Part shown: piece after piece, positions 1 to 64,000 of the stretch
How the letters are laid out: each line of letters starts with the position of its first letter
Numbering within the stretch: the stretch's first letter is position 1
Assembly (NCBI RefSeq): GCF_020405205.1
Contig: NZ_CP084470.1
Location: 1-64,000, forward strand
Source: Natrinema salinisoli
Lineage (GTDB): Archaea > Halobacteriota > Halobacteria > Halobacteriales > Natrialbaceae
DNA: 64,000 nt
Reading direction: 5' to 3'
The notes under the pieces: generated by a model
Databases searched by the model: none
What the model was told of the DNA's origin: nothing
The model's input: only the letters and a program-made list of their open reading frames with translations
Position numbers and translations under genes: made by a program

Positions 1-6
1 AAGATA

Positions 7-58
7 CTTAGAGATATGACTTAGATACTTATCTTTGACGAATTTCTTAGCTGGTAGT
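7..58. repeat. 13-bp phased CTTAG repeats, left array
   Basis: CTTAG occurs at 7, 20 and 46, with a degenerate copy (CTTTG) at 33, so the four units step by exactly 13 bp. The same word with the same 13-bp step recurs at 115-158 and 1770-1808, on both sides of the ParA gene pair. Phased short repeats around a ParA operon fit a centromere-like (parS) site, an operator or replication iterons. This assignment is inference. Confidence 0.6.
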
Positions 59-114
59 TCAACCGAAATCTGTCTGTTGGAGGTCTAAATACGCTGTATA
101 TGTTATCTGGGGCC

Positions 115-158
115 CTAATCTAAGAATCTTAGATTAGTGTCTAAGGTATCTTACTTAG
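115..158. repeat. palindrome and CTTAG/CTAAG repeats upstream of parA
   Basis: Positions 115-137 form a perfect 23-bp palindrome with arms CTAATCTAAGA and TCTTAGATTAG around a central A. CTTAG at 128, CTAAG at 141 and CTTAG at 154 again step by 13 bp. The block ends about 60 bp before the ParA start, so it is a candidate operator or partition site that the ParA partner could bind. Confidence 0.6.
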
Positions 159-220
159 CTATCATTCTCACATACCTTGTCTTGCGAACTTTCATATCTC
201 AGTAACTCATCGGAGACAGT

Positions 221-1090
221 ATGCTCTCATACACAGTCTATTCCGAAGCAGGTGGCGTCGGAAAAACGTCGCTGACAGCAAATTTGGCCGCCGCGCACGC
301 TCGTGCCGGTCTCAAACCGCTGGTCGTCCCGCTGGATCCGCAGGATGGCGATCTCAGTCGACTGTTCGGCGTCGACGATGACCGAGCCAACAGCGACGCA
401 GACAACCTCGTCCGGCACATGGTCAACGCTCCGAAAGGCCCGTTCGAGAGTCTCGTCCGAACTGCGGGGGGCGTCGATATCATCCCGGAGCACAACATGC
501 TCTCGGATCTCTCGGATCACCTCGCTCGGGAACAAAAGAAGGCCGAGGACTTCGGTGACGCGTACAACATCTACGCGCAGCTCCAGCGTGTTCTCGCCGA
601 CGCTGGTATCGCGGATCACTACGACGTCCTGATCTGTGATCCGCCGGCGACTGAATCGGACCACCTCTACAACGCGATCTATGCGACGCGGAACTTGGTG
701 ATCCCAGTCGAACCATCGGCGAAAGGTGAGGCGTCGGTCGAAGGTCTCGAGGAACTCGCGACGAACTTCGCCGACAAGCTGAACATCGAAGTGGGTGTGC
801 TGGCCGCTGTGCCAAACGGTTTCAAGAATACAAACGACCAGCGCGACGTCATCGACGCGATCGAGTTCCCTACGCCCGAAATCATCGGCGACCGAACTTC
901 GATGCTCGAGGGATGTTGGCGAAAGCAGTGTTCGGCGTTCCAGTACGTCCAAGAGCACCGTAGTCGCCAGCGTGACTACGAGATCGAGACGCTCGCCCAG
1001 TACGATCGGATCGCACGCTATCTCGAGAACGAGTCCGACGTCGAGGCACCGAACCCGCCAGAACCCGGCACGCTCGAGGTGGATGCATGA
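221..1090 (+). CDS. ParA/MinD-type partition ATPase
   Basis: This 289-aa protein belongs to the ParA/Soj P-loop ATPases that segregate plasmids or chromosomes in the cytoplasm. The N-terminal P-loop AGGVGKTS (residues 10-17) is followed by the Walker A'-like stretch VPLDPQDGD and the Walker B-like stretch VLICDPPATESD. The signature lysine of the usual KGGVGKT motif is an alanine here, which matches my memory of haloarchaeal plasmid ParA proteins. A GGAG ribosome-binding site lies 6 nt before the ATG. The gene overlaps the next one by ATGA, so the two are probably translated together. CTTAG repeats on both sides support a partition role. Confidence 0.9.
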   Translation: MLSYTVYSEAGGVGKTSLTANLAAAHARAGLKPLVVPLDPQDGDLSRLFGVDDDRANSDADNLVRHMVNAPKGPFESLVRTAGGVDIIPEHNMLSDLSDHLAREQKKAEDFGDAYNIYAQLQRVLADAGIADHYDVLICDPPATESDHLYNAIYATRNLVIPVEPSAKGEASVEGLEELATNFADKLNIEVGVLAAVPNGFKNTNDQRDVIDAIEFPTPEIIGDRTSMLEGCWRKQCSAFQYVQEHRSRQRDYEIETLAQYDRIARYLENESDVEAPNPPEPGTLEVDA

Positions 1091-1512
1091 CTGGATTCAA
1101 GAGCGGGAGTGCTGGGGATCCGTTCAGCAATAGCGGTGACAGCGACGATGACAACGATGAGCCCAGTGATCCTGCCCCGTCACTGAGGGACGATACGGAG
1201 CCACGTGCTGAGTCCAGTGTGAACCGTGACCAGCACCGGGACACCGATCGCACTGAGTCACCGTCAGTCGGCAACGGCCTCCCCTGGATCTACGAGCGCG
1301 ACAGTATTACCGACGGGCGCGCGAAGACAGTGCAGCTCCACCTGCAGCAGTCGACGCTCGACCGGCAGCGTGAGGCTCGGACGGACGTCGGACACGTACT
1401 TGGGGAATCAGTGAAAAAAGCCGATCTTCGTGAGGCTGCCCTCTTGGTTGGCCTCGAGCAGATCGACGACGTCGCTGACCAGCTTCGGGAATGGGGCTAC
1501 GATTTCGAATGA
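1087..1512 (+). CDS. small acidic ParA-partner protein (hypothetical)
   Basis: This 141-aa protein starts inside the stop of the ParA gene (ATGA overlap). The first 65 residues or so are low-complexity, acidic and probably disordered. From about residue 65 it becomes ordered-looking, beginning LPWIYERDS, with two predicted helical stretches ending in REWGYDFE. I recognise no named domain. Its position and translational coupling suggest a DNA-binding or adaptor partner of ParA, like a ParB functional analogue. That is inference from context only. Confidence 0.75.
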   Translation: MTGFKSGSAGDPFSNSGDSDDDNDEPSDPAPSLRDDTEPRAESSVNRDQHRDTDRTESPSVGNGLPWIYERDSITDGRAKTVQLHLQQSTLDRQREARTDVGHVLGESVKKADLREAALLVGLEQIDDVADQLREWGYDFE

Positions 1513-1769
1513 ACCGCTTCTGGTTCAAGTAGTTCGAGATACTATCTTACGGGCTCTCCACTGAGAGCAAGCTGGGTATCTCATGGTTGACCTCAAGCGG
1601 TTCTCAGTTGTCCTCTCAATATCGGACATCACGAACCCCGGCTGCCCTGATATTCGTTGTATCCGGCTTTGAAGCCACTTTTCCCACCCTCGAGAGCGAA
1701 TTACCCGATTGAACCGCGTAAGCATCTCGTCCTCGGACCCAAGCAGCATTTCGTTGGGAGTAGATCTGT

Positions 1770-1808
1770 CTTAGATATCTATCTTAGACAAGAATCTTAG
1801 ATGTAGGT
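1770..1808. repeat. 13-bp phased CTTAG repeats, right array
   Basis: CTTAG occurs at 1770, 1783 and 1796, three consecutive units at an exact 13-bp step. The unit CTTAGATATCTAT at 1770 resembles CTTAGATACTTAT at 20 in the left array. The array lies about 260 bp downstream of the ParA partner gene. Confidence 0.6.
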
Positions 1809-2300
1809 GGGACAAGAGAGGTACCGACAGCGGTCAAGAGAACCGGACAAGATCCGATCCGTTGACCGCGTAGAGTCCCTCGCTCGACGCGGCCAGTTCT
1901 GCGTTCATGACCGTATCGATCTCCTACTGTTTCGCACCTGTTCGTCGGTCGATTGCCGCTAGCGTCCGTCCCGTGGGAACATACAGTAAATAGTTGGGAC
2001 GCGGTGACTGCCTCGAGCTCAAGTAGTAACGATCTGTGGGCACAACTCGGTGAAGCGGGTGGTGTCTCTGCTGAATCGAACGGAGTCTCGATCCAAGAAG
2101 AGAAATTTACTCTGATAATCACGACCACTTTCACGTACCCCGACGCTGTCCGGTAAGCACGAATCGTGGAACCACCTCACGATGCTGTTTCCCTTGCGTA
2201 AAGCCGACAAAACCGGGCTCCGAGTTTACTCTGGCACCCCTCAGCCAAAGTCGATAAGATGGCTAAGCGGTAGCTTCGATATAGGACTAATGATCTCAAT

Positions 2301-2310
2301 CTATATTAAG
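2301..2310 (+). promoter_or_regulatory. TATA box of the winged-helix gene
   Basis: The AT-rich element CTATATTAAG is centred about 27 nt before the ATG at 2332. This is the spacing expected for a leaderless haloarchaeal transcript, and it decides that start over an upstream in-frame one at 2182. Confidence 0.6.
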
Positions 2311-2331
2311 ACAGAGCACGAACTGAGTTGT

Positions 2332-2871
2332 ATGACCGAAGATGAATTAAACTCCAAGGGTCTGATGAAACGCCAGACTACGGGCGAAGACCGTGTTCGG
2401 ATGGTCGCCCGGCAACTATCTGAGCCACGGACAGCCAACTGGATCGCTTCCGAAGCGGGCTGGTCACACGAGCCGACCAAACGCGTCCTCGAACGGCTCG
2501 TCGATGATGGCATCCTCCACCGCGACGAAACCGGTACTCACACGACGTTTTACCCTGATTATCGCCGCCAAGCGCTGCAGGAGGCGATGCGTCTTCGAGA
2601 CAGCGGGCACACTGTCGAGGAGCTTACAGACCGTCTTAGCGACATGAAGGCGGAGATCCGGGACTGGGAGGATGAATTTGGTGTCGAGTCACCGAACCAA
2701 CTTCGCGGGACGCTCGCCGACGAGACACTGGACGCCGACGAGGAAGACCGTCGTCGTGAGATCGCACGCGATTGGGAGCACCTGCAGCGACACATCAAAA
2801 TTGTCGGGTTCGCCATCCGCGAATGGGATTTCCTCGCCCCGACGTCAGAGCCCGCTGATGCCAGTAGCTAA
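2332..2871 (+). CDS. winged-helix transcriptional regulator
   Basis: This 179-aa protein has a winged helix-turn-helix at about residues 20-75 (ARQLSEPRTANWIASEAGWS, then VLERLVDDGILHRDE). A charged, helical C-terminal half follows, which may form a coiled coil. The architecture matches haloarchaeal MarR/ArsR-like regulators of the DUF7342 type; that name is from memory. The ATG at 2332 was chosen from the TATA spacing. The gene sits 3 nt before a frameshifted hypothetical gene, with which such regulators seem to be paired. Confidence 0.8.
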   Translation: MTEDELNSKGLMKRQTTGEDRVRMVARQLSEPRTANWIASEAGWSHEPTKRVLERLVDDGILHRDETGTHTTFYPDYRRQALQEAMRLRDSGHTVEELTDRLSDMKAEIRDWEDEFGVESPNQLRGTLADETLDADEEDRRREIARDWEHLQRHIKIVGFAIREWDFLAPTSEPADASS

Positions 2872-2874
2872 CGG

Positions 2875-3332
2875 ATGTCGGTCCCACATCCGGGTAGCGA
2901 CCCGAACGCGAATCTCTACGCCCAGCTGAAACGGGACGTTCTCGACCATGTGCCACAAATCAGTACGGTCGAATACGTTCCCGACGATATCGAGGCCAAG
3001 CAGCTGCGGGCGAGTTTCGATCCGGTCCGCCTTGACCCCCGACAGGCCCTGATTCGCCGGAACTGACCGTTAAGTGGTATCGGCAGGATCCTCACGATTG
3101 GTTTCGAGTCGATTACACCGATCCAAACACGGGATTTCACGCTGGCTGGCACCAGGATGTGGACCATCCCGATCTCGGGCGGGCGCATTTCCAATACTCT
3201 GCCGCCGATGAGGAGGACCGCTGGGGAATCACGTTCGAACACGTGATTCCCTCCCTGATCCTCTGGGAAATGGTCGACGAGCTCCTCGAGGACGTTCGTC
3301 CGACGTACCAGTACGCGAACGAGGAATCATGA
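2875..3332 (+). pseudogene. frameshifted haloarchaeal hypothetical gene
   Basis: Two frames make one protein. The first frame starts MSVPHPGSDPNANLYAQL at 2875 and stops at 3066. The second is open from 3036 to 3332 and reads PPTGPDSPELTVKWYRQDP onward, ending PTYQYANEES. The break falls in the C5 run at about 3036-3040. Adding one C would give a continuous reading frame of about 152 aa. The protein is rich in W, Y and H (WYRQDPHDWFRVDYTD) and its function is unknown. The lesion could be a real single-base deletion or a sequencing error in a homopolymer. Confidence 0.75.
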
Positions 3333-3857
3333 CTCCCGGCAAGACACTTTTGGTACTAAATCAAAATAGCGCGGTGGCTGATTGCACTGTCACAACTACT
3401 CGAAATCTCTGGGGCTGATAACACGTTGTTGAAGATGGAAATGGAGTTGGGTAGTGGCGGAGCTATACTTGTGTTTGCGCGGCGCCTGAGAGGCTACACT
3501 ATCCGGGCACTCGGAAATGCTACGAATTAGTTGTCAGATCAATAAGAACGCATATTTGGAGAGCGCCTAAAGCAGTTTCCGCACTCCGGTTCGGCTGAAA
3601 CCGCGCATTACAGCCCCGCTATACCCGCTGTAGTCTCAACCCCCTCACCCTCACAATTCTGTATAGCTATATTTAGTTTACTAGTTAGAATTCGGCCGTG
3701 TTGTGACTTCTAACCGGTGCTATTGTTGAAATAGGCCCACCATCAGAACACACTTGATTAGCTCAATAATCAAGTGTAGTTTTATGAGTGTCCACTCCCT
3801 CTGTGAATCACGAACGATGGTACCCAGCAGGAATCCGGGTCTCGAGGGTGATCGAAC
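3333..3857. other. intergenic region before the recombinase
   Basis: No convincing gene is seen. An AT-rich stretch lies near 3655-3695. Around 3718 the sequence GGTGCTATTGTTGAAATAG resembles the IS6-type end at 21601 (GGCGCTGCTGAAATAG). An inverted repeat lies at 3750-3777. The region may hold a recombinase promoter or an attachment or insertion scar. Confidence 0.4.
3750..3777. repeat. perfect 11-bp inverted repeat
   Basis: The arms ACACTTGATTA (3750-3760) and TAATCAAGTGT (3767-3777) are exact reverse complements separated by 6 nt. The element ends 80 bp before the recombinase start. It could be an operator, or a core or arm site for the recombinase. Confidence 0.55.
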
Positions 3858-4997
3858 GTGAAATCCGAATCGACGTCGGTCGCCGACCCGCTCGAGGAAT
3901 TCCTTCGATCGAAATCGAAGGGCGGTGAGGGAAGCGGGAACTACCGACGAAACCTCGAACGCTGTATCGAGGACTTCCTCGAGTGGCTCGAGGCAGATCC
4001 CCAATCGGGGGAAACGTTCGATGACCTGGACGCACGAACGTTCCGTCGGTACGCTCGTGAGCTCACGGGACGGGATCTCGCGCCGGGAACGGTACAGACG
4101 TACTACGCACAGGTCAGTGCCTACGTCGGCTGGTGCGTTCGGGAAGGGCTCCTCGAGGCGAACTACGCACAGCGCAACGTCGCGAAGGAACCGCTTCCGG
4201 AAAACGACGGACGTCGATCAGGGGATCAGCAGGCCTGGACCGACGAACACCGGCTGTTGATAACCCGTTACGTCGATACACGTGCTCACGATGCTGCCGA
4301 CGAGAAGGGGCTGGGTGCGATCAAAGAGTTCCGTGACCGAGCGCTCGTCTACGTCCTGTGTTACTCCGGTGTCCGTGGTGGTGAAATCTTCGCGGACCCG
4401 AAAGACGATCGCCGTAATGGGCTCCAGTGGGGTGACGTCTCCTTCGAAGACCGGAAGATGACTGTCCTCTCGAAGAAACAAGACTGGTCCGATCGTTCGC
4501 TGACTGAGCAGGCCATAAATCCTATGCGACGATACAAAGATTTGCTCAGTCCCGCCACCGATGACTGGCCGGTATTTCCGACGTTTCACCTTCCAACGCT
4601 CTACGAGACCCTTCGAACGGGACTCCGGACCGAACACGGGTGGTCAGAAGGAAAAACCGAGACGTTCGTCGATGATCTCACTGGTCAACGCGAGGTGTTC
4701 GAGGCCCTTCGGGAGTACGAACTGGCTCCTCCCTCGATCAACACTGATGGGGCTCGTCGGATCATGCGACGGCTTTGTGAGGACGCAGATCTTGACCTCG
4801 AGGGGAAACACGGGTATCTCGCCCCACACGGTGGCAGGCGTGGAGCTGGCGAGGTGATGGTTCGGCAACGCGGCTTTACCGCCGCTGCTCGACTCTTGGA
4901 CAATAGCGAAGCAGTCGTGCGAAAATCGTACTCCCATATCGAAGCGAAAGAGATGGCCAAAGACGCCGGCGATGCGTTTACCGAACACGACTCGTGA
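3858..4997 (+). CDS. tyrosine recombinase/integrase (phage integrase family)
   Basis: This 379-aa site-specific recombinase has an N-terminal SAM-like core-binding domain (about residues 10-110) and a C-terminal catalytic domain. Catalytic residues can be placed: Arg173 in YSGVRGGE, a Lys near 206-207, His324 and Arg327 in APHGGRR, and Tyr358 in VRKSYSHIEA. The start is a GTG. It would cut and rejoin DNA for integration, excision or dimer resolution. No tRNA gene or obvious att duplication was seen beside it. Together with the ParA locus it marks the left end as replicon or mobile DNA. Confidence 0.92.
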   Translation: MKSESTSVADPLEEFLRSKSKGGEGSGNYRRNLERCIEDFLEWLEADPQSGETFDDLDARTFRRYARELTGRDLAPGTVQTYYAQVSAYVGWCVREGLLEANYAQRNVAKEPLPENDGRRSGDQQAWTDEHRLLITRYVDTRAHDAADEKGLGAIKEFRDRALVYVLCYSGVRGGEIFADPKDDRRNGLQWGDVSFEDRKMTVLSKKQDWSDRSLTEQAINPMRRYKDLLSPATDDWPVFPTFHLPTLYETLRTGLRTEHGWSEGKTETFVDDLTGQREVFEALREYELAPPSINTDGARRIMRRLCEDADLDLEGKHGYLAPHGGRRGAGEVMVRQRGFTAAARLLDNSEAVVRKSYSHIEAKEMAKDAGDAFTEHDS

Positions 4998-5266
4998 ACC
5001 GCGTGACCGTCATCGGATTTAGCGCTGTAACTCGAACCGAGAACGGGAGGAACTGCACGAAGAAACTGTCATTTCGATCGTCTCCCGTCTTTGTTCTGGT
5101 CCTCTCGCTGAACCCATTTTGGCCGACGTGACCGACGTTGGCCTTCCATTCATATGACTGTAATAGTTGATCGACTCGTTACAGCATTTACATTCATATG
5201 TTTGTAAATCATGTGTTTCTCGTAACCCGATCGTAGTACCATTCGTTCCTGAAACCGCTATCGCCA
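4998..5266. other. gap between convergent recombinase and IclR genes
   Basis: The gap contains a direct repeat (5147-5163 and 5191-5207). A minus-strand open frame at 5019-5264 (81 aa, with the cysteine cluster YECKCC) is possible. It has no recognisable family and is unsupported by context, so it is not called as a gene. Confidence 0.35.
5147..5207. repeat. direct repeat CATTCATATG-N3-TGTAA-like pair
   Basis: CATTCATATG occurs at 5147-5156 and at 5191-5200. Each is followed after a few bases by GTAA, giving two near-identical 17-bp units 44 bp apart. They lie just downstream of the recombinase, so an attachment or binding site is possible but unproven. Confidence 0.4.
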
Positions 5267-6034
5267 TCAGTTCCCCGTGAGCGTTACCTGGATCGATTTC
5301 GTCGTGCTCAGTACTTGTCCCGTAATATCTTCTTCGAGATATCTTCCGTTTAGCCGATCGACCGGGCCAGTGACACCGAGGGCAGCGGTCCGACAACCAC
5401 CCGTCGTCGGAATTGTCGCTGCAATCCCGACGATCCCCTCGTAGTGTTCTCCTCTGCAGAACGCTGCGCCGTCGTCACGAATGCGTCGTACCTCTTTCAT
5501 GAGGTCGGCGGAGTCAGTGATCGTTGCATCAGTAAACGATTCGCGGTCGTTCTTTTCGAGCATCGTCTCGAGTTTATCGTCCGACATCGATGCCATGAGG
5601 CACTTACCCGGCGCGTTGACGTGGAGCGGTAGCCGATCTCCGGCGTGAAATCGCGGTGTCCAATCCACATCGTCTTCGGCTATATATACCGGCACGGCGT
5701 AGTTCTCTTCCCTGATAAACAATGTCGCTGTCTCGCCAGTCGCCGTCGCCAGATTGTCGACTGCTTCCTTGCCAGTCTGGTAGATCGGCAGGTCGCTTCG
5801 TGCCCGTTTACCGAGTGATAGCATGCTTAGCGATGGTTCGTACTGCCCGTCGCGCTTGACCACGTACCCCTGTGCACGGAGCGTCGATAGATGGTTGTGG
5901 GCGACGCTCTTGGCTACATCGAGCTGGTCGGAGAGTGCCGTAACGCCCATCGGTTCCGGCGTCTCGACGAGCGTTTCGAGTATCTCCAGCGACGTTCTCG
6001 TCGCCTCGACCGCGTACTCTGGCGTTTCACTCAT
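5267..6034 (-). CDS. IclR-family transcriptional regulator
   Basis: This 255-aa protein has an N-terminal winged HTH (LEILETLVETPEPMGVTALS then VAKSVAHNHLSTLRAQGY). A C-terminal IclR effector domain follows, with the conserved PGKCLMAS and IAATIPTTGGCRTAALGVTGP stretches. The ATG at 6034 is preceded by a TTTTAGT element about 26 nt upstream. IclR regulators control sugar clusters in haloarchaea (XacR for xylose is one example). Its place beside a sugar ABC and dehydrogenase cluster suggests it regulates that cluster. Confidence 0.9.
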   Translation of the reverse strand: MSETPEYAVEATRTSLEILETLVETPEPMGVTALSDQLDVAKSVAHNHLSTLRAQGYVVKRDGQYEPSLSMLSLGKRARSDLPIYQTGKEAVDNLATATGETATLFIREENYAVPVYIAEDDVDWTPRFHAGDRLPLHVNAPGKCLMASMSDDKLETMLEKNDRESFTDATITDSADLMKEVRRIRDDGAAFCRGEHYEGIVGIAATIPTTGGCRTAALGVTGPVDRLNGRYLEEDITGQVLSTTKSIQVTLTGN

Positions 6035-6505
6035 TCTGATATCGTCTACGATGTAGGGGACTAAAACACTGTTCACTATAGCAGAACGATTTCGCCCCGT
6101 GTCACCTCTTGGCACTTCGTGGGGTATACAATGATCTTTCATACGGGTTCAAATATTAGAAGAAACGAAGCTGCAATATTCGTGTTCATTTCTACAGAAC
6201 AACTGGGGGCAGTCAATGAGACGACTGATAGCACCGTTCATATCCGGCCCCGGCTTACCCATCGCTCCAGTTGGAACAGCAGCCAACCATTGGTAGCCGA
6301 CGAGGATATCGATAGAGGACTGTTCGACGCTTTCTCGAACTATTCGCCGACGGAAGTGATGGGTGCGTTGTTGTAACCGATCGACCGCTCTGTCTTCAGT
6401 ACGGCTTCCGCGTTCGTGCCCCTCGGCGATTCTCATCTCGAGCCGTTCGGTAGCTCGATAGCGACAACATCCACGGAGAGGGTCGTCACAGATGGCCCCA
6501 ATCGA
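6035..6505. other. intergenic region between the IclR and alcohol dehydrogenase genes
   Basis: No gene is supported on either strand. The region carries the IclR promoter near 6055-6065 and the 3' end region of the dehydrogenase transcript. Confidence 0.5.
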
Positions 6506-7540
6506 TTACTCTGAGTCGGGAATGACGACGTGTTTCAGTCCGTCGCCGTTCTCCATCCGCTCGAATGCCGTCGGTAAATCCTCGAGACTGATCTGGTCGG
6601 TAATCAGGGAATCGGCCTTGATCCGTTCGTGTTCGAGCAGCGTGACCGCCCGCTCGAAGTCTTCGGTCGTCAGTGAGTACGATCCTCGGTAGCCCACTTC
6701 GTCGAAGAAGACGTCGAAGGGGCTGATCTCCATCGTCGCGTCCTGGTCTGGAACGCCGAAAATGAGGGTCGAGCTGCCCTTCGCTGTCACTGCGTTGGCC
6801 TGTTCGATAGTTGGAACGAGTCCGATGGCCTCGACGCCGACGTCGACGGGTCCGCCCGCGGCCTCCTGGATAGCCGTCACCGGGTCGTCGGCTTCCGCTG
6901 GGTCGACAACGACGTCTGCCCCGAGTTCTGCGGCGAGCTCTCGGCGCGCTTCGTCGAGCTCTGAAACGACGATCGGTGCGGCACCGACGTTGCGGAACGA
7001 CTGAAGCAAGAGCAGTCCGATCGGACCTGCGCCGATGATAGCGACGCTGTCCCCTGGATCACAGTCGACCTGACCGACCCCGTGGAGACAACAGGCCAAC
7101 GGTTCGGCCAGTGCGGCTCGCTCGAACGGCATGTCACCGATCTCTTCGACGTTCGTCTGTGGAACCCTGACGTACTCGGCGAATGCGCCGTCGATGACGC
7201 TGTCGGCGGCCCCGCCGATGCTCGTGTTGTTCTCACAGAGGTGGGTCTCGCCGCGCTTGCAGTACGTACAGGCATTACACGGGACTGTCGGGTTGATCGC
7301 AACTCGATCGCCAGTCTCGTACCCGGTGACGTCCCTACCCACCTCGGCAACGGTCCCGGCGCTTTCGTGGCCTAACACCAGTGGGGTCTCCACCGCGAAC
7401 GAGCCGTGATACATGTGAAAGTCGGTCATGCAGACGCCACACGCACCGACCTGAACCAGTAACTCGTCGTCGGCCGGAACCGGTCGATCGCGCTCCTGTA
7501 CCTCCACCGATCCGACGTCTGTCAGCGTTGTCGCACGCAT
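6506..7540 (-). CDS. zinc-dependent alcohol/polyol dehydrogenase (MDR family)
   Basis: This 344-aa medium-chain dehydrogenase oxidises a sugar, sugar acid or polyol with NAD(P). It shows the catalytic zinc Cys37 in CGVCMTDFHMYHG and the LGHESAG helix. The structural zinc lobe is PCNACTYCKRGETHLC, and the Rossmann motif is GAGPIG. The start MRATTLTDVG at 7540 fits the family. An upstream extension to 7759 has no conserved sequence. It is divergent from the ABC importer operon and shares its promoter region. Substrate is not determinable; a sugar-acid intermediate is likely from context. Confidence 0.88.
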   Translation of the reverse strand: MRATTLTDVGSVEVQERDRPVPADDELLVQVGACGVCMTDFHMYHGSFAVETPLVLGHESAGTVAEVGRDVTGYETGDRVAINPTVPCNACTYCKRGETHLCENNTSIGGAADSVIDGAFAEYVRVPQTNVEEIGDMPFERAALAEPLACCLHGVGQVDCDPGDSVAIIGAGPIGLLLLQSFRNVGAAPIVVSELDEARRELAAELGADVVVDPAEADDPVTAIQEAAGGPVDVGVEAIGLVPTIEQANAVTAKGSSTLIFGVPDQDATMEISPFDVFFDEVGYRGSYSLTTEDFERAVTLLEHERIKADSLITDQISLEDLPTAFERMENGDGLKHVVIPDSE

Positions 7541-7911
7541 TGTTAGCTGTTCTCCGTCCGATAGTCTGCCGTCGATGCGATTCCACTCACGTACCGCGTG
7601 CAGTCTCTCGTTCTCATGATTCGTAATCGCTAGGCGTCGGCCCTGCTGGTTTCGTTCGGACAGCGCCGACACGAGGAGCACGTCGAGCGTGGCTGTCTCC
7701 CACTCTCGAGTGACGTCCTCTGAGCAGGCATTCTCGGATCCTCTATTAAAACTTGTCACGTCCTCGCGGCTACATGACCTGCGAGACGAACTGGAGAGGC
7801 GGTGGAACGTTGCTTTCGTGCCGATTTACGTTTTTAAGAAGTGTGACATAACTAATCAATGGATAGTTTTATTATTAGGCAGTAAGTCGGTTGGCAACGA
7901 GGTCGGCAAAT
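7541..7911. promoter_or_regulatory. divergent promoter region, dehydrogenase and ABC importer
   Basis: The region separates two divergent sugar genes. AT-rich TTTATTATT at about 7867-7876 precedes the importer start. Just upstream is AGTGTGACATAAC (7840-7852), whose GTGTGACAT core also occurs in the divergent promoter at 15422-15524. This is a candidate shared regulator site; no clean palindrome was found. Confidence 0.4.
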
Positions 7912-9318
7912 ATGACCAGCAAACGTAGCGGACGGAAGAGGCGTAACTTTATCAAAGCTACCGGTGTCGGACTGCTTGGCGGCCTTGCAGGTTGTACGCG
8001 AGGCGGCGACGAGGCCAGCGATGGCAACGGAGACGGGGCCGATGACGTCGATCTCTCCGTGAGCGAATTCCAGGATGCTGACATCGATTGGCAGCAGTTC
8101 GAGGGTTCGACGATCAATATCGGTGCTGTCCAGCACCCGTGGGTCGATGCAATCAAGCCGGCTATTCCCGTATTCGAGGAACTAACCGGGATCTCTGTCC
8201 AGTGGAACGTCCTGCCCGAGCAGGAATTCCGAACCAAGCGCCTCACTGACGTCAGCACCGGTGCTGGCGAGTGGGACGTGTTCTTCCTCGATCAGGTCGT
8301 CAACCAGTTCCGCGAGGCCGGGTGGCTCCAGCCGCTCGATCCCTACTTCGACGACGACAGTATGTACGACGAGGAGTGGTACACGATGGACGACCTCTTC
8401 GAGGCCACGCGCTGGCAGGCACACGGCGGTGGCTACAGCGATACGTGGACCGGCATCCCGATCACTGTCGAGGTCCAGACGCAGTTCTATCGGACGGACC
8501 TCTACGAGGAATACGACCTGGAGGTCGCCGAAACACTCGAGGAGTTCGTCTCGAACGCACAGACCATCCAGGAGAACGAGTCCGACATGGTCGGAACTGC
8601 CGGTCGCGGTCAGAAAGGATACGGGATGAACATCTACATCCTCAACACCTTCATCCGCGAATACGGGTCCCAGCTGTGGGATGACTACCCTGACGACTCG
8701 GGGCTAGACTCGGAGGGTGCCATTTCGGCGGCCGAGTGGTATGTTAGTCTGCTTCAGGACTACGGTCCGGACGGAGCCTCCAGCCAGACGTGGTCGGACG
8801 TCCTCTCGACGATGCAGTCCGGAAGTGCCGGCCACATCGTCTCGGACGCAAACCTGTTCTGGCCGAGCTTGACCGATCCGGAGGCCTCGGATGCAGCCGA
8901 CAACATCGGGATCGCGAAAACGCCGGCACCGGCCGACGGCGAGTTCGCACCGAACGCATACTCCTGGCAGATCTCGACCTCGAAGAACGCCGATAACTCC
9001 GAGGCAGCGTTCCTGTTCATGCTGTGGGCGTCCTCGGAACCGACCAACACTTGGCTCCACCTGAACAGCAGTGCGGCGTTCTCGGTGCGTCAGTCCGTGT
9101 GGGAGAACGACGAGTTCCGTTCCCGTGTCGGCGACAACTTCGCACAGGTAACGCTGGAGTCGCTTCAGGCGGCCGCACCGGATCCGTTCGACGCCAAATA
9201 TCCCGAGTGGGGACAGACCTACTCCGAGGAACTTCAAACCGCCATCGCCGGTGATCAGAGTGCCGAAGAGGCGCTGACCAACGCCGCGACTGCAGCGGAA
9301 GACACTGCTGACGAGTAA
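7912..9318 (+). CDS. sugar ABC transporter substrate-binding lipoprotein
   Basis: This 468-aa extracellular solute-binding protein (family 1) captures a sugar outside the cell. The N terminus is a TAT lipoprotein signal: twin arginines at residues 10-11 in RKRRNFIK, a hydrophobic stretch, and the lipobox LAGC with Cys28. A Gly/Asp-rich linker follows, typical of haloarchaeal lipoproteins. The ATG at 7912 gives a compact signal peptide, so it was preferred over 7891. It leads an operon with two permeases and an ATPase. Confidence 0.9.
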   Translation: MTSKRSGRKRRNFIKATGVGLLGGLAGCTRGGDEASDGNGDGADDVDLSVSEFQDADIDWQQFEGSTINIGAVQHPWVDAIKPAIPVFEELTGISVQWNVLPEQEFRTKRLTDVSTGAGEWDVFFLDQVVNQFREAGWLQPLDPYFDDDSMYDEEWYTMDDLFEATRWQAHGGGYSDTWTGIPITVEVQTQFYRTDLYEEYDLEVAETLEEFVSNAQTIQENESDMVGTAGRGQKGYGMNIYILNTFIREYGSQLWDDYPDDSGLDSEGAISAAEWYVSLLQDYGPDGASSQTWSDVLSTMQSGSAGHIVSDANLFWPSLTDPEASDAADNIGIAKTPAPADGEFAPNAYSWQISTSKNADNSEAAFLFMLWASSEPTNTWLHLNSSAAFSVRQSVWENDEFRSRVGDNFAQVTLESLQAAAPDPFDAKYPEWGQTYSEELQTAIAGDQSAEEALTNAATAAEDTADE

Positions 9319-9339
9319 TATCCGGTTGAGAGTATCCAA

Positions 9340-10275
9340 ATGAGCACCCCAACTCAAACGACGAAGTCCGACCCGTCAGTACTGGTGAGGCTACGGGACC
9401 TGTGGAACGATTACCTGCCGTACTGGTTCATGGCGCCGATGGTGCTCGTGATGTTGCTGATCACGATCTTCCCGGGCGCGTATGACCTGTACCTGAGCCT
9501 CGTCGAGTACAAGCTCTCCGAGCCGGGGACGATGGGGCAGTTCAACGGGCTGGACAACTTCCGGACCGCGTTCACCAGTGGCGGCGCAGTCAACTCGTTC
9601 ACCCTGACAATCATCTTCGTCAGCGGTGCGTTGGCGCTCGAGACCGTCCTCGGGTTCCTGCTTGCAGCACTCGTGACCGGCGTCAAGTCCGAGCGGATGA
9701 AGACGTTCTATCGCGTCGCGTTCATCCTCCCGATGGCAGTCGCACCGGTCTCGCTTGCGACGATCACCAGGATCATGTTGAACTCCGAGATCGGTGTCAT
9801 TCCCTACATGATCACTCAGTATACGCCGTTCGCAGCGCCGAACTTCCTCAGCGACATCCCACTACTGACGGTGATGCTCGTGGATACGTGGAACTGGACG
9901 CCGTTCATGTTCATCATTTTCTACGCCGGCATGTCGTCAGTCCCCGAGACACTGCTCGAGGCCTCGAGGGTCGACGGCGCACCACTGTGGCGTCGCTACG
10001 TCCACGTCATCATTCCGTACATGAAGCCGGTGTTGTTCGTCGCCATTCTGATCCGGTTGATCGACCTGTTCCGAACGTTCGGATTGGTATTCAGCCTGAC
10101 GAGCGGTGGTCCCGGAACCCAGACGGAACTGGTGAGCATCAATATCTTCCAGACCGGATTCACGTTCGTCGACCTCGGCGCTGCGAGTGCCATCGCGATC
10201 GTCTATCTGGTCGGGATCATTGCCCTGTGTAACATCCTGATTATCAAGATCGGGTTCGAGGGGGTGTGGGAATAA
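9340..10275 (+). CDS. sugar ABC transporter permease (MalF/UgpA type)
   Basis: This 311-aa inner-membrane protein has about six hydrophobic segments, the first at residues 28-48. The cytoplasmic EAA loop ETLLEASRVDGAPLWRR contacts the ATPase. It belongs to the carbohydrate-uptake (CUT1) permeases. Its TAA overlaps the ATG of the second permease by one base, so the two are translationally coupled and should form a heterodimer. Confidence 0.92.
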   Translation: MSTPTQTTKSDPSVLVRLRDLWNDYLPYWFMAPMVLVMLLITIFPGAYDLYLSLVEYKLSEPGTMGQFNGLDNFRTAFTSGGAVNSFTLTIIFVSGALALETVLGFLLAALVTGVKSERMKTFYRVAFILPMAVAPVSLATITRIMLNSEIGVIPYMITQYTPFAAPNFLSDIPLLTVMLVDTWNWTPFMFIIFYAGMSSVPETLLEASRVDGAPLWRRYVHVIIPYMKPVLFVAILIRLIDLFRTFGLVFSLTSGGPGTQTELVSINIFQTGFTFVDLGAASAIAIVYLVGIIALCNILIIKIGFEGVWE

Positions 10276-11150
10276 TGGCAACCATCGATAGCCCGGAGAA
10301 ACCTGAACGGCTGCTCTCGAGGACCACGCGGGAGCGTCTCGTCGCCGCGGGTCGACACGCTGCGTTGCTCGTGTGGTCCTTCGTGGTCCTCTTCCCGCTG
10401 TACTGGATCGTCTCGATGTCCCTCAAGCCGCCGAGCGAGGCGATCTCGCTTCCGCCAGACTGGATCTTCCTACCGACGGTGTACAACTACGTCCAGTTGC
10501 TCCAGCAGTCGAGTTTCATCACCGCGTTCGGGAACAGCGTCTTCATGGTGAGCACGTCGGTTGTACTCGTCTTGCTGATCGGTGTGCCGGCCGCGTACGT
10601 CCTGTCGCGGTACGACGTCCCGAAACAGCGGGACGTGCTCGTCTGGATCCTCTCCTCACGGATGCTTCCGCCGGTCGCCGTCGTCATCCCCTTCTTCGTC
10701 ATCTTCCGGACGTTGAACCTTTACGACACGCGAATCGGGATGATATTCATGTACATTACGATCAATATCTCGGTCGTGATCTGGGTCATGAAGGCCTTCT
10801 TCGACGGTATCCCGGAAACGCTGGAAGAGGCAGCGCGCGTCGACGGTGCGACGCAGTTCCAGGCGTTCCGGAAGGTGATCCTACCGGCGGCCAAGCCCGG
10901 TATCTTCTCGGTCGCGATCATCAGCTTCATCTTCGCATGGATTGAGCTGCTGTTCTCGCTAGTGCTGACGAACAACAATGCCGTGACGGTGACGATGCAG
11001 GTCTACCAGTTCATCGGCGTGCGCCAGATCGAGTGGGGAATGCTCGCAGCAGCGACGACCGCGACGATCATTCCCATCGCGTTGTTCGTCATCGTAGTCA
11101 ACAAATACCTCGCTGCCGGACTCAGCTTCGGCGTGGTGGTCAAAGAATGA
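10275..11150 (+). CDS. sugar ABC transporter permease (MalG/UgpE type)
   Basis: This 291-aa protein has about six membrane segments. The EAA loop ETLEEAARVDGATQFQ near the middle is characteristic of the MalG side of CUT1 importers. The start MATIDSPEKPERLL at 10275 overlaps the previous stop by one base. It pairs with the upstream permease. Confidence 0.92.
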   Translation: MATIDSPEKPERLLSRTTRERLVAAGRHAALLVWSFVVLFPLYWIVSMSLKPPSEAISLPPDWIFLPTVYNYVQLLQQSSFITAFGNSVFMVSTSVVLVLLIGVPAAYVLSRYDVPKQRDVLVWILSSRMLPPVAVVIPFFVIFRTLNLYDTRIGMIFMYITINISVVIWVMKAFFDGIPETLEEAARVDGATQFQAFRKVILPAAKPGIFSVAIISFIFAWIELLFSLVLTNNNAVTVTMQVYQFIGVRQIEWGMLAAATTATIIPIALFVIVVNKYLAAGLSFGVVVKE

Positions 11151-11235
11151 GAACTCATCGCTTCCGATCGACAGTATCGATGCCGAACTACGCCCGCGCG
11201 GCGGGGCTAATCAGCTGCACTCTCGAGACAGAATA

Positions 11236-12408
11236 ATGGCACGAATTGACATCGACGACGTGACGAAACAGTACGGAGCCGGCGGGAACGAGATCGTTGC
11301 CGTCGACGACGTTTCCCTGCAGATCCAGGACGGCGAATTCGTGGTTTTCGTCGGTCCGTCCGGGAGCGGAAAGTCGACGCTCCTCCGGATCGTCGCCGGC
11401 CTCGAAGAACAGACGGAGGGCGACGTTGTCATCGGCGACACGATCGTCAACGAACTCGAGCCCCGGGCGCGGAACATCGCGATGGTGTTCCAGAACTACG
11501 CGCTGTACCCGAACATGACGGTCGAAGAGAACATGTCGTTCGGGCTCAAGATGTCGACGGATCTCTCCGCCGACGAGATCGAGAGCCGCGTCCGCGAGAC
11601 GGCCGATACGATGGGGATCGAACAGTTGCTGGATAACACGCCCGGGGAGATGTCGGGCGGCCAGCAACAGCGAGTGGCGCTGGGACGGGCCATCGTCCGC
11701 GATCCGGACATCTTCCTGATGGACGAGCCACTCAGTAACCTCGACGCGAAGCTCCGAACGGAGATGCGAACCGAAATCAACCGCCTCCAGAACGATCTCG
11801 ACGTGACGACGCTGTACGTGACACACGATCAGACGGAGGCGATGACGATGGGCGATCGGCTCGTCGTTCTCAACCACGGAGAGATTCAGCAGGTCGGCAC
11901 GCCACTGGAGTGTTTCTACCGACCAGCAAACCAGTTCGTCGCCGGTTTCCTCGGCTCACCCTCGATGAACTTCTTCAGCGGCACCGTCGAGGACGGAACG
12001 TTTGGGGCCGACGGCTTCGACTACGACCTGACAGAAGGGATGCAGATGGCGGTCGCCGATCGCGACGAGCTCGTACTCGGCATCAGACCCGAGGATTTGT
12101 CGCTCCACGAGACGGACAGCTCACCGCACGAGTTCGAGGCCGTCGTCGACGTCGTCGAACCGATGGGAAGCATCTCGTACGTCTACCTGCAAGCCCAGGA
12201 CCAGTCCGGCGATCGAACGTTCATCGTCGAAACGGACGATCAGTATCCGATCACCGAGGGACAACACGTCTACGTCGAGATTCCGGATCAGAGTATTCAT
12301 CTGTTCGACGCAGCTGGTGGTGAGACGATCCATCAACGCCAACTGGATGAGGGAGCCGAAGTCGCACTTCAGGAGCGAAAGCAGACCGTTACCAATCCAG
12401 CAGAGTGA
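11236..12408 (+). CDS. sugar ABC transporter ATPase (MalK/UgpC type)
   Basis: This 390-aa ATPase powers the importer. Walker A is GPSGSGKST (residues 40-48), the signature is MSGGQQQR (from 139), Walker B is IFLMDEP (159-165), and the switch histidine is in YVTHDQTEA. A C-terminal TOBE-type regulatory domain follows from about residue 240. The length is typical for MalK-like proteins. The 85-nt gap from the second permease fits a single operon. Confidence 0.93.
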   Translation: MARIDIDDVTKQYGAGGNEIVAVDDVSLQIQDGEFVVFVGPSGSGKSTLLRIVAGLEEQTEGDVVIGDTIVNELEPRARNIAMVFQNYALYPNMTVEENMSFGLKMSTDLSADEIESRVRETADTMGIEQLLDNTPGEMSGGQQQRVALGRAIVRDPDIFLMDEPLSNLDAKLRTEMRTEINRLQNDLDVTTLYVTHDQTEAMTMGDRLVVLNHGEIQQVGTPLECFYRPANQFVAGFLGSPSMNFFSGTVEDGTFGADGFDYDLTEGMQMAVADRDELVLGIRPEDLSLHETDSSPHEFEAVVDVVEPMGSISYVYLQAQDQSGDRTFIVETDDQYPITEGQHVYVEIPDQSIHLFDAAGGETIHQRQLDEGAEVALQERKQTVTNPAE

Positions 12409-12485
12409 CGCCGAGCCACTAGCTGGCGCTGTTTCGGCCTCTTCGACCAACCGATTCACAACCGACGATTCACTTCACACGACAC

Positions 12486-13139
12486 ATGACAGACACACCC
12501 ATTCAACATCACGAAACACGTAGCGACATTTGCGAGTACGGCCGCGGACTACTCGAGGACGACCTGACGACCGGTACCGGCGGGAACCTCAGCGCCAGAC
12601 TCGATGAGAACCATATCGCAATCAGCCCGTCGGGGATCCCCTACGAGGAGATCGAACCAGAAGACGTGCCAGTCGTCGACATGGATGGCACGGTCGTCTC
12701 CGGCGACATCGATCCCTCGACCGAGCTCCCGATGCACTTGGCCGTCTACCGCGAACGGCCCGAAGTCGGCGGCGTCGTCCACACTCACTCGCCGTATGCG
12801 ACGACGTTCGCTTCGCTCGGCGAGCCGATACCGGCCTCCCACTACCTCCTCTCCTTTACCGGGTCCGAGGTACCGGTAACGGAGTACCGCACTCACGCCA
12901 CCGCGGAACTCGGCGAGGCTGCGGTCGACGCGCTCGGGGAGTCGTACAATGCGACACTGCTACGCAATCACGGCGTGTTGACTGCCGATGACACGCTGGA
13001 CGACGCCTACACCGTTGCACAGATGGTGGAGTACTGCGCTCGCATCCACTATCAGGCCCGCGCCATCGGCGAGCCCGAGATCCTTCCGGACGACGAGATC
13101 GACCGACTGAGCGACAAACTCGACAGCTATGGCCAGTAA
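12486..13139 (+). CDS. class II aldolase (rhamnulose/fuculose-1-phosphate type)
   Basis: This 217-aa zinc aldolase of the FucA/RhaD/AraD fold would cleave a ketose 1-phosphate to DHAP and an aldehyde such as lactaldehyde. It shows the phosphate-binding TGGN and SPSG segments (residues 31-50). The catalytic Glu80 is in STELPMH. Zinc ligands are His99 and His101 in HTHSPY and His162 in RNHG. It sits 18 bp before a rhamnulokinase-family gene, which supports a kinase-then-aldolase branch. A 4-epimerase role is also possible for the family. Confidence 0.85.
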   Translation: MTDTPIQHHETRSDICEYGRGLLEDDLTTGTGGNLSARLDENHIAISPSGIPYEEIEPEDVPVVDMDGTVVSGDIDPSTELPMHLAVYRERPEVGGVVHTHSPYATTFASLGEPIPASHYLLSFTGSEVPVTEYRTHATAELGEAAVDALGESYNATLLRNHGVLTADDTLDDAYTVAQMVEYCARIHYQARAIGEPEILPDDEIDRLSDKLDSYGQ

Positions 13140-13157
13140 ACGGCCGCACCTGATCCC

Positions 13158-14618
13158 ATGAACCACGTGGCAATCGATCTCGGTGCCAGCGGCGGGACGG
13201 TGTTCCTCGGGAACGTCACCGCGTCGTCGTTCACCGTCGAAGAAGTCACCCGGTTCGACAACCGCCCCACCGAGAGCGACGGCCGATACGTCTGGGACCT
13301 CGAGTCGCTCGCCGATCACATCGTGGCCGGACTCGACGCCGCTGCCGATCAGGCCGACGGTCTCGACACGGTTGGAATAGATACCTGGGGGCTGGACTTC
13401 GGACTACTGGCGGACGGCGAGCTCCTGCGAGCCCCGACCTCGTATCGCGATCCCGAGGCGACGGCGACTCGCGAGGACCTGTTCGAAACCGTCGGGAAGC
13501 GACGGCTGTTCGAGGCTACTGGCATCGCGAACTGGAACACGCCGAACACGTTGTGGCAACTTCACACGATCGCCGAACGCGACCCCGAACTCCTCGAGCG
13601 GGCCGACGAGCTGCTCATGATACCGCAGCTGCTCTCGCACCTGTTGGGCGGCCGGCCGATCGGCGAGACGACGATCGCCTCGACCACGCAGATGGTCGAT
13701 CCGGAGGGCCGTACCTGGGCGGGTGACCTCCTCGAGGAACTGGGACTGCCGACAGAGATACTCCCTTCGCTCACCGAACCCGGCGAACGGCTGGGGGCCG
13801 TCGACGAGCGATTCGCGCCGGACCCCGAGGTACCGCCCGAGCTCGTCACGCCCGCGAGCCACGACACCGCGGCGGCCGTCGCCGGGCTTCCGTTGACCGG
13901 CGATGCCGCGTTTCTCAACACCGGCTCGTGGTTCATTCTCGGCGTCGAGCGCGACGACCCGGTCCGCACGGATACGGCCTTCGAGTACTCGCTGTCGAAC
14001 GAGCTGGGCGCGAACGGGACCGTCCGGCTGCTGAAAAACGTCAACGGGTTCTTCCTGCTGGAGGAATGCCGATCGGCGTGGCGCGAGGCCGGTGAGCCGA
14101 CCGACTACGATCACCTCTTGTCGGCCGCCCGGCAGGCACCGCCGCGGGAGTCACTCGTCGATCCGGACGCCGACGCCTTCTCGATCGAGGGATCGATGCC
14201 CAAGCAGGTGCGATCGTACTGTCGGCAAACGGGACAGCCGGTCCCGTCCGGACAGGGCGGTATCGTCCGCTGCCTGCTAGATAGTCTCGTGACGAAAACG
14301 GCGCTCGTCTTCGACCAGTTGGCGACGGCCGTCGACGAGACGCCGGCCCGGATCACCCTCGGAGGCGGCGGGGTCCGCAACGAGTTGTTCTGCCAGCTCC
14401 TGGCCGACGCCACCGATCGGCCGGTGACGGCTGGCCCGGTAGAGGCGACTGCCGTCGGGAACCTCCTCACGCAAGCGGTTGCAGTCGGTCCGATCCCGAA
14501 TCTCGAGACCGGGCGCAGATTGATCCGGACCTCGTTCGAACCGACGACCTACGACCCCGCGGGCGGACGTGATTGGGACGGCGCAAAAGAACGGCTTCGG
14601 GCGCTTCCGACGAACTGA
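13158..14618 (+). CDS. rhaB: rhamnulokinase-family FGGY carbohydrate kinase
   Basis: This 486-aa kinase phosphorylates a ketose (L-rhamnulose in characterised relatives). The N-terminal AIDLGASGG is the ATP-binding loop. VGIDTWGLDFGLL and the later IASTTQMVD, VTPASHDTAAAV and GTVRLLKNVNGFFLLEECR segments track E. coli RhaB closely. The C-terminal GGGGVRNELFCQLLAD is the adenosine motif. Together with the aldolase it would make DHAP and lactaldehyde. The matching L-rhamnose isomerase (RhaA) was not seen in the window, so the symbol denotes family, not proven substrate. Confidence 0.82.
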   Translation: MNHVAIDLGASGGTVFLGNVTASSFTVEEVTRFDNRPTESDGRYVWDLESLADHIVAGLDAAADQADGLDTVGIDTWGLDFGLLADGELLRAPTSYRDPEATATREDLFETVGKRRLFEATGIANWNTPNTLWQLHTIAERDPELLERADELLMIPQLLSHLLGGRPIGETTIASTTQMVDPEGRTWAGDLLEELGLPTEILPSLTEPGERLGAVDERFAPDPEVPPELVTPASHDTAAAVAGLPLTGDAAFLNTGSWFILGVERDDPVRTDTAFEYSLSNELGANGTVRLLKNVNGFFLLEECRSAWREAGEPTDYDHLLSAARQAPPRESLVDPDADAFSIEGSMPKQVRSYCRQTGQPVPSGQGGIVRCLLDSLVTKTALVFDQLATAVDETPARITLGGGGVRNELFCQLLADATDRPVTAGPVEATAVGNLLTQAVAVGPIPNLETGRRLIRTSFEPTTYDPAGGRDWDGAKERLRALPTN

Positions 14619-14647
14619 GTTCCCAGTCGGATCGGTTCGTTCGGCGA

Positions 14648-15421
14648 TTACCTCGACGTGTACCCGCCGTCCATCACGACCGTCTCGCCGGTCATGTACG
14701 ACGACGCGTCCGAGGCGAGATAGACGACCAGTTCTCGCAGTTCCTCCGGTCGACCGAGCCGACCGATCGGCGTGTTCTCCAGCCATGTCTCTTCCATTTC
14801 CGGATTCTCCTCGAGTACCTCGTCTACGAGCTCCGTCCGCATGTACCCGGGTGCGATGGCGTTGACCCGGACGCCGCGGTCGCCCCACTCGACGGCCAGA
14901 GATTTCGTGAGCATCGAAACGCCGGCCTTCGTCGTGTTGTAGCTGGCCTGTTTCTGCGGAACGTTGACGTCGAAGCCGGACATCGAGGAGATATTGATGA
15001 TACGGCCCTCCCCTCGATCTAACATCTGCTGGCCGACGTGTTTCGCACAGAGGAAGACGCCGTCGAGGTTGACCGCGAGGACTTGCCGCCAGGAGTCGAT
15101 CGGCGTCTCTTCGGCCGGCGAATTTTCGACGATACCTGCGTTGTTAACGAGGATATCGATCGGCCCCAGTCGATCCGTCACTGTTTCGACCATCGACTCG
15201 ACCGAGGCTTCGTCGGTCACGTCGACGTCGACGCTAATCACGTCCGTTTCACCGTCGAGTTCCGCCGCAGTCGTCGCCGCTTTCGCGGAATTCACGTCCG
15301 CGATGGCCACGTCGGCCCCCATTTCCGCGAGGCCAGTTGCCATCTGCTTGCCGAGTCCCTGTGCTGCACCGGTGACGATAGCCGTCTCTCCCTCGAGGGA
15401 GAAACTCTCCAGTACGCTCAT
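14648..15421 (-). CDS. SDR-family NAD(P)-dependent oxidoreductase
   Basis: This 257-aa short-chain dehydrogenase has the cofactor motif TGAAQGLG (residues 18-25), NNAG (93-96), and catalytic Tyr161 and Lys165 in SYNTTKAG. Its likely job is oxidation of a sugar or deoxyketo acid in this cluster, such as an aldose 1-dehydrogenase. Specificity is inference. The ATG at 15421 follows a TTTAAAT element at about 15450-15456, so a leaderless start is chosen and the longer upstream frame rejected. It converges with the kinase gene and diverges from the dehydratase gene. Confidence 0.87.
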   Translation of the reverse strand: MSVLESFSLEGETAIVTGAAQGLGKQMATGLAEMGADVAIADVNSAKAATTAAELDGETDVISVDVDVTDEASVESMVETVTDRLGPIDILVNNAGIVENSPAEETPIDSWRQVLAVNLDGVFLCAKHVGQQMLDRGEGRIINISSMSGFDVNVPQKQASYNTTKAGVSMLTKSLAVEWGDRGVRVNAIAPGYMRTELVDEVLEENPEMEETWLENTPIGRLGRPEELRELVVYLASDASSYMTGETVVMDGGYTSR

Positions 15422-15524
15422 GGTACACAGGTAGTGTGGTCTCACTGAATTTAAATGTGTGTGACATCCGCCCACGACCGTGTGATCCCGGCCATTCAAG
15501 TATACGGTCTCAGTTAACACGGCT
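15422..15524. promoter_or_regulatory. divergent promoter, SDR and sugar-acid dehydratase
   Basis: TTTAAAT (about 15450-15456) serves the minus-strand SDR. AGTATACGG (about 15498-15506) is centred about 25 nt before the dehydratase ATG. GTGTGACAT lies between them and is shared with the importer promoter region. The 103-bp layout implies joint control. Confidence 0.55.
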
Positions 15525-16676
15525 ATGCAAATCACGGACTACGAACTGTTCGCCGTCCCCCCGCGGTGGTTACTGCTCAAGTTAAAGACCGACGAGGGGA
15601 TCGTCGGATGGGGGGAGCCGATCGTTCAGGGACGGCTCGAGACAGTCCGAACGGCAGTCGCTGAACTGATAGAGCGGTATCTCCTCGGGGAGGATCCGCT
15701 CCGGACGGAATATCACTGGCGAAAGCTCTATCAAGGCGGGTACTTCCGTGGCGGGCCGATTCTGATGAGCGCGCTGGCGGGGATCGATCACGCGCTGTGG
15801 GATATCAAGGGTCGACACTACGACGCGCCGGTCCACGAACTGCTCGGCGGTCACGTCCGCGACCGGATGCTCGTCTATCAATGGCTCGGTGGCGAGAATC
15901 CGGAAGGCATCGCGGCGTCCGCCCACGACGACTACCAGCGAGGGTATCGTGCGTTCAAGCTCAACTTCGTGCAGGACTTTCGACCGCTGGAGACGACCGC
16001 TGCCGTCGATCGCGCTCTCGAACGGGTGGCGGCGGTTCGGGATGCCATCGGTGACGAGGCCTTCCTCGGCGTCGACTTCCACGGTCGCGTTTCGAAGCCG
16101 ATGGCCGTCGACCTCGTCCAGCGGCTCGAACAGTACGATCTGATGTTCATCGACCAACCGCTCCTGCCGGAACACACCGATGCATTCGCCGCGATAAGCG
16201 ACCGAACGACGATTCCCATCGCTACGGGCGAGCGATTTTACTCCCGATACGAGTTCAAGCAACTGTTCGTCGATAACGCCGTCTCCGTAATCCAGCCGGA
16301 CGTCACTCACGTCGGTGGCATCAGCGAACTGCGGAAAATCGCCTCGCTGGCCGAGTCGTTCGACGTGGCCGTCATCCCGCACTGTCCGCTTGGCCCGATC
16401 GCCTTCGCCGCCAGCCTCCAGGTCGGATTCTGCTCGCAGAACGTCGTCATGCAGGAGCAAGACCTCGGTATGCACGATCCGGATTCGAGTCAGCGTCTGG
16501 CACTGCTCGAGGATCCGGAGACGTTCACGTTCCGGGACGGCTACGTCGAGCGGCCGACGGGTCCCGGTCTCGGCATCGAAATCGACGAAGAGTACGTCCG
16601 CGAGCAGGCTCAGACCCAGGTTAACTGGTATAATCCGGTCTGGCACCACGAGGATGGCAGCCTCGCCGAGTGGTGA
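15525..16676 (+). CDS. dgoD: galactonate-dehydratase-like enolase superfamily enzyme
   Basis: This 383-aa mandelate-racemase/enolase-fold enzyme dehydrates a sugar acid to a 2-keto-3-deoxy acid. It follows E. coli DgoD over its whole length, including GGPILMSALAGIDHALWDIKG, PHCPLGPIAFAA and the C-terminal HEDGSLAEW. Visible active-site positions are Asp184 and His186 (GVDFHGR), Glu236 (TGERF), His286 and Glu311 (QEQDLG). The middle metal ligand, Glu in FIEEP, is Asp210 here (FIDQP). Rhamnonate, gluconate or xylonate dehydratase activity is possible instead of galactonate. Confidence 0.85.
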   Translation: MQITDYELFAVPPRWLLLKLKTDEGIVGWGEPIVQGRLETVRTAVAELIERYLLGEDPLRTEYHWRKLYQGGYFRGGPILMSALAGIDHALWDIKGRHYDAPVHELLGGHVRDRMLVYQWLGGENPEGIAASAHDDYQRGYRAFKLNFVQDFRPLETTAAVDRALERVAAVRDAIGDEAFLGVDFHGRVSKPMAVDLVQRLEQYDLMFIDQPLLPEHTDAFAAISDRTTIPIATGERFYSRYEFKQLFVDNAVSVIQPDVTHVGGISELRKIASLAESFDVAVIPHCPLGPIAFAASLQVGFCSQNVVMQEQDLGMHDPDSSQRLALLEDPETFTFRDGYVERPTGPGLGIEIDEEYVREQAQTQVNWYNPVWHHEDGSLAEW

Positions 16677-16728
16677 CTGACCCACGGCCACCGCTACCGT
16701 GCTGTCCCGCGTAGTCCGTTACCCATAC

Positions 16729-16736
16729 ATTTTAGT
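16729..16736 (+). promoter_or_regulatory. TATA box of polyol dehydrogenase gene
   Basis: ATTTTAGT is centred about 27 nt before the ATG at 16760. It supports that start over an in-frame start at 16736, which overlaps the element. Confidence 0.5.
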
Positions 16737-16759
16737 TGTCAATACTCGACGTTTCCCGT

Positions 16760-17794
16760 ATGCGAGCTGCTGTGTTAGTCGAACCGACGGAGTTCGAGCT
16801 GCAGGAACGTGATCGTCCGGAGCCCGGATCGAACGATGTACTCGTCGCGATACGAGACGTCGGTATCTGCGGTTCCGACGTTCACTATTACGAACACGGC
16901 CGTATCGGTGACTACGTCGTCGATGATCCGCTCGTCCTCGGTCATGAAAGCGCTGGCGAGGTCGTTGAGGTCGGTGAGAACGTTACCGATCTCGGACCCG
17001 GGGACCGCGTTGCGCTGGAACCCGGCGTCCCGTGTCGGCGCTGTGAGCACTGTAAGCGCGGCGACTATCACCTCTGCGAGGACGTGGTGTTCATGGCGAC
17101 GCCACCACACGACGGTGCGTTCGCCGAGTACGTCTCCTGGCCGGCCGACTTCGCCTACGAACTTCCCGAGACCGTCTCGACCGTCGAGGGGGCGCTCTGT
17201 GAACCGCTCTCGGTCGGCATCCACGCCTGTCGTCGGGGCGATGTCGGGACCGGCGATACCGTTCTGGTCACCGGTGCGGGCCCCATCGGCCTGATGGTGG
17301 CCGAAGCGGCTCGTGCCGCCGGCGCGACGGACGTGATCATCACCGACGTCGTCCCGGAGAAGATCGAGTTCGCCCGTGAACGCGGCATCGATTTCGCAGT
17401 AAACGTCATGGAGACCGACCTCGAAACGGCCGTCGACGAATACACCGACGGTGTCGGCGCCGACGTCGTAGTCGAAGCCTCCGGCGCGAAACCGTCGATC
17501 GAATCAACGCTGGACGGCGTTCGGCGCGGGGGGACTATCGTGCTGGTCGGATTAGCTGACGAGGCGAACGTCCCGTTCGATTTCCTCGAGGTGATCGACA
17601 ACGAACTCGATGTCCACGGGTCATTCCGGTACAAGAATACCTACGCTACGGCTGTCGACCTGTTGGCGGACGATGCCGTCGATGTCGAGGGAATCGTCGA
17701 CTTCGAGTCCTCGCTGTCGGACGTCGACGACGCCTTCAACCAGGTCATGGAACCGGCCGTCGTCAAAGGGATGATTTCCCTCGACGATGAGTAG
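16760..17794 (+). CDS. zinc-dependent polyol/sugar dehydrogenase (sorbitol DH-like)
   Basis: This 344-aa MDR dehydrogenase resembles sorbitol/xylitol dehydrogenases. The catalytic zinc site includes CGSDVHYYEHG and LGHESAG. The structural zinc lobe is PCRRCEHCKRGDYHLC, and the NAD site is GAGPIG. The start MRAAVLVEPTEFEL is set by the TATA spacing. It is a paralogue of the dehydrogenase at 6506-7540. It follows the dehydratase in the same direction with an 83-bp gap holding its own promoter. Confidence 0.88.
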   Translation: MRAAVLVEPTEFELQERDRPEPGSNDVLVAIRDVGICGSDVHYYEHGRIGDYVVDDPLVLGHESAGEVVEVGENVTDLGPGDRVALEPGVPCRRCEHCKRGDYHLCEDVVFMATPPHDGAFAEYVSWPADFAYELPETVSTVEGALCEPLSVGIHACRRGDVGTGDTVLVTGAGPIGLMVAEAARAAGATDVIITDVVPEKIEFARERGIDFAVNVMETDLETAVDEYTDGVGADVVVEASGAKPSIESTLDGVRRGGTIVLVGLADEANVPFDFLEVIDNELDVHGSFRYKNTYATAVDLLADDAVDVEGIVDFESSLSDVDDAFNQVMEPAVVKGMISLDDE

Positions 17795-17890
17795 CCGCGT
17801 CCGGTTGCGACTCTGCACGGAATCGCTCTAGTGAACTCCATGAGGTGGAACTCCCGTCGAAATGGTGAACTGCGGTTCTCGCAGCTGCAC

Positions 17891-17908
17891 GTGAATGTGG
17901 GTATTCAC
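17891..17908. promoter_or_regulatory. inverted repeat upstream of AGE isomerase gene
   Basis: GTGAAT (17891-17896) and ATTCAC (17903-17908) are exact inverted arms around a 6-nt spacer. They lie 60 bp before the isomerase ATG and just upstream of a TTTTACT TATA-like element near 17940. The site is a candidate operator. Confidence 0.4.
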
Positions 17909-17967
17909 ACAACCGCCGCTATTGAATGAACCCATAGATTTTACTCGAATCATTGTAAGTTAACCAT

Positions 17968-19191
17968 ATGGGACAGAGTATACCTGAAGAGCGACGGGCA
18001 GGGCTCCTCGCGACGCTCAGGCTTCAGTACCCTGATGGTCTGGCCGATCGTGGGTTTCGACTTATACACCCGGCGACGGGGGAGCTGTATACCGACCATC
18101 GTCGACATCTCGTCGCAACCTGCCGATCGATAGCGAACTTCTCGGCGGGAGTTCTGGCTGATGGTCCGGAGTGGTGTCTCGACGCAGCCGAACACGGGCT
18201 CGAATTCCTTCGTAACGGGCACGGTGCCGATGATGGGAGTGGGTATCACCTCGTCGTCGATGCCGACGGCGAACCACTCGAGCGGACTCGCTCCGCGTAC
18301 GGGCACGCCTTCGCCCTGCTCGCGTACGCCCGTGCGACGGCCGCCGGTATCGAGGGGGCTGGGGCCGACCTCGAGGCGACTCACGAACTCCTCGAGGAGC
18401 GGTTCCGGGACGATGCCGGGATGCTCCGTAGCGATTGCGACGCTGACTGGCGTGAACTGGAAGCGTACCGGGGGCAGAACGCCAATATGCACGCCTGTGA
18501 GGCATATCTGGCCGCCTACGAGGCAACTAACGACGGGCGGTACCTCGAACGAGCACGCCATCTCGCCAGCACGATCTCGGTCGAACTCGCGGGCGACACT
18601 GACGGACTACTCTGGGAACACTACACCGACGAGTGGGATCACGACTTCGACTACAACGCGGACGAACCACGTCACCAGTTCCGGCCACCGGGGTACCAGC
18701 CCGGCCACCACGTCGAGTGGGCGAAGTTCTTCGCACTGCTCGACCGTTACGACGAGGGTGACACCGAGGCCGCACCCGACGAGGGATGGTTCGAGCGTGC
18801 GTTAGATCTATTCGACGCTGCGATCGAACTCGGATGGACCGAATCGGGATTCGCGTACACCGTCGACGCCGATGGAGACGTCATCGTTCCCGATCGGTAC
18901 GGCTGGGCGCTCGCGGAAGCTATCGGTGCGTCTGCTGCACTCGCCGAACGAGCCGATGCGCACGGCCGAGCCGCCGACGTCGATCGACTTCGTCGCTGGG
19001 AGCGGCGGCTCGTCGACCGTACCGACGACTACCGCGGCCCCGCTGGCGTCTGGTACGAAAAGCGACTCGCACCGGACGAGAGTGGCGATCCCGTCCCACC
19101 GGACCCGCCGGTCGTCGAACCCGACTATCATCCCGCGAGTGCGTACTATGAGAGCTGGCGCTCCGCACGGAGAGTGAGCAACCGTGAGTGA
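17968..19191 (+). CDS. AGE-family aldose-ketose isomerase/epimerase
   Basis: This 407-aa protein belongs to the N-acylglucosamine 2-epimerase (alpha6/alpha6 barrel) superfamily, which includes mannose isomerase and YihS. Active-site motifs are SAYGHAFALLAY (His113), RGQNANMHACEAY (His175, Glu178), PGHHVEWAKF (His247, Glu250) and a C-terminal PDYHPASAYYE. It would interconvert an aldose and a ketose, and could supply the ketose for the FGGY kinase, which otherwise lacks an isomerase here. Substrate is uncertain. It overlaps the next gene by 8 bp. Confidence 0.87.
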   Translation: MGQSIPEERRAGLLATLRLQYPDGLADRGFRLIHPATGELYTDHRRHLVATCRSIANFSAGVLADGPEWCLDAAEHGLEFLRNGHGADDGSGYHLVVDADGEPLERTRSAYGHAFALLAYARATAAGIEGAGADLEATHELLEERFRDDAGMLRSDCDADWRELEAYRGQNANMHACEAYLAAYEATNDGRYLERARHLASTISVELAGDTDGLLWEHYTDEWDHDFDYNADEPRHQFRPPGYQPGHHVEWAKFFALLDRYDEGDTEAAPDEGWFERALDLFDAAIELGWTESGFAYTVDADGDVIVPDRYGWALAEAIGASAALAERADAHGRAADVDRLRRWERRLVDRTDDYRGPAGVWYEKRLAPDESGDPVPPDPPVVEPDYHPASAYYESWRSARRVSNRE

Positions 19192-20200
19192 CGAGGTAAC
19201 GTCCGACACTGACTCCGTAATACCAATAGGGACGGGAAATCGTGATTCGGATGAGATGGACCCAACCGTCATGTTGCCCCCGAAACCGGACCGACGCTGG
19301 ACGATCGCGAAACAGCTCGGCCTCGACACGGCCGTCGTCCGGTTCTGGGGGGTCGACGAGTGGTGGGAGTACGACACGCTGATGCGGACGAAAACGCGCT
19401 TCGCTGATCACGGGTTCTCGCTCGATGTCGTCGAGGACCGCCCTCCGATGGAGAAGACCGTACTCGGAGAGGAGGGGCGCGACGAGGAGATCGCGACCGT
19501 CAAAACGCTCATCCGCAACATGGGCCGACTCGATATCGATACCTATTGCTGGGTGTGGACCGAGAACCCGCTCGGCGTGATCCGGACGTCCGATTCGTTG
19601 CCCGGTCGTGGTGACTCCCAGCGAATCGGCTACGATCACGAATGGATGGAGCGTGCTCCCGACCACGAGGCCGCAGGCATTACCGAGGAGGAACTGTGGG
19701 ACAACCTCCAGTACTTCCTCGATCAGGTCGTTCCGGTCGCGGAGGAAGCAGGCGTGAACCTCGCGCTCCACCCGGACGATCCCCCGACCTCGCCGGTCCG
19801 TGGCGTCCCCCGTATCGTCAAATCCGTCGACGATTACCGACGTCTCCTCGATATGTACGACAGTCCACGCCACGGCGTGACGTTCTGTCAGGGGAACTTC
19901 TCCGCGATGGAGGCGGACATACCTGAGACGATCCGTGAATTCGGTGATCGGATCCATTTCGTCCATTTCCGCGACGTCGAGGGTGGCGAACGGAACTTCG
20001 TTGAAACCTGGCACGACGAGGGGCCAACCGACATGAAAGCCGCGATCGAGGCCTACCGAGACACAGGCTTCGACGGACCGATCCGTCCCGATCACGTCCC
20101 CCGGATGGTCGGTGAGGAGGACCGTGAAGATGCGATGGCCGGCTACACCGATATGGGTCGATTGTTCGCTATCGGCTACATCAAGGGACTACTGGAGTAA
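19184..20200 (+). CDS. uxuA: mannonate dehydratase (UxuA-like)
   Basis: This 338-aa TIM-barrel enzyme of the mannonate dehydratase family makes 2-keto-3-deoxygluconate from D-mannonate. It shows the family motifs HPDDPP (residues 196-201), VTFCQGNFSAME, HFVHFRDVEG and RPDHVPRM. It is slightly shorter than bacterial UxuA. The GTG at 19184 overlaps the previous gene; an ATG at 19256 (MDPTVMLPPK) is an alternative closer to the usual N terminus. Its neighbour is a uronate-dehydrogenase-like gene, which suggests use of uronic acids or mannose-derived acids. Confidence 0.88.
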   Translation: MSDEVTSDTDSVIPIGTGNRDSDEMDPTVMLPPKPDRRWTIAKQLGLDTAVVRFWGVDEWWEYDTLMRTKTRFADHGFSLDVVEDRPPMEKTVLGEEGRDEEIATVKTLIRNMGRLDIDTYCWVWTENPLGVIRTSDSLPGRGDSQRIGYDHEWMERAPDHEAAGITEEELWDNLQYFLDQVVPVAEEAGVNLALHPDDPPTSPVRGVPRIVKSVDDYRRLLDMYDSPRHGVTFCQGNFSAMEADIPETIREFGDRIHFVHFRDVEGGERNFVETWHDEGPTDMKAAIEAYRDTGFDGPIRPDHVPRMVGEEDREDAMAGYTDMGRLFAIGYIKGLLE

Positions 20201-20239
20201 CGCAATCCGACTACCGCAGCGACGACCAGACAGACACAG

Positions 20240-21127
20240 ATGACACTCAACACGATCGCAGTCACTGGAGGTAACGGCACGATCGGATCAGCGATCCTCG
20301 AGGATCTCGACGATCACGGCTACGAAACCGCAAACATTTCACGCGGCAAGCGCCGCGAGGAAATCTCGGACACCTACATCACGACTGATCTACTCGACGC
20401 CGGTGAGACGTATAGTGCCATCGCGAAAACCGGCGCCGACGCCGTCATCCACATGGGTACCATCCCGGAACCCTATTATCATCCTGACTATCGGGTATAC
20501 GAGAGCAGCGTGATGTCGGCGATGCACGTCCTCGAAGCGGCTGATTCTCTCGGTCTCGAATCGGTTTGTCTTCCATCCAGCATCAACGCTATCGGGAGCG
20601 AACATCAGGAACGGGAGGCCGACGTTCGATATCTCCCAGTTGACGAGGAGCACCCGCGTACGCCCGACGATTCGTACGGCATTGCGAAACACGCTATGGA
20701 GGTGACTGCCGACGGGTTCGGGCGTCGTCCCTCGACGGACCTAACCATCGCCTCGCTCCGATATCCGTGGGTGATGAACGAGGCCGAAATGGACGACCAC
20801 TTTCTCGAGACGGACCGCTCGCTCGCGGCCCTCTCGGATGTCCATCAGGCAACCGGCCGTGACGTGTTGTTCTCGTACCTTCATACCGATGACGCAGCGA
20901 CCGTGGCACGCAAGGCGGTCGAGGCTGATTTCGACGGGCACGAGACTTTCTGGGCCGTGGCGGGGGATACGACGGCAGACGCTCCGACGGAGGACGTGGT
21001 CGCGAAGTACTTCCCCGATGCCGAGGTCCGCGACGGATTTGAGGGGTACGATGGACTGTTTGATCTCTCGAAGGCTGCGGCCCTTCTCGACTGGGAACCG
21101 CAGCGGAGCTGGCGTGATCTCGCATAA
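20240..21127 (+). CDS. NAD-dependent epimerase/dehydratase (uronate dehydrogenase-like)
   Basis: This 295-aa extended SDR has TGGNGTIG (residues 9-16) and catalytic Tyr146 and Lys150 in SYGIAKHA. The compact size and the LPSSINAIG and YLPVDEEHPRTPDDSYG segments resemble uronate dehydrogenases, which oxidise uronic acids to aldaric lactones. It lies 39 bp after the mannonate dehydratase gene and is probably in its operon. A sugar epimerase role cannot be excluded. Confidence 0.78.
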   Translation: MTLNTIAVTGGNGTIGSAILEDLDDHGYETANISRGKRREEISDTYITTDLLDAGETYSAIAKTGADAVIHMGTIPEPYYHPDYRVYESSVMSAMHVLEAADSLGLESVCLPSSINAIGSEHQEREADVRYLPVDEEHPRTPDDSYGIAKHAMEVTADGFGRRPSTDLTIASLRYPWVMNEAEMDDHFLETDRSLAALSDVHQATGRDVLFSYLHTDDAATVARKAVEADFDGHETFWAVAGDTTADAPTEDVVAKYFPDAEVRDGFEGYDGLFDLSKAAALLDWEPQRSWRDLA

Positions 21128-22270
21128 TCGGGTCAAACAGTAACGATTCACTTGCCAACGTCTTCCGAGTCAGCGACGGCGTACAGCCAAAACGCCGTCC
21201 GTTAATCGGAATCGCTGTTTTGTCGACTGCGGTTTGATTCGGAATTTTCCGGCATCTGGCTGTAAATCGTCTTTTTGCACCCGATCATGGTTCGTTTTCC
21301 GACTCCGTTTGACATCCAACGCATTGAGTAATTTGGCGGTATTCGTCAGCAACAGCCTTGCACCATGTGATTTGAATACTCAGTGCCATCGTTGTCTCGG
21401 GTGGCTACTCGCGTTCTACAAACTCCAAATCAATCCGGTCTCTACTTTCGCTGAAACGGCGATTCCTCAAATTAACTAACAAGAGTTTCTTCTACTATAC
21501 TTTCGCACTTAACTAAACACTCCGCTCACGGTAACGTCTAAACAAGCTGACTCCATGCGAAGTCAAACGTTTTCGACAACGTATATGTAGTTTCTTTTCT
21601 GGCGCTGCTGAAATAGTCTGAGAAGCAGAGGGTACATAGAATTCTATATCAAAATATATTTTGACGCTGTTTTGGTATCCATGATTTCGCATCTGAAATT
21701 GAGACCGTGTCGAGAGTATGTGTCGTGGTGCGATGTTGCTCCATCAATTAGAAATCCGGTATCATTGATGTCGTGTTTCTCTCGTAGCTCGGCGAAGACC
21801 GCGTGAGAAAACAGTTGGTAAGCATTGGTTCCAGCTTTGTGTGGGACAAATCATTCGACGTAAGATCGACAGCAGCGTATAGCCAATATCGTTTGTTACC
21901 GAGTTCGATTACCGTTTCATCGACCGCAACGTGATCCAGATGTCGTTTATATTCCGGTTGTATATCGGTCTTAAGAACCCAGTCGTGAACAGTCGAACAC
22001 GCCCTTTTAACACCAAAAATATAAAAAATCAGGATTATATACTAAAAAGATGCTTTAACGATATAGAGCGAATTCCGAAGTTAATAAACAGACTCAATGT
22101 TTCTTACCGTTCTACAGAATCTAATTCCGCCTATCGATACAACCGTTGGTATTAGGGTTTTCCGACATTGACACCTAGAAACCGCTAACCCTCTCCCTTT
22201 AATTCCAATCTGAACACGGCCTATCCAAGAGCCTGGACACTTTTTTCTATCAACGTTGAGAACGAACTTG
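21128..22270. other. AT-rich intergenic region with a decayed insertion sequence
   Basis: This 1.1-kb stretch is visibly poorer in GC than its neighbours. The middle (21601-22020) is an IS6-family transposase remnant. The left part (21128-21600) has only short broken frames, the longest 60 aa on the minus strand, with no recognisable domain. The part from 22021 to 22240 is AT-rich and shows nothing. Confidence 0.6.
21601..22020 (-). pseudogene. decayed IS6-family transposase fragment
   Basis: Read on the minus strand, the frame from 22020 gives ACSTVHDWVLKTD, then HLDHVAVDETVIELGNKRYW and LYAAVDLTSNDLSHTKLEP. A shift then leads into AVFAELREKHDIND, FLIDGA and RHGLNFRCE. This is the DDE catalytic core of haloarchaeal IS6-type transposases. 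The N terminus is missing and there is a frameshift near 21810. The segment after DGA is partly deleted and the C terminus is lost. GGCGCTGCTGAAATAG at 21601-21616 resembles an IS6-type terminal repeat and may mark the left end. It is non-functional. Confidence 0.8.
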
Positions 22271-22714
22271 ATGGATCCATTCGCAATTACGGACTCAAAC
22301 CCGTTCGCGCAGCTCCTTGGGATTGAATTGATCGAAGCGGAGGACGGCCATGCCGAAGCCCGGCTGCCGTTTCGAAATGAACTCTCGTCGAACTCCCACA
22401 CCGAAATCGCACACGGCGGTGTGACCTACGCGTTGGCGGATCACGTTGGCGGGATGGCGATTATTTCAGCCGTCGAAGAAATCTGTCCGACAGTCGATAT
22501 GCGAATCGATTACCTCGCACCGGTACGCAGCGATCTCCGAGCGACCGCGACCGTCGTTCGAAATGGGGGTCAGGTCGCTCCGGTCGATATCGACGTTCGC
22601 GATGGGGACGATACCCACGTGGCGACCGCCCGTGGCGTCTACAAGGTCGGTCGATCGTCGACAGATTCGACCGACGAGAATCCCTGGTCGAAAGGGTATG
22701 ATGAAAGAGAGTGA
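22271..22714 (+). CDS. hotdog-fold thioesterase (PaaI family)
   Basis: This 147-aa acyl-CoA thioesterase hydrolyses acyl-CoA or phenylacetyl-CoA-type thioesters. The conserved hotdog helix NSHTEIAHGGVTYALADHVGG holds His48-Gly49-Gly50. The PTVDMRIDYLAPVRSD strand follows. The ATG at 22271 is preceded by a TTTTTTCTAT stretch about 25 nt upstream. It may release CoA from dead-end intermediates of the acyl-CoA region, though it sits apart from it. Confidence 0.87.
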   Translation: MDPFAITDSNPFAQLLGIELIEAEDGHAEARLPFRNELSSNSHTEIAHGGVTYALADHVGGMAIISAVEEICPTVDMRIDYLAPVRSDLRATATVVRNGGQVAPVDIDVRDGDDTHVATARGVYKVGRSSTDSTDENPWSKGYDERE

Positions 22715-22813
22715 CGAAACCAGATTGGTGCTGTGCGCATAGTCTTATCGCAATATTACCGCTTGAGGCGTGGACTACCGAAATTCATTCAGGGATCTGA
22801 ACCAACGTTCTTA

Positions 22814-22820
22814 TTTATAA
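22814..22820 (+). promoter_or_regulatory. TATA box of rdfA
   Basis: TTTATAA is centred about 24 nt before the ATG at 22841. It supports that leaderless start and excludes the longer frame from 22733, which would read through the promoter. Confidence 0.6.
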
Positions 22821-22840
22821 CGCGTGAAAATATACTCACA

Positions 22841-23425
22841 ATGAGTGAGTATGGTTGTAAAGTCTGCCGAGTATTAGATGAGTACGGAATGGAGCGCTAC
22901 GAGGAGCAACTACTCGAGCAGTGGCAAGCAGACGCCTCTCAGCGGAAGGGATATCGGCAACTCGCTGAGTGGTTCAATACGCTCATGTTGCGCCGCGAGA
23001 TGGACCGTGCGGGCCTTTCGACGCTCGGCGACGAAGCGGAGTCCAAGTACGAGCGGTTGCAGTCGGACGAGGCGGTCGCAGCGGAGGTCGCGACAGAATT
23101 AGAAAATGCAGGGATTCCGATTAATACACTACGGGACGATTTCGTTTCGTACGGTGTGATTCGGACACATCTGAAGGAGTGTCTCGAGTCCGATGTCGAT
23201 CTTTCGAGCGGGGACTGGGAACAGAACGCGATCGAGATCTCACGGGACCATGCAACCACGAAAATTGAAGAGGCAGTCCGATCGCTCCGAAACAAGGGGC
23301 AGCTCACCGCCGGTGGTGACGTGAGTATTTCAGTTACTGTCGAACTCGAATGCGAGAACTGTCACGCCCGCGTTCCTTTCGATCGGGCGCTCCGTCGCGA
23401 ATACATCTGCCGTTGTGATGATTAA
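22841..23425 (+). CDS. rdfA: rod-determining factor RdfA-like protein
   Basis: This 194-aa haloarchaeal protein matches the RdfA family as I recall it (MSEYGCKVCRVLDEYG start, C-terminal zinc-ribbon-like end). Cysteines sit at residues 6 and 9, and at 171, 174, 190 and 192 (CENCHARVPFDRA, then YICRC), suggesting a metal site. In Haloferax volcanii RdfA promotes the rod cell shape. The gene is 2 nt from an SMC-related gene, an association recurring in haloarchaea. This is probably a paralogue rather than the main chromosomal copy. Confidence 0.82.
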   Translation: MSEYGCKVCRVLDEYGMERYEEQLLEQWQADASQRKGYRQLAEWFNTLMLRREMDRAGLSTLGDEAESKYERLQSDEAVAAEVATELENAGIPINTLRDDFVSYGVIRTHLKECLESDVDLSSGDWEQNAIEISRDHATTKIEEAVRSLRNKGQLTAGGDVSISVTVELECENCHARVPFDRALRREYICRCDD

Positions 23426-23427
23426 CC

Positions 23428-25281
23428 ATGACTGACCGAACACTTCACCTTGAACTCGAGAATATTGGCGGCATCGAACACGAAGAGCTATCGATTACTG
23501 CGGGACCCACGTTCATCCAGGGTCCAAACGCCGCGAACAAGAGCTCGTTCCTCAAGGGACTGCTCTTCGCACTCGGGAGTACGACGGTTCCGATCCGAAG
23601 CGGGGCCGACGAGGCTCGGGCGGTGCTTTCGTCCGAGGAAAAACGCGTCGAGCGAACCGCTCGACGGACCGACGCCGGTATCGAGACGGCCGGCGAGGCG
23701 TGGATCACGGATCCCGACGAGATCACGCTTCTCGAGCGGTTCGCGGGTCTGTTGGAGACGAATTCACTCAGAAGCGCCGTCACTCGGAACGAAGACATCG
23801 AATCGCTCCTGAAGGAGCCGATGGACATAGAAGCACTCGAAGAGGAGCAAGCGTCGAAGATGGCTCGAAAGCGGGAGCTCACGACGGAGATCGAGTCGGC
23901 CGGTGACGTCGACGAGCGCCTCGAGGACCGAAAACGGGAACGTACCGAGAAACGGAACCGTCTCGACGAACTCGAGTCGACGCTTGAGGAACTGTACGAT
24001 GAGCAGGACACCACCGATACCGACACTGACGATGTCGTCCAAGAATTGCGAGACGAACGAGCCGATCTACGGTCGGACGAAACCGAGTGCGAAACTCAGA
24101 TAAACCAGCTCGAAGCTGCTATCGATCGCCTCGAAGGGCGACGGGACGAGATCGAAGACGAGCTCGAGGACGCTCGTGACGCCGTCGATGAGAACGATGT
24201 CGAATCCCTCAAACAGAAACGCGAGTCCGCTCGGTCCGAACTCGACGATGTGACGAAGCGTCTCGACGTATTGCAGTCGGTCCTCACCGCGAATCGTGAG
24301 ATGGTCGATTCCGAGTTTACGGGGGTACTCGGTCGCGATACGGGATTGATGGGCGACGAAGTGACCTGCTGGACGTGTGGCCGATCAGCACCGGTCGAGG
24401 AACTCGAGGAAACGATTGAGGATCTGACGGCACTCGTCAAGGAAGACAAACGCCGAAAGCGAGAAAGAGAACCGGAGATCGAGGCGCTTACCGAACAGAT
24501 CGAGGAAGTTCAACGCTCGAAAACGGAAATACAGCAGCTCGAAGCGGAGAAACAGGACGTTGAGCAGAAGCTAACGAACCGTCGTGACTCCCTCGAGGAA
24601 CGACGTGACCAGCTAGAGGCGATTCGCGATCAACTCTCCGAACTCGACGACGAAATCGCCGATCAGGCGGCCGACCAGCGCTCTGAGCAGTCGGAGCTCA
24701 CCGACGAAATCGAAGAGACACGAGTCGAAACAGAGACGCTTCGACGGGAGATCACGCGACTCGAGGAGACCATCGATTCCCTCCGCGAAACCCGCGAAGA
24801 ACTGGAACGCAAACGAGAGAAGATCGACCAACTCTCCAACGAGATCTCCGCTTTGACCGATCGGATCGAAAACCTCGAAAGCGAACTCCGAGCGGTGTTC
24901 AACGAGACGATGGACGAATTGCTGGACGCGCTCGAATTCGAACGGATCGAACGTGTCTGGCTCGACGGGGAGTTCGAACTCGTGATCGCTCGGGAAGTCG
25001 ATGGTCGAACACAATCGGATTCGATCGAACATCTCGCTGAGAGTGAACGGGAAATGATCGGCCTCGTCCTCGCACTCGCCGGATTCGTCACGTACGATGT
25101 TGACGCCGTGACACCGGTACTGGTTCTAGACTCACTGGGTGCGTTCGACGCGGAACGGACTCGCCGATTGGTCGATTATTTCGCCGACGAAACCGAGTAT
25201 CTGATCGCGACGGCCCATCCGGAATCGACCGTCGATACCGCGTTTGATACCGTGACGTTCAAGCCACCAGTACAGAACTGA
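23428..25281 (+). CDS. archaea-specific SMC-related ATPase with a zinc-hook CXXC
   Basis: This 617-aa Rad50/SMC-like protein has an N-terminal ATPase lobe with an unusual Walker A (GPNAANKS, residues 32-39). A long coiled coil follows from about 120 to 500, interrupted by CWTCG (Cys314, Cys317), resembling a Rad50 zinc hook. The C-terminal lobe has ESEREMIGLVLALA (signature-like) and Walker B LVLDSLGAFD (Asp568), then a TAHPE switch. At 617 aa it is shorter than true SMC or Rad50. It is coupled to rdfA and probably acts with it; the partner role is inference. Confidence 0.88.
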   Translation: MTDRTLHLELENIGGIEHEELSITAGPTFIQGPNAANKSSFLKGLLFALGSTTVPIRSGADEARAVLSSEEKRVERTARRTDAGIETAGEAWITDPDEITLLERFAGLLETNSLRSAVTRNEDIESLLKEPMDIEALEEEQASKMARKRELTTEIESAGDVDERLEDRKRERTEKRNRLDELESTLEELYDEQDTTDTDTDDVVQELRDERADLRSDETECETQINQLEAAIDRLEGRRDEIEDELEDARDAVDENDVESLKQKRESARSELDDVTKRLDVLQSVLTANREMVDSEFTGVLGRDTGLMGDEVTCWTCGRSAPVEELEETIEDLTALVKEDKRRKREREPEIEALTEQIEEVQRSKTEIQQLEAEKQDVEQKLTNRRDSLEERRDQLEAIRDQLSELDDEIADQAADQRSEQSELTDEIEETRVETETLRREITRLEETIDSLRETREELERKREKIDQLSNEISALTDRIENLESELRAVFNETMDELLDALEFERIERVWLDGEFELVIAREVDGRTQSDSIEHLAESEREMIGLVLALAGFVTYDVDAVTPVLVLDSLGAFDAERTRRLVDYFADETEYLIATAHPESTVDTAFDTVTFKPPVQN

Positions 25282-25370
25282 TCTGACACTTACAACCCTT
25301 CTCCTTTCATTCTCCCGGTTCGAAATAGTTTTGATCCGGTTTGCCCCGATGTGATAATTTAAGAAAAACA

Positions 25371-25856
25371 TCAGTAGACTGGTAGGTAATTCCTGATATT
25401 CACAGCGCGGTCTGTTTCGATGAAGTAATCGATTTCAGTCACCGAGTCGAGCGCCCGCATCTGGACGAGGAGGTCGTCGATCTCGGTGTTCGACTTCGCG
25501 GTGGCGATTCCGTACAGGTCGACGGTACCGAACCCTTCGGCGACGAACCAAAAATCCATGTTCGACATCTCCTCGAAGAGGTCTCTTTTCGAATTCGCCT
25601 CGTCGGCGGTTCTGGCCGTGACGAGGACGATTTCCCAGCTGTTGCGTTCCGGCCGGGGTAAAAAGAAACTCGTCATATTCTCGAGCAGCGATGTCACACG
25701 CCGGCGGACACCTTCGCTGCTCAGATCGATATCGTATTCGGTTAACTCATCAGCGATATCCGCATACGGACTCCGTGGATCGTTCGCGAGTATTTCGAGG
25801 ATTCGGCGATCGATCTCGTCAATTTCGAGAAGGTCATCGTCAGAGTGATCCGCCAT
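25371..25856 (-). CDS. Lrp/AsnC-family transcriptional regulator
   Basis: This 161-aa regulator has the N-terminal HTH (IDEIDRRILEILANDPRSPY, then ADIADELTEYDIDLSSEGVR). A C-terminal ligand/oligomerisation domain follows, with the VLVTARTADEANSKRDLFEE and GTVDLYGIATAKS segments. It lies at the border of the acyl-CoA region and may respond to an amino acid or related metabolite. Its targets are not visible. Confidence 0.88.
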   Translation of the reverse strand: MADHSDDDLLEIDEIDRRILEILANDPRSPYADIADELTEYDIDLSSEGVRRRVTSLLENMTSFFLPRPERNSWEIVLVTARTADEANSKRDLFEEMSNMDFWFVAEGFGTVDLYGIATAKSNTEIDDLLVQMRALDSVTEIDYFIETDRAVNIRNYLPVY

Positions 25857-26002
25857 AGTCGAACACTGTGTGTACCAACTACTAAAATCTCTAGATCGTC
25901 GGAGATCGATATCGCCTACCGAGTTGACCCAAGCGGTAGCTCATCGGTGGATCAACACGGACGGATTGGCAGAACTCGAGTCGCGATCGACCGATGTATC
26001 GA

Positions 26003-27001
26003 CTACGGCGCTAAGGCGGTCATCGTCTCGTGTACTTCCTCAGGCCCGGCACCCCGTGGGAACGAGACGTTGACGGCGTCCAGTCCGTTGAGATCGACGA
26101 ATTCCTGCAGTTGGTCACGAGCCTCCGTCGGCGTTCCTGCGGCTCCCATCTGGTCGCGCAACTCCTTCCGTACGATCGCCGTGGCACGCTCTTTGTTCCC
26201 CTCCTGCCAGCTCTCGTAGATCTCGTGGGCGACCTCCTCGTACCCCTGCCGTGCGAGGTTGTCGCGATAGAACGTCCCCATTCCGCCGATATAGAAGGCG
26301 GTGTGTTGTGCGACGAGTTCGCGGGCGCGCTCGCCGTCTGCGAGGGCGCAGCAGCCCACGGCGAGCGTCACGCGGAGGTCGTTGGGGTCTCTACCGCCTA
26401 ATTCAGCTCCGCGTCGGAGATCGTCGAGTCGCTCACTGAGGCCGTCTCTGGTGTAGTTGACGGCGTGCCAGCCGTCGGCGAAGCGCCCGGCGAGTTCGAC
26501 GGCTTTCGGACCGAGTCCGGCCGCGTCGACCGGTGGCGCCGGTTCCGGTGGGTCACAGCGGAGTCGGAAGCCATCCAGCGAGAAGTACTCGCCGTCGTAG
26601 GAGACCGTCTCGCCGGAGAGAACCCGCTGGACGATCTCAATCGTTTCTCGCGTTCGACGCAGCGGATTGCCGAATTCCATTCCGTGCCAGTTCTCGACGA
26701 CGAGGGGCCCGCTTGGACCGACGCCGAGGCGAAATCGACCGTCACTGGCCTCCTGCAGCGTCGCGGCCGTCTGCCCGAGCAGGGCCGGCGATCTGGAGTA
26801 AATATTCGCGATACTCGTTCCGATCCCGATTTCATCGGTCCGTTCAGCAGTGGTTGCCATCGCCGTGACGGCGTCTCGCCCCCAGGTTTCCGGAAACCAG
26901 ACGCGGTCGTATCCTAACTCCTCGGCGGTGACCGCCTGATCGACGATATCCTCGAGGGTGGGTTGTGCGCCGACCGGCAGAAAGACATCCCTATCGGTCA
27001 T
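26003..27001 (-). CDS. F420-dependent LLM-class oxidoreductase (copy A)
   Basis: This 332-aa bacterial-luciferase-like TIM barrel matches the haloarchaeal F420-dependent NP1902A-type family (name from memory). It has ELGYDRVWFPETWGRD near the N terminus, then FRLGVGPSGPLVVENWHGM and LGPKAVELAGRFADGWHAVNY. It probably reduces or oxidises a CoA-linked or carbonyl substrate with coenzyme F420. A near-identical paralogue lies at 35865-36863 with the same length. It follows an acyl-CoA dehydrogenase on the same strand. Confidence 0.87.
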   Translation of the reverse strand: MTDRDVFLPVGAQPTLEDIVDQAVTAEELGYDRVWFPETWGRDAVTAMATTAERTDEIGIGTSIANIYSRSPALLGQTAATLQEASDGRFRLGVGPSGPLVVENWHGMEFGNPLRRTRETIEIVQRVLSGETVSYDGEYFSLDGFRLRCDPPEPAPPVDAAGLGPKAVELAGRFADGWHAVNYTRDGLSERLDDLRRGAELGGRDPNDLRVTLAVGCCALADGERARELVAQHTAFYIGGMGTFYRDNLARQGYEEVAHEIYESWQEGNKERATAIVRKELRDQMGAAGTPTEARDQLQEFVDLNGLDAVNVSFPRGAGPEEVHETMTALAP

Positions 27002-27113
27002 GCTTGTCCCGTGTTTTGCATCCGTATTAAAAGTACGCGCCGGACCTGAACATTGCTCCCAAATCGCTATTTAACTAGATTCAGCTGAATGCGCCGTAAC
27101 GGGTTCGCCTCGC

Positions 27114-28337
27114 TCATTCCAATAGTCCGTTCTGCTTGGCGATCGTGTTGAGTTGTAACTCGTCGGTTCCTTCAACGATACGGAGGAGGCGCGCGTAATT
27201 GAGGTGATCCATGAACCCGTAGTCTTCGCTGAGACCGTTGCCGCCGTGGATTTGGACGGCGGAATCCGCGGCCTCCCAGTAGGTCTGCGTTGCGAACCAA
27301 TTGAAAATCGAGATGTCCTCGACAACTGACTCGTCTCGATCTAGCTTCCACGCACAGCGGAGGCCCGCGGAATCGGCTGCGTACTGTTTTGCACGGCCTC
27401 GAGCGACCTTCGACGAAATTTGCTGGAAGTTGCCGATCTGCTGGTCGAACGCTTCGCGCTCGCGGGCGTACTCGGTGGCTCGTTCCAACACGTACTCCGC
27501 GAGACCAACGGCCTGTGCGCCGAGCTCTAGTCGTCCGATAGAGAGGAAGTCCATCGCGTCGTAAAACGCGTGTCCGACTTCACCGAGGACGCGATCCGTC
27601 GGTAACCGAACGTCGTCGAACCGAAGCTCCGCCTGTTGGCCGATCTCGGCGGGAGTGTTGTTGAGCGAACCGAGTTCCCACTCGTCCGATTCGACGATGA
27701 AGCAGGTGATCCCGCCGTACCGTCCGGCCTCTTCTCGCGACGAGGTCCTCGCGAATACCTGCGCGAAATCGGCGTACGGGGCGTTCGTAATCCACTGCTT
27801 CTGTCCGTTGAGAACCCACTCGTCGCCGTCTCGCTCCGCGGTCGTCTGCATTGCCGGGGAGTCCGAGCCTGCGGTCGGTTCGGTCTGTGCGAATGCCGTT
27901 GATTTCCCGCCCCTGACAACCGGTTCGACGTACTCGGCGCGCTGATCGTCGTCGCCGAGCAACAACAACGGCTTCGGCCCTTCGGGGCCTGCCAGAACGT
28001 GCTGGTTCAATCCCCGTCCTTTGGCGAAAACGTGGGCGATCGCCCGATACCACGTCACGTACGACACGTCAGAACCGCCGACGTCTTCGGGCATATTCAT
28101 TGCGTAGAACCCCGCGTCCGCGGACTTCTTTCGGACCGTCTCGATGAGGTCGAGGTATTCGTCAGTGAGGAGCCCGTCTTCCTCGTGACCAGTTCTCGGG
28201 TTCGTCAGGATGTCTTCGTACTCAGCTTCGAGCGGATCGATCTCCTGTTCGATAAACCTATCAAGACTCTCGAGAATCAGTTCGGTTTCCTCGTCGGTAT
28301 CGAAAGCGACTCCGCTTTCGCTAGTCGGTGAACTCAT
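27114..28337 (-). CDS. acyl-CoA dehydrogenase (copy A)
   Basis: This 407-aa FAD enzyme introduces a 2,3-double bond into an acyl-CoA. Signature stretches are TEPTAGSDSPAMQT, DGDEWVLNGQKQWITNAPYAD, and the C-terminal QIHGGNGLSEDYGF and RIVEGTDELQ. The latter holds the catalytic Glu of the MCAD type. The start MSSPTSESGVAF at 28337 is chosen because the upstream extension has no conserved sequence. It is a paralogue of the gene at 37029-38255. It is divergent from the thiolase at 28509. Confidence 0.9.
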   Translation of the reverse strand: MSSPTSESGVAFDTDEETELILESLDRFIEQEIDPLEAEYEDILTNPRTGHEEDGLLTDEYLDLIETVRKKSADAGFYAMNMPEDVGGSDVSYVTWYRAIAHVFAKGRGLNQHVLAGPEGPKPLLLLGDDDQRAEYVEPVVRGGKSTAFAQTEPTAGSDSPAMQTTAERDGDEWVLNGQKQWITNAPYADFAQVFARTSSREEAGRYGGITCFIVESDEWELGSLNNTPAEIGQQAELRFDDVRLPTDRVLGEVGHAFYDAMDFLSIGRLELGAQAVGLAEYVLERATEYAREREAFDQQIGNFQQISSKVARGRAKQYAADSAGLRCAWKLDRDESVVEDISIFNWFATQTYWEAADSAVQIHGGNGLSEDYGFMDHLNYARLLRIVEGTDELQLNTIAKQNGLLE

Positions 28338-28508
28338 ACTGGTAGTTGTCAGACAGACTGCGGAAGTCAAATACCTTCGGGTCACCCCCACGCTGTGTGC
28401 CGACTATCGATCTATCATCGTATGACTCGATGCCGTCGTCGACCTCGATGTACCTGAGGAGATGATCAGTGATGGGATTTATGCGCACACGCCACACAGT
28501 AGGAGTCG

Positions 28509-29675
28509 ATGACACGAGCGAGTGTCGTAGGTGCCGGAATGACGACGTTCGGCCCCCACGAACGGACGCTTGCGGAACTGTTCGCCGAAGCCGCATTCGA
28601 GGCCCTAGACGATGCAGGGGCGACGAACGATAGAATCGATGCGTTCTATCTCGGGAACACGCTCGGCGGAATGACAGAAAACGAGACCCATCTCGCGCCG
28701 AAACTGGCGACGCACGTGGGGATCAACGGCGTGCCCGCACAGCGCTTCGAGGACGCCTGTGCGACGTCCTCGAACGCGTTCAAGCACGCGGTTCAGGCGG
28801 TAGAGAACGGAATCCATGACGTTGTCCTCGTCGGCGGGGTGGAGCGATGTACACCGGAGACGGGACTCGATACGCCGCGGATGACCGAGATATTCGCTAG
28901 TGCGTCGGACAAACAGTACGAGCAACCTGCGGGACTCACCTTTCCCGGTGTATTCGCGTTGCTGACCAAACGACATATGCACGAGTACGGAACGACGGAG
29001 GAACAACTCGCCAGCGTCGCCGTCAAGAACCACGCCAACGGGCAGCACAATCCCCACGCGCACTTCGGGAAAGAAACGACCGTCGAGGAGGTTCTGGAGT
29101 CGCCACTGATCGCGGACCCGTTTCGATTGATGGATTGCTGCCCCTTCTCGGACGGAGCGAGCGCGGTCGTCGTCACCAGTTCGGATGCGGCCGATTCGTT
29201 CGACTCACCGGTCGATGTCAAAGGGATCGGCCACGCTACGGGTACCGTTCCGGCCGCAGATAAAGAGTCACTGACCGCGACCCAGCCGGCCCGCGATGCG
29301 GCGGCGTCCGCATACGAGCAATCCGGCCGCAGTGCCGCCGATGTCGACTTCGCCGAAGTCCACGACTGTTTCACCGGTGCCGAGATACTCGCGACGGAAG
29401 CGCTCGGGTTCTTCGACGACGGTGAAGGTGGCCCCGCCGCCGAAGCGGGGCGAACCGCTCTCGACGGTGAGATACCGATCAACCCCAGCGGTGGGTTGAA
29501 AGCGAAAGGTCACCCCATCGGGGCCACTGGAACTGCACAGATCGTCGAACTAACGACACAGCTTCGCGGTGAGGCCGGCGATCGACAGATTACCGGCGCT
29601 GAAACGGGACTCGCGCACAATCTCGGCGGCGACGCCGGAACGACCCTCGTAACGCTCATGGAGGCGCGAGCATGA
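28509..29675 (+). CDS. thiolase (SCP-x type)
   Basis: This 388-aa thiolase-fold enzyme cleaves 3-ketoacyl-CoA or condenses acyl-CoAs. The nucleophile is Cys84 in EDACATSS. AEVHDCFTGAE replaces the NEAFA motif, typical of SCP-x-like thiolases. GHPIGATGTAQ carries the catalytic His. A TTTATG element precedes the start by about 31 nt. It overlaps the DUF35 gene by ATGA; such DUF35 proteins pair with thiolases, probably as a structural partner. Confidence 0.88.
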   Translation: MTRASVVGAGMTTFGPHERTLAELFAEAAFEALDDAGATNDRIDAFYLGNTLGGMTENETHLAPKLATHVGINGVPAQRFEDACATSSNAFKHAVQAVENGIHDVVLVGGVERCTPETGLDTPRMTEIFASASDKQYEQPAGLTFPGVFALLTKRHMHEYGTTEEQLASVAVKNHANGQHNPHAHFGKETTVEEVLESPLIADPFRLMDCCPFSDGASAVVVTSSDAADSFDSPVDVKGIGHATGTVPAADKESLTATQPARDAAASAYEQSGRSAADVDFAEVHDCFTGAEILATEALGFFDDGEGGPAAEAGRTALDGEIPINPSGGLKAKGHPIGATGTAQIVELTTQLRGEAGDRQITGAETGLAHNLGGDAGTTLVTLMEARA

Positions 29676-30049
29676 GCGCCGACGAACTGGTCGACGGCGA
29701 TCTGACGTACGCGTCTTGGAAACGGTCGCTCCGGGACGGCGTCCTCCTCGGACAGGAGTGTCGGGATTGCCGTCACGCCACCGCGGCACCGAAGGCCGCG
29801 TGCGCACACTGTGGATCCCGCGAGCTCGAGGCGGTCGAACTACCGACTACGGGGGTCGTTTATTCCGAAACCACGATCACCGTCCCACCGCGACAGTTCA
29901 GTGATGACGATCCCTATCAGGTGGCGATCGTCGAACTGGACGAGGCGCGCGTGATGGCGCATATAGACGGATCGGTTGAGATCGGCGATGAGGTTCGCCT
30001 CCAGGGATCGATCGAAGCAGACGACGAACCGGCACCGCTTTTCGGTTGA
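29672..30049 (+). CDS. Zn-ribbon/OB-fold DUF35 protein
   Basis: This 125-aa partner has an N-terminal rubredoxin-like zinc ribbon (CRDCRHATAAPKAACAHCGS) and a C-terminal OB-fold (VYSETTITVPPRQF onward). DUF35 proteins form complexes with SCP-x thiolases and are proposed to bind acyl chains or CoA. The ATGA overlap with the thiolase implies coupled translation and an interaction. Confidence 0.88.
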   Translation: MSADELVDGDLTYASWKRSLRDGVLLGQECRDCRHATAAPKAACAHCGSRELEAVELPTTGVVYSETTITVPPRQFSDDDPYQVAIVELDEARVMAHIDGSVEIGDEVRLQGSIEADDEPAPLFG

Positions 30050-30156
30050 CAGGAACGGAGGCCGTGATCTCCGTGTCGCGGTCCACAGACAGTCCCTCCG
30101 TCGACAGTAACTATATTACGGAGGGGACAAATGATAGCGGTGAGGTTTGACACAGC

Positions 30157-31044
30157 ATGAATGTTGCAGTCCTGGGAGCTGGCGCTATGGGTCACGGTAT
30201 CGCCCACGTCAGCGCCCTCGGTGGACACTCGGTTATCGTTCGCGATGTTGAACAGGAACTCGTCGAAAACGGCCTCACACAGATCAAGGACAATCTCGAG
30301 GGAGGAGTCGAACGCGAGAAGATCACGCCGGCGGAGAAAGACGACGCGATCGAGCGGCTCACCGGAACGGTCTCGCTCGAGGCGGCCGTCGAGGACGCCG
30401 ATCTCGTCATCGAAGCTGTTCCAGAGGAGCTCGAGATCAAGCAAGACGTCTTCGAGGAGGCCGAGGAATTCGCGCCCAGCGACGCAATCATGGCCACGAA
30501 CACCTCGTCGCTGTCGGTTACGGAAATCGCCAGCGTGTTCGAGGACCCGTCCCGCTGTATCGGCCTTCACTTCTTCAATCCCGCTCACATTATGCCGCTC
30601 GTCGAGATCGTTGTTGCGGAACAGACGAGCGGAGACACGAAGGAGTTCGCCGACCACTACGTCGAAAGTATCGAGAAAACACCGACGACAGTCACCGACG
30701 TTCCCGGCTTCGCTTCGTCCCGGCTTGGCGCGATGTTCAGTCTGGAGGCAATCCGAATGGCACAGGAGGGTGTCGCCTGCATCGAGGACATCGACGAGAC
30801 GATGCGACTGGGGTATAATCTCCCGATGGGGCCGATCGAGCTCGTCGACCACACTGGGATCGACGTCAACGTCGAAGTGATGGAGTACCTCCGGGAAGAA
30901 CTGGGCGAACGGTTCAAGCCGCCGCAGTTGCTGAAACGGAAGCTTCGGGCCGGAAAACTCGGTCGGAAGACTGGCGAGGGATTCTACGTCTGGGAAGACG
31001 GGGAGATCGTCGGCGTCAGCGACACCGGAGACGTCACGGAATAG
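30157..31044 (+). CDS. 3-hydroxyacyl-CoA dehydrogenase
   Basis: This 295-aa NAD enzyme oxidises 3-hydroxyacyl-CoA in beta-oxidation. The N-terminal Rossmann motif is GAGAMGHGIAHV (residues 7-18). The catalytic region contains GLHFFNPAHIMPLVEIV with the key His, and a C-terminal 3HCDH domain begins near residue 180 (GFASSRLGAMFSLEAIRM). Length is standard for a monofunctional enzyme. It sits 107 bp after the DUF35 gene, together making the oxidation and thiolysis part of a pathway. Confidence 0.92.
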   Translation: MNVAVLGAGAMGHGIAHVSALGGHSVIVRDVEQELVENGLTQIKDNLEGGVEREKITPAEKDDAIERLTGTVSLEAAVEDADLVIEAVPEELEIKQDVFEEAEEFAPSDAIMATNTSSLSVTEIASVFEDPSRCIGLHFFNPAHIMPLVEIVVAEQTSGDTKEFADHYVESIEKTPTTVTDVPGFASSRLGAMFSLEAIRMAQEGVACIEDIDETMRLGYNLPMGPIELVDHTGIDVNVEVMEYLREELGERFKPPQLLKRKLRAGKLGRKTGEGFYVWEDGEIVGVSDTGDVTE

Positions 31045-31404
31045 TCGATACGAGAACCGGATTCTCATCTTCCTTCGATCAACCGACACTTTCCGTCGAT
31101 CCGCGGCCGTTTGTTTCCCAGCCGGCGGCGCGTTATGCCGGTCCCGTTCGAGAGGCGCTACCCAAAGTGGGGTACCAGGTATGCTGGACCGAACTCGTTC
31201 CTCACCGCACTCGAGGACGGGATTCGGTGCTCGTTTGTTTCTATGGCTTCACGAATCCGATATCAAAGAAAAAATCCAGTATAAACATACGACTCGATAT
31301 AATGATGTGCTAAGTCGGTTACCATATTTCGAGATTTTATCGTGAGTGATGTGGTACTATACTTCGTCTTTGGTCCATCGCAGCTCTCGCAACGTCTGTA
31401 AACG
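31045..31404. other. intergenic gap between convergent genes
   Basis: This is 360 bp between the 3-hydroxyacyl-CoA dehydrogenase and the CoA ligase on the opposite strand. No gene or strong repeat was seen. It is AT-rich near 31255-31370. Confidence 0.5.
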
Positions 31405-32934
31405 CTATTTCAGATTCTCTTTGACGATCTTTCCGGTCGGGTTCCGGGGAAGTTCTTCGTAAAACTCTACCTCGCGGGGCTTTTTGAAATCGGCAATACG
31501 ACTCCCGACGTATTCCGTAACCTCCTCAGCGGTCAGTGACTCGCCTTCGTGGAGGACCACGGCCGCTTTCACCCGTTCGGTCCACTCTTCGTCGGGAACG
31601 CCGACGACGGCTGCCTCGGAAATGCGCTCGTGTTCGTGAAGCACTTCTTCGATTTCCGCGGGGTGGATGTTTTCTCCACCGGAAATAATCATATCATCGT
31701 GTCGTCCAACGAAATACAGGAACCCGTCCTCGTCCCGTCGTACGAGATCTGATGAGACGAAATGCCCCTCATCGTCGAACACTTCCCGGGTCTTTTCGGG
31801 CATTCCGAGGTACTTTTTGAACGCAGTCGGCCCGCGGTACGCGATCCGCCCGATTTCACCGGGTTCGACCTCTTCGCCGGTATCGTCGACGACTTTGACC
31901 GCGACGTTGACGATCGGCTTTCCGATACTCTCGGGCTTTTCGAGCGCGTTCTGTGGGTCGAGTAGACAGGTAACGGGCGACATCTCGGTCTGACCGAACA
32001 CCTCGTAGAGGTTCGCGTCGAACGAATCGATGATCTCCTGTTTGAGCTCCTCTCCGGACGGTGCCGCACCGGTCATGTAATGTTCGAACGAACTGATATC
32101 GTAGTCGTCGAACCCATCGACGTTCAGCAGTGCGCGACTCATCATTGGTACGAAGAACGATCCGGTGATATCTTCGGCGTCAATGACGTCCATCACCCGA
32201 ACTGGATCGAAATCGTTCATCAAATACGTCGTCGACCCGCAGTAGAAGGTGTTGTTGAACAGCGCGAACGCCGCGATATGGAAGAGTGGCGTGACGACGA
32301 GAAACCTGTCCTCGTTCTCACCGAAGTTACAGCTGTACACCGTGTTCACCGAGTTCTGAATGACGTTATCGTGTGTGAGAACGCATCCTTTCGGCTTGCC
32401 CGTCGTCCCGCTGGTATACATGAGTGCAGCGTCGTCGAGTCGGTTCGGAACTACTTCGACCCGGTCGTCGGAAACGCCTTCACAGGCGGCGCGGAACCCG
32501 TCGGCGAAGTCGGGCACGTCCGCACCGAGGTACAGGTACTCGTCGATTTGCGTCTCGGACTGCGAAGCGACCGCCGAGATCGTCCCTTTCGCGTCGCTAT
32601 CGAAGACACAGAACCCCGCGTCGCTGTCTCTGAGAACGTAACTGACTTCGTCGTCTTTGAACCGATGGTTGATCGGTACCGGCAGGGCACCGAGTTTCAT
32701 CGCGGCGTAGTACGTTTGTATGGTCTCTGGGTGGTTCTGCATGTAGACTGCGACCCGGTCACCCTCCGAGACGCCGCGATTCGAGAACATCCGCGCGATT
32801 CGATTCACTTGGTCGTCGAACTCACGGAACGTGATCACGTCTCGATCGCCGCCAGTGAGGGTCACGAGGCAGTCGTCCTCGGGATATTTTCGCGCATTCG
32901 TCACAGCGATGTCTCCGAGGGTCAATCCGTCCAT
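31405..32934 (-). CDS. AMP-forming acyl-CoA ligase
   Basis: This 509-aa ANL-family enzyme activates a carboxylic acid as CoA thioester via acyl-AMP. Motifs are YTSGTTGKPKGC (P loop), the YEVFGQTEMSPV adenine segment, and the C-terminal hinge with catalytic Lys in PRNPTGKIVKENL. A TATA element near 32957-32966 sets the start MDGLTLGDIAV at 32934. It is a paralogue of the ligase at 61711-63234 (shared LGALPVPINHRFK and FHIAAF). Acid substrate is unknown; medium or long chain is likely. Confidence 0.9.
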   Translation of the reverse strand: MDGLTLGDIAVTNARKYPEDDCLVTLTGGDRDVITFREFDDQVNRIARMFSNRGVSEGDRVAVYMQNHPETIQTYYAAMKLGALPVPINHRFKDDEVSYVLRDSDAGFCVFDSDAKGTISAVASQSETQIDEYLYLGADVPDFADGFRAACEGVSDDRVEVVPNRLDDAALMYTSGTTGKPKGCVLTHDNVIQNSVNTVYSCNFGENEDRFLVVTPLFHIAAFALFNNTFYCGSTTYLMNDFDPVRVMDVIDAEDITGSFFVPMMSRALLNVDGFDDYDISSFEHYMTGAAPSGEELKQEIIDSFDANLYEVFGQTEMSPVTCLLDPQNALEKPESIGKPIVNVAVKVVDDTGEEVEPGEIGRIAYRGPTAFKKYLGMPEKTREVFDDEGHFVSSDLVRRDEDGFLYFVGRHDDMIISGGENIHPAEIEEVLHEHERISEAAVVGVPDEEWTERVKAAVVLHEGESLTAEEVTEYVGSRIADFKKPREVEFYEELPRNPTGKIVKENLK

Positions 32935-33351
32935 AGTCGCAGTCTCTCTGGTATCATTATAATATTTTTCACGAATGGACTCCTGTTTCAACCGCTCAAA
33001 CTTCGACGTTCACCGCGTTCCCCAGTAGCTCGATCGTTGCGAGCGGTTTTCTCCGTTGGATCGACCGATTACTGGCCCTCAGCGAATCGATTTATAACCC
33101 TGCGTGCACTCGTTTGAGATCCATCACATGCACAAGAAAATAACGACCTAAGTGTGTTATTAGACGGGAGCCTCGAGAACCGTAATATGCCCAGCCAAAC
33201 CACGGGCTTGTTTGTCACACGATAGCACAGCAACAGACCTGATTCGAGCGCGCTGGGGAGCGGGCGAAAACGGTGTTCGGACGAATTGTAGTGTGAGCAC
33301 TGTCTGTCGTGCAATCCGCCCACGAAGAAGTTCGTCACAGAACTGGCCGGG
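32935..33351. other. intergenic region with the ligase promoter
   Basis: The TATA-like AATATTATAATG of the minus-strand ligase lies at about 32957-32968. The rest shows only short non-conserved frames. Confidence 0.5.
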
Positions 33352-33579
33352 TCAGGGACGCTCCTCGGTGACTGTGATCCGATAGTAGTCGGTGTACTTT
33401 ACGATCTCGTGCGTCTCGAACATGGCACCGACGCTGTCCGGCGTTCGAGATACGGTTTCGTCTTCCTCGAGCAAACGGGGGAGACGGTTTTTCGCCTGGT
33501 CGGCGAGTTGGTCGTAGTGGGTGACGTGCGTGTCACGCGGTACTCGTTCGACTGGGGACAGGCTGATCCATGTTGTCAT
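33352..33579 (-). CDS. small hypothetical protein
   Basis: This 75-aa frame (MTTWISLSPVERVPRDT, ending YYRITVTEERP) has charged composition and proline spacing typical of haloarchaeal small proteins, but no recognised family. It is on the same strand as the crotonase gene and separated from it by a strong inverted repeat. It may be real but is unsupported by any domain. Confidence 0.45.
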   Translation of the reverse strand: MTTWISLSPVERVPRDTHVTHYDQLADQAKNRLPRLLEEDETVSRTPDSVGAMFETHEIVKYTDYYRITVTEERP

Positions 33580-33615
33580 TGGTCGTCGTATACGATTGTC
33601 GTTGGTTGTTCGAGC

Positions 33616-33645
33616 ACGACCGTGACGGACATACGTCACGGTCGT
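33616..33645. repeat. perfect 12-bp inverted repeat (hairpin)
   Basis: ACGACCGTGACG (33616-33627) and CGTCACGGTCGT (33634-33645) are exact reverse complements with a 6-nt spacer. It lies 52 nt beyond the stop of the minus-strand crotonase gene and 37 nt before the small gene. It could be a terminator-type hairpin or an operator. No T-run follows, so simple termination is not obvious. Confidence 0.55.
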
Positions 33646-33696
33646 TGGGTTATTCGGTCACTGTGATCGACACTCGCCGAGCGTCCGACGACGGTC

Positions 33697-34497
33697 TCAC
33701 TGGCCCTCGAACTCAGGCTCCCGGTTCGCCACGAACGCGCTGACGCCCTCGGCGTGGTCGTCTGTTTCCGCTGCCGTCGCGATCGCGTCCGTCTCTGCTG
33801 CGAGTTGTTCCTCGAGCGATCGATCGAAACTCCTCGTGAGAAGCTGTTTCACGGCACCGTACGCTTGCGTCGGCCCGTCCGCAAGTTGCCGAGTCAGTTC
33901 GTCGAGACGCGCATCGAATTCGTCATCCGGAACGGATTCGGTCGCTAGGCCCCACTCGACGGCTTCTTCCGGCGAGATCGGCTCGTCGAGTAAGGCGATG
34001 TCCTTTGCCTTCCGGAGGCCGACGAGCCGCGGGAGATGGAACGTCGCACCGCCGTCACCCGGAAGCCCGAGGCGCGGATAGCCGTATTCGAAGCGAGCGT
34101 CCTCGCTGATCAGGACGAGATCTCCGAGGAGGGCGATACCGAGGCCGGCACCGGTCGCGACACCGTTGACGCCGGTGACGAGCGGGACCTCCGCCTGGTG
34201 GAACTGGACGATCGCGTCGTGGAGAATCGATGCGCCGACTCGCACGGAATCGGATCGATGACCGTCTTCGTCGAAGCTCTCGACGTCGGCGCCGGCACAG
34301 AATACGCCGTCAGATCCCGTCATAACGGCACATCGAGCGCTGTCGTCGGCGTTGAGAAACGATGCGATCTCGAGTAGTTCGTCGCCCATCGTGTCGTTGA
34401 GCGAGTTGAATTTCGTCGTACTGTCGATCGTGATGGAGACGATACCGTCGTTTCGTTCGAGAACGAAGTTCTCACACTCCGGCAGTGATCGTGCCAT
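33697..34497 (-). CDS. crotonase-superfamily protein lacking both usual catalytic glutamates
   Basis: This 266-aa crotonase-fold protein has the oxyanion-hole segment GVFCAGADVESF (residues 64-75) and GVNGVATGAGLGIALLGD. The two glutamates of enoyl-CoA hydratase (GGGCELA and QPEI in the rat enzyme) align with Gly120 and Arg142 (GYPRLGLP). Hydratase activity is therefore doubtful; isomerase, thioesterase or another crotonase chemistry is possible. The start at 34497 follows a TTATAAT element about 26 nt upstream. Confidence 0.85.
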   Translation of the reverse strand: MARSLPECENFVLERNDGIVSITIDSTTKFNSLNDTMGDELLEIASFLNADDSARCAVMTGSDGVFCAGADVESFDEDGHRSDSVRVGASILHDAIVQFHQAEVPLVTGVNGVATGAGLGIALLGDLVLISEDARFEYGYPRLGLPGDGGATFHLPRLVGLRKAKDIALLDEPISPEEAVEWGLATESVPDDEFDARLDELTRQLADGPTQAYGAVKQLLTRSFDRSLEEQLAAETDAIATAAETDDHAEGVSAFVANREPEFEGQ

Positions 34498-34630
34498 GGT
34501 ATTACGTATACATCCCATCGTTATAATTCTCCTGTCCAGTAACGAGCGCCGGTCGACGAAGCTCCGGTCGGACACGGGGTTTGCGGCGATTCGGACGACC
34601 AGTGGCCGGTTCCCGTCGTCGCTGGATCAG

Positions 34631-35440
34631 TTACCGCCCCTCGAACTCCGGCTCGCGTCCCTCGAGGCGGGCAGTGAATCCCTCCGTGTAGTCATGGGTA
34701 TCGTCGAGCTGTTCGCCGAGCGCCCGTTCGTACGCGAGCCCGTCGTCGAGGGGCATCTCCAGAGCGGCGTTAAGCGCCTTTCGCGCTCGTTCCATCCCCA
34801 ACGGCGCGTTCTCGGCGAGATCGTCCGCCAGCTCTCGTGCGCGTTCGTCGACCGCCTCCGCGTCACAGACCTCGTTGACGAGCCCGATTCCTTCCGCCTC
34901 TTCGGGATCGATGAACTCGCCGCTCAGAACGAGCTCTTTCGCCTTCGCCAGCCCGATCAGGCGCGGGAGTCGTTGCGTCGCTCCGCCGTGGGGGAAAGTG
35001 CCGAGCTGTACCTCGATGACGCCGTATTTCGCGTCCTCGGAGATAATCCGAAAGTCCGCGGGAAGCGACAGCTCGAACGCGCCCGCGGGTGCGGCACGCT
35101 TGATGCCGACGACGGTCGGAACGCGTGCGGTATCGACGGTCTCGATGACGTCGCCGAGGAGACTCCCGCCGCTCTCGGCGCCGCGGGACTCGCCCTGCTG
35201 GGCTCGTTCGCCGCGTTCGCGCATCATCTCGAGGTCCATCCCCGCACAGAAGACGGGACCCTTCCCGAGCAGTGCGACGGCGCGGACGTCCTCGTTCGCA
35301 TCGACCTCCTCGAACGCCCGCTTCAGATCGGAGAGAACGTCCTCGTTCAGCGCGTTTCGCTTGTCCGGACGGTTCAGAACGACGTCGGCGCGGTGGCCGT
35401 CGACGTCCACGAGTACGTGACCAGTGCCAACTTCTCGCAT
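34631..35440 (-). CDS. enoyl-CoA hydratase
   Basis: This 269-aa crotonase has FCAGMDLEMM (oxyanion hole) and APAGAFELSLPAD with Glu123. GVIEVQLGTFPHGGATQRL follows with Glu143. Both glutamates expected for 2-enoyl-CoA hydration are present, unlike the neighbouring crotonase. It hydrates the enoyl-CoA made by the acyl-CoA dehydrogenases nearby. It is on the same strand as the other crotonase, separated by about 130 bp. Confidence 0.9.
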   Translation of the reverse strand: MREVGTGHVLVDVDGHRADVVLNRPDKRNALNEDVLSDLKRAFEEVDANEDVRAVALLGKGPVFCAGMDLEMMRERGERAQQGESRGAESGGSLLGDVIETVDTARVPTVVGIKRAAPAGAFELSLPADFRIISEDAKYGVIEVQLGTFPHGGATQRLPRLIGLAKAKELVLSGEFIDPEEAEGIGLVNEVCDAEAVDERARELADDLAENAPLGMERARKALNAALEMPLDDGLAYERALGEQLDDTHDYTEGFTARLEGREPEFEGR

Positions 35441-35552
35441 ACAAGGCGATCAACCAGACCGAACTTAATTGTACCGTCCCGGTACCGTACACACCCGCTG
35501 TTCGAATCACGGGTTCATCGCGAGATGGGGTCTGAGTGCACCGGTACGGCCG

Positions 35553-35770
35553 CTATCGACCCCTGAACTCCGGTTCGTAGTCGTCTTCGGCGAACGCCCT
35601 CGCCCCCTCTTCGTGGTCCTCCGTCTCCAGCAATCGTTCGAACAGCTGTCGGTCGTACTGTCGTCCCTCTCGCAGGCCGGTTTCCATGGCGAGGTTGCCG
35701 GACTCCTTGATCGCCTGAATCGAAAGCGGCGGCTTCGACGCGATAGCGACGGTGGCAGTGGCGACCGAGG
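35553..35770 (-). pseudogene. C-terminal fragment of an enoyl-CoA hydratase
   Basis: On the minus strand the frame ending at 35553 reads VAIASKPPLSIQAIKESGNL, then AMETGLREGRQYD, RQLFERLLETEDHEEG and ARAFAEDDYEPEFRGR. This is the C-terminal helical third of a crotonase. The catalytic core is absent and no start or promoter is seen. It is a relic of a third crotonase, next to the LLM copy B. Confidence 0.8.
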
Positions 35771-35864
35771 CCCGTATAGTCGCGGCCGTTCGCTATCGCC
35801 TTCTGAATAGCGTGGGCCGAACCTAGTATAGCTTTATCACCTCGAACGGTTAATGAAACACCGT

Positions 35865-36863
35865 ATGACAGACCGTGATGTATTTCTCCCGGTCGGCGCA
35901 CAGCCCACGCTCGATCAGCTCGTCGATCAGGCGGTCGCCGCGGAGGAACTTGGATACGATCGCGCCTGGTTCCCCGAATCGTGGGGTCGAGACGTCGTGA
36001 CGGCGCTCGCGATCGCTGCCGAGCGAACGGATCGGATCGGTCTTGGAACGAGCATCGCAAACGTCTACTCCAGATCACCGGCCCTGCTCGGACAGACGGC
36101 CGCGACGCTGCAGGAAGCCAGTGACGGACGCTTCCGACTCGGATTCGGTCCGAGCGGTCCGCTCGTCGTCGAGAACTGGCACGGGATGGACTTCGGCAAC
36201 CCGCTGCGTCGAACGCGAGAGGCGATCGAAATCGCTCGACAGGTAGTGAGCGGTGAGACCGTCTCCTACGACGGCGAGTACTTCTCGCTGGATGGCTTCC
36301 GACTCCGATGTGACCCGCCAGAGCCAGCGCCGCCGATCGACACGGCGGGACTCGGCCCGAAAGCCGTCGAACTCGCTGGGCGATTCGCCGACGGCTGGCA
36401 CGCCGTCAACTACACGAGGGACGGAATCGCCGAACGCCTCGAGGACCTCCGACGCGGCGTCGAACTGGGAGACAGGGATCGGGATGACCTCCGCGTCACG
36501 CTCTCCGTGAGCTGCTGTGCCCTCGAAGACGGTGAACGCGCCCGTGAACTCGTCGCACAACACATCGCCTTCTATATCGGCGGGATGGGAACGTTTTACC
36601 GCGATAACCTCGCTCGACAGGGCTACGACGAACTGGCACACGATATCCACGACGCGTGGCAGCGAGGGGAGCGCGACTATGCCACGGATCGAGTGCGGGC
36701 GGAGTTACGCGATCAGATGGGCGCTGCCGGCACGCCGGACGAGGCCCGCACGCAACTGGAACGGTTCGAGGCCATCGACGGCGTCGATGCGATCTATGTC
36801 TCGTTCCCGCGCGGGGCCGAACCCGACGAGATACACGAGACCATGATCGCGATGGCTCCGTAG
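35865..36863 (+). CDS. F420-dependent LLM-class oxidoreductase (copy B)
   Basis: This 332-aa protein is a close paralogue of the enzyme at 26003-27001: same length, with blocks shared such as MTDRDVFLPVGAQPTL, YSRSPALLGQTAATLQEASD and FYIGGMGTFYRDNLARQGY. The start at 35865 fits a CTTTATC element about 30 nt upstream; an ATG at 35853 is an alternative. It precedes acyl-CoA dehydrogenase copy B on the same strand, repeating the LLM/dehydrogenase pairing seen at 26-28 kb. Confidence 0.87.
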   Translation: MTDRDVFLPVGAQPTLDQLVDQAVAAEELGYDRAWFPESWGRDVVTALAIAAERTDRIGLGTSIANVYSRSPALLGQTAATLQEASDGRFRLGFGPSGPLVVENWHGMDFGNPLRRTREAIEIARQVVSGETVSYDGEYFSLDGFRLRCDPPEPAPPIDTAGLGPKAVELAGRFADGWHAVNYTRDGIAERLEDLRRGVELGDRDRDDLRVTLSVSCCALEDGERARELVAQHIAFYIGGMGTFYRDNLARQGYDELAHDIHDAWQRGERDYATDRVRAELRDQMGAAGTPDEARTQLERFEAIDGVDAIYVSFPRGAEPDEIHETMIAMAP

Positions 36864-37028
36864 TCTATCGGTCTCGATCCCTCCGGAGCGGTGGACTGTG
36901 TGTTCCCACTCAGCGTCGGAGTGCCACCCCGACCGCCGCTGATTGCTTCGAAACGATGGCTCTCACATCAGAATGCGTATGTGAATGACGAGGTTTATAT
37001 GTGTATTCAAATAATGTTCCATGTACAC

Positions 37029-38255
37029 ATGGCACAATCAGCCGAGACTAGCCCCGGCGTTTCGTTCGGGACCGACGACGAGACGGAACTCATTCTCCAG
37101 AGCCTCGAGGAGTTCGTCGAGCAGGAAGTGAAACCGATCGCAGACGAGCTCGGTGAGACGCTCACGAACCCCCGGCTCGGACACGAACCGAACGGTCGGC
37201 TGACCGACGAGGTGCTCGAGGCGAGACGGGAGGTGCGACGAAAGAGCGCGGAGGCCGGCTTCTACGCGATGAACATGCCAGAGTCCGTCGGCGGCGAGGA
37301 CGTGTCGGCCGTCACGTGGTACCGCGCGAACAAGCACCTCGCGAAGCAGGACGTGCCACTGGCATCGAACGTTCTCGCCGGACCTGGTGGTCCGAAGCCG
37401 CTTCTCGCTCAGGCGGAGGGAGAGCAAGTCGAGCGATATCTCGAGCCGGCGATGCGCGCGGAGAAGACGACCGCGTTCGGCCAGACGGAACCCGGCGTGG
37501 GGTCGGACTCGCCGAACATGGAGACGCGAGCCGAGAGAGACGGCGACGAGTGGGTACTCAACGGGCAGAAGCAGTGGATCACGAACGCTCCGTACGCCGA
37601 TTTCATTCAGGTCTTCGCGAGGACGACGCCGCAGGAAGAAGTGGGTCGACACGGCGGAATCACGTGTTTCATCGTCGAGGCCGACGAGTACGAGATCGGG
37701 ACCCTGAACAACGCCGTCGGCGCGACCGGCATACAGGCGGAGGTCCACTTCGACGACGTCCGGCTCTCGGACGATCGCGTCCTCGGGAGCGTCGACAACG
37801 CGTTCTACGACGCGATGTCGTTCCTCGGGCTCGGTCGCGTCGAGATCGGCGCGACGGCGGTCGGCCACGCGGAGTGGCTGCTCGACGAGGCCACGAACTA
37901 CGCGAACGAGCGAGAGGCGTTCGGCGAGCAAATCGGCCAATATCAGGCGATATCGCACAAGATCGCTCGCGGACGAGCGAACGCGCTGGCGGCCGACACC
38001 GTCGGTCTCAAATGCGCCTGGCTGCTCGATCAGGGCGAGCCGGCGATCGCCGAATCGTCGATCCTCAAGTGGTTCGCGAGTAACACCTTCTGGGAGATCG
38101 CCGACGACGTCGTCCAGATTCACGGTGCCAACGGCCTCGCCGAGGAAAACCCGTTCATGGACCGCCTCCATCGCGCCCGAATCCAACGAGTCGTCGAGGG
38201 AACCGACGAAATTCAGCTCAATACGATCGCCAAACAGTACGGCGTGGAAATGTAA
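37029..38255 (+). CDS. acyl-CoA dehydrogenase (copy B)
   Basis: This 408-aa FAD enzyme is a paralogue of 27114-28337. Shared blocks include DGDEWVLNGQKQWITNAPYAD, GGITCFIVE and VEGTDEIQLNTIAKQ; the last has the catalytic Glu. A TTTATATG element at about 36992-36999 precedes the ATG. An in-frame ATG at 37014 is less likely from TATA spacing. With the LLM enzyme it forms module B. Confidence 0.9.
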   Translation: MAQSAETSPGVSFGTDDETELILQSLEEFVEQEVKPIADELGETLTNPRLGHEPNGRLTDEVLEARREVRRKSAEAGFYAMNMPESVGGEDVSAVTWYRANKHLAKQDVPLASNVLAGPGGPKPLLAQAEGEQVERYLEPAMRAEKTTAFGQTEPGVGSDSPNMETRAERDGDEWVLNGQKQWITNAPYADFIQVFARTTPQEEVGRHGGITCFIVEADEYEIGTLNNAVGATGIQAEVHFDDVRLSDDRVLGSVDNAFYDAMSFLGLGRVEIGATAVGHAEWLLDEATNYANEREAFGEQIGQYQAISHKIARGRANALAADTVGLKCAWLLDQGEPAIAESSILKWFASNTFWEIADDVVQIHGANGLAEENPFMDRLHRARIQRVVEGTDEIQLNTIAKQYGVEM

Positions 38256-38448
38256 GCCGGGAGACCGAGCGAGGAACTCGAGCGTACTGACTGGGACGCG
38301 ACCCCGCCGATATGTATCGGTTCCGGTCAGTTCAGCTCGCGATCTCTGAAACGGGAACAGGCTCCCTCTCGCTGTACGGCGGCGCTTCTATGGGATGGCT
38401 TTGCCGCTAATCGAAACTTATCCATCGTGGACAACGGTATCTATCGGC

Positions 38449-39438
38449 ATGAGCGAACCGAATCGGATCGCTGGGACCGATCTCGATGCGACGGTCCACC
38501 GGCTGGAGTTCTCCGTCGATTGGCCGCCGGGTCACGCGGCGGCGTACGTGATTTCGGGTGACGAGCCGATTCTCATCGACGCAGGGACGCCCGGTGAGCG
38601 CGGCTCCGAGGAACTACGCGCCGAACTGAGCGACCACGGGTACGGTCCGTCGGACATCGAACACGTGGTGCTCACGCACGGTCACACTGATCACGTCGGC
38701 CAGACGCCGACGCTGCTCGAGGCCGGGTCGCCGACCGTCTACGCGCCGAGACAGCTACGGGATCGATACGAGCGGGAGATGGAAACGGTCGCCGAGCGGA
38801 CTCGAGCGAATCTACTCGAGGCCGGGCTCGAGCCAAAATACCTCAAGTCAGCCAGCGAACGCTTGCTTTCCGCTCACCGCACAGTGCGCGAGTCGCTTCC
38901 CGAAGACGCGGTCGACGTCTGGATCGATGATGACCCGTTCACCGTCGGGACGCACGAAATCGAACCGATCTATTCACCGGGGCACCACATTAGCCACGTC
39001 TGTTTCGGGACGACGTTCGACGGTGAGCGAGTCGTGTTTTCGGGCGACATGGCGATGGAACCGTTCCGTGCGCCGTCGCTACTCGTCAACTTCGACGACG
39101 GTGTCGAGGACAGCGTGCGACGGTTTCGAGCGTCGTTAGATCGTCTCAAGACGTACCAGTTCGACCGGGTATTCCCGGGCCACGGTCCGATACACGATCG
39201 ATACGAGGAGTGCCTCGACCGGTCTATCGCCGATCTGGACTCCAAACTCGAGCAGTGCCTCGAGCGGATCGAATCGGACCGAGCGACGGCGTTCCAGATC
39301 GCGACGGAGAGGGCGGGCACGGAGCACGGAATCAATCGAATCTTCGCGGAGACCGTCGGACTCGTCGAATATCTCGAGGATCGAGGGGATGTCCGGAGCG
39401 TTCTCGAGGACGGCGTTCGATTCTACGAGAGTACCTGA
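38449..39438 (+). CDS. metallo-beta-lactamase-fold hydrolase
   Basis: This 329-aa MBL protein has the metal motif LTHGHTDHVGQ, with SPGHHISHVCF, SGDMAME and FPGHGPIHDRY completing the dinuclear site. A C-terminal helical domain follows, as in LACTB2-like or RNase-Z-related thioester/nuclease MBL proteins. An upstream start at 38395 is less likely because a TTATCC element lies about 30 nt before 38449. Thioester or lactone hydrolysis is likely from context; the substrate is unknown. Confidence 0.85.
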   Translation: MSEPNRIAGTDLDATVHRLEFSVDWPPGHAAAYVISGDEPILIDAGTPGERGSEELRAELSDHGYGPSDIEHVVLTHGHTDHVGQTPTLLEAGSPTVYAPRQLRDRYEREMETVAERTRANLLEAGLEPKYLKSASERLLSAHRTVRESLPEDAVDVWIDDDPFTVGTHEIEPIYSPGHHISHVCFGTTFDGERVVFSGDMAMEPFRAPSLLVNFDDGVEDSVRRFRASLDRLKTYQFDRVFPGHGPIHDRYEECLDRSIADLDSKLEQCLERIESDRATAFQIATERAGTEHGINRIFAETVGLVEYLEDRGDVRSVLEDGVRFYEST

Positions 39439-39554
39439 ACGGTTCGCGTACTCCTGTGTGATCAGCGGACCCGAGAAACCGTCTCGCGGAGAGAGGTCCG
39501 TCGCTAGTGCCGGTCGATGCCTTGTTTTATATTTTCTCGTGAGAAGATGAGCGT

Positions 39555-40721
39555 ATGCCCGTTTCCGAGACGGAAGTCCACGATCTGATCCGGAGTTCGG
39601 TACGCGACCTCGCTGCCGAGTACGACGCCGATTACTGGCGCGAGCACATCGATCAGAAGCGCTTTCCCGAATCGTATTGGCAGGACCTTGCGGACAACGG
39701 CTGGCTCGGCGTCGCGATCGACGAGGAGTACGGTGGAGAGGGACTGGGAATGCACGAGATGACGATCGTCATCGAGGAACTCTCGCGTGCCGGTGGACAG
39801 GGAGGTATCATCTTCATTCTGACGCCCGTGTTCGGTGGTATCAGCATTCAACGACACGGGACTGAAGTCCAAAAGCGCGAATACCTCCCGGAGATCGTCG
39901 ACGGGAACTGCCGGTTTTGTATGGGGTTGACCGAACCGAACGCCGGGACGAACACGCTCTCGATCGAGACGACGGCCGAACGGGACGGTGACGAGTTCGT
40001 GATCCACGGCGAGAAGACCTTCATCAGCAGCGTTGAGACCGCCGACGAGATGTTACTCGTCGCGCGTACCTCCGAACTCGAGCCCTCGGATCCGACCCAC
40101 GGCGGAACGCTCTTTCTCGTTTCCGACCCGGCTGATCGCGACGCGATCTCGCTGTCGCCGCTCGATACGGCAGTACCGTGGTTTGAGCAGCAGTATCAGG
40201 TCAATATCGACGGCTTACGGGTTCACGAGGACGATATCCTCGGTTCCGAGGACGACGGGTTCAGGCTCATGTTCGATACGCTCAATACCGAACGTATCGC
40301 CGGTGCGGCGAGTGCTCTCGGTGATGGACTTCGGGCCGTCGACCTCGCAGTCGAGTACGCCAACGACCGCGAGGTGTTCGGACAACCGATCGGAGCTCAC
40401 CAGTCGATCCAACATCCGCTGGCCGAAAGCTACGCTAAGCTCCTCGCCGCCCGCCAGATCACCTACAGTGCCGCTGCGAAATGGGACCGCGGCGAGGACT
40501 GTAGCATGGAAACGAATGCGGCCAAACTGCTCTCGAGCCAGTTCAGCACCGAAGCCGCGTCGCAGGCGATTCAGACTCACGGCGGGAACGGATTCACGAA
40601 GGAGTACGAGGTCTACGAACTCTGGCAGAACGCGCGCGTGACCGAGACAGTGCCCGTTTCGAACGAAATGGCGAAGAACCACATTGCGGAACATCACCTC
40701 GGACTCCCCCGTTCGTATTGA
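39555..40721 (+). CDS. acyl-CoA dehydrogenase (third, divergent)
   Basis: This 388-aa acyl-CoA dehydrogenase has YGGEGLGMHEMTIVIEELSR, GLTEPNAGTNTLS, DEFVIHGEKTFISS and IQTHGGNGFTKEYEVYEL. The usual EGT catalytic segment is TETVPVSNEM here, so the base is uncertain. It is more diverged from copies A and B. A TTTTATATT element lies about 28 nt before the ATG. Confidence 0.9.
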   Translation: MPVSETEVHDLIRSSVRDLAAEYDADYWREHIDQKRFPESYWQDLADNGWLGVAIDEEYGGEGLGMHEMTIVIEELSRAGGQGGIIFILTPVFGGISIQRHGTEVQKREYLPEIVDGNCRFCMGLTEPNAGTNTLSIETTAERDGDEFVIHGEKTFISSVETADEMLLVARTSELEPSDPTHGGTLFLVSDPADRDAISLSPLDTAVPWFEQQYQVNIDGLRVHEDDILGSEDDGFRLMFDTLNTERIAGAASALGDGLRAVDLAVEYANDREVFGQPIGAHQSIQHPLAESYAKLLAARQITYSAAAKWDRGEDCSMETNAAKLLSSQFSTEAASQAIQTHGGNGFTKEYEVYELWQNARVTETVPVSNEMAKNHIAEHHLGLPRSY

Positions 40722-40911
40722 CTTTGCAGGAGCAGTGAGACACCCCGAACCACCCTCCCGTCACAGTTTTCGTGCCGTTGTCGAATCAGCGTCAACTATT
40801 CGGGTCACGCTATTCGAGACGAATATCGCCCTCGAGTGAGTTCGCAGCGAGATGCACCTCAGTCCTGACAAACCAAAAAACTATACACCATTTCATGATA
40901 CATGGTATTGT

Positions 40912-42540
40912 ATGACATACGGAAGCGTATACGAGGCCGTGTACGACCAGTACGAGACGGACGAGAGCTGGGACGAGCACGCCCACGTCGGAGACAGAGA
41001 GTCGCTCAATATCGCAACGGAGTCGCTCGGTCGCCATGCGTCCTCGGAAGAGACGGGACTTCGGATCCAGGACTTCGAGACCGGCGAGACTGAGACCTAC
41101 ACGTTCGCCGAACTCGATGCCGCCGCGAATCGAGTGAGCAATTACCTGGAAGCACACACCGAACGCGGCGACCGAGTCGGTGCGATGCTCCCCACGCAGT
41201 TCGAGCTATACGCCGTCGTCTTCGGGACGATCAAGGCCGGCCGGATCTATCTCCCGCTCGCACCGATGTTCGGCCCGGACGCGCTGAACTACCGCCTTGA
41301 GGACTCGGGAGCGACCGCGTTGTTCACCACGGCGGACGGCTGCGAGACCGTCGACGGGAGTCTCCCCTCGCTCGAACGCATCGTCACGGTCGACGGCGGA
41401 AGCGACGCAGTCGATAGCGACGTGACAGTGGAGGATTACGACGCAGTCGGTGATCGATCAGAGACGTTCGAACCCGTCGATACCCACCCGAACGACCCGT
41501 ACACGCTGACGTACACGTCCGGGACCACCGGCCCGCCGAAAGGCGTCCTGAGCAGTCACGGCGGGGTGATCGAACTCCACGCGTACGCGGAATACGTCGC
41601 CGATGTTCGCCCCGACGATGTCTATCTGGTCGCCGCGTCACCGTCGTGGTCGTACGGGCTCAACATGGGCACGATCATGTCGGGCGTTCGGGGGACCGCG
41701 ATCGGTTGCTATCGCGGGCAGTTCGATCCCATTGCGTTCTTCGAAACCCTGGAGGCGTGGGACGTCGACAACGCGATGATACCGCCCACGGCCCTCCGCC
41801 AGTCGCGAGCGGGCGGAATCGATCTCGAGGCGTACGACATCGATCTCCGCGTGCTCCTCTCGGCCGGCGAATCGCTCGACGAGGATACCGTCGAATGGTG
41901 TGAAGACGGTCTGGGCGCACCACCGCAGGACGCCTACGGGTTAACGGAGGCCGGTATGGTGGTCTGTAACTACGCGTTCGACGACTGGGAAGTAAAGCCC
42001 GGGAGCATGGGGAAAGTCCTCCCCGGGGTCGAGGTAGCGTTACTGGACGAGGACGGCGAGGAAGTCGAACAGGGCGACGTCGGTGAAATCGCAGTCAAAC
42101 GCGATGCGGACGCGCACGGATCGTACTGGGGCCGACCCGAGGCGACGCTCGAGACGTTCACCGGCCGCTGGCTCAGAACCGGCGATCTGGCACGGCGAGA
42201 CGAGGACGGATATTACTGGTACGTCAGTCGCGCGGACGACGTCATCATCTCCGCCGGCTATCGCATCGGTCCGGCGGAGGTCGAGGAAACGCTGCTCAAC
42301 CATCCCGCGGTCGAGGAAGCGGCCGTCATCGGTACGGATCACGAGACTCGCGGCGAAATCGTCAAAGCGTACGTTACCCTCGTCGACGACTACGACCCGA
42401 GTGAAGGACTGAACGATGAACTCCAGGAGTTCGCCCGAGACGAACTTTCGAAACACGAGTACCCCCGTGAACTGGAATTCCTCGACGAACTCCCCAAGAC
42501 CGCCAGCGGGAAAATAAAGCGGTCCGCTCTCGAGGGGTGA
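40912..42540 (+). CDS. AMP-forming acyl-CoA/benzoate-CoA-type ligase
   Basis: This 542-aa ANL enzyme has TYTSGTTGPPKGVL, the PQDAYGLTEAGM adenine segment, and the C-terminal hinge ending in LPKTASGKIKRSALEG with catalytic Lys. It resembles acetyl/benzoate-CoA ligase types. The start MTYGSVYEAV at 40912 fits a CTATACA element about 27 nt upstream. It precedes a second ligase on the same strand. Confidence 0.9.
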   Translation: MTYGSVYEAVYDQYETDESWDEHAHVGDRESLNIATESLGRHASSEETGLRIQDFETGETETYTFAELDAAANRVSNYLEAHTERGDRVGAMLPTQFELYAVVFGTIKAGRIYLPLAPMFGPDALNYRLEDSGATALFTTADGCETVDGSLPSLERIVTVDGGSDAVDSDVTVEDYDAVGDRSETFEPVDTHPNDPYTLTYTSGTTGPPKGVLSSHGGVIELHAYAEYVADVRPDDVYLVAASPSWSYGLNMGTIMSGVRGTAIGCYRGQFDPIAFFETLEAWDVDNAMIPPTALRQSRAGGIDLEAYDIDLRVLLSAGESLDEDTVEWCEDGLGAPPQDAYGLTEAGMVVCNYAFDDWEVKPGSMGKVLPGVEVALLDEDGEEVEQGDVGEIAVKRDADAHGSYWGRPEATLETFTGRWLRTGDLARRDEDGYYWYVSRADDVIISAGYRIGPAEVEETLLNHPAVEEAAVIGTDHETRGEIVKAYVTLVDDYDPSEGLNDELQEFARDELSKHEYPRELEFLDELPKTASGKIKRSALEG

Positions 42541-42771
42541 ATCACTGAGCATCGAGCGATTCGGGTGCGTTCAATTCGAGACGACGGTATGGATTCCGGG
42601 GTAGTTACCGTGGGGCCTGCAATCCGTCAAATGTCTCGAGGCCATCCGACTGCAGAGTTCGGTGAATCGCACTCGCTCGAGGCCCTACCATGGCTGCTTG
42701 TTTTCGCGCCGGAGATGGCAACTCGATGGGCGATACTATTAATACGAGTCCTCTTGTGTCCTTGTTATACA

Positions 42772-44448
42772 ATGACACGGATCGGCCAATACCATTTCTA
42801 CGAGCGTGACTGGGAGAGCTACGAACAACTCCGAGAATCCTTCGAGTGGGAGATTCCAGACCAATTCAATATGGCAGAGTACGTCTGTGATCGGTGGGCC
42901 CGTAATCGCGGGCGCGTCGCGTTCTTTGCGGAAGACGAAGCGGGGGACCGTCGGACGCTCACGTTTCGTGATGTGCAGATCGAGGCGAATCGGATCGCGA
43001 ACTACCTCTCGGAGGCGGGAGTTACGCCGGGCGACAGAGTTGGGATCTGTCTCGGGCAGCGTCCAGAGGCCGCCGTCAGCCATATCGCGGTGTGGAAACT
43101 GGGCGCCGTCTCCGTCCCACTCAGTACGCAGTTCGGGAACGACGCGCTCGCATACCGACTCGACGACTGCCGCGCCATAGCTTGTATCGTCGATGGGTCG
43201 AGTGTGGACACCGTCCGGTCGATTCGTAGTGATCTCAAGGCGCTGGAGACGGTGCTAACCATCGGGGCGGACCCGGTGCCAAAGGAAACGACGTGGGACG
43301 CAGTCGAGCGTCGATCACCGCAGCAGTTCGAAACGGAGGAAACGAACGCCGACGACGACGCGATCATCATCTATACGAGTGGCACGACCGGCGAGCCAAA
43401 AGGTGTACGTCACGCACATCGGCTGTTGCTCGGTCACTTACCGATGTTTGCCGAGAATTTCATGGAGAAGGGAACGGCGGACGAGAGCGTGTTCTGGACT
43501 CCCGTCGAATGGTCGTGGATCGGGTCGCTGTTTTCGCTCGTGATGCCGACGCTATACTACGGCCAGCCGGTCGTCGCGTACGATACCGATCGGTTCGACG
43601 CCGAATCGGCGTTCGACCTCATCGAACGATACGGGATAACGAACCTCGGGGCACCGACGACGGCACTCCGGATGATGATGCAGGTCGACGATCCCGCGGA
43701 TCGATACGCACTGGGGACGATCCGGCACGTCGCCGCAGGAGGTGAGGCGGTCGGTGAAAGCGTTATCAGGTGGGCGAAGGAGACGTTCGATGGTGCCGCT
43801 ATCGAAGAGGTGTATGGACAGACGGAGGCGAATCTCGTCGTCGGAGACTGTCACTCGTTGAAGGAGCCTCGGCCGGGGAAGATGGGTCTCGCAGCACCGG
43901 GCCACGATGTGGCAATCGTCGATCCGGAAACGGCCGAACCGATCGACGAACCGGGAGAAGTCGGCGAGATAGCGGTTCGATACGAAGGGAATCCGGTTTG
44001 CTTCCGAGAGTACTGGAACAAACCGGAACGGACCGACCGAAAGGTCCGCAACGGTTGGTTGCTGACCGAGGACCTCGGAACGGTCGATGAGGACGGCTTC
44101 TTCTCGTTCGAAGGCCGCAAGGACGATGTGATCATCACGTCGGGCTATCGAGTGAGTCCCGAGGAAATCGAGGAAGTGATCGCGAGCCACGTCGCCGTCG
44201 CGGACGCCGCGGTGATCGGCGTTCCCGACGAGGATCGGGGGAGCGTCCCGAAAGCGTTCGTAGTCACTGGTGACGAGGAATGGCGGACTCCCGAATTAAA
44301 AGAGGAGCTCGAGAATCGCGTTACGGATCGTCTCGCCCGCTACGAGTACCCGAGGATGATCGAATTTCTCGACGAGTTGCCGACGACATCTACTGGCAAA
44401 GTCCGACGGCAGTCCCTCCGCGAGCGGGACGGTATCGCGGATTCGTGA
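42772..44448 (+). CDS. AMP-forming acyl-CoA synthetase (acetyl-CoA synthetase-like)
   Basis: This 558-aa ANL enzyme has IYTSGTTGEPKGVRHAHRLL, VFWTPVEWSWIGSLF and EEVYGQTEANLVVGDC. The C-terminal GRKDDVIITSGYRVSPEEIEE hinge ends in TTSTGKVRRQSLRER with catalytic Lys. The VEWSWIGSL segment places it near medium-chain or acetyl-CoA-synthetase-like enzymes. An AT-rich ATTAATACG element about 31 nt upstream sets the start. Two neighbouring ligases of different type suggest two acid substrates. Confidence 0.9.
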   Translation: MTRIGQYHFYERDWESYEQLRESFEWEIPDQFNMAEYVCDRWARNRGRVAFFAEDEAGDRRTLTFRDVQIEANRIANYLSEAGVTPGDRVGICLGQRPEAAVSHIAVWKLGAVSVPLSTQFGNDALAYRLDDCRAIACIVDGSSVDTVRSIRSDLKALETVLTIGADPVPKETTWDAVERRSPQQFETEETNADDDAIIIYTSGTTGEPKGVRHAHRLLLGHLPMFAENFMEKGTADESVFWTPVEWSWIGSLFSLVMPTLYYGQPVVAYDTDRFDAESAFDLIERYGITNLGAPTTALRMMMQVDDPADRYALGTIRHVAAGGEAVGESVIRWAKETFDGAAIEEVYGQTEANLVVGDCHSLKEPRPGKMGLAAPGHDVAIVDPETAEPIDEPGEVGEIAVRYEGNPVCFREYWNKPERTDRKVRNGWLLTEDLGTVDEDGFFSFEGRKDDVIITSGYRVSPEEIEEVIASHVAVADAAVIGVPDEDRGSVPKAFVVTGDEEWRTPELKEELENRVTDRLARYEYPRMIEFLDELPTTSTGKVRRQSLRERDGIADS

Positions 44449-44941
44449 GGTATTGCTCGGGATCAGACCGACGAGACGGGGAGCGGTGACGCCTCGAATC
44501 ACGTGGCTTCGAAGCGATTCACCAATGATATCGCTACTTGGCACTTCGTAAAAGAGGGTACCACGGAGTGGAAGTGACAGGTTCGATGTTCCGCTGTCTC
44601 GTAATCATCACGACTGGTGTGCTATTAGTTCTCTTCTGTTATAGACACGAATGCGCACCCGACCGCCGAATGTAATAGGTATTTATACAATATAAAGCAT
44701 TTAGATTCCCAACAGCGGCCAAGGTAATAACACACTTAGGGCATTATTCTATGTCGAGATTACGGTTCCGTTCGCTGGAGAACCAACGAGATCGTTGGTA
44801 GTTACAGGATAGCATAGGTGGCACAGATCACTCAAGTAAGGACCTGGAAAAGGCATATCGCCGGCTAAACTAAAAATTCTAACATATACCGGAACAGGGC
44901 CAAAGCCTATTAGCACCACCGTAGTTAACGATACACGCACC
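44449..44941. other. intergenic region before thiolase
   Basis: No gene is supported. The stretch at 44640-44760 is AT-rich. CCTATTAGC at about 44908-44916 is the likely TATA element of the downstream thiolase. Confidence 0.5.
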
Positions 44942-46090
44942 ATGAGAAACGCAGTTATCGTCGACGCAGTGCGTACCCCGTTCGGAAAACGAGACGGCTC
45001 GTTCCGTGACACGCATCCACAAGACCTCGCGGCAGAACCGCTCGAGGCGCTGCGCGAGCGCAATGGATTCGAGCCGGAGACGATCGAAGACGTCATTTAC
45101 GGCTGTGTGACGCCGATGGACGAGCAGGGACTCAATATCGCCAGACTCGCACCGATGGTCGCCGGCTGGGGTGATATCGTTCCGGGCGTGCAACTCAATC
45201 GGATGTGCGGTTCGGGACAGCAGGCGGCCAACTTCGCTGCATCGAACGTTATGGCCGGCCAGCATGATGTCCTTATCGCGGGCGGCGTCGAACACATGAC
45301 CCGCGTTCCGATGGGGTCCGACGCTGGCGGGCTGACGGACACGTATTTCGAACACTTCGACGAACGGACTCATCAGGGCGAGGGTGCCGAGCGCATTGCC
45401 GAGGAGTATGACTTTACGCGCGAAGAACTCGACCGGATCGCCGTCGATTCACAACAGCGCTGGAAACGTGCCTGGGACGACGGTCGCTACGACGATCAGA
45501 TCACGCCGGTCGAGACTGAAGTCGACGGTGAGGAAGTCGTCGTTGAGCAGGACGAACACCCCCGTCCCGGAACCGACATGGATACCCTCTCGGAACTGCC
45601 GCTTTCCTTCCGCGACGAGGGCGAGGGCTTCCACCATCCGGGCAACTCCTCGGGAATCGTCGACGGCTCGTCCGCATTGCTTATCGCGAGCGAGGAGGCC
45701 GCCGAAGCACACGGTTGGGAACCGATGGCCCGCATCCGTCAGACCGAAGTCGTCGGTGTCGACCCGATTACGATGCTGAAAGGCCCCATCCCGGCCACCG
45801 AGGGAGTCCTCGAGAAGGCGGACATGGCGGTCGGTGACATCGACCTCTTCGAAGTCAACGAAGCGTTCGCATCGGTCGTCGCCGCGTGGCTCGAGGAGAC
45901 CGGTGCGTCATGGGAAAACGTCAACGTCAACGGCGGTGCGATCGCCCACGGCCACCCGCTGGGTGCGACCGGGGCGGCGTTGCTGACGAAACTAGCCCAC
46001 GAACTCGAGCAAACCGACCAGGATACCGCTCTCTCGGCGATGTGTATTGGGTTCGGGCAGGGCATCGCGACGATCCTCGAGCGCGTCTAG
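44942..46090 (+). CDS. acetyl-CoA acetyltransferase (thiolase)
   Basis: This 382-aa thiolase has all canonical residues: Cys89 in NRMCGSGQQA, the NEAFA motif in LFEVNEAFAS, GGAIAHGHPLGATGAA with the catalytic His, and the C-terminal Cys in MCIGFGQG. It cleaves acetoacetyl- or 3-ketoacyl-CoA, complementing the SCP-x type thiolase at 28.5 kb. It is a single gene with its own promoter. Confidence 0.92.
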   Translation: MRNAVIVDAVRTPFGKRDGSFRDTHPQDLAAEPLEALRERNGFEPETIEDVIYGCVTPMDEQGLNIARLAPMVAGWGDIVPGVQLNRMCGSGQQAANFAASNVMAGQHDVLIAGGVEHMTRVPMGSDAGGLTDTYFEHFDERTHQGEGAERIAEEYDFTREELDRIAVDSQQRWKRAWDDGRYDDQITPVETEVDGEEVVVEQDEHPRPGTDMDTLSELPLSFRDEGEGFHHPGNSSGIVDGSSALLIASEEAAEAHGWEPMARIRQTEVVGVDPITMLKGPIPATEGVLEKADMAVGDIDLFEVNEAFASVVAAWLEETGASWENVNVNGGAIAHGHPLGATGAALLTKLAHELEQTDQDTALSAMCIGFGQGIATILERV

Positions 46091-46501
46091 CGGCGACGGA
46101 TCGCCTCGATGATTGTCGGCAGTCACGCTCCGAGGAGTGCAGCCCCTCCTACCCGGTGTGACTAGTTCTCTTCGCATCGAATTTTGTACACCGTGATGAC
46201 CGCGTGCCTGGGATCGTCTCTGTGATCGTCAGTGCCTGTATTCGCTCGAACAGAGCTACCGTCTCGACCGCTACGTTGTCGACGGATGCGTCGATCGATG
46301 ACTCATTTCGCAGGGAGTTGTGCTGATGGATTCAGTTTCCGTCTCCGTCGCTTCGTGACTATCGTCCCGAATCACGATCTGAATCTCGTCCGAAGCTATT
46401 ACTGTTTCTATGCCGACAATACATGCGCATGGTGTCAAGTGTTACCGTCATGTCCGGTCCGCGCGTGAACAGAGAACCCGAGGACGATACGGGGGGAGGC
46501 C
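46091..46501. other. intergenic region before amidohydrolase
   Basis: There is 410 bp with no convincing gene or repeat. The last bases before 46502 hold a strong ribosome-binding site (GGGGGGAGG). Confidence 0.5.
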
Positions 46502-47593
46502 ATGTTAGACCTTGAGGAGACGTTCGTGTACGACGCCGTAACGCACTCGTACAACATGTCCCCGTCGAACTATCGCAATGAACAGCATGCGGAGGGAATC
46601 ACGGAGATGCTCTTCGGGAACGTGTCGAGCGTCGTCTCCGACGAGTATACCCTCTCCCCGGAGGGCTTCGTGCGAGATTGGGGCGTCGAAGAGACGGCGA
46701 CCATGTTGTTCGAAGAGAGCTACACGGACATGGCGACGTTCCATCCGGTACCGATGTACGCCTTCCACGACGGGCTGGTCGCCAACGACAAAGCGGGCGA
46801 GGTCGCGGACCGATGGCCCGATCGGTTCCGTTCCTACGCCTGCGTGGATCCGCTCCGAGACGAGTGGGAGGACGAACTCGAAGCGCAAGTTCGGGACTTC
46901 GATCCGATCGGAATCAAACTGTATCCGTCTCACTGGAGCGAGGACCATCACGAGGGCTGGAGTATGGGTGATCCGGAGGTCGCGTTCCCCGTCTTCGAAA
47001 AGGCACACGATCTCGGTATCGAACTCATCGACATCCACAAAGCCATTCCGTTCGGGCCCGTGCCGCGAGGACCGTATCACCCTGGCGACGTCGACGAGGC
47101 GGCCGAAAGCTTCCCCGATCTCACGTTCAGCATCGTCCACGGCGGCTATTCGTTTACCGAGGAGACCGCTTGGCAGCTCGCTCGCTTCCCGAACGTCTAC
47201 GTGAACTTGGAGGGATTGCCGGCCATCCTGCTCGGTAACGAACGGCGGTTCGGCGAGCTACTCGCCGAGCTGATTAGCTTCCTCGGAGAGGACGGAATGG
47301 ACCGCCTGTTCTGGAGTTCGGGAGCGATGTCCGTCCATCCGCGACCCCAGCTCGAAGCGTTCCGCGACTTCGAGTTCTCCGAGGCGGTTCGCAAGAACAC
47401 GAGTATGATGGGCGAACTCCCACAGATATCCGACGAGCACAAACGGAAGATCCTCGGCGAGAACTACGCGAACCTCATCGACCTTGACGTTGACGAGGCC
47501 CGTACTCGCATTGAGGACGACGAGTTCAGCAGCGCACGGTCGAACGGGGAGCTCGCGGAACCGTACTCGACGACGAACGCCGAGGTGGCGTGA
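46502..47593 (+). CDS. amidohydrolase-family protein (ACMSD-like)
   Basis: This 363-aa amidohydrolase_2 TIM-barrel protein has a metal region with KLYPSHWSEDHHEGW, IDIHKAIPFGPV and FSIVHGGYSFTEE. The N-terminal DxHxH motif appears modified (YDAVTHSYN). It probably hydrolyses or decarboxylates a carboxylic substrate. Its TGA overlaps the ATG of a DUF59 protein by one base. Similar amidohydrolase/DUF59 pairs accompany propane monooxygenase clusters in actinobacteria (from memory), but no monooxygenase is visible here. Confidence 0.85.
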   Translation: MLDLEETFVYDAVTHSYNMSPSNYRNEQHAEGITEMLFGNVSSVVSDEYTLSPEGFVRDWGVEETATMLFEESYTDMATFHPVPMYAFHDGLVANDKAGEVADRWPDRFRSYACVDPLRDEWEDELEAQVRDFDPIGIKLYPSHWSEDHHEGWSMGDPEVAFPVFEKAHDLGIELIDIHKAIPFGPVPRGPYHPGDVDEAAESFPDLTFSIVHGGYSFTEETAWQLARFPNVYVNLEGLPAILLGNERRFGELLAELISFLGEDGMDRLFWSSGAMSVHPRPQLEAFRDFEFSEAVRKNTSMMGELPQISDEHKRKILGENYANLIDLDVDEARTRIEDDEFSSARSNGELAEPYSTTNAEVA

Positions 47594-47970
47594 TGTCCCC
47601 CCTGGAAAACCGGATTCGAGATCGGCTGGACGAGGTCATCGATCCGTGTAGCGCGGCCAACGGAACGAATCTCAGTATTATCGAAATGGGCCTCCTCGAT
47701 GAGATCGATGTCGATGAGGGCCACGTCACCGTTTCGATGCGACTCACCACTCCCTTCTGTATGCAACTCCCCTACTTCGTCGAAGAGATCGATGAGCGAA
47801 TCGGCGCTATCGACGAGGTGACGTCCGTTAGCCTCGAGACGGACGAGGGTGTCGACTGGCACACGGGGATGATGTCCGAGGAGGCCCAGACGCAGCGACG
47901 GGAACGCAAAGCTGCCCGCGAAGCAGAGTACTTCGACGAGACGTCCGAGGACGTCCGCGCAGACGATTGA
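47593..47970 (+). CDS. DUF59 (MIP18/PaaD-type) metal-sulfur cluster protein
   Basis: This 125-aa protein has the DUF59 core (IIEMGLLDEIDVDEGHVTVSM, LTTPFCMQLPYF) with a conserved Cys in PFCMQ. DUF59 proteins help assemble or insert iron-sulfur clusters or metals. The start overlaps the upstream amidohydrolase stop by one base, so the pair is translated together. It could mature the amidohydrolase's metal site or an enzyme encoded elsewhere. The tail (TQRRERKAAREAEYFDE) is charged and helical. Confidence 0.85.
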   Translation: MSPLENRIRDRLDEVIDPCSAANGTNLSIIEMGLLDEIDVDEGHVTVSMRLTTPFCMQLPYFVEEIDERIGAIDEVTSVSLETDEGVDWHTGMMSEEAQTQRRERKAAREAEYFDETSEDVRADD

Positions 47971-47991
47971 CGGGAGCAGGGCGGGGGAGAC

Positions 47992-48000
47992 TGTTTTTTA
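47992..48000 (+). terminator. T-rich terminator
   Basis: A run of six T follows a GC-rich stretch about 20 nt after the DUF59 stop, the usual haloarchaeal terminator form. It separates this operon from the convergent SDR gene. Confidence 0.5.
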
Positions 48001-48070
48001 CACCGTCATTACAGGGAGGAGCCACGGCTCCCATAGAACGAACCGCAGCAGCGGCAGTGAATGAGAGAAT

Positions 48071-48820
48071 TCACACGTAACCGGCGTCGACTTTCAGCGC
48101 CCGTCCGGTCACGTACGACGCGTCCTCGCTGGCGAGGAAGGCAACGCAGGACGCGACTTCGTCGGGATCGGCCCAGCGGTCCAGCGCCGTCTGCCGACGC
48201 ATCGCCTCCTGTTCCTCCTCGGAATACCACTCGTCGGTCATTGCCGTGTCGATCAGACCGGGACAGACGGCGTTGATGCGAACGTCGTACTGTGCGAGTT
48301 CGCCCGCGACGGACCGCGTGAAGTGGAGCACTGCCGCCTTCGTAAGCGCGTAAGACGTGATCGGGGCCGATTTCCATCCCGCCATCGAGGACGTGTTGAC
48401 GATGACGCCGCCGCCGTCCGCCTCGAACAGCGGAAGTGCGGCGTGACAGCCGTTCCAGACGCCCTTGAGATTCACATCGATTAGCTCGTCCCTGTGTTCG
48501 CGCGTCGTTTCGCGGAAGGACCGCGCCTCGCCGATCCCGGCGTTGTTGAACAGAATGTCCAGTCCGTCGTAGTCCTCGGCGACAGAGTCCAGACACTCCT
48601 CGAACCGATCGTAATCGCTGACGTCGAGCGAGCGGAATTCGGCCGTTCCGTCGGCCCTCTCGTTCGCGTCGATTTGCTCGACGGTCTCTTCGCCTCGCTC
48701 GTCGTCGATATCAGTGACGACCACGTTGACGCCCTCCTCGGCCAGTCGATGCGTCGTCGCGCGGCCGATACCGGACGCACCGCCGGTAACGACTGCAGTC
48801 TTGCCGTGCAATCCTCGCAT
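48071..48820 (-). CDS. SDR-family oxidoreductase
   Basis: This 249-aa short-chain dehydrogenase has TGGASGIG (residues 12-19), NNAGIG (92-97), and catalytic Tyr157 and Lys161 in SYALTKAAVL. The terminal ASEDASYVTGRALKVDAGYV stretch is family-typical. It probably oxidises a hydroxy or keto intermediate of the acyl-CoA pathway. The start MRGLHGKTAVV at 48820 removes a non-conserved N-terminal extension. Confidence 0.87.
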   Translation of the reverse strand: MRGLHGKTAVVTGGASGIGRATTHRLAEEGVNVVVTDIDDERGEETVEQIDANERADGTAEFRSLDVSDYDRFEECLDSVAEDYDGLDILFNNAGIGEARSFRETTREHRDELIDVNLKGVWNGCHAALPLFEADGGGVIVNTSSMAGWKSAPITSYALTKAAVLHFTRSVAGELAQYDVRINAVCPGLIDTAMTDEWYSEEEQEAMRRQTALDRWADPDEVASCVAFLASEDASYVTGRALKVDAGYV

Positions 48821-48992
48821 GTGTTCCGTTATTACGGTTGTTCTATAAGAAAGTACGCCTCGAGCGCCCCTGGCTGCGCGATTTTTCGCCATACGGAATT
48901 CGCGGAAATACGCGCCCGCGGCGCTATCGCGATACCGCTCACCAGGGGTAGATTTATGCGGTATACTGAAACATCCTTAGATGTGAGTCCGA

Positions 48993-49991
48993 ATGACACA
49001 GAACGTTAGCGTCGACGACGACATGGCGAGAGATCTCCTCGAGGAGATGCTCCGCATCGATATCTTCGAGGAGGAGACGAAAGAGCGGTTCGGAGAAGGA
49101 GAAATTCCGGGATTCGTACACCTCAGCGGCGGCCACGAGGGATCGCACGTCGGCATGGGTGCCGCAATGCGAGACGACGACTGGCTGGCCGTCGGCGGTG
49201 CGCGGCTCATCGGCCAGTACATCGCCAAGGGGGTTCCGTTACCGGATATCATGGCGGAGCTCTACGGGCGCGTCGGGGGATCGAACAAGGGCCACGGCGG
49301 CCAAATGCACGTTTCCGACATCGACCGGAAGCTGTACGGCCACGCCGCGACGATCGGCTCCGGCCAGAATCCCGCCGTGGGACTCGGGCTAGCGGAGGAA
49401 ATGAAGGGAACCGACAACGTGGCGGTGACGACAATCGGCGACGGCGGAACGAGTCGCGGCTCGTTCCACACGGCGCTCGTCTTCGCCGCGTACTGGGATC
49501 TTCCGGTCGTTTTCGTCATCGAGAACAATCAGTGGGCGATATCGACGCCGTCCGAGTCGCTCTCACCGGACAGTCTCTCTGACTACGGGATCCCGCACAA
49601 CATGCCGACCGAAAGCATCGACGGGAGTGATGTGGAAGAAGTGTACCGCGCGGTCTCCGAGGCGATCGAACGCGCTCGCAACGGCGAGGGACCGTCGGTC
49701 ATCGAGAGCCGCGTTGTCAGGCTCGTTCCTCACTTCGAGGGCGACAAGGAAACGTATCGCGACGAGGAGGAGTACGAACAGCTCAAGGAGGAGAAAGACC
49801 CGATCGGGAACTACCGCGAGCGGTTGCTCGAGAACGACGTCGTGACCGAGGCCGAAATTGAAGACATGATTACGAACATCGAATCGGAAGTGGAGGAGGC
49901 CGTCGAGTTCGCTCGCGAGAGCCCGGAACCCGAACCGGAAGCGGCCTACGATCACGTCTACCGGACGCCCCTCTACGGGCAGGGTGAATAA
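48993..49991 (+). CDS. 2-oxoacid dehydrogenase E1 alpha subunit
   Basis: This 332-aa thiamine-diphosphate subunit decarboxylates a 2-oxoacid (pyruvate, branched-chain or acetoin type). The ThDP/Mg motif GDGGTSRGSF to IENNQWAIS is intact, and HGGQMHVSD precedes it. It lies 2 nt before the beta subunit, with E2 nearby, so it is the start of a dehydrogenase complex. The matching E3 is not seen in the window. Haloarchaea carry several such clusters of unclear substrate. Confidence 0.9.
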   Translation: MTQNVSVDDDMARDLLEEMLRIDIFEEETKERFGEGEIPGFVHLSGGHEGSHVGMGAAMRDDDWLAVGGARLIGQYIAKGVPLPDIMAELYGRVGGSNKGHGGQMHVSDIDRKLYGHAATIGSGQNPAVGLGLAEEMKGTDNVAVTTIGDGGTSRGSFHTALVFAAYWDLPVVFVIENNQWAISTPSESLSPDSLSDYGIPHNMPTESIDGSDVEEVYRAVSEAIERARNGEGPSVIESRVVRLVPHFEGDKETYRDEEEYEQLKEEKDPIGNYRERLLENDVVTEAEIEDMITNIESEVEEAVEFARESPEPEPEAAYDHVYRTPLYGQGE

Positions 49992-49993
49992 CG

Positions 49994-50959
49994 ATGACAC
50001 GAGAAATCACGTACGTCGAGGCGATTGCGGAGGCGATCGACGAGGAACTCGAGCGAGACGACGACGTCATTCTGTTCGGCGAGGACGTCGAGGAGTTCGG
50101 CGGCAACTTCGGTGAGACGGAGGGGCTGTACAAGAAGCACGGCCGCGATCGCGTCCGTAACACGCCGCTCTCGGAGATCGGCATCGCCGGCATGGCTCTC
50201 GGTGCGGCCGTCGGCGGGATTCGGCCCGTCGCCGAACTCCAGTTTGCCGACTTCGCTGCGACGGCCGGTGACGAAGTGTTCAACCAGATCCCGAAACAGC
50301 CCTACGTCAGCGGCGGCCAGATCGAAGCACCGCTCACGATCTTCGCTCCGTCTGGTGCCGGTATCGGTGCGGGCGCACAACACTCACAGTCCGTCCACTC
50401 TTGGCTCGGGAACGTCCCGGGATGGGTCGTCGTCACCGCGACGACGCCCTACGACGCGAAGGGCCTGTTCAAAAGCGCTATCCGGGACGATAATCCGGTC
50501 TTTTTCCTCCCCCACAAGATGCTGAGCGAGACCAAAGGTGAAGTGCCCGACGAGGAGTATACGCTCCCGCTCGGGGAAGCCGCGGTCGAGGAGGACGGAG
50601 AGGACGTCACCGTCGTCGCGACCCAACTCATGTTCCACCGCGCGAAGGAAGCCGCTGCCGAGGTCGACGCCGACGTAGAGATCGTCAACCCGCGGACGTT
50701 CGCCCCGCTCGACACCGAAACCATTGCCGAGAGCGTTCGGAAGACAGGGCGACTGGTCGTCGTCGACGAGACCGTCGAGCGATACGGGACGCAAGGACAC
50801 ATTGCGAACGAGATCGTCGAGAACGACTTCTTCAGCCTCGACGCACCGCCGAAGACGATCGGCGTGAAGGACATCCCGATCCCGCTGAGTCCACCCCTCG
50901 AGCAGGAAGCGCTCCCCTCCGCCGACCGCATCGCGGACGGGATCGAATCGCTCTTCTAA
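49994..50959 (+). CDS. 2-oxoacid dehydrogenase E1 beta subunit
   Basis: This 321-aa transketolase-like subunit has ILFGEDVEEFGGNFGETEG, RVRNTPLSEIGIAGMALGAA, ELQFADFAATAGDEVFNQ and the C-terminal VVDETVERYGTQGHIANEI stretch. It pairs with E1 alpha to form the alpha2beta2 decarboxylase. The gap between the two is 2 nt. Confidence 0.92.
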   Translation: MTREITYVEAIAEAIDEELERDDDVILFGEDVEEFGGNFGETEGLYKKHGRDRVRNTPLSEIGIAGMALGAAVGGIRPVAELQFADFAATAGDEVFNQIPKQPYVSGGQIEAPLTIFAPSGAGIGAGAQHSQSVHSWLGNVPGWVVVTATTPYDAKGLFKSAIRDDNPVFFLPHKMLSETKGEVPDEEYTLPLGEAAVEEDGEDVTVVATQLMFHRAKEAAAEVDADVEIVNPRTFAPLDTETIAESVRKTGRLVVVDETVERYGTQGHIANEIVENDFFSLDAPPKTIGVKDIPIPLSPPLEQEALPSADRIADGIESLF

Positions 50960-51000
50960 GGGCGATTTAACGGGGAACGCGCTTTTTTACCCCGCCCTGA
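50960..51000 (+). terminator. T-rich terminator with GC-rich flanks
   Basis: GGGCG and CGCCC flank the sequence and a run of six T lies at 50983-50988, shortly after the E1 beta stop. E2 follows after 245 bp with its own promoter. Confidence 0.4.
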
Positions 51001-51170
51001 ATTTCGACGATTCGTGATCATCTGTCGTCGAGTACCTGCTCGACGAAGTCAGGGTGCGACCCGGTACGTCTCGAATCGGACCGCCGTGAGACACGGCATC
51101 GATGTTGTAATCTTCGAGAGTTTTCAGATATGCGATATTCGCGGACGGACGGTGGGGTGAGTGTGGTGAG

Positions 51171-51180
51171 ATTTTAAATA
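51171..51180 (+). promoter_or_regulatory. TATA box of E2 gene
   Basis: ATTTTAAATA lies about 29 nt before the ATG at 51205. It points to that leaderless start rather than the in-frame ATG at 51193. Confidence 0.55.
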
Positions 51181-51204
51181 GAAGGGTGAATCATGATACC
51201 AGAC

Positions 51205-52644
51205 ATGGTAGACGTAGTGCGAATTCCGAAGCTGGGGCTGAGTGACTACGGCGATCTCGTCGCCTGGGAGACTGATACGGGCAATCGCGTCGAGAGGGGC
51301 GACGTCGTCGCCGTCCTCGAGTCGGATAAGGCCAGCGCCGAAATCGAGGCCCCCGAAAGCGGAGTCCTGCTCGAACAGTACGTCGAGGAAGGCGAAGAGA
51401 TCGCTATCGAAGTGGGGAAGCCCCTCGCGGTGATCGGTGAAGAGGGAGAGGCGGTACCGTCGCTGGCGGAACTCGAGGACGACGGAGAGAGCGACGAGGG
51501 GCCGGCGGGAGCCGGTGAGGCGGCATCGAATACGGGTACCGGATCCGGCGACGATGTGGCAGCCAACGGTGGCGCGGCGACTCCAGACGTCAAGGCGACG
51601 CCGCGGGCCAAGCGTCGCGCCAACGAAGCAGACGTAGATCTGGCGGAAATCGACGGGACCGGGCCCCAGGATGCAGTCACCGAAGGCGATATCGAGGACT
51701 TCCTCGAGAGTGGCGACGGAGCACCGGCGGAGGGCAGCGACGAGTCCGACGCTGACGCCGCGTCCGCGACGGACATTAAGGCGACGCCGCGGGCCAAGCG
51801 TCGTGCCGAGGAGGACGGCGTCGAGTTGTCCCGGATCGACGGGACGGGCCCACAGGGAGCGATCACCGAGAGTGATGTCGAAGCGGTCGCGAGCGGTGCC
51901 GACGCCGACCGGTCCGACGCGTCGGCGACCGCGAGCGACGAGACGACCGCTGACGGACTCACCGTGACGGAAGCGCGGACGCTCACCGGCGCACGGAAAA
52001 CGATCGCGGAGCGCCTGAGCCGGAGCGCTCGAGAGAAACCCCACGTCATGGGGACGCGTGATATCGGCATCGAGCGCCTCGAGGAAGTCAAGGACCGACT
52101 CGAGGAGAAAGGGGTCGACGTCTCGCTAAACGATCTCATCCTCCACTTCGTCGGCCGAACGCTCGAGGACCTCCCCGAGTTCAACGCGCACTTCGAGGAC
52201 GACGACCACCGCCTCATCGACGAGGTCAACGTCGGCTACGCGGTCGACAGCGAGCGAGGACTCATGGTACCGGTGATCGACGACGTACCGAATCGCGACC
52301 TCGAGGAGCTGGCGTCCGAGCGGCGACGGCTCGTCGAGGCAGTCCTCGAGAACGAACACTCGTCGTCTGATCTTCAGGGAGGAACCTTCACCGTCACCAA
52401 CGTCGGTGTCTTCGACATGGACGTCTCCTATTCGATCATCAATCCTCCTCAAGTAGCGATCCTCGCACTCGGTCGACGCAAGCAAATTCCCGTCGAGCGC
52501 GACGGTGACGTCGAATTCGAGCGGGCGATCACGTTCAGTCTCACGATCGATCACCGCGTGCTTGACGGGGCCGACTCGGGCGCATTCCTCGAACGCCTCG
52601 CCGAGTACCTCGAGTACCCCGGACGAGCGTTCGACGCCGTGTGA
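51205..52644 (+). CDS. 2-oxoacid dehydrogenase E2 with two E3-binding domains
   Basis: This 479-aa dihydrolipoamide acyltransferase starts with a lipoyl domain (lipoyl Lys42 in ESDKASAEIEA). Two consecutive peripheral-subunit-binding domains follow: ATPRAKRRANEADVDLAEID (131-150) with TGPQDAVTEGDI, and ATPRAKRRAEEDGVELSRID (193-212) with TGPQGAITESDV. The catalytic domain runs from about 253 to 479, with His450, Asp454 and Gly455 in TIDHRVLDGAD. Linkers are Asp/Ala/Gly-rich. Most E2 proteins have one binding domain, so the duplication is notable. No E3 gene is nearby. Confidence 0.92.
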   Translation: MVDVVRIPKLGLSDYGDLVAWETDTGNRVERGDVVAVLESDKASAEIEAPESGVLLEQYVEEGEEIAIEVGKPLAVIGEEGEAVPSLAELEDDGESDEGPAGAGEAASNTGTGSGDDVAANGGAATPDVKATPRAKRRANEADVDLAEIDGTGPQDAVTEGDIEDFLESGDGAPAEGSDESDADAASATDIKATPRAKRRAEEDGVELSRIDGTGPQGAITESDVEAVASGADADRSDASATASDETTADGLTVTEARTLTGARKTIAERLSRSAREKPHVMGTRDIGIERLEEVKDRLEEKGVDVSLNDLILHFVGRTLEDLPEFNAHFEDDDHRLIDEVNVGYAVDSERGLMVPVIDDVPNRDLEELASERRRLVEAVLENEHSSSDLQGGTFTVTNVGVFDMDVSYSIINPPQVAILALGRRKQIPVERDGDVEFERAITFSLTIDHRVLDGADSGAFLERLAEYLEYPGRAFDAV

Positions 52645-52711
52645 ACCGGACGCGGCTCGCGCCTATTGCCCAATAGAACGAACGAAGAAGCGGCACCTCT
52701 TTTGGGAGTCT

Positions 52712-53716
52712 TCAGGCAGGACCGAGGTCGGCGTCGGCGAGGACCTTCTCGTGGAATCGCTCGTTCTCAGCGGTCCGTTCGGGCGGAAACAGACACATCA
52801 CGTGATCGACGCCGAGGTCGTCGAGCGCTCGCAGGCGCTCGCGACACGCCTTCGGCGGCCCTGCGATCGCGAAGCGGTCACCGAGGTACTCCCACACCTC
52901 GTCGCCGATGTCGTCCAGCGCCGCGGCCGCTTCGTCGCCGTGCTCCTGCATGTCGTGGGCGTCGACGAGCGAGCGCAGATCGTCGCGAACCTCGCTCGGC
53001 GCGTCCTCGACGGAGAAGCTGAAGTTGTGATAGGCGATCGGTTCGATGACCGGCTTGAGCTTCTCTACCGCCTCGGCCCGCGTCTCGGCCACGCAGGTCG
53101 GGGCGAGCGTCACGATGTCGAGATCGCCGAGTGACCGCCCGGCCCGCTCGGCACCCTCTCGGATGTTCGCCAATCCGAGGTTCTCGACCGTGTCGGGGTT
53201 CGGCCCGCCGCCGAAAATGACGCCGTCGGCCACCTCGCCGGCCATTCGAAGCGTCGTCGGTCCCTCGGCGGCGACGTAGACGGTGCCGTCTCGCTGCCGC
53301 GACTCGAGACGGAACGGTTCGCCGCCGAACGTGACTTCCTCGCCGCGGAGTAGCCGTCGGAGCTTCTCGGCGCTCTCTGCGAGTTCGTCGACGGTGGCCG
53401 GTTGCTCGCCGACCGAGTAGACGGCGCTGTCGCCCGCGCCGATCCCTAAGACTGTTCGCCCGTCGGCGACGTGATCGAGCGAGGCGATCGCGTTTGCCGT
53501 CACGGAGGGATGCCGACTCTTGGGGTTGGTGATTCCGGGTGCGAGCGTCAGTTCGTCGGTTTCCACCGCACACGCCGTGAGCGTGACGTAGAGGTCGGTG
53601 TAGAGCTGCTGGGAGTCGATTGCCCAGAGCGTATCCCAGCCCCACCGCTCGAGCGAACGGGCGTACTCGGTCGCGTCGGCGACCGAATCGGTGGCAACGA
53701 ATCCTCCGAACTTCAT
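52712..53716 (-). CDS. LLM-class F420-dependent oxidoreductase (third)
   Basis: This 334-aa luciferase-like protein has SLERWGWDTLWAIDSQQLYTDL, ELTLAPGITNPKSRHPSVTA, VLGIGAGDSAVYSVGEQPA and VADGVIFGGGP. It resembles F420-dependent methylene-tetrahydromethanopterin-reductase-like enzymes and differs from copies A and B. Its start overlaps the stop of the hyuB gene (4-bp overlap), so it is the last gene of the hyuA-hyuB operon. This suggests a role with the hydantoinase/carboxylase reaction. Confidence 0.87.
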   Translation of the reverse strand: MKFGGFVATDSVADATEYARSLERWGWDTLWAIDSQQLYTDLYVTLTACAVETDELTLAPGITNPKSRHPSVTANAIASLDHVADGRTVLGIGAGDSAVYSVGEQPATVDELAESAEKLRRLLRGEEVTFGGEPFRLESRQRDGTVYVAAEGPTTLRMAGEVADGVIFGGGPNPDTVENLGLANIREGAERAGRSLGDLDIVTLAPTCVAETRAEAVEKLKPVIEPIAYHNFSFSVEDAPSEVRDDLRSLVDAHDMQEHGDEAAAALDDIGDEVWEYLGDRFAIAGPPKACRERLRALDDLGVDHVMCLFPPERTAENERFHEKVLADADLGPA

Positions 53717-55392
53717 GAGTCATCGGGCTCGTAGCCGTAGACCTCGCGGGCGCGTTCTTCGGTGATCAACCCCCGCTCGACATCGGCTTCGACGGCCTCA
53801 GAGTCGCGGTCCTCAGGGTCGCCGTATCCGCCGGGCGTCGCCGAAACGAGCGTGACAGTTTCGCCGGGCTCGAGCACTCCGGGCCCGTTCGGCGGAATCT
53901 CTTTATCGTCGCTCGAGGAGGCGGTTGTCGCTCGCTTGCCGGACTTGCCGCCGCGGAAGCCCGACGGGTCGCGGTCGGCCCGGCCGGACGTGAGCGCGAA
54001 GTACACCGGTCCGTCCGTCGGGTTGTGGTACGACGTCCGCATGGCCGGTCCGGAACGGTGTTCGCCGGCGCCCTCAGTGTCGGGAACCAAGGCGGTCTCC
54101 TCCCACCGGAGGGGACTGTAGCGCTCGAACATCTCGATAGGGGTGTTCTGTCCGTTGTAGGGGAAGTAGACGCCCGGGATCCCGTCGTTGTGAGCGCTCG
54201 GTGGGAATCCGCCCGCCGTCCCGCCGACGGCGATGAACTCCTCGCCGTTCTCGTCAGCACCCGAGAACGGCGCGAGCTGGATGCCGGCCATTTCCGAGAG
54301 CGCCGATTCGGGGATTACCTGACCGAGCGCGCGGATGAGCGCGTCCTCCGCGTGCGAGTAAGTGAGGTGTCGAGCCATCGTCGCCACCGGCCGGTCGCAG
54401 TTGAGGATCGACCCCTCCGGCGCAGTCACCTCGATCGGGCGGAAGAACCCCTCGGCGTTCGGCAGGTCCGGGACGAGCATACACTTCACGATGTACTCGG
54501 TGACCGTGACGATGTTCCCGAACGGACAGTTGAGGCCGGCGTCGACCTGCGCGGACGTGCCGTCGAAGTCGACCTCGAGGTCGTCCCCGTCGATCGTCAC
54601 GGCGACCTGAATGGTGAGGTCGTGCTCGGCGACGGTGAATTCGGTCGAGTCCTCGTAGGTGCCGTCCGGAAGGTCGGCGAGTTCCTCACGGAGCGCACGC
54701 TCGGTTCGATCGATGACCTCCTCGGCGACACGGTCGAACGTCTCCTTGCCCCGGTCGTCGACGATCTCGCGAACGCGTTCCTCGCCGACGGTGTTGCCCG
54801 ACCGGAGCGCCTCGAGATCGCCGAGAGCCTGATGCGGAATGCGGACGTTACTCCGGATGATGTTGTCGATCGCGTCGTTTCGCTCGCCGCCCTCGTAGAG
54901 CTTCGTGGGCGGGATCAAGATGCCTTCCTCGTAGACCTGTTCGGCGTCGGTCGACCAACCGCCGCGGTTCCCGCCCACGTCGTCGGTGTGGCCGAGGCTC
55001 CCAGTGATCCCGACGAGGTCTCCGTCGTGGAAGACGGGGTTCAGGACGACCACGTCCGACAGGTGGCCGCCACCGATCCAGGGATCGTTCGTGATGATGG
55101 TATCGCCCGGTTCCAGCGTCTCCGGCGGGAAGTGGTCCTCGAGGATGATCCGCGTCGTTCGCGACAGCGCGCCGGACAGGACGGGAACCGATTGGTCCGA
55201 GAGGCCGATCGCGTTCCCGTCGGCGGTCATGACCGCCGTCGAGGCGTCGGCCGCCTCCCTGATGGAGAAGGAGTAGGCGAGCCGCTCGGCGGCGTCGTAC
55301 ATCTCGTCCGCGGTGGCTTGGAGTCGGTTCCACAGCACTTGCGTCTCTAAGTCGGCCGATTCGGTCGCGTCGGTGTCGTCTGTCGTGCTCAT
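53713..55392 (-). CDS. hyuB: hydantoinase B/oxoprolinase subunit
   Basis: This 559-aa HyuB-family protein has the family stretches ILEDHFPPETLEPGDTIITN, DPWIGGGHLSDVVVLN, HTDDVGGNRGG, and the C-terminal GGYGDPEDRD. It works with HyuA in ATP-dependent ring opening (oxoproline, hydantoin) or in carboxylation of ketones, as in acetone or acetophenone carboxylase. The specific substrate is not visible. It overlaps HyuA by 4 bp. Confidence 0.9.
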   Translation of the reverse strand: MSTTDDTDATESADLETQVLWNRLQATADEMYDAAERLAYSFSIREAADASTAVMTADGNAIGLSDQSVPVLSGALSRTTRIILEDHFPPETLEPGDTIITNDPWIGGGHLSDVVVLNPVFHDGDLVGITGSLGHTDDVGGNRGGWSTDAEQVYEEGILIPPTKLYEGGERNDAIDNIIRSNVRIPHQALGDLEALRSGNTVGEERVREIVDDRGKETFDRVAEEVIDRTERALREELADLPDGTYEDSTEFTVAEHDLTIQVAVTIDGDDLEVDFDGTSAQVDAGLNCPFGNIVTVTEYIVKCMLVPDLPNAEGFFRPIEVTAPEGSILNCDRPVATMARHLTYSHAEDALIRALGQVIPESALSEMAGIQLAPFSGADENGEEFIAVGGTAGGFPPSAHNDGIPGVYFPYNGQNTPIEMFERYSPLRWEETALVPDTEGAGEHRSGPAMRTSYHNPTDGPVYFALTSGRADRDPSGFRGGKSGKRATTASSSDDKEIPPNGPGVLEPGETVTLVSATPGGYGDPEDRDSEAVEADVERGLITEERAREVYGYEPDDS

Positions 55393-57461
55393 AGTTCGAT
55401 GGTGATGTCGTAGTTGTCTGCCACGGTCAGCGTCGAGTCGGGGTCCGCCACGACCGTCGTCTGATCGGCCTCGACGACGACGGGACCGTCGATCGATTCG
55501 TCAGGCGTCAGTTCGTCCCAGCCATAGACGTCGGTCGCGACGCTGCCGTGCTCGCCGCCGAAGTAGACGTCGCGGCTGTCCGGTTCAGCGCTCTCGCCGT
55601 CGGGTACGACGAGTCGTGAGGTCTCGGCGTCGCGGTCGCTCTCGCTGAGTTCGAGCCGGTAGGTGAGGACTTCGACGGGGAACTCCAGGGTTTCCCGGTT
55701 GAATGTCTCCTCGTACGTCCGCTCGAAGGCCTCGCGGGCGATGTCGGGCGTCACGTCGTCGATGTCGCGTCCCCCGAGTGGGACCTTGATCTCGTGTCCC
55801 TGGTCGACGTGGCGCATGTCGAGGCTGAGCGACGTCTCGGTCTCATTCGGGTCGATGCCGGCCCGCTCGAGAACGGACGCGGCCTCCTCGCGGAGGGACG
55901 CGAACTGCCGTTCGAAGTCCTCGGCGGACAGCGTCTCGAGGACGGCCTGACTCGTCGAACTGGCCTCGTACATGCGGGGCGCTTCGGTGAGCCCGATCGA
56001 GGAGCCGACGCCCGCGCCGTACGGGCAGACGACTTCGTCGATATCGAGTTTGCGGGCGACTCGGAACGCGTGTGAGGGCCCGGCGCCGCCGAGCGCGGTC
56101 ATCGAAAGCCCGCGCGTATCGAGGCCGCGGGAAGCGGCGTAGCGTCGGAACGCCGTCGCCATGTTCTCGTTGACGACCTCGAACACGCGCCACGCCGCCT
56201 CTGTGACCGACACGTCCAGCGGGTCGGCGAGTTCCTCGCCGAAGATGGACTCGGTCTTTTCTGCGGCCAGATCCATTCGTCCGCCGTAGAAATTCTCGGG
56301 ATTGAGATAGCCGAGTAACAGCGAGGCGTCCGTCACCGTCGGATCGTCACCGCCCTGATTGTAACAGATCGGGCCGGGATCAGACCCGGACGACTCCGGA
56401 CCGACCTCGATGAGTCCGACGTCGTTCACGGACGCGATCGAGCCCCCGCCGGCACCGATCTCCGTCAGGTCAATCAGCGGCGAGACGAGGTCGTAGCCGC
56501 TCCCCTCCTTGAACCGGTGGACGCGAGCGACGTCGGCCTCGTACTTCATCCGCACGTCGCCGTCCTCGACGATCGACCCCTTCGCCGTGGTTCCGCCCAT
56601 GTCGAACGAGAACACGTCGTCGTTGCCGTGGGTCTCGCCGAAGATGCGCGAGGCGAGCACGCCCGCGGCCGGCCCGGACTCGACGAGGCAAATCGGCTCC
56701 GCCTTCGCCGTTCGCACGTCGACGATACCGCCCGACGACGTCATCATGTAGACCTCGCCCGCGAACCCGTCCGACTCGAGTTCCGACTGGAGGAACTCGA
56801 GGTAGTCAGCCACCACGGGCGCGACGTAGGCGTTGATAACTGTAGTCGACGTCCGCTCGTACTCCCTGATGACGGGGACGACCTCCGACGACAGCGAGAC
56901 GTTCAGGTCGGGGTACTCGTCCGCGATGACGTCCGCCACGATCTGCTCGTGCTCGTCGGACTCGTAGGAGTGCAGCAGCGAGATGGCGACGGAATCGACG
57001 TCGTGGTCCTCGACCAGCGTTCGCGTCCGTTCGCGGACCTCGTCACGGTCGAGAGGTTCGACGACCTCGCCATCGTCGTTCAGGCGCTCGCTCAACTCGA
57101 GACGGCGCTGACGGGGTACCAGCGGATCGGGGTACTCCATCTCCCAGTCGAACATATCATAGCGCGACCCGCGTCGCAGTTCGAGTATATCGCGTGTTCC
57201 CTCCGTCGTCAGCAGCCCCGTCGTCGCGCCGGTGCCTTCGATGAGCGTGTTCGAGACCAACGTCGTGCCGTGGATGACGGTGTCGAGTTCCTCGAACCCG
57301 ACGCCGTTCTCGTCGAGAATTCGATGGGCGCCAGTTAGCGCTCCCTCCGCCGGGTTGGCCGGCGTCGTCGGCTCCTTGTCGACGGTGACTTCGCCGGACT
57401 CCCGATCGACTAGCGTGAAGTCCGTGAAGGTGCCGCCGATGTCCATGCCAAGTGTGTACAT
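55389..57461 (-). CDS. hyuA: hydantoinase A/oxoprolinase subunit
   Basis: This 690-aa ASKHA-fold ATPase of the HyuA family has the phosphate loop MDIGGTFTDFTLVD, VIHGTTLVSNTLIEG, a second loop FSFDMGGTTAKG, and the GGAGPSHAFRVARK adenosine segment. The start MYTLGMDIGGT at 57461 is a family-typical N terminus; the longer frame from 57494 is unlikely. It heads an operon with HyuB and an LLM oxidoreductase. HyuA/B pairs can be oxoprolinase or ketone carboxylase; without small carboxylase subunits the assignment stays open. Confidence 0.9.
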   Translation of the reverse strand: MYTLGMDIGGTFTDFTLVDRESGEVTVDKEPTTPANPAEGALTGAHRILDENGVGFEELDTVIHGTTLVSNTLIEGTGATTGLLTTEGTRDILELRRGSRYDMFDWEMEYPDPLVPRQRRLELSERLNDDGEVVEPLDRDEVRERTRTLVEDHDVDSVAISLLHSYESDEHEQIVADVIADEYPDLNVSLSSEVVPVIREYERTSTTVINAYVAPVVADYLEFLQSELESDGFAGEVYMMTSSGGIVDVRTAKAEPICLVESGPAAGVLASRIFGETHGNDDVFSFDMGGTTAKGSIVEDGDVRMKYEADVARVHRFKEGSGYDLVSPLIDLTEIGAGGGSIASVNDVGLIEVGPESSGSDPGPICYNQGGDDPTVTDASLLLGYLNPENFYGGRMDLAAEKTESIFGEELADPLDVSVTEAAWRVFEVVNENMATAFRRYAASRGLDTRGLSMTALGGAGPSHAFRVARKLDIDEVVCPYGAGVGSSIGLTEAPRMYEASSTSQAVLETLSAEDFERQFASLREEAASVLERAGIDPNETETSLSLDMRHVDQGHEIKVPLGGRDIDDVTPDIAREAFERTYEETFNRETLEFPVEVLTYRLELSESDRDAETSRLVVPDGESAEPDSRDVYFGGEHGSVATDVYGWDELTPDESIDGPVVVEADQTTVVADPDSTLTVADNYDITIEL

Positions 57462-57613
57462 GCTGTTCGTCTTCGGTGTCCACAGCCGATCCAATATATG
57501 TTGTGGTGAATGTTAGCAAGAGTCTCCAGAACCGGTGAGCGAGACGGCCGTATCTCGGCACGGAACGGCCGATCTGAAACGAGGGGGCCTCGGGTTCGCT
57601 GCGCTCGAGGTCT

Positions 57614-58681
57614 TCAGAGGCGGTCGTCTTCGATGATCGCGAGCAGGTCCTCGATCAGCCCCGGAACGGGGTACTGGAACCAGGCGTTGCGGACGTCGTC
57701 GCTCGCGCCGGTCTCGTACTGGTTGGCGCCCCAACAGCAGATGGTGAGCATGACGAACGCCGAGAATGCCTGCCAGTAGCGAACGCGCTCGCGGTCAACG
57801 GTCCGCCCCGTCCGGCGTTCGTACTCGTCGTAGAACCATTCCCGCTCGAGCAGCGAACAGGCGAGTTCGGGCCGCTCGATCGGCTCGACGAGCTTGCCGG
57901 CGAAGTACCGGGTGCTCGCGTAGCCCAGGTCGAATAGCGGATCGCCGACGCGGGCGAACTCCCAGTCGAGCAGGCCGGTGATCCGATCGTCGTCGACGAG
58001 GGCGTTGCCGATCCGGAAATCGCCGTGGATAAGCGTCGTTTCGGGAACTGTCGGCTTGTTTGTGCGGAACCAGCGGATCGCCTCCTCGACTGCCGGTTCT
58101 CGTTTCAATTCGGCAGACCGGTAGAGTTCCTCCCAGCGGTCGATCTCGCGGGAGACCACCTCGTCCGGTGGTACGTCATCGATCCCCGGCACTGCCGCCC
58201 CGTCGATCGAGTGGACGCCCGCGGCGGCGTCGACGAAGCGGTCCGGAAGGGACCTGTCCGGTGAATCCCACGCGTCGTACAGTTCCCGCCGATCTCGCGG
58301 ATCCCACGTGATCGGCGGCTCTCCCTCGAGGTGCTCCATGACAAAGAGGCCGCGCTCGAATGGTCCGCCATCCGCGTCGAACCAGCGGACTCGCGGAACC
58401 GGAACGGGTGCGTCTTGGCTCGCGACGAGGGTTTCGTACTCCGTCTGGATGTCGTTCCCGGGGAGCGACGCCGTATCGATATCGTGTTGTAGTTCGTTCT
58501 CCGCTCGGAGAACCAGACGTTCGGAGACATCGTCGCCGCCCTCGCGGTACCGAGCAGTGAACGAGACCGTGTCTCGAGACCACCCCTCGGTGTGCGCGAC
58601 GATATCGTCGACAGACACCTCACTGTCAGCGACCGTGCCGGAGAGGTACCTCGAAAGCGTGTCAGCGGAGAACTCCGTCAT
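57614..58681 (-). CDS. APH-fold phosphotransferase (ACAD10-type)
   Basis: This 355-aa kinase-like protein has the catalytic loop HGDFRIGN and the metal motif DWEFARVGDPLFDLGY. SLPGNDIQTEYETLVAS and VMEHLEGEP lie nearer the N terminus. Such APH-family proteins accompany acyl-CoA dehydrogenases and probably phosphorylate a hydroxyacyl or short-chain substrate. It overlaps the next gene by 4 bp and precedes an acyl-CoA dehydrogenase on the same strand. Confidence 0.87.
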   Translation of the reverse strand: MTEFSADTLSRYLSGTVADSEVSVDDIVAHTEGWSRDTVSFTARYREGGDDVSERLVLRAENELQHDIDTASLPGNDIQTEYETLVASQDAPVPVPRVRWFDADGGPFERGLFVMEHLEGEPPITWDPRDRRELYDAWDSPDRSLPDRFVDAAAGVHSIDGAAVPGIDDVPPDEVVSREIDRWEELYRSAELKREPAVEEAIRWFRTNKPTVPETTLIHGDFRIGNALVDDDRITGLLDWEFARVGDPLFDLGYASTRYFAGKLVEPIERPELACSLLEREWFYDEYERRTGRTVDRERVRYWQAFSAFVMLTICCWGANQYETGASDDVRNAWFQYPVPGLIEDLLAIIEDDRL

Positions 58682-59151
58682 TCGTCTCCCTCCCGGCCGA
58701 GCATGCGTAACTGCCGGTCGACGCGCGTCCGTAGGAACTCGTACAGGGGTCGCCGCGCGATCGCGGCCCGCTCCGCGTCGAGTTCGTTATCGATCGCCGC
58801 CAACACGTTGTCCGCGGCGGACAGGAGGGCTTCTTCGACGTCTCGAGTCGACCCGTCCGTGGCGTCTATTTCGCTGCGGCCCTCTTCGAGCGCGGCGCGA
58901 ACGTCGGGCGCATCTATCTCGTTTCGGTCGAGCACCGCCTCGAGTTCGTCTAGGCGATCAGCGAGGGTCCGACGCTGGGCCCGAACGGCCGCCTCCCGGC
59001 CGCCGACCTCGCCGGCCAGGAACTGGAGCGTCGAGGCCATCGAACCAACCTGGGCGTGGACGAACTCGTCGTCGGTAACGGCGGGTCGGACTTCCTCGCG
59101 CGTGAACGTCGCGAACCGGTCCAGTATCAGCTCCGGATCGAGGTATGGCAT
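58678..59151 (-). CDS. small helical hypothetical protein (DUF6285-like context)
   Basis: This 157-aa protein is mostly alpha-helical (FTREEVRPAVTDDEFVHAQV, then TLADRLDELEAVLDRNE) with no catalytic motif. Its size, the TREEVRPAV start and its location beside a phosphotransferase and an acyl-CoA dehydrogenase resemble DUF6285 proteins. I recall that family only from context, so the name is tentative. It overlaps the phosphotransferase gene by 4 bp and probably belongs to its complex. Confidence 0.6.
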   Translation of the reverse strand: MPYLDPELILDRFATFTREEVRPAVTDDEFVHAQVGSMASTLQFLAGEVGGREAAVRAQRRTLADRLDELEAVLDRNEIDAPDVRAALEEGRSEIDATDGSTRDVEEALLSAADNVLAAIDNELDAERAAIARRPLYEFLRTRVDRQLRMLGREGDE

Positions 59152-59202
59152 ACCGTGGTATAGTACGGTGTTATTACAAATAACTGCGGGTCGAATCGGC
59201 CC

Positions 59203-60435
59203 CTATCCGAGATAGCCGAACAGGTGACCGGCGACGTTTCGTTTCTGGATCTCTTCCGATCCCTCGGTGATCCGGTACCGTCGGTGGTGCCGGTAAATAT
59301 GTTCGAAGGGCTTGTGACGAGTGTACCCCTGTCCACCGTGGACCTGCATCGCCCTATCGGCGGCGTCGCACGCGAGGAGGTTTGCCCGGTAATTCGCCAT
59401 CGAGACTTTGTCGCTCACGCTCTGTTGGCTGTCCTCGTCTAGCTGCCACGCCGTCTTGTACACCAGGTTTCGCACCATCTCGGCCTCCGTGTGGAGGTCG
59501 GCGAGCGGGAACTGGATTCCTTGTCGCTTCGCGAGCGGCTCGTCCCACGTGTGGCGTTCCTTCGCGAACTCGACCGCCTGATCGATACAGTACTGGGCCG
59601 CTCCGACGCTCGAGGCGGCCTGTCTGATGCGGCCCTCGTGAACGAAGTACGATGCCTGCTGGAGCCCTTTGTCTTTCTCGCCCAGAATCGCGTCCGCAGG
59701 GACGCGGACGTCGTCGAGCGTTACTTCGGCGTGGTCGGTCGGCATGTTGAACGTCCAGTGGAAGTACTCGACCTCGAGCCCGTCCGCGTCCGTCGGTACC
59801 CAGAACGCCGTGATCCCCTCGTGATCGCCGTCGTCACCGTCAGTTCTGGCGAAGATAACGTCGTAGTCGGCGGTGTGCAGTCCGCTGTTGTATCGCTTCG
59901 CCCCGTTGATCACCCATTCGTCGCCGTCCTTTTCAGCGGTCGTATCCATGTGCGTAGCGTCGCTGCCGTGCTCTGGCTCTGTCAGTCCGAATGCGGCGGT
60001 CGTCTCGCCAGTGATCAGGTCCTCGAGGTGACGGTCTTTCCGTTCCTCGCTCCCGAATTCGATCAGTAGTTCGGGAACGTTGAAATTTCCGACCACGGCG
60101 GCCTCCTGTTGCAAAACGTTGTGTAGGCCGATCCCCCTCTTAGCGAGGTGTTCCCGAATTACGGCCATGCCGAGGTTGCTCCCGTCTCGACCACCGTATT
60201 CCTCTGGGAGCATGTATCGATACAATCCGGCCTCATCGGCTCGGTAGCGCATCTCCTCGAGCAACGCCTCCCACTCCGCGGTCGGCGTCCCGTCCTCCCA
60301 GTTCGTACGAGCGTCTTCGCGCCGATGGTCGAAGAACCGTTCGTGCTCTCGCTGGAGCGGCTCGATCTCGGCTTCGATGAACTCGTCGATCTCGTCGAGC
60401 AACTGCTGGAGCTGCTCTGGCATCCGGAAATCCAT
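59203..60435 (-). CDS. acyl-CoA dehydrogenase (fourth)
   Basis: This 410-aa acyl-CoA dehydrogenase has MLPEEYGGRDGSNLGMAVIR, FGLTEPEHGSDATHMDT, DGDEWVINGAKRYNSG and YRITEGSEEIQKR with the catalytic Glu. The start MDFRMPEQLQ at 60435 was chosen because the TATA element ACTATAATAT (about 60458-60467) is centred 27 nt upstream. It is probably the first gene of the operon with the small helical protein and the phosphotransferase, an arrangement seen in ACAD10-like systems. Confidence 0.9.
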   Translation of the reverse strand: MDFRMPEQLQQLLDEIDEFIEAEIEPLQREHERFFDHRREDARTNWEDGTPTAEWEALLEEMRYRADEAGLYRYMLPEEYGGRDGSNLGMAVIREHLAKRGIGLHNVLQQEAAVVGNFNVPELLIEFGSEERKDRHLEDLITGETTAAFGLTEPEHGSDATHMDTTAEKDGDEWVINGAKRYNSGLHTADYDVIFARTDGDDGDHEGITAFWVPTDADGLEVEYFHWTFNMPTDHAEVTLDDVRVPADAILGEKDKGLQQASYFVHEGRIRQAASSVGAAQYCIDQAVEFAKERHTWDEPLAKRQGIQFPLADLHTEAEMVRNLVYKTAWQLDEDSQQSVSDKVSMANYRANLLACDAADRAMQVHGGQGYTRHKPFEHIYRHHRRYRITEGSEEIQKRNVAGHLFGYLG

Positions 60436-60656
60436 GTGTAAAGACATTCGGAGACAGTATATTATAGTTCGGGTGACTCCCTCCTCACCCTACTGCGCTA
60501 CTCGGCCTTCGGCCTGCGTTGCTCGTTGAGGGCGGAACAGTAGAGCCTAAATTCAGGTAAACACCGAGGACGCGTTCAGAGACGCACGCGAGGATATCGG
60601 TTCTGCGGAACTCCGACCAGGTAAACGATTAAGGCTCGGGCAGACGACTGCCAACT

Positions 60657-61442
60657 ATGACCGGATTCGTTCGATCGGAGGACGAAATCGAGGCGATCCA
60701 GGAACGGATGGCAGAGAACTGCTTTTACGACGCGAAGCAGGTGGCGATCCGGTTCCGCACCCGCGAGTCGATACTCGAACGGATCCTCCCGCCCGGTCTA
60801 GAACCGACCGAGGAGCCGGTGATACGGGTCGATGTCGTCGATGTCGGACGCAGTAACTGCGTTGGTTCGTTCTGCGGAGCCGGCGTCTACGTGCGAGCGC
60901 ACCACGACGGCCACGTCGGCGAGTACTGCGTGACCATGCCGATGTCGACGGAAGCCGCGATCACGTGGGGACGAGAGCTGTTCGGGGAACCGAAAAAGAA
61001 GGCCGCTATCTCGCTCGAGCGGACCGAAAACGAGGTGAACGGACGCGTATCCCGGGGCGACGGGGCGCTCATCGAAATCGATGCGACCATGGAAACGGAA
61101 CGGCAGCTCGATCCGAAACCACAGACGATCTATCACTACAAATCGCTCCCCGACGTGACCGGGCGAGGGTTCCAGTTCGATCCGATGCTGATCCGAGTCA
61201 CGTTAGACAGCGACCTCCACGCGTACGAATCCGGTTCCGGCTCGCTTTCGCTCGGAGCGGATCCCGCCAGTCCGCTCGACGAACTCGAAATAGAAGAGAT
61301 CCTCGGAGCGTCGTACACCGAGGCGGACTTGCGCTCGACGCAGGAGAACGTAACCACCGTCGACCCCGAATCGTTCCTCCCGTACGCCTTCGGAACCGGG
61401 CGCAGTAACGATTGGCTCGAGTTAGACAACCTGACTGACTGA
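60657..61442 (+). CDS. acetoacetate decarboxylase-family protein
   Basis: This 261-aa protein matches the acetoacetate decarboxylase (ADC) fold. The Schiff-base region is GRELFGEPKKKA (residues 105-116) with three lysines at 113-115, where ADC has its catalytic lysine. TMPMSTEAAITWG precedes it. It would decarboxylate an acetoacetate-like 3-keto acid, or act as a dehydratase/aldolase as some family members do. It is divergent from the acyl-CoA dehydrogenase operon. Confidence 0.82.
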   Translation: MTGFVRSEDEIEAIQERMAENCFYDAKQVAIRFRTRESILERILPPGLEPTEEPVIRVDVVDVGRSNCVGSFCGAGVYVRAHHDGHVGEYCVTMPMSTEAAITWGRELFGEPKKKAAISLERTENEVNGRVSRGDGALIEIDATMETERQLDPKPQTIYHYKSLPDVTGRGFQFDPMLIRVTLDSDLHAYESGSGSLSLGADPASPLDELEIEEILGASYTEADLRSTQENVTTVDPESFLPYAFGTGRSNDWLELDNLTD

Positions 61443-61710
61443 AACCGTCCGTGAACGAGGCCGTTTGGACGATCGGGACACCCGGTCGTCTCTGAATGGG
61501 GCCCTGCGACACAGAGCGGAATGTCGAGAGCACTGCGCCGCGGAACCGCCCCCCGTCGAAGAGACCGAACGGAGAACCCGATCCGCTATGACCCCGAAAT
61601 CGGAAACGAGCGATCTCAAAAGCCCGACCACGCGATCACACCCACTCACCGACTCGGGATCCACCGCGGCGATCCATAATTTTTTGACTAATGTCATCGT
61701 TTGACAGTGT

Positions 61711-63234
61711 ATGAACGGACTCACTGTCGGCTATCTCGCCGAACGGAACGCACGAATCCAGCCGGACGCCGAAGCCGTCGTCCAGCGGGCGGACGGAGAG
61801 CGAACCGAGACCGTGACCTTCGAGGCGCTCAACCGACGGGTCGACCGACTGGCGAACGCGCTCGCGGAGCGGGGAATCGAGGAGGGAGACACCGTCGCGA
61901 CGTACACGGGGAATCGGGCCGAGACGATCGAGAGCTACCTCGCGACGATGAAGCTCGGTGCCCTTCCGGTGCCGATCAACCACCGGTTCAAGGCCGGCGA
62001 AGTGAGCTACGTCCTCGAGGACAGCGACGCGACGCTGTGTATCTTCGGCGAGGCCGGTCGGGAGACGATCGCGGGCGTCCACGACGAGTTCGACTCGCCG
62101 ATCGACACCTACCTCCACGTCGGCGACGAGACGCCAGGGTTCGCGACCGATTACGAGACGTTCCGAGACGACGCGCCGGCCGATCCCGTCGAGGTCGTGC
62201 CGTCCCGAACAGACGAGGCAGCTATCATGTACACGAGCGGGACGACCGGCAAGCCGAAGGGGTGCGTGCTGACCCACGATAACGTCGTTCAGGCTGCGGA
62301 GAACTCCCTTTACGAGGTGAACCTCTCCCGCGACGCCCGATTCATGGTGGTGACGCCGCTGTTCCACATCGCCGCGTTCGGCCTGTTCATGATGTCGTTT
62401 TACGTCGGTGGGACGACGATCCTGGTCGACGACTTCGAGCCGACGTCCGTCCTCTCGGTTCTCGAGGACGAATCCGTGACGGCGTCGTTCATGGTCCCGA
62501 TGATGAGCCGTGCGGTGCTGTCGGCCGACCCCGAGTCGTACGACCTCTCGAACTTCGAACACTACATGACCGGCGCGGCACCGTCGGAGCGCTCGCTCAA
62601 GGAGGCGATCATCGAGACCTTCGATTGCAACCTCTACGACGTCTTCGGCCAGACCGAACTCTCGCCGTCGACGACGATGCTGCGACCGGAGAACGTGCTT
62701 GAGAAGCCCGACAGCGTCGGTCGGCCGATCATCAACGTCGAAGTCAAGGTCGTCGACGAGACGGGCGACGAGGTCGAAACCGGCGAGACGGGCCGGATCG
62801 CCTACCGCGGTCCGACGGTGTTCAAAGAGTACTACGGCATGCCGGAGAAGACCGCAGCGGTGTTCGACGACGGCTGGTTCGTCTCCGACGACCTCGTCCG
62901 GATGGACGACGACGGCTTCGTCTACTTCGTCGGCCGGGCCGACGACATGATCATCACTGGCGGCGAGAATGTCCATCCCGCGGAGATCGAGGAAGTTCTC
63001 CACGATCTCGAAGGCGTCGACGAGGTCGCGGTCGTCGGCGTTCCCGACGACCAGTGGGGCGAGCGGGTCAAGGCCGTCGTCGTTCCAGAGGGGGAGGCCG
63101 CCCTGACGGAGAGCAACGTCGTCGGCCACGTCGATGCGAACCTGGCCGGATTCAAGAAGCCCCGCGAGGTCGAGTTCCGAGACGAACTGCCGCGGAACCC
63201 GACCGGGAAGGTCCTGAAGAACGAACTCGCCTGA
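61711..63234 (+). CDS. AMP-forming acyl-CoA ligase (paralogue of the 31-kb enzyme)
   Basis: This 507-aa ANL enzyme has YTSGTTGKPKGCVL, VTPLFHIAAFGLFMMSF, YDVFGQTELSPS and a C-terminal GRADDMIITGGENVHPAEIEE hinge ending in PTGKVLKNELA. It is close to the ligase at 31405-32934 throughout (LGALPVPINHRFK, EHYMTGAAPS). Two copies 30 kb apart suggest duplication of a CoA-activating step. It follows the ADC-family gene in the same direction. Confidence 0.92.
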   Translation: MNGLTVGYLAERNARIQPDAEAVVQRADGERTETVTFEALNRRVDRLANALAERGIEEGDTVATYTGNRAETIESYLATMKLGALPVPINHRFKAGEVSYVLEDSDATLCIFGEAGRETIAGVHDEFDSPIDTYLHVGDETPGFATDYETFRDDAPADPVEVVPSRTDEAAIMYTSGTTGKPKGCVLTHDNVVQAAENSLYEVNLSRDARFMVVTPLFHIAAFGLFMMSFYVGGTTILVDDFEPTSVLSVLEDESVTASFMVPMMSRAVLSADPESYDLSNFEHYMTGAAPSERSLKEAIIETFDCNLYDVFGQTELSPSTTMLRPENVLEKPDSVGRPIINVEVKVVDETGDEVETGETGRIAYRGPTVFKEYYGMPEKTAAVFDDGWFVSDDLVRMDDDGFVYFVGRADDMIITGGENVHPAEIEEVLHDLEGVDEVAVVGVPDDQWGERVKAVVVPEGEAALTESNVVGHVDANLAGFKKPREVEFRDELPRNPTGKVLKNELA

Positions 63235-63247
63235 ATCGGATTCGTGA

Positions 63248-64000
63248 TCAGGGTTCCACGATGAGCTTTCCGACCGCGTTGCGATCCGCCATGTCGGCGA
63301 ACGCTCGATCGGTGTCCGCGAGCGGATAGCGCTCGTGGACGACCGGATCGAGTCGGCCGCCTTCGACGAGGTCGACGAGGCGCTCGAGGTCGCCCTGCGT
63401 TCCCATCGTGCTCCCGATGACCCGCTTCTGATTCAGGAAGAGGTCGTCGAGCGTGAGCGTCGAGGTCGGGCCGGCGGTCTGTCCGCAGATCGCCATCCGC
63501 CCGCCGCGTCGCAGGACGTTCAGCCCTACCTCCGAGAACGGGCCGCCGAGGTGGTTGATCGTCGCGTCGACGCGACCGATCTCGAGAACGGCGTCGCGGA
63601 TCTCGTCGGGCCCACCGGACTCGATGGTGTGGTCGGCACCGAGGGCCTCGAGCCGATCGAGTTTCGCTCGGGACGTTGACGTCCCGATCGTCCGCGCGCC
63701 GACGACGTCCGCGAGCTGGACGGTCGCTACGCCGACGCCGCCCGTCGCTCCCGGGACGAAGACGAGGTCGCCCGGACCGACCTCGGCCGCCTCGAGCATT
63801 CGAAATGCGGTCATATACGAGACGGGAAGCGCCGCCGCGTCCGCCGGTTCGACGGCGTCGGAGAGCGGAATCAGCCGATCGGCACGGACGGTCGCGTACT
63901 CCGCCAGCCCGCCGTTGTAGAGACTGAACCGCTCACAGTAGCTCTCCGGCCCCTCCCGACAGAACCGACAGGAGCCACACGTCTGATTCGGACAGAGGAG
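63248..64000 (-). CDS. zinc/MDR-family alcohol or quinone dehydrogenase, 5' end beyond window
   Basis: The visible 250 residues run off the right edge, so the N terminus with the catalytic zinc site is missing. The structural zinc lobe begins at the edge (CGSCRFCREGPESYC). VFVPGATGGVGVATVQLA (Rossmann) and HLGGPFSEVGLNVLRRGGRM follow. It belongs to medium-chain dehydrogenases of the zinc alcohol dehydrogenase/quinone oxidoreductase type. Convergent with the acyl-CoA ligase. Confidence 0.85.
   Translation of the reverse strand, partial: LLCPNQTCGSCRFCREGPESYCERFSLYNGGLAEYATVRADRLIPLSDAVEPADAAALPVSYMTAFRMLEAAEVGPGDLVFVPGATGGVGVATVQLADVVGARTIGTSTSRAKLDRLEALGADHTIESGGPDEIRDAVLEIGRVDATINHLGGPFSEVGLNVLRRGGRMAICGQTAGPTSTLTLDDLFLNQKRVIGSTMGTQGDLERLVDLVEGGRLDPVVHERYPLADTDRAFADMADRNAVGKLIVEP

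Follow-up and report, generated by a model that had tools for sequence, protein, structure and literature searches.

In the window (the whole 64-kb stretch of DNA analysed), the gene for an RdfA protein and the gene for an SMC-related protein of the ASRP/Sph family form a real, non-random pair of an already known kind, which belongs to a distinct plasmid-borne clade and has several unreported family features. As read from sequence comparison, these features are the identical presence and co-divergence of the two families, the apparent loss of the catalytic glutamate, pairs in methanogens, clade-specific regulators and an RdfA for which no fold match was detected. We consider, with a probability of about 0.5, that the pair encodes a bicistronic cognate RdfA-Sph complex, the heads of which would serve as a nucleotide-binding clamp with poor or no ATP hydrolysis, and which would act upon cell shape and DNA.

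Gene pair and replicon

The window opens replicon C2 (400,082 bp) and covers its first 64 kb; the other two replicons of the host are 4.19 Mb and 114 kb. Since C2 is of this size and opens with a ParA-type gene, the location was rightly called plasmid-like in the preliminary description. The two genes lie on the same strand and the gap of 2 nt between them, as described there, was confirmed from the exact reading frames (Table 1). A candidate TATA-like box at about 25 nt before the ATG would fit a leaderless haloarchaeal transcript. Of the five RdfA genes in the host genome, four are paired with its four full ASRPs and one (C1:3428612) is alone. At the start of the replicon (221-1512) the ParA-type gene is accompanied by a 141-aa gene without a family match; several plasmids of haloarchaea also open with parA and a small gene in this order, and in some of them (L029, L035) rdfA-sph comes next.

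Table 1. Features of the rdfA-sph locus, with positions in the window
Feature	Position	Strand	Basis
rdfA, 194 aa, ATG start	22841..23425	+	PF21811, E=5.2e-53; AF2 pLDDT 88
ASRP/Sph, SMC-related protein, 617 aa	23428..25281	+	NF045487; fold best matched by Rad50/SMC heads
Candidate TATA-like box TTTATA, 5' of rdfA ATG	22814..22819	+	Sequence reading
RdfA C-terminal zinc-ribbon-like CxxC...CxC (C171, C174, C190, C192)	23351..23416	+	At least 90% conserved, 52 homologues
ASRP/Sph non-canonical Walker A GPNAANKSS, aa 32-40, Asn for Gly preceding Lys	23521..23547	+	Aligned to Rad50 Walker A
ASRP/Sph zinc hook CWTCG, aa 314-318	24367..24381	+	Middle of coiled coil
ASRP/Sph signature-like LAESEREM (LAESERE, aa 536-542)	25033..25056	+	Sequence motif
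ASRP/Sph Walker B VLVLDSLGAFD	25117..25149	+	Sequence comparison
ASRP/Sph Ser569 at catalytic-Glu position	25132-25134	+	Sequence comparison
Lrp/AsnC-family regulator, convergent with the pair	25371..25856	-	HTH_AsnC, E=5.9e-9

Structure of the two proteins

The RdfA and SMC-like identities proposed from the sequence were both borne out by profile scores above the cut-offs: 180.2 bits for RdfA against PF21811 (gathering cut-off 27), with a full-length match (1-195), and 488.8 bits for the ASRP against NF045487 (curated cut-off 300). The AF2 model of RdfA (pLDDT 88.4) is a helical bundle with a single long helix (125-151) and a C-terminal zinc-ribbon end modelled as ribbon-like strands. It had no fold match in the PDB or among the viral models of BFVD (best E 0.95), and the protein had no sequence match in the PDB. 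Profile searches with RdfA matched neither HTH nor known DNA-binding families, and no similarity to kleisin, KITE or Mre11 proteins was detectable by sequence or fold, which leaves room for a remote kinship. No viral homologues were confirmed.

The model of the window ASRP has an ABC-type head at each end and long helices between them, with the hook midway; its top fold matches were to the heads of Rad50, SMC, Lamassu LmuB and MukB. The unusual Walker A, the CWTCG in the middle of the coil and the signature-like motif noted earlier were all located. A hook CxxC is present in every ASRP clade, and reads CxxCG in the main clades (145 of 146 ungapped pairs). The haloarchaeal Sph clade, which includes the window protein, had a tree support of 95. 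PMC9389158 described ASRPs as a family confined to archaea and having a zinc hook. The ASRP of Natrinema sp. SYSU A 869 (L026:9588-11440) is annotated as two overlapping frames, due to a frameshift or a sequencing error.

Nucleotide-binding site

Canonical SMC and Rad50 heads have the Walker A GxxGxGK[ST], a Walker B with Asp followed by the catalytic Glu (D-E) and the signature LSGG[QE]. The window protein departs from each of these: the second and third Gly are absent from its Walker A, the Walker B has LDS, and the signature reads LAESERE. Among 146 haloarchaeal ASRPs the catalytic-Glu position is occupied by Ser (126), Gly (11), Arg (4), Ala (4) or Gln (1), and by Glu in none; in an hmmsearch alignment this Ser falls on the catalytic, E-to-Q position of a solved Smc head. 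The Walker-A Lys is replaced by Arg in 116 of 147 haloarchaeal proteins, and the preceding Gly is Asn or His in 130 of the alignment, while the Walker-B Asp and the signature Ser are kept in nearly all. The variants follow the clades, with Walker A and Walker B being GxNATNRTS and LLDSLEAID in the main clade, xxNWQGKSS and LLDGLGGL in the Sph1-type clade, and GPNAANKSS and VLVLDSLGAFD in the window clade. Since the altered positions are among the most conserved of the protein (entropy near 0, against a mean of 1.6 bits), they do not represent decay. The host's own Rad50 retains LSGGE and LDEP, and its SMC-type protein GPNGSGKS. Outside the haloarchaea, D-E was found in four of six ASRPs, plus a seventh, and GK in the Walker A of all of the first six. 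Hydrolysis by haloarchaeal Sph proteins is thus predicted to be slow or absent, the loss of Glu alone being no proof of lost hydrolysis. The missing Glu is not commented on in the available part of the text of PMC9389158.

Pairing of RdfA and ASRP in haloarchaea

The preliminary description had made its coupling of the two proteins depend upon their co-occurrence, and RdfA and ASRP were found in the identical 50 of 59 haloarchaeal genomes, with the remaining nine lacking both (hypergeometric 8e-11, for genomes which are not independent). An ASRP gene is located within 1.5 kb of 79 of the 107 RdfA loci in these genomes. By our own estimate for 1-2 ASRP genes per ~3.5 Mb genome, chance would give about 0.1%, so this adjacency is not fortuitous. 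The order is RdfA-ASRP in 44 of these cases and ASRP-RdfA in 16, with 11 convergent and 8 divergent. A separate collection of 80 ASRP loci yielded 64 pairs. Loci without a close partner numbered 28 of 107 for RdfA and 17 of 80 for ASRP; an orphan RdfA and an orphan ASRP sharing one genome could conceivably be hidden cognates. One such orphan RdfA (L002:1468-2082), among the 28 in 59 genomes, is adjoined by an IclR gene and has no ASRP.

Tree distances for RdfA and ASRP were correlated with r=0.857 over 147 pairs, as against 0.567 (sd 0.055, maximum 0.728 over 1000) when partners were swapped within genomes, and the cognate partner was recovered in 50 of 57 cases with 24 expected. Because the agreement exceeds the partner-swap null, stable cognate pairs are favoured, with the proviso that co-inheritance of neighbours would give the same result. 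Residue covariation between RdfA and ASRP, sought as a direct sign of binding, was no greater than in a within-clade swap null (~95 effective sequences) and showed no more than clade structure, for which reason contact prediction at the residue level was dropped. In one assembly (G058:C3) the same pair stands at either end of the contig, at 4517 and 112698 (~108.2 kb apart), which is probably an untrimmed circular overlap.

Window clade and linked regulators

Both trees recover the window clade as monophyletic (support 94 and 93) and separate from the Sph1-type and main clades (labels assigned indirectly); the sister group differs between them. All of its members of known replicon are on plasmids, some of the searches having taken in plasmids only, and of the 38 main-clade pairs in closed genomes 27 are on replicons >1.5 Mb. 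The suggested separate role of this paralogous pair is supported only to the extent that the clade stands apart with good support and has an Lrp/AsnC gene of its own beside it.

This Lrp/AsnC gene adjoins the pair in six of eight window-clade loci, and is also found beside pairs on plasmids of Natrinema, Haloterrigena, Halorussus and Halolamina. It was not near other pairs except for one related locus, and was absent from the controls (20 matched random regions). Main-clade pairs often have an IclR gene within 2 kb. Within this distance of pairs 25 IclR genes were counted (0.80 per 10 kb), compared with 0.04-0.10 per 10 kb beyond 2 kb and three in the 398 kb of the control regions; a model built from one unrelated IclR gave the same count near pairs. 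The host genome has only eight IclR genes, three of which are within ~1 kb of RdfA (G000 C1:3427798, C3:5714, C1:1217896). The adjacent regulator may directly control the pair; many pairs have a one-component regulator of their own, from the IclR or Lrp/AsnC family, through which shape could respond to a metabolic or diffusible signal.

Comparison with known systems

The nearest known system is RdfA-Sph3 (HVO_2174-HVO_2175) of Haloferax volcanii (PMC10869688), with the same two families, order and adjacency; this species likewise has further sph genes borne on plasmids. The window ASRP differs from it in lying outside the main and Sph1-type clades, in its GPNAANKSS and in having an Lrp/AsnC neighbour instead of ddfA. 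Deletion of rdfA or sph3 in H. volcanii gives disks only, and in 24 genomes an SMC-like gene lies next to 42 of the 54 RdfA genes (PMC10869688). The link between RdfA, an SMC-like protein and cell shape in the preliminary description therefore holds as regards the coupling and is not new, having been published with synteny in these 24 genomes; within the RdfA family the need for rod shape has been shown for HVO_2174 only (PMC10869688). Deletion of sph2 gives rods, the opposite of sph3, and sph2 and sph4 could not be deleted together; gene conversion is lowered by each of the four sph deletions and not by deletion of smc (PMC11276520). Both RdfA and Sph3 show a decrease of more than 8-fold with the quorum signal (PMC12240190). 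The accounts of Sph3 differ: in PMC13286277 it promotes plates and its deletion leads to rods, while in PMC10869688 and PMC11276520 the deletion fails to form rods.

As in the ASRP family with coalescin (ClsN) and Sph (PMC9389158), the window protein is a zinc-hook, SMC-related protein above the NF045487 cut-off. That paper reports no consensus among the genes flanking ASRP, whereas in the haloarchaeal branch examined here the neighbours include RdfA, IclR and Lrp/AsnC genes and the nucleotide site is derived. The pair resembles Rad50-Mre11 and SMC-kleisin(-KITE) systems in its SMC-type head and coiled coil, its Rad50-like hook and the nearby gene for a non-SMC partner. It differs from them in the deviating ATPase motifs and in an RdfA without detectable similarity to their partners.

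Proposed function and alternatives

In the proposed complex, Sph would dimerise through the zinc hook with RdfA as its obligate non-SMC partner, and RdfA would contact the Sph head or neck, giving pair specificity. With nucleotide bound, the heads would act as a permanent clamp or a slow switch, not as a fast hydrolysing motor. The complex would organise the nucleoid and/or the cell envelope, so that a change in the dosage or identity of paralogues could shift cell shape, and gene conversion in H. volcanii. The linked regulator would set expression of the pair in response to a metabolite, and the copy on the window plasmid would be an accessory paralogue, expressed under certain conditions. 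More tentatively, haloarchaeal Sph proteins may be SMC-like clamps in which ATP hydrolysis has been permanently abandoned, or almost so, and which, with an obligate RdfA of new fold, constitute ligand-regulated switches of shape and chromosome; plasmid pairs might then let cells gain alternative shape programmes.

RdfA might instead be a DNA- or RNA-binding regulator of the neighbouring sph and no subunit at all, the linkage being that of a regulator with its target. We regard this as rather doubtful. It agrees with the small size and C-terminal zinc ribbon of RdfA, with the existence of orphan RdfA genes, with the many proteins changed in an rdfA deletion (PMC10869688), and with the fact that regulators and targets are typically also adjacent and co-inherited; it is opposed by the lack of an HTH, DNA-binding family or fold match, by the separate IclR or Lrp regulator that often already adjoins the pair, and by the common convergent and tail-to-tail arrangements. 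The view that Sph is an ordinary ATP-hydrolysing DNA machine of the SMC/Rad50 type, with another catalytic residue and with shape as a side effect of a recombination or chromosome role, is unlikely. In no clade is a Glu conserved at the catalytic position or close to it, and the main clade has also lost the P-loop Gly and Lys; both argue against such a machine, despite the Rad50/SMC fold, the nearly invariant Walker-B Asp and signature Ser, and the gene conversion impaired by each of the four sph deletions (PMC11276520).

Two further readings are not supported. A plasmid maintenance or partition module is very improbable: the window replicon does start with a ParA gene and on some plasmids no more than 6 kb separates the pair from parA or orc1/cdc6, but ~2.2 Mb of sequence flanking the 107 RdfA loci contained five Orc1 and about four ParA genes, with no clear excess over genome density, and most main-clade pairs are on the large replicons counted above. 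The link to plasmid origins had been seen on hand-picked plasmids with pairs near the record starts, and was gone in the unselected set of 107 loci. A Lamassu/Wadjet-like defence system is scarcely credible, since the weak PADLOC similarities to LmuB and JetC, both of which are also among the fold matches, are confined to the coiled coil, no defence match was obtained for RdfA, and no nuclease or toxin partner adjoins the pair.

The setting of archaeal cell shape is an open question to which RdfA and Sph offer one of the few genetically supported ways in. The unreported features make the RdfA-Sph mechanism testable, the handles being an ATP site seemingly unable to hydrolyse normally, a seemingly dedicated partner without a fold match, and the linked regulators.

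Methanogen relatives

In two Methanosarcinaceae genomes the gene immediately after an ASRP encodes a divergent RdfA (35.7 and 53.2 bits against PF21811, where the cut-off is 27). A third gene comes next, homologous between the two genomes and beginning with a winged helix. The pair thus predates, or was exchanged with, the haloarchaeal radiation. The ASRPs beside these RdfAs branch just outside the haloarchaeal clade and retain LDE, and such pairs with the catalytic glutamate provide a natural comparison. The third gene could encode a KITE-like third subunit or a regulator; as regards the KITE-like idea, a winged-helix match was obtained for one of the two genes only. The third genes of the two operons (L262:1450-4615 and L277:1034-3603) are 34% identical to each other.
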